Positions 1 to 36,753 of a stretch of 36,753 nt of DNA are shown here, one piece after another. The DNA is from a virus: positions 1 to 36,753 of the IMG/VR virus record IMGVR_UViG_3300043410_000172. One strand, 5' to 3'. Each line of letters begins with the position of its first letter. Within the stretch, counting starts at the first letter, position 1. The position numbers were made by a program, and so were the translations under genes. The notes beneath the pieces were generated by a model. It did not search any database. It saw nothing but the letters and a program-made list of their open reading frames with translations, and was not told the DNA's origin.

Positions 1-2
1 AT

Positions 3-122
3 GGCAACGACTACTCATTTGAGTACAAGATAAGTACCGAATCAGCCAAGCCTGATCTGAAGAATACGTTTGGCTTGAGTGAGCCGGACTTCGATCTCAT
101 GTTGAGAGGGGAGACAAGATGA
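3..122 (+). CDS. C-terminal fragment of an unknown protein
   Basis: Frame 3 is open from the left edge to a TGA at 120-122 and gives the last 39 residues of a protein whose start is outside the window. The visible part is polar and ends LMLRGETR. Its stop overlaps the ATG of the next gene (ATGA), the spacing seen between many genes here, which supports it as a real co-transcribed gene. No family is recognised. One copy of the ATCAG-N6-CTGAT dyad lies inside it. Confidence 0.6.
   Translation, partial: GNDYSFEYKISTESAKPDLKNTFGLSEPDFDLMLRGETR
41..56. repeat. TCAG-N6-CTGA dyad, site 1 (perfect ATCAG-N6-CTGAT)
   Basis: ATCAG, spacer CCAAGC, CTGAT, inside the left-edge partial gene. Eight sites have the full ATCAG-N6-CTGAT form and have their own entries. 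Eight more keep only the TCAG-N6-CTGA core: 1770-1785, 3206-3221, 4088-4103, 4664-4679, 6806-6821, 7293-7308, 16314-16329 and 17918-17933. Half-site centres are 11 bp apart, about one helical turn. Confidence 0.7.
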
Positions 123-403
123 ACTACGTAATAGGTAACGATCGCGTTGTCATTAATGACATAGGCAAGACCGGCAGAGAGAACGCACACTTGTGGACTG
201 TCTCACTAAAAGACAACCCGCCTGTGTTTTGGTTTTGGGAGAACGTCGGTGGCAATCACATATGGGAACGCATTGCGACTGAGGATGTACCGACACAGAT
301 CCTGAATGTCTACAGTCAGGTGAAAGATGAACATATCACAAAGGAAATGCGTAGCGCAATACTACGTCTGATCCTTGAGCGCACTGTGGGAGATGAAGCA
401 TGA
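119..403 (+). CDS. Hypothetical protein, 94 aa
   Basis: A small soluble protein with an N-terminal half rich in aromatic residues (VFWFWENVGG near residues 36-45) and a helical C-terminal half. The ATG overlaps the previous stop and follows a good purine-rich ribosome binding site (AGGGGAG). No motif or family is recognised. It sits in the cluster of small unknown genes that precedes the early promoter at about 550 and probably belongs to an operon entering from the left. Confidence 0.75.
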   Translation: MNYVIGNDRVVINDIGKTGRENAHLWTVSLKDNPPVFWFWENVGGNHIWERIATEDVPTQILNVYSQVKDEHITKEMRSAILRLILERTVGDEA

Positions 404-489
404 TGACACGATGGGAGAAGTTTGAACGAGCGTTGTTCCTGTTCGCAGTCATGGTGCTACTGCTCGATCTCTTTTATTGGAGACCATAG
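400..489 (+). CDS. Small single-pass membrane protein, 29 aa
   Basis: ATG at 400 overlaps the TGA of the upstream gene and opens a 29-residue frame ending in TAG at 487-489. Residues 1-10 are charged (MMTRWEKFER). Residues 11-26 form one hydrophobic segment rich in Leu, Phe and Val, followed by a short WRP tail. Translational coupling and the clean membrane helix argue that it is real. The function is unknown; small phage membrane proteins often act on the host envelope or in superinfection exclusion, but nothing here shows that. Confidence 0.5.
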   Translation: MMTRWEKFERALFLFAVMVLLLDLFYWRP

Positions 490-525
490 GGCAGTGCGCC
501 TACGAAAAAAAGTCATGTAGTATGC

Positions 526-554
526 TTGGTTTATTTGTCAAGTTATGCTATAAT
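526..554 (+). promoter_or_regulatory. Sigma-70 promoter with extended -10
   Basis: A perfect -10 box TATAAT lies at 549-554, preceded by TG at 546-547, the extended -10 motif. A weak -35 (TTGGTT, 526-531) lies 17 bp upstream. Transcription would start near 561 and give a leader of about 100 bases before the gene at 664. This is the best promoter in the early region and probably drives the gene cluster to its right. Confidence 0.7.
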
Positions 555-615
555 GTGTTTGTTGAGTCGGGAAGTTTGCAGTCAGCCCGCCAACACCATT
601 CAGTCTATGTATTGA

Positions 616-631
616 ATCAGCTAACCCTGAT
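616..631. repeat. TCAG-N6-CTGA dyad, site 2 (perfect, in early leader)
   Basis: ATCAG, spacer CTAACC, CTGAT. The symmetry extends to GAATCAG/CTGATTC (614-633), a 7-bp stem with a 6-base loop. It lies about 55-70 bases downstream of the predicted start of the 549-554 promoter, a position where a bound protein or an RNA hairpin could control the early operon. Confidence 0.7.
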
Positions 632-663
632 TCGCAGTTTATTCATTCAGTAAAGGATCAGTT

Positions 664-930
664 ATGGGACAGTTCAAGAGTATCGATTCGGTCTTGCAAG
701 CAATCAGCAATGACCCCAATGTGCATCAAGCTATGCGTAGCGCAATCAGCCACGCTATGCGCAATCAGGTGTACATCCTTACCTGCAATGGCAACATCCT
801 CGATGTGTATGCCAACAAAGACACCGCTGAGTACGAGATGCGCCTGTGCATCCAAGGTGATCTACTAGATGGTGAGACAACCACTAGCTACCAAGTGCTG
901 ACCAAGCAACTCAACCAAACCCGCCTGTGA
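664..930 (+). CDS. Hypothetical protein, 88 aa
   Basis: The first gene after the early promoter, with AAAGGA upstream of the ATG. The protein appears mostly helical at the N-terminus (MGQFKSIDSVLQAISNDP) and mixed afterwards (VYILTCNGNILDVYANKD). No catalytic or binding motif is seen and no family is recognised. First-expressed phage genes of this size often encode host-takeover factors, but that is positional inference only. Confidence 0.7.
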   Translation: MGQFKSIDSVLQAISNDPNVHQAMRSAISHAMRNQVYILTCNGNILDVYANKDTAEYEMRLCIQGDLLDGETTTSYQVLTKQLNQTRL

Positions 931-937
931 GGTATCC

Positions 938-1150
938 ATGTCACGCATGAAACCAATCTGCAATCGCTGTGGTGAGTACTACAGTGCCAAGCGTGCGAAC
1001 GCTGGTTTTCGCCTGTGCATGCCATGTGGGGAAGCTGACTCACGCACGCGCACCCGCACAATCGCACCAATGCACAAAAGCAATTACATGCTTATCACAG
1101 ACCTGACTGATCTCAGGGGTATCAACAACAAGGGCGGTCTATACCGCTGA
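938..1150 (+). CDS. Small zinc-ribbon-like protein, 70 aa
   Basis: Two CxxC pairs, CNRCG at residues 8-12 and CMPCG at about 27-31, are separated by a basic linker. This is the arrangement of a small zinc ribbon that binds nucleic acid or protein. The C-terminal half (SNYMLITDLTDLRGIN) has no recognised domain. The gene lies seven bases after the preceding stop with GAGG upstream. Zinc binding is inferred from the cysteine spacing; the biological role is unknown. Confidence 0.7.
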   Translation: MSRMKPICNRCGEYYSAKRANAGFRLCMPCGEADSRTRTRTIAPMHKSNYMLITDLTDLRGINNKGGLYR

Positions 1151-1165
1151 TCAGGAGGGTCTGAT
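1150..1165. repeat. TCAG-N6-CTGA dyad, site 3 (overlaps a ribosome binding site)
   Basis: ATCAG, spacer GAGGGT, CTGAT. The element contains the AGGAGGG ribosome binding site (1153-1159) of the next gene and runs into its ATG at 1164. A protein or hairpin here could block translation of that gene. Confidence 0.7.
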
Positions 1166-1361
1166 GGACAAACAAATCAAAGTCGAAAGACGCGACGTGT
1201 ATGGGGTAACGAAGTACTACCCTGTATGCGACAACGCAAGATTGTTTGCGCGAATAGCCAAAACAATTACGCTCACCCCCGAGGTTTTGAAGCACGCTCA
1301 AAGCCTTGGTTTTTCACTAACGCTTGTTATTTTAACTAAGGAAGATGTATATGAACTTTGA
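1164..1361 (+). CDS. Hypothetical protein, 65 aa
   Basis: A small basic protein with a strong ribosome binding site (AGGAGGG, 1153-1159). The sequence looks like a short strand followed by a helical section (LTPEVLKHAQSLGF). Its 3' end overlaps the start of the next gene by 11 bases. No family is recognised. The start region is embedded in a copy of the dispersed dyad, so this gene may be regulated by whatever recognises it. Confidence 0.65.
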   Translation: MDKQIKVERRDVYGVTKYYPVCDNARLFARIAKTITLTPEVLKHAQSLGFSLTLVILTKEDVYEL

Positions 1362-2274
1362 ACTTCAAACCCCCGAGCATGTGATCAGCCTTGCTTCGTC
1401 AGGCATGATCGTCAATGTAGACGTCAATGTGTGGAGTGCTACTAAGCAAGACCGCGCTATCACTAATGAGGTCATTAACGCATACAAAGCGGATCAGAAC
1501 AGCGGTCGCTTCACTAAGAACTTGTTAGCCAATCATCCCACGCACAAGGCGTTGGTCAATTATCGGCAGACAGTCAGCAACTGGCTTCAGCGTCGCACTT
1601 ACGACTGGCAGGGCGCATTGCGTTATTTGCCCACAGTTTCGATCGAGGTGTTTATGAAGGAATACCGCGAGCATGAGGTCGCGTTCGCTAAATTGATAGA
1701 TGAGTTTGAGGCTCAATACCCAAGCATTGTCTCCGACATGGCGTTCAAGAATGGCGATATGTTTAACAAATCAGACTACCCTGACGTGCAAGAAATCCGT
1801 GGTCGGTTCAAGATCAATCTGTATGTAACAGAAGTACCAACGGCAGACTTTCGCAACAACATTGCGACTGAGATCGCGGAGGACTTGAAGCGCCATTACA
1901 TGAAGCAGGCACAGAGCAAGGTCGATGAGATCATGCAGGACGCCGCGTCACGATTGGTTCTCTATGCAGAGCGGATCTCTTACGCATGCGGTGACAACGA
2001 TGCAGAGTTAACTGACGATGGTAAGAAGAAACGTAAACGCAAGATTTACGACACAACCATTGAGCAGACCAAGGAGTTGTGCAATACGCTACAACATTTC
2101 AACCTAACTAACAACAAGGAGTTAGAGAACGCAAGGGTTGCGTTAGCGGAAGCATTGCGGAACGTAGACGCAGAGGCGTTGCGTGATAGCGATGCAATGC
2201 GTCTGAGCGTCAAGGCTAAAGTGGATGACGTGCTTGAGAAGTTCACTTTAAATACATCATTGTTCGAGGACTGA
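1351..2274 (+). CDS. Unknown 307-aa protein, possibly DUF3150-like
   Basis: The ATG at 1351 is preferred over the one at 1345 because AAGGAAG (1338-1344) is six bases upstream of 1351 but abuts 1345. The protein is helical and charged, with an N-terminal strand segment (MIVNVDVNVWSATKQD), a long central helical part and a Lys/Arg cluster (KKKRKRK, about residue 230). Its place directly before a MoxR-type ATPase and a VWA protein, and the N-terminal pattern ending in a conserved-looking Trp, recall DUF3150 proteins found beside CobS/CobT-like pairs in phages and integrative elements. That assignment is a guess from context and overall pattern. It probably works with the ATPase. Confidence 0.65.
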   Translation: MNFELQTPEHVISLASSGMIVNVDVNVWSATKQDRAITNEVINAYKADQNSGRFTKNLLANHPTHKALVNYRQTVSNWLQRRTYDWQGALRYLPTVSIEVFMKEYREHEVAFAKLIDEFEAQYPSIVSDMAFKNGDMFNKSDYPDVQEIRGRFKINLYVTEVPTADFRNNIATEIAEDLKRHYMKQAQSKVDEIMQDAASRLVLYAERISYACGDNDAELTDDGKKKRKRKIYDTTIEQTKELCNTLQHFNLTNNKELENARVALAEALRNVDAEALRDSDAMRLSVKAKVDDVLEKFTLNTSLFED

Positions 2275-2275
2275 T

Positions 2276-2476
2276 ATGACTGATTTAGAGATTGTTTTAT
2301 TGTGCGCATTTGCGTTCATGGTCTACCTGTATCACAAAGCTATGCTTGCGGTGCGTTACTACAAGTTCGTCCTCGTGGCGATTGGACTCAAGAAGGCTAC
2401 TGTCATTGTTGATGAGAACGATAAGTCGTTCACCATTGACGTTGATTTAAAAGGTCTTGAAAAGCGGATCAGCTGA
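2276..2476 (+). CDS. Small membrane protein, 66 aa
   Basis: Starts one base after the preceding stop. Residues 4-18 form a clear hydrophobic helix (LEIVLLCAFAFMVYLY). A second moderately hydrophobic stretch (residues 28-38) follows, and then a charged C-terminal tail with an IVDENDKSFTIDVDL strand pattern. It is probably membrane-anchored with a cytoplasmic tail. It lies inside the AAA+/VWA cassette, so it could tether that machinery to the membrane; this is inference from position. Confidence 0.65.
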   Translation: MTDLEIVLLCAFAFMVYLYHKAMLAVRYYKFVLVAIGLKKATVIVDENDKSFTIDVDLKGLEKRIS

Positions 2477-2482
2477 TCCTGA
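2467..2482. repeat. TCAG-N6-CTGA dyad, site 4 (gene junction)
   Basis: ATCAG, spacer CTGATC, CTGAT, overlapping a second palindrome, GGATCAGCTGATCC (2466-2479). It covers the stop of the 66-aa gene and lies about 27 bases before the ATPase start. Confidence 0.7.
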
Positions 2483-2508
2483 TTCATTAATTAACTGGGA
2501 GAAAACAA

Positions 2509-3585
2509 ATGGCTAAAGTAAACACAACACCAATGGTGTCAATCGATGAATGTATCAAGTTGGTGAAGCACGTCGGTGCGCATATCACCCCAATGATTAT
2601 GAGTGAGCCTGGGGTTGGCAAGTCATCCATTCTGGAGGCGTTGCGCAAGGACTTGGGTGAGGATGAGTATGACTTCATCTATGTTGACTGTCCTAACAAA
2701 GAGTTGATGGACATTGCTGCTTCTATTCCGAATCATGCATCGAAGTCTCTTGAGTATTATGTGTCTGATCTGTTCAAGCTAGACAATGGCAAGAAGAAGG
2801 TGATCATGCTCGACGAGATGCTCAAAGCACCAAAGATGTTGCAGGTCTTGTTCACTCGCATGGTGCTTGAGCGTTATGTCGGTGATCGTGCGTTGCCTTA
2901 TGGGTCGCTGATGTTTGCTACTTCTAACAATACCACAGATGGTGTGGGTGACAACATGTTGGCGCACGTCGCCAATCGTGTGTGTAAGGTGCAGATGCGC
3001 AAGCCAACTGCTACCGAATGGAATCAATGGGCTGGTGCTAACGGCATTAGTCGTGTGATTCGTTCATGGGTAGCGCGGTATCCCAAGGTCATGGCGTCGT
3101 ACTTGGATGGAGATCAGGAAGACAATCCATATATCTTCAAACCTAGTAGCACTACGAAGCAGTTTGCGTCGCCTCGCTCGTTGGCTCGGGCTGACATTAT
3201 TGTGCGTCAGACTGACCTGATCGGAGAGAACGCAACGATGGTCGCACTTGCGGGTACTGTCGGTGAAGCATGCGCTAGAGATATGGCCGCTTTCTTGGCT
3301 CTTGAGCATAAGGTCGCGGATGTAAAGGACATCATTAAGTCTCCAATGACTATTGATTGTCCAAACGATGATGTGTCAGCGTTGCTGTTGATCATGTTCC
3401 AAGCGATTGACGTTGTGGAAGATCACGATGAGTTGAGTAAGTTCATGCAGTTCGTTGACCGAATCAAATCATCAGAGGTGCAGTCTATCTTCTTTACGAT
3501 GATGTTGCGTAGCAAGACCAAGCTTGCTCGTCACAACGATCGCATCAAGAAGTGGGCTATCGATAACTATGACTTAATGACTTAA
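2509..3585 (+). CDS. MoxR/CobS-type AAA+ ATPase
   Basis: A 358-aa ATPase with Walker A EPGVGKSS (residues 33-40, Lys38), Walker B VIMLDE (98-103, Asp102/Glu103), a sensor-1-like ATSNN (137-141) and an arginine-finger-like NRV (156-158). The short helical lid and the LDE ending fit MoxR/CobS-type AAA+ proteins, which partner with VWA-domain proteins as remodelling chaperones. The ATG has GGGAGAA upstream. The gene lies 17 bases before the VWA partner, a classic pairing. In phages such pairs have no settled role; remodelling of host or phage complexes, or countering defence, is possible. Confidence 0.9.
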   Translation: MAKVNTTPMVSIDECIKLVKHVGAHITPMIMSEPGVGKSSILEALRKDLGEDEYDFIYVDCPNKELMDIAASIPNHASKSLEYYVSDLFKLDNGKKKVIMLDEMLKAPKMLQVLFTRMVLERYVGDRALPYGSLMFATSNNTTDGVGDNMLAHVANRVCKVQMRKPTATEWNQWAGANGISRVIRSWVARYPKVMASYLDGDQEDNPYIFKPSSTTKQFASPRSLARADIIVRQTDLIGENATMVALAGTVGEACARDMAAFLALEHKVADVKDIIKSPMTIDCPNDDVSALLLIMFQAIDVVEDHDELSKFMQFVDRIKSSEVQSIFFTMMLRSKTKLARHNDRIKKWAIDNYDLMT

Positions 3586-3602
3586 TAAGAAGGAGAGAAG
3601 CT

Positions 3603-4847
3603 ATGACTATCAATGCAGAGACAAGGCTCAAGAGAAGCCATATCAAGCTGATGAAGAGCAAGCATACCGCCCTGTATTCAGGTGTGATCATGCTAGGCGA
3701 ATCGTCTATCGAGGAGAAGGTCGCTACCGCATACACCGATGGTGTGAACAAGCGATATGGTCGCAAGTTCATGGATGCTCTGAGTGATCCCGAGCATAAC
3801 GCAGTCGTGTTGCACGAGAACCTGCATGTGGGATTGAAACATCTACCGCATCATAGGTCTAAGTGGAAAGAGAACAAGAAGCTAGCCAATGTCGCGGCTG
3901 ACCTCGTTGTTAACTCAATCATCAAGGAGATCGAGTTGAAAGACCCGAACCTTGTGACCTTGCCTAAGTGCGCTATCTATAGTCCACAGTTTAAGGATTG
4001 GTCGTTCAACGAAGTCTACAACTTCCTCAAGCAGAAAAGCGGAGGCGGTGGGAATGGTGACGACGATGGTAAGGGCAAAGGTAATGCGTCAGGGGGGTCT
4101 GATCCGCAAGATGGCGACGATGGTGGTAACGACTATGGTGAAGGCTTCGACGAGCATGACATGAGTGGCGATGGTCAGGAGTTGTCTGAGCAAGAAGCCA
4201 AAGACCTCGACGAGCGTATCGACAAAGCGTTGCGTGAAGGTGGCATCCTTGCAGGCAGTATGGGTGGTGATACACCTAGAGCAATCCAAGAGTTGCTTGA
4301 ACCCAAGGTTGATTGGCGTGAAGCATTGCGCGAGTTCATCTCTGAGTTCTCTGTCGGTAAGGATGAGTACACATGGCGCAAGTTCAATCGTCGTATGTTA
4401 CCTAACGATCTGTATCTGCCTAGCACAATCAGCGAGACAGTCGGTGAGTTGGTGGTTGCGATCGACACATCAGGCTCTATCGGTAGCGTGGAGTTGTCAG
4501 AGTTTGCTTCTGAATTGGCAAGCATATGCGAAACAGTCACACCGAGCGGAGTCCGAGTGCTTTGGTGGGACACTATGGTTGCAGGCGAGCAGAAGTTCAC
4601 CGAAGGTGAGTATCAACAACTGGCATCAATGTTAAAGCCCAAGGGCGGTGGGGGAACTAAGGTGTCAGCCGTAGCTGATTACATAAAGAAGAAAAACATC
4701 AACGCAGAAGCGGTGATCGTGTTCACCGACGGATATGTTGAGAGTGATATCAAGTGGGATATCTCTACGCCAACTCTGTGGTTAATCACACATAACAAAT
4801 CGTTAACAGTCCCAAGCGGACACAAGAAACTTATGAAGGAAGACTGA
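3603..4847 (+). CDS. DUF2201-type metallopeptidase/VWA protein
   Basis: This 414-aa protein has three parts. Residues about 1-145 carry a zinc-protease-like HENLH motif (71-75). Residues 147-190 are a Gly/Asp-rich low-complexity linker. Residues about 235-400 form a VWA-like domain with a MIDAS set: DTSGS (Asp288, Ser290, Ser292), the Thr of GGGGT (352) and Asp376 in FTDG. An N-terminal predicted peptidase joined to a VWA domain is the DUF2201 architecture. The AAGGAGAG site before the ATG is strong. Its direct neighbour is the MoxR-like ATPase, so the two probably form one complex: the ATPase remodels and the VWA protein recruits a metal-dependent ligand. Actual proteolysis is not shown. Confidence 0.88.
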   Translation: MTINAETRLKRSHIKLMKSKHTALYSGVIMLGESSIEEKVATAYTDGVNKRYGRKFMDALSDPEHNAVVLHENLHVGLKHLPHHRSKWKENKKLANVAADLVVNSIIKEIELKDPNLVTLPKCAIYSPQFKDWSFNEVYNFLKQKSGGGGNGDDDGKGKGNASGGSDPQDGDDGGNDYGEGFDEHDMSGDGQELSEQEAKDLDERIDKALREGGILAGSMGGDTPRAIQELLEPKVDWREALREFISEFSVGKDEYTWRKFNRRMLPNDLYLPSTISETVGELVVAIDTSGSIGSVELSEFASELASICETVTPSGVRVLWWDTMVAGEQKFTEGEYQQLASMLKPKGGGGTKVSAVADYIKKKNINAEAVIVFTDGYVESDIKWDISTPTLWLITHNKSLTVPSGHKKLMKED

Positions 4848-4848
4848 C

Positions 4849-5901
4849 ATGTTTGATGATATCGTTGGAAAGATCAATTACAAATCCCTTGACTCCAAGA
4901 GACATAGTGTTCGCCCGATTCGGGGACATAATGCGTATCCGATTGGCGATCGGAAATACAGCGCAAGGCACTTCGTTCCAAGAGACGATGGGTCTTACGA
5001 GTTGTGGTATTGGAATCTTAGTTCCAAGAGTGTCACTAGGGAAACCAATGCGGAGAAGTTGTCACCCCTTGCGATTGTCCATCCTGACAATACGATTGAG
5101 ATCGTTACGACAAGACCGATGTATCAGTCGGACTATTGGATGCTCAACAGTGGTCTGCGCAATGCCCCCTCATGGGGGAGTCGTACTGATCTAAACCCTA
5201 CACTTGCCACGTCTGTGAAGTATGGCGGTGTGTATGCGGGTTACAGAGGTAATCGTGTCTTGCCTGTGTTTGAAGGTATGCGTTGGAATTTGGATACTGG
5301 CAAGTTCCATGATGACCATGCGTTCAAAGTCAACAAGTGGGTGGTGGATCGCAAACTGTCTAACGCTATCCGTAGCAGATACGCAGACGACATTAAGTAC
5401 TGCAGGGTCGTGGTGCGTCAGTTTGACGAGAAGTCGTTTACCAAATTCATTGCAGGCATAGTCAATGATGCCGAGAGTTTCGTTAAACCATACTTGGACA
5501 GACAAGGTCTAGACATGCACTATGCACATGGCATGGCGTGGGACAGACTTAACTGGGGAGATACCGGAAAGAAACTAGAGCGTGTGCGAGAGAAGACAAG
5601 GCCGTATGTCATGGACATGGCGAGTAAGGATCTGCTTGGCGCACTCTATACCTATGCGATGTACAAAGGTATTAGTGGCATCTCGCGCATTCACCACAAC
5701 CCATCGTGGGTGATGCGCAGGCTGATGGAGTCGGGAGACTTTGAGTTTGAATTGATCTTGAATAAGTTCTTCTACGAGTTGATCGAGGAAGAAGATGCGT
5801 TCAAGGCGGTGACCTACGATTGCAATGATCCCGAGGCATCGCTGAGTAAGTGGGGGTGTGCCATTGAATTGGCAAATGGTTCTATTGTTCAACAACTGTA
5901 A
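4849..5901 (+). CDS. Unknown protein of the AAA+/VWA cassette, 350 aa
   Basis: Starts one base after the VWA gene's stop, so it is translationally linked to it. The N-terminal third is strand-rich and basic (SVRPIRGHNAYPIGDRKYS, residues about 20-38), followed by a YELWYWN stretch. The C-terminal half is helical and rich in charged and aromatic residues. No known fold or catalytic motif is recognised. Conserved placement beside the ATPase/VWA pair would make it a candidate substrate or adaptor of that complex. Confidence 0.75.
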   Translation: MFDDIVGKINYKSLDSKRHSVRPIRGHNAYPIGDRKYSARHFVPRDDGSYELWYWNLSSKSVTRETNAEKLSPLAIVHPDNTIEIVTTRPMYQSDYWMLNSGLRNAPSWGSRTDLNPTLATSVKYGGVYAGYRGNRVLPVFEGMRWNLDTGKFHDDHAFKVNKWVVDRKLSNAIRSRYADDIKYCRVVVRQFDEKSFTKFIAGIVNDAESFVKPYLDRQGLDMHYAHGMAWDRLNWGDTGKKLERVREKTRPYVMDMASKDLLGALYTYAMYKGISGISRIHHNPSWVMRRLMESGDFEFELILNKFFYELIEEEDAFKAVTYDCNDPEASLSKWGCAIELANGSIVQQL

Positions 5902-5911
5902 GGAGAGAGAT

Positions 5912-6820
5912 ATGTATTACGAACACGCAAAGAAGTTAGAGATCGAAGCTTTTCTTGCTGATCAGCCCAAGCTGATGCACTTAGTAGCGGAGACTAATCA
6001 CAAGCTAGGTCTGCAAGCTTTCAACGTGGCAGAGTTACCCTCGTTCAAGTGGAATGCCAAGCGTGACAAAGGTATCCGCATGGTAACGCCCAAGGGTATC
6101 TATGCCGCAGATGTATTCTTACGCGAGGATGAAGACGAGGATAGAGACGAGAAGTCGTTTGCTATCTATTCACCCAACATCAATCGCTCTCGTATACCAA
6201 GAGTTATGGATAGGGAATTCGCACATACCCGAGTGTCTGCAAAGTTGTCCTCATTGTTCACCGCGCTCAAGAAGGTGGGCGAGAATGTTGAAGACACTAA
6301 GTATCTGAACGAGCATCTCAAGAGACAGAGCCGTCAACTTTTGCAAGTGGTTGCTAATAAGAAACACATGCCCAATAGATTGAGCGATGCGTATGACGAA
6401 TTTAAATTATTAAACTTCGCATTGGGTATTGACACAAACTTGACAATCTCAGATACTGATCGCTATAGAAAGATTAGAGCAGAATTGGAGATAGAGATGA
6501 AGCAAGCTATCGATAACGCTAGCGACTACCATAACTTCGCTGAGTCAATTGACGTACTGTGTCCGCTTGAGTACGGCTACTATTTGACGCAAGCCCGAGG
6601 CGATGGAACTCAGCAACTGGTATTAGAGTCAGAGCCTCAGTTCATTCCAAATCTCGACAATCATCCCGACCTGAAGGTTGCGATGCTCATGGTTCAAGAG
6701 ATGGAGACCGCACATGGTAAGTCTTACAACTATATGCACTTCAAAGATCTAGGCGTCGCCAAAGCAAACCGAGGTGGTAGAGGACTTGATATCCCTGTAT
6801 TACTGATCAGCAAAGCCTGA
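5912..6820 (+). CDS. Unknown protein of the AAA+/VWA cassette, 302 aa
   Basis: The frame is open further upstream, but the ATG at 5912 is chosen because AGGAGAGAG (5901-5909) lies directly before it and the upstream part overlaps the previous gene. The protein has an acidic patch (REDEDEDRDE, about residues 78-87), a helical middle and a C-terminal HGKSYNYMHFKDL segment. No family is recognised. Two copies of the dispersed dyad touch this gene, one near the start (5961-5976) and one at its stop (6806-6821). Confidence 0.75.
   Translation: MYYEHAKKLEIEAFLADQPKLMHLVAETNHKLGLQAFNVAELPSFKWNAKRDKGIRMVTPKGIYAADVFLREDEDEDRDEKSFAIYSPNINRSRIPRVMDREFAHTRVSAKLSSLFTALKKVGENVEDTKYLNEHLKRQSRQLLQVVANKKHMPNRLSDAYDEFKLLNFALGIDTNLTISDTDRYRKIRAELEIEMKQAIDNASDYHNFAESIDVLCPLEYGYYLTQARGDGTQQLVLESEPQFIPNLDNHPDLKVAMLMVQEMETAHGKSYNYMHFKDLGVAKANRGGRGLDIPVLLISKA
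5961..5976. repeat. TCAG-N6-CTGA dyad, site 5 (perfect)
   Basis: ATCAG, spacer CCCAAG, CTGAT, about 50 bases into the 302-aa gene. The left half is itself part of a GCTGATCAGC palindrome (5957-5966). Confidence 0.7.
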
Positions 6821-6821
6821 C

Positions 6822-7214
6822 ATGTTATTAACAGCGGTAACACATTCAAAGAAACTCGATCATTATCGTGTTCCGGTTCTAGTGTTTGATCGCGGGGAGG
6901 TGTATGAGGTATTCATTGGCGACACCATGATTCTCAGGTACGACAGAGAAAGACTGCCGACCTGTATCAAAGAAAGAATCGCAATGATTAACGCTATACC
7001 CGCGCCCGATCATGTAATACGAGAACGCAGCACGATGACATTTACAACCGATATCTATACCAATACGCATGACCCGCGTCTTAACGATATTGGCTGGCAG
7101 TGGGCTAATGATGCTTATGTGGTAGTTATATCAGAGAAGGAGGTAGATGAATTGAAAGGTGATCTAGTCCCAATGCACGAATCAAGAATGGCTTATGAGT
7201 ACGCCCGAAGTTAA
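6822..7214 (+). CDS. Hypothetical protein, 130 aa
   Basis: Begins one base after the previous stop, so it is likely translated by coupling. It has a strand-rich N-terminus (YRVPVLVFDRGEVYEVFIGD, about residues 15-34) and a C-terminal segment with several Trp, Tyr and Val residues. No recognised domain. Its end overlaps the start of the VRR-NUC gene by 20 bases, which links it to the next block of the operon. Confidence 0.65.
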   Translation: MLLTAVTHSKKLDHYRVPVLVFDRGEVYEVFIGDTMILRYDRERLPTCIKERIAMINAIPAPDHVIRERSTMTFTTDIYTNTHDPRLNDIGWQWANDAYVVVISEKEVDELKGDLVPMHESRMAYEYARS

Positions 7215-7488
7215 AGTTAAGAAAGTCGTGAGCCAAGCATTGAAAGAGATGCAGGCTTACGTCGTAAAGCCCGTGACAGGTGGATTTGGCAATTCAGGTG
7301 TGCCTGATCTATTAGTTTGTGTCTCAGGTAGATTCGTTGGTATCGAGTGCAAGGCGCAAGGCAACAAGCCAACCGCTTTGCAACTTCACAACTTGAATGC
7401 CATTGAGTTAGCCGGAGGCATATCGCTCGTCATTGACGAGTCCAACATGCATTTAGTTAAACAACTTATAGGAGATAGACTGAAATGA
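7195..7488 (+). CDS. VRR-NUC domain nuclease, 97 aa
   Basis: A minimal VRR-NUC fold of the PD-(D/E)XK superfamily. The catalytic set is visible as GNSGVPDLL (Asp38), IECKAQG (Glu51, Lys53) and Gln63. Stand-alone phage VRR-NUC proteins are predicted structure-selective DNA nucleases that act on replication or recombination intermediates. The length is typical of the single-domain phage form. The start overlaps the preceding gene and has no strong ribosome binding site, so coupling is likely. The family call is confident; the substrate is inferred from relatives. Confidence 0.88.
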   Translation: MSTPEVKVKKVVSQALKEMQAYVVKPVTGGFGNSGVPDLLVCVSGRFVGIECKAQGNKPTALQLHNLNAIELAGGISLVIDESNMHLVKQLIGDRLK

Positions 7489-7664
7489 TGACAACAGAAC
7501 AACTGCGTCGCAAGGCAAGGACAATTTACAACAACGATATGGTCTCTGATCGTATCAATCAACACAACCAACGCAAATGGGTTCGTGCCGTATTGCGTTT
7601 AGGCGATCGATGGTTGGTCGCCAAACCAATGGAAAGACAGTATGCAACCCAAAGTGATTCTTGA
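7485..7664 (+). CDS. Small basic protein, 59 aa
   Basis: ATG at 7485 overlaps the previous stop (ATGA) and follows AGGAG (7470-7474). The frame ends in TGA at 7662-7664. The protein is strongly basic, with LRRKARTIYNND near the start and RKWVRAVLRLGDRWLV in the middle. Basic charge and position suggest nucleic-acid contact, but no motif supports a specific role. The last 23 bases overlap the next gene in another frame. Confidence 0.55.
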   Translation: MMTTEQLRRKARTIYNNDMVSDRINQHNQRKWVRAVLRLGDRWLVAKPMERQYATQSDS

Positions 7665-7836
7665 GTACCACTACCCCGAGGATGAGGACAAGCTATTGTT
7701 CGCGCTCAAAGGGCAAGAGATGTACAAGGCATTGGCAAGTATCAAGATGGTCTTGTCTGCGCCATACACAAAGGCTGAAATGGTTAGCCAAGTCAAAACC
7801 ATATTGAACGAAATCTTTGAGGAGTTGGGAGAATGA
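7642..7836 (+). CDS. Hypothetical protein, 64 aa
   Basis: An acidic small protein that starts MQPKVILEYHYPEDEDKL and continues as a helix ending ILNEIFEELGE. Small proteins with this opening pattern are common in phage early regions, with no known function. GGAAAGA lies before the ATG. Its stop overlaps the next start, so it sits in a chain of coupled small genes. Confidence 0.7.
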   Translation: MQPKVILEYHYPEDEDKLLFALKGQEMYKALASIKMVLSAPYTKAEMVSQVKTILNEIFEELGE

Positions 7837-8018
7837 GTGAAGCAGAAAGAGAGATGGATCTTCAACTAGAAGATGCATTGAACAGGGAGATCGTAAGGTT
7901 GCGCCGTATCGAACACGCGGCTATCGATGTGGTCAAGGCGTTCAGCAACAGTATCGATTACAACACTTGGGACAAAGCACTTGATGTATTGGAGTCAATG
8001 CTGAAGGAGAAAAGATGA
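7833..8018 (+). CDS. Hypothetical helical protein, 61 aa
   Basis: An almost entirely helical, charged protein (REMDLQLEDALNREIVRLRR) that may form a short coiled coil. Its ATG overlaps the preceding stop and GGAG lies a few bases upstream. No family is recognised. It overlaps the next gene by four bases. Confidence 0.65.
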   Translation: MSEAEREMDLQLEDALNREIVRLRRIEHAAIDVVKAFSNSIDYNTWDKALDVLESMLKEKR

Positions 8019-8194
8019 GAACACAACGCAAAGAGGGAGAGGTCAACGATCTGCTTAACCTAATATCTTCACTACCCAAAGCTAACACAGAGGCTAGCCC
8101 GGATGAGCCAAAGAAAAAGAATGACAAGTGGAAACTTAGATCAAGTGTCAACATCGCCAACAAAGGGCGAGTCAACAGGACAAGGGGGAAGTAA
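8015..8194 (+). CDS. Small basic protein, 59 aa
   Basis: ATG at 8015 overlaps the previous stop and follows AAGGAG. The frame closes with TAA at 8192-8194. The N-terminal half is mixed, and the C-terminal half is Lys/Arg-rich (PKKKNDKWKLRS, then GRVNRTRGK). From 8103 on, a second plausible gene runs in another frame through the same DNA. Either both are real and overlap by 92 bases, or the second starts later. Confidence 0.55.
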   Translation: MRTQRKEGEVNDLLNLISSLPKANTEASPDEPKKKNDKWKLRSSVNIANKGRVNRTRGK

Positions 8195-8288
8195 AGTATG
8201 GCCCTTTCCCCCATTCCCAAACCCGAAGGACAAGGGCAACCGAGTCCCAAAGTTCAACCCTGATAACTACGAGGATGCACCGCTATGA
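8103..8288 (+). CDS. Small Pro-rich protein, up to 61 aa, start uncertain
   Basis: The C-terminal half (VWPFPPFPNPKDKGNRVPKF, then a short acidic end) looks like a real Pro-rich phage protein and lies outside the 59-aa gene. The N-terminal part overlaps that gene in a different frame. The ATG at 8103 has an AGAGG about nine bases upstream; a later in-frame start (ATG 8121 or a GTG near 8145) is possible. Its stop overlaps the next gene's ATG, which supports translation of at least the 3' half. Confidence 0.5.
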   Translation: MSQRKRMTSGNLDQVSTSPTKGESTGQGGSKVWPFPPFPNPKDKGNRVPKFNPDNYEDAPL

Positions 8289-8482
8289 GCAAATCCAAGA
8301 ACGACGATGATATTCAAGACTATGTTAGTTCAAGACAAAAAGCTTTGGAAAAAGAATACGACTACGAACGCAACATACGCAACCAAACGCTAGAAGAAGT
8401 AGCCAAAGAGTTTGACAAAATGAAACCATTTGGTGACACGGCTCAGAGCTTTGCCACTTATGTAAGGATGATGAAGCGATGA
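8285..8482 (+). CDS. Hypothetical protein, 65 aa
   Basis: A helical, highly charged protein with a basic end (FATYVRMMKR). The start overlaps the preceding stop and the stop overlaps the next start, so the gene is embedded in a coupled series. The pattern resembles small phage proteins with repeated Glu/Lys helices and no known activity. Confidence 0.65.
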   Translation: MSKSKNDDDIQDYVSSRQKALEKEYDYERNIRNQTLEEVAKEFDKMKPFGDTAQSFATYVRMMKR

Positions 8483-8793
8483 AAGTTATGGACTTGATTA
8501 AATACGACCCCGACAGGGGGTGCTTCGTTATGAAGGACACTACGCCCGCGCGAGTACTTGACCCTTGGGAAGAGTTACGTCTAGTCGATAGACCTAGCAT
8601 CTTTTTGAAAGACGCATACTTTCGAGCCAAGCTTGCGACAGGAACAGTTAAGAGTGAAGAAGGTCTAGGCTACAAACAGTTTGGAACATTCACGCGAGCA
8701 AAAGAGAGACAACCCAACAAGCATGAAGGAGTATTAAATGCCACGCCCAAAACCGCCCGAGCCACTAAAGCCAAGGTATATAAGAATCTCTGA
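8479..8793 (+). CDS. Hypothetical protein, 104 aa
   Basis: The N-terminal third (LIKYDPDRGCFVMKDTTPAR) suggests a small beta structure. The C-terminal end is basic and low in complexity (TPKTARATKAKVYKNL). The last 56 bases overlap the next gene in another frame. No family is recognised, and the basic tail may contact nucleic acid. Confidence 0.65.
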   Translation: MKVMDLIKYDPDRGCFVMKDTTPARVLDPWEELRLVDRPSIFLKDAYFRAKLATGTVKSEEGLGYKQFGTFTRAKERQPNKHEGVLNATPKTARATKAKVYKNL

Positions 8794-8920
8794 TAGACAA
8801 TTCTTAGTACTTAATCATCTTGGTGGTGCGCAGTGGTTAAGAAAACTACTGGATAAGAGAGATCCGTTTCCCAAAAAGTTTTACGAAAATATTTTGAAAA
8901 AGGAGGGCAAACCCACTTGA
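8738..8920 (+). CDS. Small basic protein, 60 aa
   Basis: Starts after a GGAG at about -10. Its N-terminus is Pro/Lys-rich (MPRPKPPEPLKPRYIRISD), followed by a helical segment with a GGAQWLRKLLDK pattern. Proteins with this opening and a GGAxWLR element occur in other phages; the pattern weakly recalls small MetJ/Arc-like DNA-binding proteins. I do not see enough for a confident domain call. It ends the long chain of small coupled genes, just before a promoter-like sequence. Confidence 0.65.
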   Translation: MPRPKPPEPLKPRYIRISDRQFLVLNHLGGAQWLRKLLDKRDPFPKKFYENILKKEGKPT

Positions 8921-8944
8921 CAAATAAATTTTAAACCTCATCAT
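8917..8944 (+). promoter_or_regulatory. Possible sigma-70 promoter before the HTH-DUF3310 gene
   Basis: A consensus -35 TTGACA (8917-8922) is followed after 16 bp by CATCAT (8939-8944), which matches the -10 consensus at four of six positions. It lies in the only gap between the small-gene chain and the DUF3310 gene. The -35 is strong and the -10 is weak, so activity may need an activator. Confidence 0.4.
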
Positions 8945-8976
8945 AGCAATCCCTTTTAATTTTTGGAGAAAAGACA

Positions 8977-9474
8977 ATGGCTAAAAAACTTAGCAAGATT
9001 CAGAAGATCCGCAATTACATCAAGGATCACCCCGAAGCAAAACCAAAAGCAGTAGCAGACGCACTTGGCACAACTATTCAGTATGTGTATTCAACAATGC
9101 ATGAAGAGCGTAAGAAACTTAAAGCATCAGCCACACCTGATCAGTTAGTTAAGGTGCAGGGCGTAACGATGAGCGTTAGCGACAAGACTAATCTGACCGA
9201 TGATCAGATGCGACGAGTCGTGCTTAGTGCGATGAAACCCAAGGCGCGTATGCAAAGGTCTATCGATGATGTTAATCAGCCCCCACACTATAAGATCGGT
9301 GGCATTGAAACGATTGACATAATCAAAGCCAAGCTGACGCCCGATGAGTTCCGTGGGTATCTCAAGGGTAACGTCGTTAAGTACCTGACGCGAGCAGGTC
9401 ACAAAGAGGATGCAGGCAAAGACGTGGACAAGATGGTTTGGTACGCAACAAAACTGCAAACACTCTACGCTTAA
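8977..9474 (+). CDS. HTH-DUF3310 fusion protein (nucleotide-kinase-like family)
   Basis: Residues about 6-50 look like a winged or simple HTH module (AVADALGTTIQYVYSTMHEE). Residues 98-162 are a clear DUF3310 domain: NQPPHY (100-105), GIETIDII (109-116), LKGNVVKYLTRAGHK (129-143), then an Asp/Lys-rich turn and WYATKL (155-160). DUF3310 is the family of T7 gp1.7-like nucleotide kinases and related proteins, often found alone in phages. Here it is joined to a predicted DNA-binding domain. A GGAG site precedes the ATG, a promoter-like sequence lies upstream and a strong terminator follows, so this may be a single-gene unit. The domain call is firm; the activity is inferred. Confidence 0.85.
   Translation: MAKKLSKIQKIRNYIKDHPEAKPKAVADALGTTIQYVYSTMHEERKKLKASATPDQLVKVQGVTMSVSDKTNLTDDQMRRVVLSAMKPKARMQRSIDDVNQPPHYKIGGIETIDIIKAKLTPDEFRGYLKGNVVKYLTRAGHKEDAGKDVDKMVWYATKLQTLYA
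9126..9141. repeat. TCAG-N6-CTGA dyad, site 6 (perfect)
   Basis: ATCAG, spacer CCACAC, CTGAT, inside the HTH-DUF3310 gene in the linker between the two domains. The right half overlaps a CTGATCAG palindrome (9137-9144). Confidence 0.7.
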
Positions 9475-9492
9475 ATTTTTCCTTTCACACAC

Positions 9493-9518
9493 AGCAGGGG
9501 CTAGCCCCTGCTTTTTTT
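9493..9518 (+). terminator. Strong intrinsic terminator before DNA polymerase
   Basis: A perfect 20-base palindrome (9493-9512) with eight or more GC-rich pairs and a tiny CTAG centre is followed by seven T residues (9512-9518). It ends the DUF3310 transcript. The T-run is immediately followed by GGAG, the ribosome binding site of DNA polymerase, so polymerase mRNA must come from read-through or processing at this point. No U-run faces the minus strand, so it acts rightward only. Confidence 0.9.
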
Positions 9519-9528
9519 GGAGTTCGCT

Positions 9529-11427
9529 TTGTCCCTAATTACACTTGACTTCGAGACGTTTTACTCAAAGTCTTTCAGCCTGACCCGCCTGCCCACAGAA
9601 GAATACATTCGCTCAAATGAGTTTGAGGTGATTGGTGTTGGCATCAAGGTCGACGATGGTAAGCCTGTATGGTACTCAGGCAACCGAGAGGCGTTGCGTA
9701 AGACGTTGCTATCCTTTGACTGGCGCAACAGTACATTGCTCTGTCACAACACCATGTTCGATGGTGCGATCCTCAAATGGTTCTTCGGTATCTCGCCTAA
9801 GTTCTATCTCGATACCCTGTGCATGGCGCGAGCCATTCATGGCGTAGAGGCCGGCGGTTCTCTTGCAGCTTTGGCTGAGAGGTATGAGATTGGTAAGAAG
9901 GGTACAGAAGTTGTCGAGGCGATGGGCAAGTACCTGATTGACTTCACGCCCGAGGACTTGGCGCAGTATGGTGAGTACTGCAAGAATGACGTGCAGTTGA
10001 CGTTTGACCTTTTCACACGCCTTGTGGCTAAATTCCCCGCGAGTGAGTTACAACTGATAGACATGACAATACGGATGTTTACACATCCCAAGCTCATTGT
10101 TGATGAGCCTCTACTGTATGAGCGATTAGAAGCATTGAAGAAGGAGAAGAACGATCTGCTGGCTTCGCTCAAGGAGAGCATGAAGTGCGAGGATGAGGAA
10201 GAGGTACGCAAAAAACTGTCTAGCGGTAAGCAGTTTGCTGATGTACTGCGCTCGTTCGGTGTCGAGCCTAAGATGAAGATCAGCAAGACAACCGGAAAGC
10301 CCACGCTAGCACTTGCCAAGGGTGACCCCGAGTTCATCGAATTGATCGAGCATGAGGATTCATTCATCCAACATCTTTGTGCGGTTCGCCTTGGCACGAA
10401 GTCAACGATCGAGGAGTCTCGCATTCAGCGGTTCATTGACATTGGCATCCGCAACAAGGGCGCATTGCCCATACCCCTCAAGTACTATGGCGCACACACA
10501 GGGCGGTGGGCAGGCTACGACAAGGTTAACTTTCAGAATCTGCCGAGCCGTGACCCCAAGAAGAAAGCCCTCAAACGTGCGGTCAAAGCACCAGAGGGTT
10601 ACGTCGTCATCAACTGTGACTCTTCTCAGATTGAGGCTAGGGTGCTGGCTTGGCTATCAGGACAGACTGATCTAGTAAAAGCGTTTGCAGACAAAGAAGA
10701 CGTCTACAAGATCATGGCGTCTAAGATCTATAAGAAACCCATAGAAGAGATTAGCAAGGATGAACGCTTTGTGGGCAAGACTACGATTCTTGGCGCAGGC
10801 TACGGTATGGGTGGCAAGAAGTTTGTGATGCAACTCAAGGGCATGGGGCGCACCATTACCGAGTCAGAGGGTTCAAACATCATCGACGTTTACCGCGAGA
10901 CGTACCCTGATATCAAGAACTTATGGAAGGAAGGCGACACAGTTCTCAACAAGATGGTGGAGAAAACCTTTGAGAAAGATACGAGCCTGTACTTTGGTGA
11001 ACACAAGTGCGTCTTGGTAGACGAACACGGGATTACATTGCCCAATGGTTTAGGTATCCGCTACAAGAATCTACGCAAGGAAGACGAGACTATCGTGTCC
11101 GAGGTAGAGGATGAAGCCGACACAGTTAAGAGCCGTACTGTCTATGACTCTCGCAAAGGTTCTGTATCTATTTGGGGTGGCACGTTCGTAGAGAACGTGG
11201 TGCAAGCCCTAGCAAGGATCATCGTGGGCGAGCAGATGGTTGAGATAAACAAACACTATCAGGTTGTGTTGACTGTGCATGATGCGGCAGTCGTTGTCGT
11301 TCCCGAAGACGAGGCAGAGAAAGCGGTCAAGATAATAACTGGTCTCATGTCTACGCCTCCAGCGTGGGCGAGCGGGTTGCCTGTCGCGTGCGAAGCTGAA
11401 TTTGCAGAAAGGTACGGAGACTGCTAA
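9529..11427 (+). CDS. Family A DNA polymerase with 3'-5' exonuclease
   Basis: This is the replicative polymerase, 632 aa from a TTG start at 9529. That start is preferred over the TTG at 9517 because GGAG (9519-9522) lies six bases upstream of it and the 9517 codon falls inside the terminator T-run. Exonuclease motifs are DFET (Asp7, Glu9), HNTMFD (73-78) and YCKND (Asp154). Polymerase motif A is CDSSQIEAR (Asp364). Motif B is RFVGKTTILGAGYG (Arg413, Lys417, Tyr425). Motif C is LTVHDA (His584, Asp585). There is no 5'-nuclease domain, as usual for phage enzymes. All catalytic residues are present, so it should both synthesise and proofread. Confidence 0.95.
   Translation: MSLITLDFETFYSKSFSLTRLPTEEYIRSNEFEVIGVGIKVDDGKPVWYSGNREALRKTLLSFDWRNSTLLCHNTMFDGAILKWFFGISPKFYLDTLCMARAIHGVEAGGSLAALAERYEIGKKGTEVVEAMGKYLIDFTPEDLAQYGEYCKNDVQLTFDLFTRLVAKFPASELQLIDMTIRMFTHPKLIVDEPLLYERLEALKKEKNDLLASLKESMKCEDEEEVRKKLSSGKQFADVLRSFGVEPKMKISKTTGKPTLALAKGDPEFIELIEHEDSFIQHLCAVRLGTKSTIEESRIQRFIDIGIRNKGALPIPLKYYGAHTGRWAGYDKVNFQNLPSRDPKKKALKRAVKAPEGYVVINCDSSQIEARVLAWLSGQTDLVKAFADKEDVYKIMASKIYKKPIEEISKDERFVGKTTILGAGYGMGGKKFVMQLKGMGRTITESEGSNIIDVYRETYPDIKNLWKEGDTVLNKMVEKTFEKDTSLYFGEHKCVLVDEHGITLPNGLGIRYKNLRKEDETIVSEVEDEADTVKSRTVYDSRKGSVSIWGGTFVENVVQALARIIVGEQMVEINKHYQVVLTVHDAAVVVVPEDEAEKAVKIITGLMSTPPAWASGLPVACEAEFAERYGDC
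10656..10671. repeat. TCAG-N6-CTGA dyad, site 7 (perfect)
   Basis: ATCAG, spacer GACAGA, CTGAT, inside the polymerase gene just after motif A. Confidence 0.7.
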
Positions 11428-11463
11428 TATTTAGCTCTCTAAAACCTTTAGTCAGGATTCAGT

Positions 11464-12123
11464 ATGCAAGAAATCAAATGGTCGTATTCAGGTCTTAAAG
11501 ACTTTATTAACTGCCCACGGCAGTACAACGAGGTCAAAGTTCTCAAGCGATACGAGAAGAAACCCACAGTCGAGATGCGGTATGGCACTCAAGTCCATAG
11601 TGCGCTAGAAGACTATGTGAAGGAGGGTAAACCCCTAGCTAAGAACTACGAGCATTTTGCCAAACAGCTAGACCCCCTGCGTGACATGGAAGGCGACAAG
11701 TACCCTGAGTACCGCATGGCGCTGACCATAGATAGACAACCCTGTACTTTTGGCGCAAAAGAATACTGGGTGCGTGGCATTGCTGACCTAATGGTGATCG
11801 ATGGTGAGCAAGGTTACATCGTCGACTACAAGACCGGAAGCAACCGCTACCCTGATCCCAAGCAACTGCAACTCATGGCGTTGATGGGGTTTGAGTTTTT
11901 CCCCGAGGTCAAGCACTTCAAGGCGGGACTCTTGTTTGTTGCCCACAACGATTTCGTGACTTCTGAATATCAGCGTGAGAAAATAAACAAGTACTGGGAT
12001 GACTTTGCGCCTTCACTAAAACGCTTGCAGTTGTCGTATGAGAATGGCGTGTGGCAAGAGAATCCTACGGCACTCTGCGGTTGGTGTCCTGTGACTGCTT
12101 GCAACCACTATAGGGGGAAGTAA
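11464..12123 (+). CDS. Cas4/RecB-like PD-(D/E)XK nuclease, probable Fe-S protein
   Basis: A 219-aa exonuclease of the Cas4/RecB group. Visible motifs are SYSGLKDFINCP (Cys17), GTQVHSALE (His45), GIADLMV (Asp108), IVDYKTG (Asp121, Lys123) and QLQLMAL (Gln134/Gln136). The C-terminus has CGWCPVTAC (Cys205, Cys208, Cys213). One N-terminal and three C-terminal cysteines is the iron-sulphur arrangement of Cas4 and AddB-type nucleases. In phages such enzymes process DNA ends for recombination or replication; some act in CRISPR-related roles, but no cas genes are here. AGGA lies before the ATG. It follows DNA polymerase by 36 bases, a common phage pairing. Confidence 0.9.
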   Translation: MQEIKWSYSGLKDFINCPRQYNEVKVLKRYEKKPTVEMRYGTQVHSALEDYVKEGKPLAKNYEHFAKQLDPLRDMEGDKYPEYRMALTIDRQPCTFGAKEYWVRGIADLMVIDGEQGYIVDYKTGSNRYPDPKQLQLMALMGFEFFPEVKHFKAGLLFVAHNDFVTSEYQREKINKYWDDFAPSLKRLQLSYENGVWQENPTALCGWCPVTACNHYRGK

Positions 12124-12320
12124 TGTCTACTGAAACTTGGTACTATGTTAAGAACGGCTATCTCTTTCGGCATGAAGAGAACGATGGTTATACAGTTATG
12201 CGAAGAGGACTAGAGCCTGTTGAGACACTGCTGTGTACTGTCGAGGAAGCGGAGATGCTGTTCCCCAAAGAACTCGACAAAGCATTAAAGGATACATATG
12301 GCATACGTGAACAAGCCTAG
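12123..12320 (+). CDS. Hypothetical acidic protein, 65 aa
   Basis: The ATG shares its A with the stop of the nuclease gene and GGGGGAAG lies upstream. The N-terminal half is strand-like (TWYYVKNGYLFRHEENDGYT) and the C-terminal half is an acidic helix. No motif is recognised. The close coupling suggests it is made together with the nuclease. Confidence 0.65.
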   Translation: MSTETWYYVKNGYLFRHEENDGYTVMRRGLEPVETLLCTVEEAEMLFPKELDKALKDTYGIREQA

Positions 12321-12612
12321 ACCATACAAGAAAGAGTACCAACAACAACTTGCTCGCGGTGAGCATGAGCGTCGCATGGAACGTCAACGCGCACGTCGAT
12401 CAATCGACAAGACTGGCAGAGATGGTGACCACGATGGTAAAGCTGACAGACGTGAGGGCAAAGACGTTGCGCACGTTAGAGCGTTAGACAAGGGCGGTTC
12501 AAACAAAGATGGTTTGCGTATTCAGAGCGCGGCACAGAATCGTTCGTTCCGTCGTGACTCTAAGGGAAACCTCGTATCAGAAATTAGCAAAAAAGAGCGA
12601 AAGAAAACTTGA
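12298..12612 (+). CDS. HNH-endonuclease-like protein, 104 aa
   Basis: The first half is extremely basic and helical (residues 10-40). The second half has an HNH-like core: GKDVAHVRALDKGGSN (residues 54-69; His59), then an Arg-containing strand and NRSF (81-84). Small phage proteins with a DVxH...GG...NRS pattern are usually annotated as HNH endonucleases. Here the residue before His59 is Ala rather than the more common Asp, so nicking activity is uncertain and it may be a DNA-binding relative. AAAGGA precedes the ATG. It is the last gene before the leader and promoter at 12609. Confidence 0.65.
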   Translation: MAYVNKPRPYKKEYQQQLARGEHERRMERQRARRSIDKTGRDGDHDGKADRREGKDVAHVRALDKGGSNKDGLRIQSAAQNRSFRRDSKGNLVSEISKKERKKT

Positions 12613-12636
12613 CAAACTAATTAACGCCCATATACT
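12609..12636 (+). promoter_or_regulatory. Sigma-70 promoter for the SNF2 helicase operon
   Basis: A consensus -35 TTGACA (12609-12614), a 16-bp spacer and TATACT (12631-12636, five of six to consensus). It starts just inside the end of the HNH-like gene. The start point would be near 12643, giving an untranslated leader of about 145 bases. It probably drives the SNF2 helicase and the genes to 19096. Confidence 0.65.
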
Positions 12637-12788
12637 TGGGTTGTGACTGTAAGGCGAGGGTGAGTCACAGGGGGGTTTTCAGATTACTTTGACCCTATAT
12701 AACTTCGTCAGTCAAGCGGCACAGCGGACTCCCCGCGCAACTCTCTCGTGCGTCAGGCTTGACACCTACAATTTAGTTTAAGGACAGT
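12637..12788 (+). other. Structured untranslated leader of the SNF2 operon
   Basis: No credible gene fits in these 152 bases. Two inverted repeats are present. TGTGACT (12642-12648) pairs with AGTCACA (12663-12669) around a 14-base purine-rich loop and is followed by a run of G and TTTT. GTCAAGC (12711-12717) pairs with GCTTGAC (12757-12763) around a 39-base GC-rich interior. The first hairpin sits almost at the predicted transcript start. The layout fits a regulatory leader or a small RNA. Confidence 0.45.
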
Positions 12789-14366
12789 ATGCAAGTAGTA
12801 TTGGATAGCGCAGTGCAATTCAAAGCCCCGATTGAAGAGGCGGAGTTCATCTGCAAATGCATCGAGAAGAGTGAGATTCTAAAAACTGAATCAGGCTTGG
12901 CTGATGTAATAGTTAATTGGGAACTACCCGAGATGGAGCGTCTTGCTACGCTCGTACCGCGTGATGTAAAAGTTCCATCACCCATACTGAAAGAGTACAA
13001 CTGGCCGGGGTTGTTCCAACCTTTCCTTCACCAAAGAGAAACAGCAGAGTTTCTTTCCTTGCGCAGACGCGCATTCTGTTTCAACGAAGCAGGCACAGGC
13101 AAAACATCTGCCGCGATATGGGCGGCTGACTACCTGATGAACAAAGGCATCATCCGCAGAGTGCTGGTGATCTGCCCTCTTTCCATTATGTTTTCAGCGT
13201 GGCAAGCTGATCTGTTCAAGACAGCGATGCATCGCACATGTGGCGTGGCGCATGGCTCTGCAAGCAAACGCAAAAAGATTATTGAGGGTGGCTACGACTT
13301 CGTTGTGATTAACTACGATGGTGTGGGCGTGGTGCAGAAAGAAATATCAGAGGGTGGCTTTGATCTCATCATCATTGACGAAGCCAACGCATACAAAACA
13401 ACGTCAACGCAACGCTGGAAAATTCTTGCGCGTATCCTAAAGATGGATACGTACCTATGGATGATGACAGGTACGCCTGCGTCGCAGTCACCGCTTGACG
13501 CATTCGGTTTAGCCCGACTGGTCAATCCAAGCGGTGTACCTAAATTCGTAACGGCGTGGCGCGATAAGGTGATGCAACAAGTCACTCGGTTCAAGTGGTT
13601 GCCAAAGAGTACTGCGCGCGATGCAGTTTTCAATGCGCTTCAGCCGGCTATTCGCTTTGAGAAAGCGCAGTGCCTTGACTTGCCTGATGTTGTGTATCAG
13701 ATTAGGGAAGTCCCTCTGACACCGCAAGCACAAAAGTTCTATCGTGACTTGAAGAAGGACATGCTCATCAAAGCGGCAGGCGAACAGATCAGCACTGTCA
13801 ATGCCGCGGCAAGCCTTACGAAGCTATTGCAGATCTCGGGTGGCGCAGTCTACACCGATAGCGGTGAGGTCGTTGAGTTTGACATTGCACCGCGCAAGCA
13901 AGCATTGAAAGAAGTTCTAGAAGAGACAGAGCATAAGGTGATTGTGTTCGTGCCGTATCGACACACGATTGAAGTCGTCAGTAATTTTTTAACTCAGGAG
14001 GGATACACCAACGAAATCATTTCAGGAAGCGTGACTGCGCGAGAGCGTAGCGAAATCTTTAACAGATTTCAAACAGTGACAGACCCGCGTGTACTGATCA
14101 TTCAACCACAAGCGGCATCACATGGCGTGACGCTAACAGCGGCTAACACAGTTGTGTTTTGGTCGCCCGTCATGTCAGTTGAAACATATTTGCAGTGCAT
14201 CGCACGCATGGATCGTGTAGGACAACAAAACAAAATGACTGTTGTGCATCTTCAAGGCTCAGAAGTTGAGCGAAAAGTTTTTGAGATGTTGCAGAACAAA
14301 GTCGACTTACACGACAAACTAGTTGATCTGTATAAATTTGAATTGGAGATTGAAGACAATGGTTAA
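12789..14366 (+). CDS. SNF2-like superfamily 2 DNA helicase/translocase
   Basis: A 525-aa SF2 ATPase. The Q-type region is FQPFLHQRET (76-85), motif I is NEAGTGKTS (99-107, Lys105), motif II is IIIDEAN (194-200; DEAN instead of the frequent DEAH), motif III is TGTPASQSP (227-235), motif V is in PQAASHGVTLTAANTVVFWS, and motif VI is QCIARMDRVGQQN with Arg473 and Arg476. Such phage proteins move along double-stranded DNA and may help replication, recombination or removal of bound proteins. AGGA lies before the ATG, after the long leader. The gene overlaps the next by eight bases. Confidence 0.93.
   Translation: MQVVLDSAVQFKAPIEEAEFICKCIEKSEILKTESGLADVIVNWELPEMERLATLVPRDVKVPSPILKEYNWPGLFQPFLHQRETAEFLSLRRRAFCFNEAGTGKTSAAIWAADYLMNKGIIRRVLVICPLSIMFSAWQADLFKTAMHRTCGVAHGSASKRKKIIEGGYDFVVINYDGVGVVQKEISEGGFDLIIIDEANAYKTTSTQRWKILARILKMDTYLWMMTGTPASQSPLDAFGLARLVNPSGVPKFVTAWRDKVMQQVTRFKWLPKSTARDAVFNALQPAIRFEKAQCLDLPDVVYQIREVPLTPQAQKFYRDLKKDMLIKAAGEQISTVNAAASLTKLLQISGGAVYTDSGEVVEFDIAPRKQALKEVLEETEHKVIVFVPYRHTIEVVSNFLTQEGYTNEIISGSVTARERSEIFNRFQTVTDPRVLIIQPQAASHGVTLTAANTVVFWSPVMSVETYLQCIARMDRVGQQNKMTVVHLQGSEVERKVFEMLQNKVDLHDKLVDLYKFELEIEDNG
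12890..12905. repeat. TCAG-N6-CTGA dyad, site 8 (perfect)
   Basis: ATCAG, spacer GCTTGG, CTGAT, about 100 bases into the SNF2 gene. Read on the other strand its spacer is CCAAGC, identical to site 1. Confidence 0.7.
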
Positions 14367-14760
14367 CATGGAAGAATTAGTAAAAGCATACTTGACAATT
14401 CGCGGTGAACGTGAAAAACTCAAGGCACAATTTGAACAACAAGATGAAGCCCTCAAGGGCGACATGGAAGGTCTAGAGAAAGTAATGCTACAAGCTTGTA
14501 GTGAAGTCAACGCGGACAGCATCCGCACCCAACACGGCACAGTCATGCGCTCAGTCAAAGAGCGTTACTTCTGCACCGACTGGGACAACTTCAAAGAATT
14601 TGTTCTTGCGCATGGTGCGGTCGATCTGTTCGAGCGTCGCATTCATCAAAAGAACTTCAAAGAATTCATGTCTGAGCATAAGGACGAGGGTCTACCGCCC
14701 GGAGTGAATGCCATGCGTGAGATGGCTATTACAGTACGTAAAGCCACTGAGCGCGTTTAA
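14359..14760 (+). CDS. Conserved-type phage coiled-coil protein, 133 aa
   Basis: The ATG at 14359 lies inside the end of the SNF2 gene, with GGAG about ten bases before it. Residues 8-45 form a charged helix or coiled coil (REKLKAQFEQQDEALKGD). The second half has the patterns RTQHGTVMRSV, then DWDNFKEF, LFERRI and PPGVNAMRE. This arrangement is familiar from phage genes placed between a helicase and a putative ssDNA-binding protein, but no activity is established. The operon position suggests a replication or recombination accessory. Confidence 0.75.
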   Translation: MVNMEELVKAYLTIRGEREKLKAQFEQQDEALKGDMEGLEKVMLQACSEVNADSIRTQHGTVMRSVKERYFCTDWDNFKEFVLAHGAVDLFERRIHQKNFKEFMSEHKDEGLPPGVNAMREMAITVRKATERV

Positions 14761-14793
14761 TTAAATCAGTTTTAAAACAGTCGGAGAAACATT

Positions 14794-15633
14794 ATGAGTA
14801 ACGAACTCGCAAACTTTTTTGAGAATAACCCAGCCCTCGTTGAACAAGGTCTGGACGAAGATACGCTTGCCGTAGCAGGCGGTGCAACAAAAGGCTCTAA
14901 GCGCATTTCGATCAAGGGACGTGTGTTCCGTAAAATTGTTGGCGGCAAGGAAGTCAGCGTCAACGAAGAGAATTGGATGAACGTCATCTTTGTAAAGATG
15001 GCACACGAAGCGTCACGTACTTGCTACGAAGGCGCATATCGTGAGGGCGAGAAGACTTCTCCTTCTTGCTGGTCTAGTGACTCTAAGAAGCCTGATGCGT
15101 CAGTGCCAACTCCAGCAGCCGCTTCATGCGACAACTGCCCTAACTCTGTTAAGGGTAGCGGTCAAGGCGGTAACGGAACCAAGTGCAAGTTGTCATGGCG
15201 CACCGCCGTGGTATTGCCTAACGATCCCGCAGGTGATGTGTATCAGTTGGTGCTGCCAGCGATGAGCGCATTCGGTAAAGAAGAAGGCGGCAAGTGGCCC
15301 TTCCGCCCCTACATTCAGATGTTGGCTAACAACAATGTGAGTGCAGGCAAAGTCATTACCAAGATGCAGTTTGATATCAAAGCCCCCGTGCCTCGCGTGT
15401 TGTTCTCTCCTGCTCAAGCAGTACCGCCTGAGTTAAAAGAGACGATTATGAAGCAGAGCAAGAGCATGGCGGCAGAGAGCGCTATTAAGTTGACTGTGTT
15501 CCAAGCGGACTCAGCCGATGAAGTGGAAGCACCTGCTACACCTGAACCCGTGAAGCGCGAGAGCGTGAAGAAAGCCGCTGTTGAGCCTGTTGAGGATGCA
15601 ACAGAAATCATCAAGAAGTGGACTAAAAAATAA
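14794..15633 (+). CDS. Putative ssDNA-binding protein with a cysteine cluster, 279 aa
   Basis: The GGAGAA site before the ATG is strong. The N-terminal part has basic strands (KGSKRISIKGRVFRKIVGGK, residues 33-52). The centre carries Cys77, Cys92, Cys112, Cys115 and Cys131, a spacing that suggests a bound metal, followed by a strand-rich part. The C-terminal 50 residues are an acidic low-complexity tail that ends basic (IIKKWTKK). The location between replication genes and the protein's general layout fit phage single-strand-binding proteins. The metal site and DNA binding are inferences. Confidence 0.65.
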   Translation: MSNELANFFENNPALVEQGLDEDTLAVAGGATKGSKRISIKGRVFRKIVGGKEVSVNEENWMNVIFVKMAHEASRTCYEGAYREGEKTSPSCWSSDSKKPDASVPTPAAASCDNCPNSVKGSGQGGNGTKCKLSWRTAVVLPNDPAGDVYQLVLPAMSAFGKEEGGKWPFRPYIQMLANNNVSAGKVITKMQFDIKAPVPRVLFSPAQAVPPELKETIMKQSKSMAAESAIKLTVFQADSADEVEAPATPEPVKRESVKKAAVEPVEDATEIIKKWTKK

Positions 15634-15634
15634 T

Positions 15635-15952
15635 ATGGCGCGACCCTACGGATTGGAATTACTGCAAGCCCTCGATAACGAACTAGATGGTCGGCTTGGT
15701 ACAGAGTTAGCGCGGGTTTGTGTGAGAGCGAACCTGCCTACCCTGCACCTTGCTAACGTCTTTGGTGTGTCACGCATGACGATACACAGTTGGTTTCGTG
15801 GTAAGCCGATTCGTAGTGCCAAGCATGGCGCTATTGAACGCTTTATGAATAAGGTCGAGGAAGACATGAGGACGGGGATTCTGCCAGCAGTTAATCTTAA
15901 GGAAGCAAAAGTCTATCTAGCCCGATTTCGTAAGACATTCAAAAGCAAATAA
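15635..15952 (+). CDS. Small HTH DNA-binding protein, 105 aa
   Basis: A helix-turn-helix is visible at residues about 36-58 (LHLANVFGVSRMTIHSWFRG), flanked by basic helices; the protein is strongly positive overall. It is the only clear stand-alone DNA-binding regulator in the window, so it is a candidate to bind the TCAG-N6-CTGA dyads, whose 11-bp half-site spacing suits an HTH dimer. The start follows the previous stop by one base. There is no strong ribosome binding site, so coupling is likely. Confidence 0.7.
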   Translation: MARPYGLELLQALDNELDGRLGTELARVCVRANLPTLHLANVFGVSRMTIHSWFRGKPIRSAKHGAIERFMNKVEEDMRTGILPAVNLKEAKVYLARFRKTFKSK

Positions 15953-15963
15953 GTTTGCTAGTT

Positions 15964-15983
15964 GGGCGGGCTAGTTCCCGCCC
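15964..15983 (+). promoter_or_regulatory. GC hairpin (attenuator or weak terminator) before primase-helicase
   Basis: GGGCGGG (15964-15970) pairs with CCCGCCC (15977-15983) around a CTAGTT loop, followed by TTATTGT. All seven pairs are GC. The T-run is imperfect, so this is a weaker terminator than the one at 9493. It lies between the HTH gene and the primase-helicase start at 16003. Confidence 0.6.
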
Positions 15984-16002
15984 TTATTGTCTCTGCGATC
16001 CA

Positions 16003-18936
16003 ATGACTAAACAATTTTACGAAACAATATCGCCTACGCAGGGCTACTACTGCGTGGCAGGGATCAATATGCAGGGGAAGATCATTCCTCGGTATTGCGA
16101 AACAGTAGACGAACTTCTTGAGCTGGTTGATTATTTCAACTCTCAAGACGGCATGAATACATACTTCACACCTAGCACGTTTGAAGGATTCAGCCGACAA
16201 GCAGTAAACAGTATCTACATCAAGTCCTTCTTCTTGGACATCGATTGTGGAGAAGACAAGCCGTATGCCACCCAAGAGGATGGCATGTTGGCACTCGATA
16301 AGTTTATCAAGGACTCAGGGTTTCCTGAACCGGTGCGTCTCAACTCAGGGAGAGGGTTGTATGCGTATTGGATCTTTGACGAGCAGATCGCTACATCAGT
16401 TTGGAAACCATACGCTGAAAAGTTCAAGAAGCTAGCGCTCGACCTTGGTTTTGAAATAGATACGAATGTTCCAGCAGATGCCGCACGACTGATCCGTTGC
16501 CCTGACACACTGAACTGGGGGAAAGCAAAGCGCCCCAACGTGCCGCCCTTACCGACGTCACTGCTGACAGACTTGATCACGTATCCGTTTGAGGATTTGA
16601 CTGTTCTATTGGATAGCGTTGTGATCGATGCGCCCCCGGATGATGGTGTGTTTAGTCTCAAGAGTGTTCAAAAAGGTATCGATGACGAGACTCGCAAGAT
16701 GCTCGGCATGGACAACTATGAATTCCGCTTTGACAAGATTGCTGTCGATAGCATGGAAGGCAAGGGCTGTAACCAACTCAAGTGGTATCTGACGCATCAG
16801 AACGATGCTGATGAACCAATGTGGCATTCAGTTCTAACTATTGCTGAAGCTTGTGTTGACGCCGATGAAGCGACACACATGGCATCCAATGAACACAGAG
16901 ACTATACATACGACGAGACGGAGAGAAAGCGCAATGAGATACGCAAAGCCATTGAAGGAACGCATACCTGCACTGTTATTGAAGACAGATTCAAACACAA
17001 GAACCCAAAGGGATGTGACGGATGCCAATTCAAAGGCAAGTTCAGATCACCCTATGCCCTTGGAAAAACATTCCTCATCGCCAAAGCCCCAGTTGAGCCA
17101 GAGCCAGCAGAAGTTCCCACCAATGAAGCGGAGTCAGTTCGGGAGATTCCGAAAGACGCACCTCTCCACTTACCGGACTACCTAAAGCCGTTCGTCAAAG
17201 GTGTGCATGGCGGCATTTACTATCAGCCACCAACGAAGACTAACAAGGATGGATCAGTCACAGAGCATGACCCAATCCTGCTAACTAAGTACGACCTGTA
17301 CCCAACCAAGCGTTTGTTCAGTCCGTATGACGGTGAGTGTTTAAGCATGAGGCTTGTATTGCCACGCGACGGTGCAAGGGAGTTTATGTTGCCGATGAAA
17401 TCCGTATCGGCACAGGAAGAATTTAAAAAGATCATGTCCAGCAATGGCATATTTTTCGACAACCCAACGAAAGTGCAATTACTAATGACATACATAACCA
17501 AGTGGGGCAACTACATGATTGAGACAGACTCTGCTCAGACCATGCGCATTCAGCAGGGCTGGACAGAGACAGGCTATGTGCTTGGTGATAAAGAGTACCA
17601 CCCAAATGGAAAGGTCAGCGAATGCCCTCCATCACCACTGTCTAAACCGATTGCAAATCTGCTAAAGGCTAAAGGCACATACGAAGGCTGGCGCAAAGCG
17701 GCTGACATGTTGAACGACCCGGGCTACGAGTTCCATGCGTTTGCATTGTTATATGCTTTAGGGTCACCACTGCTTAAGTACACCAACGTGCATGGCGCAG
17801 TTGTAGGCTTGCTCGGTGAAACAGGCGTTGGTAAGTCAGGCGCGTTGTACGCTGGTCTGAGTGTGTTCGGTGAGCCTAAACCCCTTGCAGTCATGGAAGC
17901 CACGGACAATGGTTTGATTCAGCGTATGCTGACTCTCAAGAACCACATGTTTGGTTTGGATGAGTTCTCTAATGCAACAGGTGAGTCACTGTCCAAGTTA
18001 ATCTACGCGCTGTGCGCAGGTCGCGGCAAGATTAGATTGCAGTCATCGACAAATGCGGAGCGCCCTCTGGCACTCATGTCCTGTTTGTTGTCTATGATTA
18101 ACATGAACCAATCTGCACGGGAGAAGATCGCGCAGTACAAGAAGAACGTGGGCGCAGAAGAAGTGCGCTACTTGGAGTTCACAGTTAAGAAGCCATCAGT
18201 TGCTGGCTATGAGTTAGACGACAAGCGCGGCATAGAGATGTTCGAGCCGTTCCACTACAACTATGGTCATGCTGGCCCACGCTTCATTGCCGCCCTGCTC
18301 AACTTACCTGAAGAAGATGTGCGTGAGCGCATCAACCGCTGGAGACTGCGCTTGTCTACAGAACTCACTAACTCAAGTGAGTACCGCTTCATCAACAGTA
18401 TGTATTCGGCTGTGTTTGCTGCCGGAGAAATTGCCGTAGAAGAAGGCATCATCAACATCGACATTGAGCGTGTGTATCAGTACATGCTGGTCGAGACCCG
18501 CAACCTCATCAAGCAGAACACAACTCGCGGCATCGACTACGAGAATATGCTCGGTGAGTTCTTGAACCAGAACCTGCAAAGCATGTTGGCTTTCCGTGAC
18601 GATAAAGTTGTTATGGAACCTCGCAATGCGCTGATCATGCGGGCTGATGCTGATCTAGGGATACTGCAGATTGCCAAGACCCCACTCAAAGAGTTCCTTG
18701 CAAAAGGGCAAGCGGGTGTCAAAGCATTTGAAGAGGCGCTCAAGAACAGCGGTGTCTTGGTTAGTACTGACAAGAAGGTACGCCTTGGCACGGGATGGAA
18801 GGCCGCGGCGGGCATAGCGAGTGTCTATGTCTATGAGTTCAAAACGGATTTAAGCGGAGTAATGAAGCATGTCAAAGAAGAAGAGCCCACCGGAGGCGCC
18901 GCCACTGGAAGAGCCGGAGTGGATCTTTCCGTTTAG
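16003..18936 (+). CDS. Primase-helicase (AEP-like primase plus DUF927-like helicase)
   Basis: This is a 977-aa replication protein. The N-terminal part resembles archaeo-eukaryotic primases: FFLDIDCG (Asp79, Asp81), SGRGLYAYW (115-123) and a RLIRCPDTLNWG end (162-173). A short cysteine-rich linker (KGCDGCQFKGK) follows, then a helicase domain with Walker A GETGVGKS (605-612, Lys611) and LDEF (Asp653, Glu654), like phage DUF927 ATPases. The position of the usual active-site His in the second primase motif is Tyr120. The ATG at 16003 has no good ribosome binding site; a TTG at 15955 is in frame but would translate the hairpin, so 16003 is preferred. It should prime and unwind DNA for the polymerase. 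Confidence 0.88.
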   Translation: MTKQFYETISPTQGYYCVAGINMQGKIIPRYCETVDELLELVDYFNSQDGMNTYFTPSTFEGFSRQAVNSIYIKSFFLDIDCGEDKPYATQEDGMLALDKFIKDSGFPEPVRLNSGRGLYAYWIFDEQIATSVWKPYAEKFKKLALDLGFEIDTNVPADAARLIRCPDTLNWGKAKRPNVPPLPTSLLTDLITYPFEDLTVLLDSVVIDAPPDDGVFSLKSVQKGIDDETRKMLGMDNYEFRFDKIAVDSMEGKGCNQLKWYLTHQNDADEPMWHSVLTIAEACVDADEATHMASNEHRDYTYDETERKRNEIRKAIEGTHTCTVIEDRFKHKNPKGCDGCQFKGKFRSPYALGKTFLIAKAPVEPEPAEVPTNEAESVREIPKDAPLHLPDYLKPFVKGVHGGIYYQPPTKTNKDGSVTEHDPILLTKYDLYPTKRLFSPYDGECLSMRLVLPRDGAREFMLPMKSVSAQEEFKKIMSSNGIFFDNPTKVQLLMTYITKWGNYMIETDSAQTMRIQQGWTETGYVLGDKEYHPNGKVSECPPSPLSKPIANLLKAKGTYEGWRKAADMLNDPGYEFHAFALLYALGSPLLKYTNVHGAVVGLLGETGVGKSGALYAGLSVFGEPKPLAVMEATDNGLIQRMLTLKNHMFGLDEFSNATGESLSKLIYALCAGRGKIRLQSSTNAERPLALMSCLLSMINMNQSAREKIAQYKKNVGAEEVRYLEFTVKKPSVAGYELDDKRGIEMFEPFHYNYGHAGPRFIAALLNLPEEDVRERINRWRLRLSTELTNSSEYRFINSMYSAVFAAGEIAVEEGIINIDIERVYQYMLVETRNLIKQNTTRGIDYENMLGEFLNQNLQSMLAFRDDKVVMEPRNALIMRADADLGILQIAKTPLKEFLAKGQAGVKAFEEALKNSGVLVSTDKKVRLGTGWKAAAGIASVYVYEFKTDLSGVMKHVKEEEPTGGAATGRAGVDLSV

Positions 18937-19096
18937 TCAGATGCAAGTGGGGCAGAGTTTCTTTATACCGACTCTGCGCCCTGCATACATGCTGTACGCA
19001 ATACAGAATGGCGCTAAGCGCGAGGGTATAGGCGTCAAAGTGTACAAGACAACCGAGGATGGATTCCTCGGTGTCCGTGCATGGCGTATCAATTAG
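18869..19096 (+). CDS. Hypothetical protein, 75 aa, last rightward gene
   Basis: Overlaps the end of the primase-helicase gene by 68 bases in another frame; GGAG lies nine bases before the ATG. The N-terminus is Pro/Lys/Glu-rich (MSKKKSPPEAPPLEEPEW), followed by strands that end in a Gly/Val/Arg/Trp pattern (GFLGVRAWRIN). The pattern is seen in small phage proteins of unknown function. Its TAG (19094-19096) overlaps the TAA of the opposing 2458-aa gene. Confidence 0.65.
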   Translation: MSKKKSPPEAPPLEEPEWIFPFSQMQVGQSFFIPTLRPAYMLYAIQNGAKREGIGVKVYKTTEDGFLGVRAWRIN

Positions 19097-22000
19097 GGCT
19101 TTATGTCAAGCGATGCAAACTCATTCAGGATGCCTCGCTTGACAATGTTTTCGCCTAGCGTCAGGTAGCGTAGCATCTGCGACCGTTCTGCCTGTGTAAG
19201 TTCCTGCATCCTGCGCACAGTGTTCTTCTGCTCTTGGAACTCTTTGAGAGTGCCGTTGATTGCAGAGTTGTAGTGCTCAACAATGAACTCATGCGTAGGA
19301 TTCTTAGACAAGTACTTAGCGTAACGCTCTGGGTCATCCTTCAGAGTCTTGATTGTGCTGGAAATATCTTTAATCTCCTTAGACACTTTTGCAAACTCTC
19401 GGGCGTCGACGTTAGACACTGCACCAAAGAATCGGTCAAACAGGATCGTGTCGGTGCGGGGGTCAAACTCTTTGTTGCCGACCATACCCTGTGCAACATT
19501 GACGCCGTTGTGCATCACCCGGGCCAGGCCGTCTGCGTAGTTGTTAGCAAAAAAATACATTACGTTAGGTGACACAGGTACACCGGTAATATCGTACAGC
19601 ATTTTTGCTGCACCTTTGTACAACTCAGGCACATTGTCGCCACCGACAAACACCTCACTTACTCGGCTCTTCTGAGCGTTGTAAATGTCACGACCCAGCG
19701 CGTCTGTATTCATCGCGTACTCAATCATGGGGCGCAGGATAGAGGGGGCAAAAGTATCTGCCAACCACTCGGCAGGCTTCTCGTATTTGTCAATTCTAGA
19801 CACCGGTACGGGCAAGAATGAGTCCTGTGCAACCTCCATGATGTTGCTTAGCATACCGAAGAAACTGCGATCTCCCTCTGGGCGCATGACTGCGCCATGT
19901 GCGTAGCCTGCCATTTGAGCGCCAGCAGAAGCAAACGCGCCAAGACCGAAGCCCCAAGGCAGTTGGAATACAAAGTCTCTGTCGCCCACACGGAAGTGGA
20001 ACCGTGCATAGCGGGTGTAACGAGCCATGTCATCAGTCACTGCTTTATTGCGACCCAAATCGTCATCGCCACCAGCAACCGCGCCCATCGCATAGACCAT
20101 CATGCCCATGCCAATCAGACCACCAACAACTGCACGGGCGTGCTTCTGACGTTTGTCGTGTTCCTTCTTGTACTTCTCAACGGCTTCAGGGTTTTTGTAG
20201 ACCCGCTCACCATCTTTGAACTCGTAGGCGTATGTACCCTGATTAGGTAGCATCTTCACGGCCTTGTCTGCACTGACAAATGCGGGAGCCAAAGCCTCGA
20301 TTGCACGCACTGCACCTGTAGCGGCGGGGCGGAAGAACATGAACATAGCGCCCATAGCCTGACCCCACTCACCGACCTGTTCAAAGTTTGCTAAGTTTTT
20401 GCCATCACCTACGGCCTTTTGCGTTGCCTCCGCTTCGTCCATACCTTTCTTCATGTACTGCTCTTTGAGTACACGGTATGCAGCTACGCGGCTAGCCAAT
20501 TCAAAAGAGTCAGACCACATGTCAATGACTTTATCCGCACCTTTTTTGGTTTTGATAAAGACGTTATTGCCCTTGACGTCTGCTTCAAAGTCTTCAGCCA
20601 AACCTTCGGCAGTCAAGCTCTTAATGTAGGAAACCTTACCGCCAGCATTTACATAATCATTGAGATCTCTAAAGTCGGGATCCGTCTTTGCAAGGCGCTC
20701 GATCTCACCAAACTTCTTAGCTGTGTAGAGCGCAGAGAACTTACCGGCTTTGTACAAGCCGCCATGAAGAACCTGCTGACCGATCAACTGCTTCAGGTAG
20801 TTAGCGCCAATGCCCCAGCCTTCTTTAGCAGCTATGTTGAATGTATTAGTTAATCCATCAATCAAGAAGTTAGCCGGCGCAAATGGGATGTTGTAGCGGG
20901 TGTGCATCTGCCCAAAGAAGCTTGTCGCAGAGTTAAGCACGCTCACCACGGGGTTTGATTCGCGGTACGTTCTGCGGATAGCTTCACGCAAATGTGGGTC
21001 ATCAATGGTGATAACCGTAATAGTTCCATCAGGCTCGTAGTGGAAGATCGCGTTCTTGCCACGCAACTTAGCAACGTCTACGTCACCTTTGTATCGGTCT
21101 TCAAACTTAATCTTAAGTTTTGTTGAACCCTTGATCATGCCGGAGTCAACGGCGTTCTTAAGCGCCAGCGTCAAGCCCTGTGCATCTACACCACTGCGAC
21201 CAGCGCGAGCTGCGGCATGTGTTGCATCAAGCATTGCCTGAACAATTACGTTGTTTGAATCAGAGATACGACCTTCAAAAGTGTTCTGTGCTTCCTGCAG
21301 TTCTCTACCAGCGCCTGTGCGCACGTCAAACTGATCGTCAATTACTTTATTGGCACGGCCCTTGAACGGCACATAGTGTTTGAAGTCATACAGCTTAACG
21401 ACGTTATCCACTGGCTGCGACCAATAGTTTGCCTTCTTATTCAGCTCAACGGTCTTGTCCTCAAGCTTTTGAATCTTCTCAAGGATTGCATCCACTTCAG
21501 CTTTGTACTTATAGTTCTTGTACTCGTCATAAGCGGCTTGGCGTGAAGGCAAGTCATAGTTAGCAATCACGTTGTACTGAGTGCTCTGCTCATCAGCAGA
21601 AGTATAGACTGCGCCCTTAGTTCCAATCTGGGATGGTGCGGCAGGATCAGTAGTCCATGAGTAGCCGTTTACAGCGTCAAGGTTTCCGCCTTGGCTTGTT
21701 GGCTTTGCAAACTTCTCAAGCTCTGCGCGGTAGCCTTTGATCTCGGCTTCAGTCATCTTATCACCCTTGCGGAACTTCTGGATGATCTCTCCGCGACGTG
21801 TAGCAGACGCTAGGTCAAGGGGCGCGTAGAACAAGAACTTAATGTGACGACGCTCACGCTCGTGCAATGTGCGACCAAAGACGTGCATCGTCTTCAACGT
21901 GCGGTCAAAGTCTACGCCAGCTTTGTCAGCCAGCTTCTGCATCATGTCGTGGATAGACTGAATGTCCTGCTCAAGTTCGCGCTCGTATATGTTACGCGCA

Positions 22001-25000
22001 CGGCCTGTGGACATTGTGATCTCGTTGTACACAGCATTAATCTTCTCGCCCGCGTAGATAACCTTGTTAGCCATTTCCTCTGCGGCTTCCCATGCTTTGA
22101 TCGCATGGCGGTTGTTTGCGAAGCGACGAATGATCTCCCTGCCACCCTCTGCGGTTGTGAAGAGTTTATACAGGTTTTGCTTTGTCCTTGGCATCTGCGA
22201 GCCGGGTGCGGTATCGACTTGATCTTCAAACGTAGCAGTAGTCTCGGTCTTTGGTTGATTCTTAGGCCCTGCGGGTTTAGCTGGCGCAGGTGTAGCGGCT
22301 GTAGTTGTTGGCGGCGTTGGTGGTGTTGGGGGCGCAGCGGCGCTTCCTTGCGTTGCCAATACTGGGACTTCTTCTACAGCTTCGGGCGCAACCATGATGT
22401 CGTTAAAAGCCGCGGCAGCTTCTATCAGCAAGTTACCTTTATAACCGGGCTGCGTATAGATATCTTTACGCAGGTTAGTGATACCACCTTTAGTAATGGT
22501 CGCACCGACACGAGCTTCCATACCCGGAAGCAGGCTATCCATAGTTTCGTTAAACGGAATGCTCTTAACGCCAGCAAGGGCGGCTTCGCCTTCGCTAATG
22601 CCTTCGTCAAAAGCTGACTCTTCGTCTTTGATGGCCTCGTCAGCGCCTGTGAGCAATGCAATCTCATCAGGTAGGGGCGGCCCCTTCTCTTGCATCCGTT
22701 CAATGAACGCTTCATCCGCTTCTGTTATCTTGTCCCTTGCACCTTTGGGCAGCGCCTGCACGCCTGTAGTAACGCTTCTGTCGCCGTACTTCTCAACGGG
22801 AACTAGATAGCCAGCCTTTCTCTTGCTAGGCGTAAAAGCCTTGTAGATGTAGGCGAGGGTTGTAGTGAATGCATCCCATATAGTCTTACCTGTGGGGAAC
22901 TCATAGTCACGCAGTACTTGTCCTACTCGGGCGCCTCGGGCGCGGCTTGTAGCGCGGACTGCATCATCTAGCTGTATCTTGACAAGTTCATTCTGGAACT
23001 TTAGATCAGTCATTGAGTACGCAACGAACTCATACAGATTCTTAAATGCCGCTGGGAACTTCTTACCCAGTCTGCTTTGAGACAAAGCAAAAATTGTTTG
23101 CAAGTGCTCAACACCCTTGCGCTGTCTTTCAGTTAAGACAGACGGATCTCTAAAGAACTGACGAATGATCTTGGCCGTAACTGCATGTGTTAATTCATGC
23201 AAAAATGCGGTCTCTGTAAACCCAAACGGGCCAAACGTCATTGTGTTTGTTTTGGGGTCGTACTTAGCCAGACCTTCTTTGGGATCAAGGTTTTCGTCAA
23301 TTACTACATTAATCTTAGTGTCACCAATCGTAGACAGTAGGGACTCGGCAAGGTTGCGATAAACCTTTGAACTCATCTCACGAGAGACACGAATCAGTTG
23401 CCCTGCAAGACTACCCTCACGCACCAACGTGCCACGCTTGTATTTAAGGCGCTCTTCGGCAGTTTTAACTGCCTCTCTAACGGCTTTCTCAATATCAACT
23501 GGATCTTTACTAAGAACCTTATTAACTAATACACCATCCCGTTGTAACTTTTTACGTTTGTTATCAGCAACAAGTTTTAGATACTCTTCTTGTTTAACTT
23601 TTTGCTTTTTAATCTCTGCTTTGGTAACACCCACACGGGTGAGAGGCGCAGTCTTAGCGCCACGAGCGTTATCTGACAACCATTGAAGAACACCTTTAAC
23701 ATCGCCATCATATAAACGACGAACCATTTGCGCAGTTAACGCATCGCCTTGGCTCTTAGGATCGTTCTCAATCATTGCCTCAGTTGCAGCGTGCATCTGC
23801 GCAATCAAATCTTCTTTAGCTTGCTGCTCTCTCTGACGCTTTTCTTCAGCCTCTGACTGAGAAAACTTTGTTTCTGTTTTGCGTATCTTGCGGAAAGCGA
23901 GCTCTTGTTCTGCAGGGCTGCCTCGCTGCACTGTGTCACGGTATACCTGTTTGTTTTCTTCAGACAAGCTGTTCCAGTTGGGCAACGTGCTTGGCTTGTT
24001 CTGCTCGTATTCGTGCTGAGTCTCAAATTCTTTTTGAGTTTGTTTCTCGGCAGCTTTTGCCGCGGCTTCTGTCTCTTCTTTGGAAGCACCATTACGCTTG
24101 GCTTCATTACGCGCCTTCTTACGCGCTTCGCGTTGAGCTTCAAGCAGATCGGCGCGGTACTCTAGCAGACGCTGAGTAGCCTTAATGTGTTCTGATACGC
24201 TGTTGCCAAACTTTGCAGCTTGACCGCCAAAGTAGATACCCTTTTCGTAGGGTGTTAAATCGCTAAACGAAGGCAGTTTAAGCAAGCTGCCTAATTGTTC
24301 CGTGACAAACTTCTTGTCATCTTCAATATCTTCTTCAGTAGCGTTGGGTAATTCACCCTGCTCACTAATCAGATCCTCTGCAATCTGTTTAGTAGACTGT
24401 TCAATATTTTCAGAATGCGCTTGGCGTTGCTCGTCATACAGTTTGCGCTCGTCTTCACTCAGAGCATACAAACCCTCGCGCTTTTGTTGACGTAACTCAT
24501 CAACAGTCTTTTGCAAATCTTCATCGGTCTGACCCGCAACTGATGCCTTGTCTGACAACTCTTGGAATGCGCCGCGTTGAGCAGCTGGCGCTTTTTCTTT
24601 TGCCCGCTCTTTCAGTGTGTCAACGTCGTTCCAGAAGCGGTTGTCGTCAAACCCAGCGTCAGAGGCGTAGTCAGCGAGGTCAAGTTTAAATCTACCAGCA
24701 GCGGCTTTAATTTCTGCGGCTTGCAAGTCAGTGTAGAAGCGGTCTTCGTCAAGGCCGGCTTGCGTGATGTAGCTGTCGTAGTCAAGCCCGTACCACTTTG
24801 CTTGCTGACGCTCTTCCTGTTCAATTGGATCTTCAGCGCCGATCGGCAGATCCGCGGGATCTATTTTCTGCTGCTTACGTCTGTTGCGTAGGGATTGCGC
24901 TTGGCTTCCCTTCGTTTGAACATTTACTGCAGGGGGCTGTCCTCCTGCTCCTGTAGGAGGCTTTCCAACATCCGACTCAGGAGAAACCACTCCATCTCTT

Positions 25001-26469
25001 GGAGGTGTCGCAGCTCCTTCGGTATCGGTTCCGGTAGTGGATTGTAGATCCACGCCAGCGCCTTCTCCACCTGTTGATTCGATAGGTTTTGTAGCATTTA
25101 CACCCCCTGCGGCAGTCAGTCCTTCGATACGTTTAACAAGGTTGTCTCTTGCTGTAACAATGTTTTTATGGAAAGGGCTAGAGGTATTTCCACTTGTTTC
25201 GTTTTTGTTAATGGTTTCGTTGTACTGCTCCAGAATACCACTAAGTTCATCTAAGTTAGTACTGCTCTTAGCAATCTGGCTACGAGACTGTTTTTTAACC
25301 GCTTCTTTAATTGCGTTGGGTTTTTGTTCAACCTGCTCAGTAGCTTGTCCACCCTGTTGAATTACGTCAAGCGCATCGGCTTCTTCAGCAGTTTTCTTAA
25401 CTTCAGCAGCCTCTTTGCCACCACCGCTAGCGATACCTGCCGCACCGCCCATACCTACAGCGCCAAGCGTAGCCTGAGCTGCAGTCTCACCAAAGCCTTC
25501 AGTAAGTGCTTGTTTAGGATTAACTTGACGCATCGCCAAGTTCTGCAGTGCGCGACCACCAACCTCTTCAATGTTCTCACCGGGGGTTTCTTTAACCGCG
25601 CCAAGGAGTGCACCCGTGATACGACCCATGCCTGTTTTCTCACCAGCCAGCGCACGTTCAAACGCTTGCGAACCGGGAAGTTTTTGAGCTAACAATGACA
25701 GAGCCGCACCGCCAAGACCAGCGGCACGAGCGTAATTAATCGTTGCATCTGCCGCCTCTTTCTCACCCATCTTCTGTTCTTCGGTGAGATACTTATACAT
25801 GGCTTCGTAAGTACCTGTACCTACATCTGCGCCCTGCTGAACTGCGGCAGTTCTCACCGCAGACTTTGCGCCTAAATCAACAGCGGCTTTCTTAGCAGCG
25901 GCTTCGGCTTCTTGTTTGGCTACGCCAGCCGCGGCCTTTTGTGCGGCGGTGCGCAGTGCAGCGACTTCAGCGGAAGCAGCGGGAGTACCAATAGCTGCAA
26001 GAGCAGCGGGTAGTTGTTGTGGTAATTGCTCAGCAAAGAAGTTAGCTAGCAGTGCGGGGTCAGAAACAGTTTGACCGATTGAGGCTTTAAAGGCTTCCCA
26101 CTCGCCCTTCTTCTGTGCTTCTTGTACAGCACGTTGCGCAGCCGCTTCCCTTGCTTTAAGGCCAGCAGACTTTAATCCCTTGCCGTATTCCTCAAGTTCT
26201 TGAGCCGCGCCATAGATACCAGTTTTTGAGAAGTCTCCCGTAGCCAATCCGTAAAGTTGACCGGGAAATTGACCGAGGCTACCCAAGCCGGAAAGCAAGC
26301 CAGCACCTACGTCACTGACTGCTTCGCCCATAGTACGCTCTTTAGCCCTTGCCTCAACCCGCGGCATCTCCCGCGCCATCATCTGTTGAGCTTGCTCTGG
26401 CGTAGTGCCCTCTGGTACTTCAAACCGAGCAATTCGGCCATCAGGCATTTCAAAGCGTGCTATTGGCAT
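19093..26469 (-). CDS. Giant virion-associated polyvalent protein with HELTH metalloprotease motif, 2458 aa
   Basis: This is the largest gene in the window. The first 30 residues repeat a short strand motif (PDGRIARFEVPEG). Residues about 120-350 are Ala/Gly-rich with hydrophobic helices. A long charged coiled-coil part follows. A zinc-protease motif HELTH lies at residues 1091-1095. Residues 1376-1412 are a Pro/Thr-rich linker. A hydrophobic segment (VVGGLIGMGMMVYAMGAVAG) lies at about 2113-2134. The C-terminal 700 residues recall the large polyvalent protein-associated domains of phage ejection proteins (LPD38-like; inference). Its position, last in the virion block, matches T7 gp16, so it may be injected with the DNA. 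It starts three bases after the 702-aa gene. Confidence 0.8.
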   Translation of the reverse strand: MPIARFEMPDGRIARFEVPEGTTPEQAQQMMAREMPRVEARAKERTMGEAVSDVGAGLLSGLGSLGQFPGQLYGLATGDFSKTGIYGAAQELEEYGKGLKSAGLKAREAAAQRAVQEAQKKGEWEAFKASIGQTVSDPALLANFFAEQLPQQLPAALAAIGTPAASAEVAALRTAAQKAAAGVAKQEAEAAAKKAAVDLGAKSAVRTAAVQQGADVGTGTYEAMYKYLTEEQKMGEKEAADATINYARAAGLGGAALSLLAQKLPGSQAFERALAGEKTGMGRITGALLGAVKETPGENIEEVGGRALQNLAMRQVNPKQALTEGFGETAAQATLGAVGMGGAAGIASGGGKEAAEVKKTAEEADALDVIQQGGQATEQVEQKPNAIKEAVKKQSRSQIAKSSTNLDELSGILEQYNETINKNETSGNTSSPFHKNIVTARDNLVKRIEGLTAAGGVNATKPIESTGGEGAGVDLQSTTGTDTEGAATPPRDGVVSPESDVGKPPTGAGGQPPAVNVQTKGSQAQSLRNRRKQQKIDPADLPIGAEDPIEQEERQQAKWYGLDYDSYITQAGLDEDRFYTDLQAAEIKAAAGRFKLDLADYASDAGFDDNRFWNDVDTLKERAKEKAPAAQRGAFQELSDKASVAGQTDEDLQKTVDELRQQKREGLYALSEDERKLYDEQRQAHSENIEQSTKQIAEDLISEQGELPNATEEDIEDDKKFVTEQLGSLLKLPSFSDLTPYEKGIYFGGQAAKFGNSVSEHIKATQRLLEYRADLLEAQREARKKARNEAKRNGASKEETEAAAKAAEKQTQKEFETQHEYEQNKPSTLPNWNSLSEENKQVYRDTVQRGSPAEQELAFRKIRKTETKFSQSEAEEKRQREQQAKEDLIAQMHAATEAMIENDPKSQGDALTAQMVRRLYDGDVKGVLQWLSDNARGAKTAPLTRVGVTKAEIKKQKVKQEEYLKLVADNKRKKLQRDGVLVNKVLSKDPVDIEKAVREAVKTAEERLKYKRGTLVREGSLAGQLIRVSREMSSKVYRNLAESLLSTIGDTKINVVIDENLDPKEGLAKYDPKTNTMTFGPFGFTETAFLHELTHAVTAKIIRQFFRDPSVLTERQRKGVEHLQTIFALSQSRLGKKFPAAFKNLYEFVAYSMTDLKFQNELVKIQLDDAVRATSRARGARVGQVLRDYEFPTGKTIWDAFTTTLAYIYKAFTPSKRKAGYLVPVEKYGDRSVTTGVQALPKGARDKITEADEAFIERMQEKGPPLPDEIALLTGADEAIKDEESAFDEGISEGEAALAGVKSIPFNETMDSLLPGMEARVGATITKGGITNLRKDIYTQPGYKGNLLIEAAAAFNDIMVAPEAVEEVPVLATQGSAAAPPTPPTPPTTTAATPAPAKPAGPKNQPKTETTATFEDQVDTAPGSQMPRTKQNLYKLFTTAEGGREIIRRFANNRHAIKAWEAAEEMANKVIYAGEKINAVYNEITMSTGRARNIYERELEQDIQSIHDMMQKLADKAGVDFDRTLKTMHVFGRTLHERERRHIKFLFYAPLDLASATRRGEIIQKFRKGDKMTEAEIKGYRAELEKFAKPTSQGGNLDAVNGYSWTTDPAAPSQIGTKGAVYTSADEQSTQYNVIANYDLPSRQAAYDEYKNYKYKAEVDAILEKIQKLEDKTVELNKKANYWSQPVDNVVKLYDFKHYVPFKGRANKVIDDQFDVRTGAGRELQEAQNTFEGRISDSNNVIVQAMLDATHAAARAGRSGVDAQGLTLALKNAVDSGMIKGSTKLKIKFEDRYKGDVDVAKLRGKNAIFHYEPDGTITVITIDDPHLREAIRRTYRESNPVVSVLNSATSFFGQMHTRYNIPFAPANFLIDGLTNTFNIAAKEGWGIGANYLKQLIGQQVLHGGLYKAGKFSALYTAKKFGEIERLAKTDPDFRDLNDYVNAGGKVSYIKSLTAEGLAEDFEADVKGNNVFIKTKKGADKVIDMWSDSFELASRVAAYRVLKEQYMKKGMDEAEATQKAVGDGKNLANFEQVGEWGQAMGAMFMFFRPAATGAVRAIEALAPAFVSADKAVKMLPNQGTYAYEFKDGERVYKNPEAVEKYKKEHDKRQKHARAVVGGLIGMGMMVYAMGAVAGGDDDLGRNKAVTDDMARYTRYARFHFRVGDRDFVFQLPWGFGLGAFASAGAQMAGYAHGAVMRPEGDRSFFGMLSNIMEVAQDSFLPVPVSRIDKYEKPAEWLADTFAPSILRPMIEYAMNTDALGRDIYNAQKSRVSEVFVGGDNVPELYKGAAKMLYDITGVPVSPNVMYFFANNYADGLARVMHNGVNVAQGMVGNKEFDPRTDTILFDRFFGAVSNVDAREFAKVSKEIKDISSTIKTLKDDPERYAKYLSKNPTHEFIVEHYNSAINGTLKEFQEQKNTVRRMQELTQAERSQMLRYLTLGENIVKRGILNEFASLDIKP

Positions 26470-26472
26470 ATA

Positions 26473-28581
26473 TTAAGATTTCTTAGATGGCTCAAAACCT
26501 AAAAATTTAGCGCCGCCTGTTGTAGGCGCAGGCGCACCTGTTGGGGCAGCGGCGGCACTAGAGCCAGCAATCCCTGACAGAGGAGCCAAGATCATATCAA
26601 TTCTATGCTGGGCTTCTTCTGCTCTATCCAAAGCAGCTGCGGCTTTATCTGGATCTCTGTCTTTTAGTGCCTCGTACACCATTCTGTGCATCTTAGCTTC
26701 TTTTGCAGCCGCGTCAATTGCAGGGCGCTGAGCAGTTATACCAGCTTGCGCAATCCTAATTTGTTGAGCACGCTCGCCTTGCTTAAGTTTTTCAAGCTGA
26801 TAGTTAGCTTGCTGTTGTTGAGCATCGCGTCGTGCTTGGGCTGACAAATTAGCTTGCTGTAGGCGTGCCGCATTAGTCGCATCAACATTGAGCATACTAG
26901 CTGCAGACTGAGCAGCCGCGCGGCGACGTGCGTCAACTTCTTTGTATGCAGCCATGCCTTCTTTGACCAGCTCCTTATTACCGCTGATCTTGGCATCGGT
27001 AATAACATCACGTAAACGATCCAACTCTTGCAAGTAGTCAAGGTCTTGTGCAGCGTAGGCTTCACGAGCTTTAGTAGCACCAGCGCCAGCCTGCGCCAAC
27101 ACCATGCCAGCACCACCACGGATGGGAGCACCACCCACTGCCTGCAAACCTTTAACCCACTCAGGGGTGCGGGCAGCTTGAGCAGCAGCAATTGCTTTTT
27201 CGCGTGCGTCAATACGGCCCTGTTTTTCAGCGAGAAGCGCATCAAGACCAAGAGTTTTCTTAGTCCAGTCAACCGCCTTTTCGCGTTCAGTTTCAGGGTT
27301 AACAGCAAACTCACCCTTGAGGTACGCCCGAGTTATAGCATCTAGGCTATTAGGATCAACTTTTTGCGTAGTGCCACCGCCACCACCAACTCCAGCACCG
27401 CCGCTAGGTTTTTTACCAGCTTGAGCCGCAGCAATTTGTTCAGCAATAATCTCATCCATGCTACGACGACTGCCTGCACGATCGGGGCCGGGCATTGGAG
27501 CAACGCCCTGCGCTAAAGCTTCAGCAGTGGGAGTTGTATTAATCGGTTGTCTAGGCGTAGGTTTAGAAGAAAAATCAGACTGAAGTCCATAGCCCGGTGC
27601 GCTAACAATATGTTTAAGCGCCTCAAGACCCGCACTACCTGCCATTTTTGGAATACTAGCAAGTGCATTACCAACTTGCTCAAAATAAGAAGATTTGTTT
27701 TTACGGGGTTCATCATTCCCTGCTTCTTGAATTGCCGCAGCCAAACCAGCGTTATCACTCATAGCAGACAACATAGGGTTAGCCGCCAACGCCCGACGTT
27801 GTTCAGGCGACATAGCCTGAAGATCTTGCATAGCCTTCATGCTTGCGATCGAACCACCAGTAACAGTCGCAAGGGGTACAGCGGCCCCCGAAACAGTTTG
27901 ACCTATTGCTGAAGAGGCGCTTGTTCCGGGTCTCCAAATTGGTTTAGTAAACCCACGGCGTAACATATCAACCGCCATTGCTGATGACATACCATATGGG
28001 AGGCTAAGAGCCGACGCTGCTGTTAAACCCGCGGCTGTTTTTTCTAGAGTTTCTTTGTCCATGCCTTCATCTTTAGCGGGTCGGCGCTCAGACGTGCGCT
28101 CCTCTAAACGACGTACAAGCTCTCTAGCCACTTTTGGATCTAACGGTTCTCCGTTTGGATCTTCTACAAGACTTCGGTTGTTTTCTTCTGTTGGCTCAGC
28201 AAATGCAATGATGCCGCCAGTAGAGTAGTTGCGACCAAGGTTAGACATGAGCTGATCAATACTGCCACCACGCGCAGCCATCACAGGACGCTGAACCATT
28301 TGTTGAGGCATCTGATTAGCTTGAGCCATTTGCTGCTGTTGAATACCCAACAGTTGGCGTAGCTTTTCCATAACAGAGGGCTGCGCACCACCAGCTTGCA
28401 TGGCTTGCTGATTCTGAGCACCATTACGCAGTTCAGCAATCTTCTGCAAAGCGATTGCTTCCTCTAGATCAGGAGGAATAGAACCGGGCGGTTGCTTCTG
28501 TTGTGCTTGCTGAACCTTTGCATTTAAGGGCTGTGGGTTGCCCTTGTATGTGTCAACAAGTTGGTTGATTCCAGCCATCAT
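26473..28581 (-). CDS. Internal virion or structural protein, 702 aa
   Basis: Starts at the first of two adjacent ATGs, with AAAGGA eight bases upstream. The N-terminal part is Gln-rich. A Gly-rich membrane-interacting-like patch (ARGGSIDQLM, then YSTGGIIAFAE) follows at about 104-130. The middle has hydrophobic segments around 180-275. The C-terminal half is a long Ala/Gln/Lys-rich coiled coil. The GGxIAFA patch is common in virion proteins of environmental phages. Placement between the 998- and 2458-aa genes fits an internal core or ejection protein. No enzyme motif is seen. Confidence 0.7.
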   Translation of the reverse strand: MMAGINQLVDTYKGNPQPLNAKVQQAQQKQPPGSIPPDLEEAIALQKIAELRNGAQNQQAMQAGGAQPSVMEKLRQLLGIQQQQMAQANQMPQQMVQRPVMAARGGSIDQLMSNLGRNYSTGGIIAFAEPTEENNRSLVEDPNGEPLDPKVARELVRRLEERTSERRPAKDEGMDKETLEKTAAGLTAASALSLPYGMSSAMAVDMLRRGFTKPIWRPGTSASSAIGQTVSGAAVPLATVTGGSIASMKAMQDLQAMSPEQRRALAANPMLSAMSDNAGLAAAIQEAGNDEPRKNKSSYFEQVGNALASIPKMAGSAGLEALKHIVSAPGYGLQSDFSSKPTPRQPINTTPTAEALAQGVAPMPGPDRAGSRRSMDEIIAEQIAAAQAGKKPSGGAGVGGGGGTTQKVDPNSLDAITRAYLKGEFAVNPETEREKAVDWTKKTLGLDALLAEKQGRIDAREKAIAAAQAARTPEWVKGLQAVGGAPIRGGAGMVLAQAGAGATKAREAYAAQDLDYLQELDRLRDVITDAKISGNKELVKEGMAAYKEVDARRRAAAQSAASMLNVDATNAARLQQANLSAQARRDAQQQQANYQLEKLKQGERAQQIRIAQAGITAQRPAIDAAAKEAKMHRMVYEALKDRDPDKAAAALDRAEEAQHRIDMILAPLSGIAGSSAAAAPTGAPAPTTGGAKFLGFEPSKKS

Positions 28582-28593
28582 AATTATTTTCCT

Positions 28594-31590
28594 TTAGCCA
28601 ATGCCTAATTTTTTCAACGCTGCCGCTAGGTCTTGCGCACCTGTTGTACCCGTAGTGGGGAACAAACCAGCTACGCCACCCGCACCGGCAAGGATCTGTT
28701 GTAAAGTGCTAGGCTGAGCCATGTTAATGCTTTGTGCATTAGTAGGTAAGCCCTGCAACAATGACTGTTGGAACTGAACCATCTTATAGGGGTTTGCCCT
28801 AGCTTCTTCAAACTGCGCTTTGTCAGCAGCGATGCCTTCAGATTCAATACCGCGTTGAACATTTCCAGCTTCTAGTTGTGAAGCAAGATTAGCCAACCCA
28901 GCTTGGTTTTGCTGATAACCCAACTGACCTTGAGCTTGAGCAGCCTGCAGTCCAGTTTGCAATCCTTGCAACCCGTAGTTAGCACCAAATTGACGAGCCT
29001 GCTCACCAGCTTGCTGCCCTGCCAAACCGTACTGAGCACCCAATTGCGCAGCAGTCATACCTTGTTGAGCACCAAATTGAGCTTCCTGCATCTTGCGTTG
29101 CTGATCAGCATTAAACTGCTGCATCGCGTTTGTATATGCAGTGTTGTAGCCCTGACCTGTGATGTTGGCTAAGTTAGTGCCTAAGTTACGTTGAGTCTCA
29201 GCGTCCATGATAGCCTGACGGCTACCACCAAAAGCACCAGCGCCAGTCAGTTTGGCTGCGTTCTGCATCTGAGTAATCTGAGACTGACGACGAGCTTCGG
29301 CGAGCTGTGGATCAAGCGATTGCTGCAAATACGGATTCATGTACGTCTTCGCAACGTCAGACGTAAAGTCAGTAGTCATGGGTTTGTACGCAGTGGGCGC
29401 TGTGTACTGATTGCCAAACGTAGTAGGTGTATAAGACAAACCTTGCGCTGCGGTAGAAATATTTCCCGCTTGAGTAGCGGCATCGCTCATAGCCGTGGGG
29501 GTTGTCAGACCTGATGCTGTCTTAAACGCACCTGTTTGCAGCTCAGAAGGGCCGGCAGTTAATGGGCCTGTGTATGCCTCATAAGGCATGTTAGCTAGGG
29601 CTTGACCTTGGCCCAACATGTTAGTTACATAAGGGCCAGCCCAGTTAGAAAGCGCGGATTCTGTACCTGTAACACCAGCGTTGGCAGCAGTGCCAACACC
29701 CGAAATGCCACCACCTTCTAGATAGTGTTTAACGCTACCGCCCTTGGCATACGCAGAGGCTAAGCCACCGGGCATGAACTTGTCGGGGTTGATCTTTTTA
29801 CCTTGCTTCTTTGTACCGGTGCGTGCCATACGAATTTTGTCCATCATTTGATATAGCTTTTGGGCTCCAGCATCAGAGTTGCCATTACCCAAATGAGACA
29901 CAACATCCGCAGGGACAACAAACTCACCGTGGCTAAGCGCAGCAGGCTGGCTTTCTCCAATTTGCGCAGGAATTTTATCCGCCATACCATCTGTACCGCC
30001 TTGTAAGTAACGACCCCTTGCCATACCGCCCCCAGCAAAATAATCTTGATAGTAATTATCTGAGGAAGCTTTATCGCCACCCAGAGCCGCATTGTATTGA
30101 GCTTTAACATCAGCAGCAGAAACGCCGGTGGCTGCTGCAACGTCTTCCGGTGACCAACCCAATGCCTGCATAGTCTCTGCAATAGAACGAGTATCGCCTG
30201 AAGCCAATGCGGCTTGCGTGGCAGGGTCTGCAAAATACTGATAAATGCTATTGCTTGTATCTAAGCCGGTGGGGGCTTGAGTCTCATTTTTTGTACCCCC
30301 AATAATGTCAGCCACTTTATTTGCAACTGATCCAAGATCGGTTGGTGGTAGAAAGTTTTGCGTGGCAGCTGCCGATGTAGGATTAGCCGTATAGTTTTGG
30401 GCTGCCGCATATTTAGCCGCGTTATTAATATCGCGCTGTTCAACGCCAGTAGCTGCCATAGCAGCCGCAATTTCTTCTGGGGTGTGACCAGCCGCTTGGT
30501 AATCCAAGATGTTTTTGTACAGTTGATCCAAGCCCATGTCGTGAACAACTGCGTACTCTTTGGCAGCAGATGAATTCATGCCAGTCATGGCACGAGCAAC
30601 ATCTTCGTCGTTCACGCCAACCGCTTTCATGGCATCTTGTATTTGCGTGTTTGTGGCATACGGGTTTTTCTCTAACCACGTTTGAATATTTTGATTCAGC
30701 CCCTGCAACCCCATGTTATTGGTCAAGGCGTACTTGGTAGCATCAGAAAAATTGCTGGTTCTTAAAGCTTCTTGAAGATCTGCATTACTAACATTAAACT
30801 GCTTCATAACCGCATTAATCTGATCTTGGGTCGCCCTTGGGTTGTCAAGAATCCATTGATTAATATTGTTTAAGTATTGAGCGGGGGTCAATCCGGCGGC
30901 AATAGCTTCTTGGTAACCCTTAGAGCCAAGGTTAGCTACGGGCGTAGCCGCATTAGTAGCGGTGTTAGCAGCTGTATTGGTAACCACGGGCTTAGTAGTT
31001 GTGGTAGTTGCAGCGGGTAAAGCCGCCGCTAAGCCCGTCGCAAGGCCCGCAAGTCCGCTGACTCCACCAGAAGTACCAGACAGATTAACCAAAGGATCAG
31101 CGCCTGTCGATGCACGTGTGTAAGTTACATTGCCACCATAATTAATACCGCCTTGGCCGGGACGTCGGATAGAGCCATCTGGATTAACTGTAGGGGGCGC
31201 GGTCAGCATTGTGCGTGAAGCTGACAAGTTAGGAATACCGCCTTGGTATCCTGTAGGCGTTGTTTTGGAATTCATTGCGCCCAGCAGACCAGCCAGACCA
31301 CCACCTACAGCGCCAAGTGCTTGCAGGTTTAAATTGCCTTTACTATCTGTAAAGAGGTTCTTTACAGTATCGACCAGACCTGTTGGAAAACCAGACGTAT
31401 CAGCGACCGTTAATGCCCTTGTGTTACCGCTGTTGTCAGCGGCGGCAGTTGCGTTTGTCGAGCCGTAGACATTGGATAATTTGCCAGTACCATCGCCAAT
31501 GCCATCATCTAGCGAATAAAACTTAGATAGATCATCACCACTAGTGTTTATCCCAGAATTAATATCGCTTAAGCTAATTTCATCAGGCAT
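28594..31590 (-). CDS. Large repeat-containing structural protein, 998 aa
   Basis: The ATG at 31590 is chosen because AAGGA lies eight bases upstream; an ATG at 31614 would place that site inside the gene. The protein starts MPDEISLSD. Residues about 230-410 contain three degenerate helical repeats of about 60 aa (GLTPAQYLNNINQW, GLQGLNQNIQTW and GLDQLYKNILDY) and a possible fourth at about 446-498. A Gly-rich patch (GGGMARGRYLQGG) and an SHGEFVVPADVV segment follow. The C-terminal 300 residues are Gln/Ala-rich and form a very long helix. It is probably a virion core or injection-apparatus protein. The repeats could mediate self-assembly. Confidence 0.72.
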   Translation of the reverse strand: MPDEISLSDINSGINTSGDDLSKFYSLDDGIGDGTGKLSNVYGSTNATAAADNSGNTRALTVADTSGFPTGLVDTVKNLFTDSKGNLNLQALGAVGGGLAGLLGAMNSKTTPTGYQGGIPNLSASRTMLTAPPTVNPDGSIRRPGQGGINYGGNVTYTRASTGADPLVNLSGTSGGVSGLAGLATGLAAALPAATTTTTKPVVTNTAANTATNAATPVANLGSKGYQEAIAAGLTPAQYLNNINQWILDNPRATQDQINAVMKQFNVSNADLQEALRTSNFSDATKYALTNNMGLQGLNQNIQTWLEKNPYATNTQIQDAMKAVGVNDEDVARAMTGMNSSAAKEYAVVHDMGLDQLYKNILDYQAAGHTPEEIAAAMAATGVEQRDINNAAKYAAAQNYTANPTSAAATQNFLPPTDLGSVANKVADIIGGTKNETQAPTGLDTSNSIYQYFADPATQAALASGDTRSIAETMQALGWSPEDVAAATGVSAADVKAQYNAALGGDKASSDNYYQDYFAGGGMARGRYLQGGTDGMADKIPAQIGESQPAALSHGEFVVPADVVSHLGNGNSDAGAQKLYQMMDKIRMARTGTKKQGKKINPDKFMPGGLASAYAKGGSVKHYLEGGGISGVGTAANAGVTGTESALSNWAGPYVTNMLGQGQALANMPYEAYTGPLTAGPSELQTGAFKTASGLTTPTAMSDAATQAGNISTAAQGLSYTPTTFGNQYTAPTAYKPMTTDFTSDVAKTYMNPYLQQSLDPQLAEARRQSQITQMQNAAKLTGAGAFGGSRQAIMDAETQRNLGTNLANITGQGYNTAYTNAMQQFNADQQRKMQEAQFGAQQGMTAAQLGAQYGLAGQQAGEQARQFGANYGLQGLQTGLQAAQAQGQLGYQQNQAGLANLASQLEAGNVQRGIESEGIAADKAQFEEARANPYKMVQFQQSLLQGLPTNAQSINMAQPSTLQQILAGAGGVAGLFPTTGTTGAQDLAAALKKLGIG

Positions 31591-32839
31591 TTTGTTTTCC
31601 TTTGTCTGCTTCAAGAGAAGCTAGTTTGTAAGAGATATCATCCCCAAACAGGTTTTCCATTAATTTTATATGGGCGTAGGGATCTTGAACAGGGGCTACA
31701 GAAGTTGGCTGACCATCAGCGGCAAGTAATGGTAATAGTTTAGACAGGTCTAATCCTGCTGCAGCGGGCGTAGTGGTCTTACTGCCACCACCACTTCCGC
31801 CACTGCTACCACCGGGTAGCGCTCCGGCGCTTTTCATAATTTCATCGCCCGTCAATGCTGTTTGAGAGTTAGGCAAATAGCTCATGTCCAGCACGTTGCC
31901 GTTTTTGTCAGTCCATACATTAGGACTAGTCTGGTTATATTCCCACTCAAGATTGGGATCAATATTCCCAGTCTCATAACCAAGCGGGTTTCTTAAGCCG
32001 CCAAGAGCGTCTTTAACATATTGCCCAGTGATCTCATCGTAGTAGCCCGAGCCGGTGACACCCGCAGTTCTTGCTATTGGGTCAGACCAACCTTCACCGC
32101 CGGGGGTAAAGTAGCCTTCAGTAAAGTCTTTAGGATTTACATTCCAGCCATCAAAGCCAGAAGTCAGGGCTTGCTTGCCAGCGGATAAGCCTTGGCTTAA
32201 CAAAAACTTTTCAAGGTCAAATTTACCTTGATTGGTCACAAAACTGCTAGCGGCTTTAGACGCAATATCAGTTCCGGTTTTACCCAATATGTCTTGGACA
32301 CCTTCCATTCCCGACACCGCGTTACCAGCTTGCCCACCTAGATATGACAAGAACGCAGACTTAGCAATATCCCCAACATCTTTACCCATTGCTGCATTTA
32401 ACGCGGCTGTCCCTGCTGGGCCACCAAAATACGCAGCGCCAAGTTGAGCAGCGGCATTAAGCAGTTTGTTATCGCCTAGCATATTAACAAGGTCGTTGGA
32501 TGATGCGCCTTGCGTGTAAAAAACAGGGTTTCCCTTGGCATCAAACTGAACGCCAAAACCTGTATTGCCTTTACCTTCGTAAGAGCCCGACCAGAGATTG
32601 CCGCTCGTGCGATCACCATAACCTGAAACCAGTTGTTGTCCAGTTAATTTATTAACAATACCGTTTTCGCCCCGACCAACTTGAGAGATGTCTGTAATGC
32701 CGCTTTTAGCTAAGTCATCAGCCATATATGACGCAGCTTTTTGTGGGTCAAGTCCACCCGTCCACTTAGAAGTAGTTCCTTGCGCAAGAATCTGTTGCGT
32801 TAGTTTCTTGACGTTTTCTGCGGTGTAGGTATCTGCCAT
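31583..32839 (-). CDS. Virion-associated protein, 418 aa
   Basis: Starts MADTYTAENVKKLTQQIL, with AAGG upstream. The N-terminal part is helical, and the central part contains Ala/Gly-rich hydrophobic segments (LNAAAQLGAAYFGGPAGTAA, residues 127-146). A Gly/Ser/Thr linker (GGSSGGSGGGSKTTT) comes before the C-terminal helix. Its last bases overlap the start of the 998-aa gene (ATGCCTGA). It lies between the fibre-like gene and the giant proteins, as T7 gp14 does, so a role in the ejection channel is possible; the sequence itself shows no known domain. Confidence 0.68.
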   Translation of the reverse strand: MADTYTAENVKKLTQQILAQGTTSKWTGGLDPQKAASYMADDLAKSGITDISQVGRGENGIVNKLTGQQLVSGYGDRTSGNLWSGSYEGKGNTGFGVQFDAKGNPVFYTQGASSNDLVNMLGDNKLLNAAAQLGAAYFGGPAGTAALNAAMGKDVGDIAKSAFLSYLGGQAGNAVSGMEGVQDILGKTGTDIASKAASSFVTNQGKFDLEKFLLSQGLSAGKQALTSGFDGWNVNPKDFTEGYFTPGGEGWSDPIARTAGVTGSGYYDEITGQYVKDALGGLRNPLGYETGNIDPNLEWEYNQTSPNVWTDKNGNVLDMSYLPNSQTALTGDEIMKSAGALPGGSSGGSGGGSKTTTPAAAGLDLSKLLPLLAADGQPTSVAPVQDPYAHIKLMENLFGDDISYKLASLEADKGKQNA

Positions 32840-32848
32840 GTTTAAACC

Positions 32849-33730
32849 TTAAGGCAAAGCTGAGACAAAGGTCGAAGTCACGATGATAGAGGGCGACGCT
32901 GGATGCACGGGCGTTGTGCCGGGCGGATACGTAGCTGCAACAGTATTGCCTGTATCCGATGCAAACAAAATTTGGATGTAGTCGCCAGCGTTCATCGGCT
33001 GCACCAAGTTCCAAGAGATGATGGCGGTGCCCGGGTATCCCCCGTGAATGGCAGGAACAGTAGCAATACCCGCGCTGTAAGGAATGTCTGCTCCATTTAG
33101 CCGGAACCAAATAGTCACGTTGTCAATTGTGTTGTCAAACGTCAGCATCTGGATACTGAACTGAATGTTATAGATGCCAGCAGTAGCATGGACAACTTTA
33201 GTAGGATCAGCAGAGTCAATAGCCACGCCATTGCTTACAGTTGTTTTTAACAACGTCAAGGGCAAAGTTGACGCAGAAGACGCAAGCGTCTGGGCTTCAG
33301 ATACAGAAACACCCGCAGTGTGCGCCACATTGGTTGAACCGTATGCGCCGCGAGTAATGCCGGTAAAAGTTGTGGCTGTTTTACCTGTGTACTTAATCAG
33401 CTCAGTACCAATAATCAAGCCACCGGAAGAAACAAACCCAGCCGTAGACGTAACCTGAATCGGCGTTGTGCCGTTGTTTGTCATGTTGGCGGTTAGCGTT
33501 GTGTACCCGTCTTGATAAAAAGCACCGTTGGGAAATTGAATTCCAGACCCATCAATCGCGCCCGAGCCTGTTTTTAACTGAGCCAGAATAGCGTCTAATC
33601 GGTTAAAGTAAAGACGCAAAACGTTGTTAAGCTGATCAGCATACTGCTGGCTATATTCTGGCGTAGCCAAAGGCAAGTTTGGCGCAGCAACTTGGTTGAG
33701 TTCATACTCAGAAGTAACAATGTACGTCAT
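32849..33730 (-). CDS. Fibre- or collar-like structural protein, 293 aa
   Basis: The N-terminal 55 residues look like a helical attachment part (YADQLNNVLRLYFNRLDAIL). Residues about 75-140 carry a Thr/Gly-rich strand module found in phage structural proteins (GLIIGTELIKYTGKTATTFT). The C-terminal 120 residues have a jelly-roll-like pattern (HATAGIYNIQFSIQM, then FRLNGADIPYSAG), similar to C1q/TNF-like receptor-binding heads. The ATG overlaps the stop of the nozzle-like gene. A trimeric receptor-binding or head-tail decoration protein is the best guess. Confidence 0.65.
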   Translation of the reverse strand: MTYIVTSEYELNQVAAPNLPLATPEYSQQYADQLNNVLRLYFNRLDAILAQLKTGSGAIDGSGIQFPNGAFYQDGYTTLTANMTNNGTTPIQVTSTAGFVSSGGLIIGTELIKYTGKTATTFTGITRGAYGSTNVAHTAGVSVSEAQTLASSASTLPLTLLKTTVSNGVAIDSADPTKVVHATAGIYNIQFSIQMLTFDNTIDNVTIWFRLNGADIPYSAGIATVPAIHGGYPGTAIISWNLVQPMNAGDYIQILFASDTGNTVAATYPPGTTPVHPASPSIIVTSTFVSALP

Positions 33731-35589
33731 GAATTACCTCTCCTACCGTCTTGCTTGATATCAATACGGGGAGAACCAAGTTGCCATGTGCAGCCCAGCT
33801 GGTTGGACTCAACCTGAATAATCATTTGACGGCCACGCACCCGAACATATACCTGCCCAGTAAACTGTTCAATCACGGAAGTCGACGTGCGCGTAACGGT
33901 TGCATCTGGATTGCCGCCCAAAGAGATTGGGTTGTTGTATCCAGAGCCGGAGTTCTGCATTGGGATCAGAGTCATTGTGACTTGTGGTGATGCAGTATTA
34001 GAGCCACGGAATGTAATGTCAGGCAACATCCTCCAAACAAATCCAAAGTGATCGCCGTCGTCAATGTCAAATTCGGCAGAAGCAATCAGAGCTTCAATTG
34101 GCAACGTTGTACTAGTCTCGTTATCGTCATTGCCGTATTCGTGGTTGACCAAGTTGTAGCTGTAAGTTGCGGCCAAAGGATAGTCGCGCAAACCTGAATC
34201 AAGCCATGCAGTGCGGCCCATGCTTCCATACGCCCATACATCTTCGGCGTAGTTGTACGTTACATACAGATCAATTTCATTGCTTCCGGCGGAGCAGTAG
34301 AACCACCAGACTTCATTGAAGCCTTCGTTAGTTCCAGCAAATACTTGGGTAGCTTGGGACAAATTAATGTCTTGGAAAATATGCTGGCGCAAGTCGCAGC
34401 GTAAAGTTTGAACGCGACCGTCGTATTTATAGAACTTATCTACACCCATCCAATACACAACACCGGAGGCAATAATTGCCGCATTCTGCCCAATGATGGA
34501 GATGTTGTCGCCCAAAAGTTGACTCGACCAAACAACTGGCGGGCCTTGGTATTGGAATGAATAGACTGATGAATCTGTGAAAACCACGATCTCTTGACGG
34601 GTCTGAACAACAGTAACAATCTCGGAGCCGTGTGATAGGCGGATACTGCCTGCTTGATTGGTGGCAGATGGTGTCCACATGGTCACTGATTCTTGGTCTG
34701 ACCAGCGCACCAGCATTGGGTCAAGCGCTATAGGGTCAACTGCGTTTGGATCATTTGTACCAAAAGCAAATACAAACCGGCTTGTATCAGATACGAATAC
34801 ATTGTTTTGAATAACCGGAACATCAGACGCACCAACCAAACTTGAGACTAAAACACCACGACTTGCTAAACCTGTGTCTGCGTCCCAGTAATACATACCA
34901 CCACCACGCGGGCCAAAGATTAGATTCTGACCAAAGTTGTTTTGGCTCCAGAGGCGAATCGGCGTATTAGTGCTAGAACCCGTACCCCATGTACCACCAC
35001 CCCATGTACCACCACCCCAGCCAACAATAGGAACTGCTGCCGCCGAACCGACATTAATTTGATACGCTGCATTAACGGCTGCTCCCCCATAAGAGCCAGC
35101 AGCAATAGCGATTGGGGTTGTGATTGTGTATGAGTTAACGCTTACATAGGTAATCTGAAACTCTGCGTTAAATGTAGACGCATAAGTACCGGTAGCGCCA
35201 CTGAAAGTAACAAAGTCTCCAGTAATAGCGCCGTGTGCCGTATCTGTAACGGTTACTGTGGTTGTACCGTTACCAGCAAATGGGTCTGCATTAATAATCC
35301 CAGACGCACGAATTGGCGTAATGTCGTAATACGCGCCACCACGCTCAATGTAAAACTTTAAGTTAGTGCCAACGCCAACAAGGTTTAAACCACCAAGCGT
35401 GATCCAATTCCACAAAGAACGGCAAACGCCTTGAAAAATGTTACTGGAAATACGCTGCCAGCCGCCAATTTTCTCTGGCGTACCCTGACGAAACCGAACC
35501 TTGTCGGAAACGTACCAGCCGTTCTCGTTGGTATAGCGGGTGTTTTCTTTGTTTACACCGGCTTTCAGGGTTAGTTTTTTGAGAGGCAT
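33727..35589 (-). CDS. Tail nozzle-like structural protein, 620 aa
   Basis: The beginning (LKAGVNKENTRYTNENGWY, then KVRFRQGTPEKIGGW) is typical of a family of podophage tail proteins comparable to the T7 gp12 nozzle. The rest is strand-rich, with an inserted immunoglobulin-like or beta module at residues about 100-175 and Trp/Gly repeats (WGGGTWGGGTWG, about 197-208). Beta-propeller-like blades are likely. AGGA lies before the ATG and overlaps the end of the lysozyme gene. The nozzle call rests on the N-terminal pattern and gene order; a P22-type tail stabilisation protein is the main alternative. Confidence 0.7.
   Translation of the reverse strand: MPLKKLTLKAGVNKENTRYTNENGWYVSDKVRFRQGTPEKIGGWQRISSNIFQGVCRSLWNWITLGGLNLVGVGTNLKFYIERGGAYYDITPIRASGIINADPFAGNGTTTVTVTDTAHGAITGDFVTFSGATGTYASTFNAEFQITYVSVNSYTITTPIAIAAGSYGGAAVNAAYQINVGSAAAVPIVGWGGGTWGGGTWGTGSSTNTPIRLWSQNNFGQNLIFGPRGGGMYYWDADTGLASRGVLVSSLVGASDVPVIQNNVFVSDTSRFVFAFGTNDPNAVDPIALDPMLVRWSDQESVTMWTPSATNQAGSIRLSHGSEIVTVVQTRQEIVVFTDSSVYSFQYQGPPVVWSSQLLGDNISIIGQNAAIIASGVVYWMGVDKFYKYDGRVQTLRCDLRQHIFQDINLSQATQVFAGTNEGFNEVWWFYCSAGSNEIDLYVTYNYAEDVWAYGSMGRTAWLDSGLRDYPLAATYSYNLVNHEYGNDDNETSTTLPIEALIASAEFDIDDGDHFGFVWRMLPDITFRGSNTASPQVTMTLIPMQNSGSGYNNPISLGGNPDATVTRTSTSVIEQFTGQVYVRVRGRQMIIQVESNQLGCTWQLGSPRIDIKQDGRRGNS
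34985..35018. repeat. Short tandem repeat in the nozzle-like gene
   Basis: Two exact 15-base units (34985-34999 and 35000-35014) and a four-base partial third encode a Trp-Gly-Gly-Gly-Thr repeat. Such units change number by slippage and would lengthen or shorten one loop without a frameshift. Confidence 0.8.
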
Positions 35590-35597
35590 CGGCAGTC

Positions 35598-36074
35598 CTA
35601 GGATAGAAACAAGGCACGCTCGTCAATGCGACGATTCTGCAGCCCTTTGAGTATTTTGCCACCAGCCATGCAATACTTCAAGAGTTCTTCCGCAGCGCCT
35701 TCTTTATCCCCACGAAGCAGCTTTTGGCGAAGCGTTGAACGCTGGAGTGTTCCCAGACCGACGTTAAAACTAAAAGACACAAGACCGTCAAACATCCCTT
35801 GTGTAAGAGCAACAGGGCAGAACTTTTCCACTCCACGTTCAAACCGATCAAGGTCGCGTCTAAGAATCCCATCTACTTCCTCCATTGTGTACTTGCGCAT
35901 GGCTTCTGCGGGGGGTACAAAAGCGTCGCGGTCTTCAATCTTGAGCTTGCCTTGCTCTGGGAAAAGTACGTGCCCAACGCCCACCGTCCATAACCTAGCA
36001 GGGCATTGGTACGGGTTTTGACGCACCCCCTCGTGGTGCTTAATCATGGCGATGGCTTTGGGGCTGACGTTCAT
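35598..36074 (-). CDS. GH24 (T4-type) lysozyme endolysin, 158 aa
   Basis: A muramidase that cuts peptidoglycan between MurNAc and GlcNAc. The catalytic region reads HHEG (Glu15), then Cys24, then LWTVGVGH with Thr30. This is the Glu-8aa-Asp/Cys-5aa-Thr arrangement of GH24, here with Cys instead of Asp. The C-terminal half has LVSFSFNVGLGTLQRSTL and GLQNRRIDERALF, both typical of the family. There is no signal or SAR segment, so release needs a holin. The ATG overlaps the stop of the upstream holin-like gene. Confidence 0.93.
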   Translation of the reverse strand: MNVSPKAIAMIKHHEGVRQNPYQCPARLWTVGVGHVLFPEQGKLKIEDRDAFVPPAEAMRKYTMEEVDGILRRDLDRFERGVEKFCPVALTQGMFDGLVSFSFNVGLGTLQRSTLRQKLLRGDKEGAAEELLKYCMAGGKILKGLQNRRIDERALFLS

Positions 36075-36589
36075 GACTTACCGAATGCTCGGCCACCAAA
36101 ATGGAAAGTGATGATTGCGGCAAACATAATGCGGGTGTCTTCGTCCCAGAGCATATTGGCCATGTCGTTGAATGGTGCGTCTGTGCGCCAGCCGTGAACA
36201 AAAATACCAATATCAATCAGCACCAACAACAGGAAAAAGCCCATTGTCAGAAGTGAACGTGTGGCAGCTCTCAGATTGGTTACCCATACAGAAGCGCCCT
36301 TGCCAATCTCCACATCGTGAGCGTAGAGGGCTTGCATCTCGGCTTGCTGTGCGCCAATAACAGCTTGCGCTGTCTGAGCGGTGGTTTGCATTTCAATCTG
36401 GTCAGTATGGATTGCCTCGATGCGTTCTTGGATTTCCAAGCCAGCCCGTTTGAGTTCTAGTTCGCGGTCGATCTGCATCCGGGCCATGTCCAGCTCATGC
36501 TTTTTGTCAGCACGGTCTTGGAAGAATTCAAGGAATTTGGGCGTTCCTGACATCAGGAAGCTAATAAGGGTTGAAAGTAAAGTTAACAT
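36071..36589 (-). CDS. Holin-like membrane protein with coiled coil, 172 aa
   Basis: Residues 1-14 are hydrophobic. Residues about 24-95 form a charged coiled coil (DRADKKHELDMARMQIDREL). Residues about 110-135 are a strong membrane helix (SLLTMGFFLLLVLIDIGIFV). A weaker one lies near the C-terminus (IMFAAIITFHFGG). The layout resembles three-TM holins of the gene-transfer-agent type. The four-base overlap with the lysozyme gene supports a lysis role. AGGA lies before the ATG, and the gene overlaps the stop of the unknown upstream gene (TAATG). Confidence 0.7.
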   Translation of the reverse strand: MLTLLSTLISFLMSGTPKFLEFFQDRADKKHELDMARMQIDRELELKRAGLEIQERIEAIHTDQIEMQTTAQTAQAVIGAQQAEMQALYAHDVEIGKGASVWVTNLRAATRSLLTMGFFLLLVLIDIGIFVHGWRTDAPFNDMANMLWDEDTRIMFAAIITFHFGGRAFGKS

Positions 36590-36753
36590 TACAGTCCTAA
36601 CATTCCAAGTAATTTATTAACGATTTTGTCTGACAGATCATTGGGCAGAAACTTGAGAAACCCAAGCACCCACCAAGCCACGCACATACGCACGAAGACT
36701 TTAAGAAATAGGTCAAACTGTTTCTGGTACTCATTCACCGACCACACCTTCCG
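36589..36753 (-). CDS. C-terminal fragment of a small hydrophobic protein
   Basis: Open from the right edge to TAA (36591-36589), giving 54 residues. The sequence is amphipathic and Trp/Leu-rich (VWSVNEYQKQFDLFLKVFVR, then CVAWWVLGFLKFL). It overlaps the ATG of the holin-like gene, so it belongs to the same operon. It could be a further membrane or lysis-related protein; the start is outside the window or at a near-edge GTG. Confidence 0.55.
   Translation of the reverse strand, partial: RKVWSVNEYQKQFDLFLKVFVRMCVAWWVLGFLKFLPNDLSDKIVNKLLGMLGL

Follow-up and report, generated by a model that had tools for sequence, protein, structure and literature searches.

What is the role of a phage-encoded MoxR-type AAA+ ATPase and a metallopeptidase-VWA protein that lie, together with five further genes, at one locus of a freshwater tailed phage? 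In known MoxR-VWA machines, a target is captured via the MIDAS of the VWA partner and changed at the cost of ATP. The DNA analysed here (the window) is a virus record of 36,753 bases, a 36.7-kb fragment of the phage genome; a near-identity search of deposited phage DNA matched no close relative. On the plus strand, the replication side of the window runs from small early open reading frames (ORFs) through the cassette to genes for a DUF3310 protein, a family-A DNA polymerase, an exonuclease, a helicase, and a primase/helicase-like protein. The virion genes lie to the right of these, on the minus strand.

Seven ORFs occupy positions 1351-7214 of the plus strand, where the initial annotation had placed them. 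Gene A (1351-2274, 307 aa) belongs to the DUF3150 family; gene B (2276-2476, 66 aa) has one predicted N-terminal membrane segment; gene C (2509-3585, 358 aa) encodes the MoxR/midasin-type AAA+ ATPase; and gene D (3603-4847, 414 aa) encodes the DUF2201 protein, in which an HExxH zincin-like domain is joined through a glycine-rich linker to a VWA domain with a full MIDAS. Genes E (4849-5901, 350 aa) and F (5912-6820, 302 aa), both fast-diverging, and G (6822-7214, 130 aa) have no assigned family. Gene H (7195-7488, 97 aa), which overlaps G by 20 bases, encodes a small nuclease similar to the phrog_93 "endonuclease." The genes are closely packed, with gaps of 1 (A-B), 32 (B-C), 17 (C-D), 1 (D-E), about 10 (E-F), and 1 (F-G) bases. 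The start of gene A at 1351, and hence its length of 307 aa, agrees with the invariant first methionine of its family, and the ATG of gene F at 5912 is preceded by AAGGAGA.

Upstream, the only copy in the window of the extended -10 pattern TGnTATAAT (546-554, plus strand) is a candidate early promoter for the host RNA polymerase, by pattern match. Between it and gene A, a consensus scan found a terminator-like hairpin (1279-1309, plus strand; 12 pairs followed by TTTTT), whose role as a terminator is unsure because it lies inside a 65-aa ORF (1164-1361). The cassette had been described as standing right after the main early promoter, which is loosely correct, except that three small genes and this hairpin separate the 546-554 motif from gene A.

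Gene C appears to encode an intact motor. Its whole length aligns with phrog_1297 (ATPase; 3.5e-53), and its family profile, compared with solved structures in the PDB, has midasin as the best match (1.6e-18) and ClpE as the next (1.1e-9), which places its nearest relatives in the helix-2-insert (MoxR/midasin) clade. The predicted Walker A lysine K38, Walker B residues D102 and E103, sensor-1 residue N140, and arginines R157 and R223 are invariant in all 62 viral members of the family and nearly so in 72 bacterial ones.

The evidence for gene D is of the same kind. It matches the Pfam families DUF2201_N (1.7e-29; 103.7 bits, cut-off 23.2) and DUF2201 VWA (7.3e-18; 65.3 bits, cut-off 26.4), as well as phrog_1314 (1.5e-85). 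Across about 145 viral and bacterial members, plasmid-borne ones included, H71-E72-x-x-H75, D100, and the MIDAS residues D288, S290, S292, T352, and D376 are essentially invariant. The putative zinc site would comprise two histidines and an aspartate, with E72 as the catalytic glutamate, the third ligand being proposed from its invariance. D is thus a predicted peptidase whose HExxH(+D) site is intact and whose MIDAS is complete. Yet this family carries the name "HNH endonuclease" in phrog_1314 and several RefSeq records, a label that covers window positions 3603-4847, N4 gp25 (L060:6165-7307), LIT1 gp35 (L056:7971-9197), and phage G gp576 (L061:6001-7179). It appears to be a propagated error, because an HNH domain match is absent from Pfam searches and the motif is HExxH, accompanied by a VWA domain, as in DUF2201.

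An AAA+ ATPase paired with a VWA/MIDAS protein also recalls the cobST pairs that are widespread in tailed viruses; these have been proposed to boost cobalamin synthesis via the host CobN, and cobT, according to the same authors, is often misannotated as a peptidase (PMC8651126). C and D would then be CobST-like subunits. However, neither has a chelatase, CobS, or CobT family match in NCBIfam or in Pfam, the solved structures nearest to C in the PDB profile search do not include CobS, and D matches DUF2201, with its invariant HExxH, in place of CobT. The proposal would also leave A, E, F, and G unexplained. We regard a cobalamin role as highly improbable, because chelatase family matches are lacking.

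The partners are less familiar. The window copy of A by itself falls below the threshold for PF11348 (DUF3150), but 12 of 25 aligned family members match it (best 3.4e-8) and a tblastn comparison connects A with an annotated DUF3150 protein (5e-13); by this family evidence A is a DUF3150 protein. Its structural model (pLDDT 81, pTM 0.49) has an alpha/beta N-terminal part and two long helices; a fold search of the PDB gave no usable match, and a profile search against solved structures was unconvincing. B retains its single hydrophobic N-terminal segment, as judged by hydropathy, across 34 copies, although its position varies between the A-C and the C-D gap. For E (model pLDDT 84, pTM 0.75), the PDB fold search found nothing resembling it, and the matches in BFVD were a few phage proteins without names and weak hits to DUF8033; profile comparison ruled out E as a homologue of F, G, or A. 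No convincing family was found for E, F, or G in Pfam, PHROG, NCBIfam, PADLOC, or the PDB. H matches phrog_93 (4e-16) and is of VRR-NUC type by motif. The Pfam, PHROG, and family-profile results bear out the gene identities first proposed from the sequence: a MoxR-type ATPase, a DUF2201 metallopeptidase-VWA protein, a DUF3150-like protein, a membrane protein, and three proteins without an assigned family.

The initial annotation had named conservation of the neighborhood in related genomes as a test of its cassette, and the gene set proves nearly invariant across related contigs. A scan seeded with D yielded 54 viral contigs, and in nearly all of those that reach far enough the order is A-(B)-C-D-E-F-G-H. 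In a second scan, seeded with A and partly overlapping the first, counts were taken from contigs long enough to tell: C was present in 64 of 64, D in 58 of 58, E in 53 of 54, F in 46 of 46, G in 37 of 42, and H, which almost always adjoins the cassette, in 41 of 42. The order A-C-D-E-F-G-H is essentially invariant in the related contigs sampled with A. The set belongs to the replication-side strand, where its neighbors are genes for a nuclease, an exonuclease, a helicase, and the DNA polymerase.

This setting raises the possibility that the cassette supports the replication or recombination complex of the phage itself, by loading or unloading a polymerase, helicase, or nuclease, with no host target. 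The constant linkage to the H nuclease, polA, and the exonuclease argues for it, as does the fact that, in several other phages, related pairs are linked to genes for a polymerase or helicase. But the argument is one of gene linkage, in a region shared by many early-function genes, and a changing external target fits the fast-diverging partners described below better. We hold this reading as a tentative one, with a modest chance of being correct.

The related contigs also share virion genes. A 620-aa virion protein is common to 17 of the 20 longer ones, and all 20 have the polymerase and a terminase-like match; from these shared features the contigs form one phage group. Since both polymerase and virion genes are shared throughout the group, co-occurrence cannot separate a replication or host role from a virion role. 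The latter is the main published alternative. For group 2.2 jumbo phages, in which the same MoxR AAA+ ATPase is paired with a vWA domain fused to an N-terminal metallopeptidase, participation in virion assembly has been proposed (Iyer et al. 2021, PMC7824862), by which C and D would act as a chaperone-protease that folds, assembles, or processes structural proteins. The MoxR-VWA pair of the Acidianus two-tailed virus offers an analogy, RPP1 virion proteins are encoded near homologues of N4 gp24 and gp25 (PMC4193335), and cyanophage S-TIM61 has a virion protein gene two genes after the pair. In the present phage, however, virion genes are encoded on the strand opposite the cassette, which is firmly tied to replication genes. 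The jumbo-phage paper does not mention DUF3150 in its text, whereas the window pair sits within a replication-side set of seven genes.

The distribution of the genes beyond the group bears further on this alternative. Among 50,697 phage records, 795 contain relatives of D and 486 relatives of C, including N4-like, V5-like, jumbo, and cyanophage genomes, and the pair spans very different virion types. Of 86 loci from bacterial genomes and further phages and plasmids, 78 have C and D in one stretch; in 77 of these the two share a strand, and they are mostly adjacent. A departure from the usual same-strand order is a locus of the phage V5 type (L145), in which the ATPase lies near a D-like protein on the opposite strand. 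In LIT1, XC38, V5, and Rhizobium phage TM27A, genes for a polymerase or a RecD-like helicase lie close to the pair. A joins C-D in 11 loci, several of them bacterial or prophage contigs, and is found before, between, or after the pair. In two of the contigs (L065 and L078) the trio lies, as judged by eye, near ORFs resembling family-A polymerase and exonuclease genes. In cyanophage MinM2, MoxR, DUF3150, and VWA genes lie within 4.5 kb, the DUF3150 protein being a true A; and a conjugative Paraburkholderia plasmid, which makes no virion, carries a MoxR-DUF3150-like-VWA trio. Recurrence of the trio with its genes rearranged argues more strongly for a working unit than a single inherited order would. 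Because of the strand arrangement, the replication-side linkage, and the plasmid trio, virion assembly fits less well; we regard it as possible but rather unlikely.

Two further DUF3150 loci deserve mention. A Manganitrophus plasmid (L144) encodes a DUF3150 protein with DUF1257 and DUF2997 proteins and a larger AAA ATPase, in a stretch from which D is absent, so DUF3150 may serve other AAA+ machines as well. Three cyanophage records (OQ594354, OL906435, and PP438419; L057), listed with different hosts, are each 65,014 bases long and have DUF3150 proteins that are 100% identical; they are probably one phage under three names.

The best-known relatives of C and D are gp24 (ATPase) and gp25 (VWA) of phage N4, which are homologous to them in both genes (profile E values 1e-100 and 4e-106) and share the same motifs. 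In a tree of D, the window clade is sister to the sampled N4-type gp25 proteins (SH-aLRT 98), a placement to be read with caution given several long branches; the aligned N4-type members are only 19%-31% identical to the window C and D. The gp24/gp25 pair belongs to the core genes of the Schitoviridae and is transcribed in the middle class, not late (PMC4193335), which likewise speaks against virion assembly. Unlike the window cassette, the regions in N4, LIT1, XC38, and SABI have no detectable DUF3150, E, F, or G. Profile comparison of the genes neighboring the pair in N4, LIT1, XC38, SABI, phage G, and MinM2 revealed no hidden A, B, E, F, or G, save the DUF3150 protein of MinM2; SABI_43, alone among these neighbors, resembles C. 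A is not obligatory, since C-D is retained in N4-like phages where none of A, E, F, and G could be detected. N4 RNAP2 was found in none of 15 related contigs (the N4 control was positive), and no RNA_pol match rose above the cut-off, so that a phage RNA polymerase was not found in them. The Schitoviridae are marked by this RNAP2 and by a giant virion RNAP; judged by the RNAP2 test, the phage group is not part of that family.

That phage versions of the MoxR-VWA pair have no settled function, as had been stated at the outset, agrees with the literature searched, in which we found no experiment on the function of gp24 or gp25; the roles suggested at the outset (host takeover, anti-defense, or remodeling of host complexes) are conjectural, and what the initial annotation had missed is the N4 core pair itself and the virion-assembly proposal for jumbo phages.

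The genes of the cassette evolve at different rates. Measured against their closest relatives, A, C, and polA have a dN/dS of 0.04-0.06, D of 0.12-0.17, E and F of 0.16-0.23, and B of 0.26-0.31. A and C are thus constrained like the DNA polymerase, and B, E, and F have values three to six times higher. Since the order is fixed in 50-60 related contigs and every gene has a dN/dS far below 1, the cassette is not a chance assembly. In three of four comparisons, E has a dS of about 1.27 whereas A, C, and D have values of 0.32-0.51, as if alleles had been exchanged. The pattern resembles that of a core under constraint whose partners diverge or undergo exchange, although the fast divergence of E and F may reflect relaxed constraint instead of adaptation.

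Such a pattern invites comparison with conflict systems. In the MoxR-vWA ternary systems (Kaur et al. 2020, PMC7159879), a MoxR ATPase, a vWA protein, and a third constant component are accompanied by diversifying partners, sometimes peptidases, much as in the cassette. These are systems of bacterial defense, and in place of DUF3150 they have VMAP, iSTAND, FtsH, or a beta-propeller as the third component; Pfam scans of the cassette families found none of the four, beyond a VMAP-M1 match (E 0.094) in one member of A. MoxR-VWA pairs are at the heart of bacterial conflict systems, some of which include peptidase effectors (PMC7159879; PMC12839542), and this, with the fast divergence of B, E, and F and the exchange-like dS, is consistent with counter-defense or superinfection exclusion, in which the machine and its diversifying partners would recognize and inactivate a defense component or a competing phage. 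A PADLOC search, however, gave no convincing match, and near-universal presence in the group, together with core status of the pair in the Schitoviridae, points to a standing role and not an optional one. We therefore consider this explanation doubtful.

The account that we favor, by a slight preference, is that the cassette encodes a MoxR-VWA remodeling machine that has a metallopeptidase of its own and works within the infected cell during the early or middle phase. The invariance of the motifs in C and D, midasin as the nearest solved relative, the fixed gene order, the A-C-D trio, the split in dN/dS, and the polymerase/helicase linkage all point this way. C would form a ring, and the MIDAS of D would bind an acidic residue of the target and dock it on that ring, as CbbO does for CbbQ; for CbbQO, binding of a substrate carboxylate by the MIDAS is supported by mutation (PMC4660213). 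The long helices of A may bridge or stabilize the C-D complex, a guess given the low pTM of the model (0.49). B could tether the machine to the membrane, and E, F, and G, as adaptors, substrates, or regulators, would adjust it to a changing target. ATP hydrolysis would drive remodeling of the target, which might also be cleaved at the HExxH site of D. The likeliest targets would be host proteins, for takeover or to neutralize a host complex, followed by the replication complex of the phage itself. The early or middle timing is suggested by gene position, the lone extended -10 motif at 546-554, and the middle class of N4 gp24/gp25.

Bacterial CbbQ-CbbO and RavA-ViaA likewise combine a MoxR ATPase with a VWA partner; their targets are metabolic or respiratory, and the portions of the published accounts considered here mention neither an HExxH domain nor DUF3150. 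The C-D pair is thus already known, from N4 gp24/gp25 and from hundreds of other phages, jumbo phages among them. DUF3150 as the third core gene and the four attached partner families are new: no description of the seven-gene arrangement with DUF3150, E, F, and G turned up in the open-access literature searched, where a search on DUF3150 returned no paper. A bolder reading, which we offer as speculative, is that MoxR, DUF3150, and zincin/VWA constitute a previously unrecognized ternary machine of phages and plasmids, with exchanging partners (B, E, F, and G) that would aim the core at host complexes: a retargetable unfoldase-peptidase for host takeover or counter-defense. The target question is tractable, because the constant partners can serve as baits for complex reconstitution and pull-down. 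The cassette would, in addition, point to a function for DUF3150 and set right the misleading "HNH endonuclease" label.

Some features of the phage genome outside the cassette may be added. In a related contig of 70,742 bases (L020, record G007), polA is present at both ends; since the two copies are 63,877 bases apart, the complete genome is probably about 64 kb, circular or permuted, and the contig extends beyond one full length of it. Immediately ahead of the DNA polymerase gene in the window is a strong terminator-like hairpin (9493-9512; eight pairs, six of them GC, then TTTTTT). The virion-side strand encodes a 2,458-aa protein (19093-26469, minus strand) with an HELTH motif of the HExxH type, possibly a large internal virion protein or a polyvalent protein with a peptidase domain.
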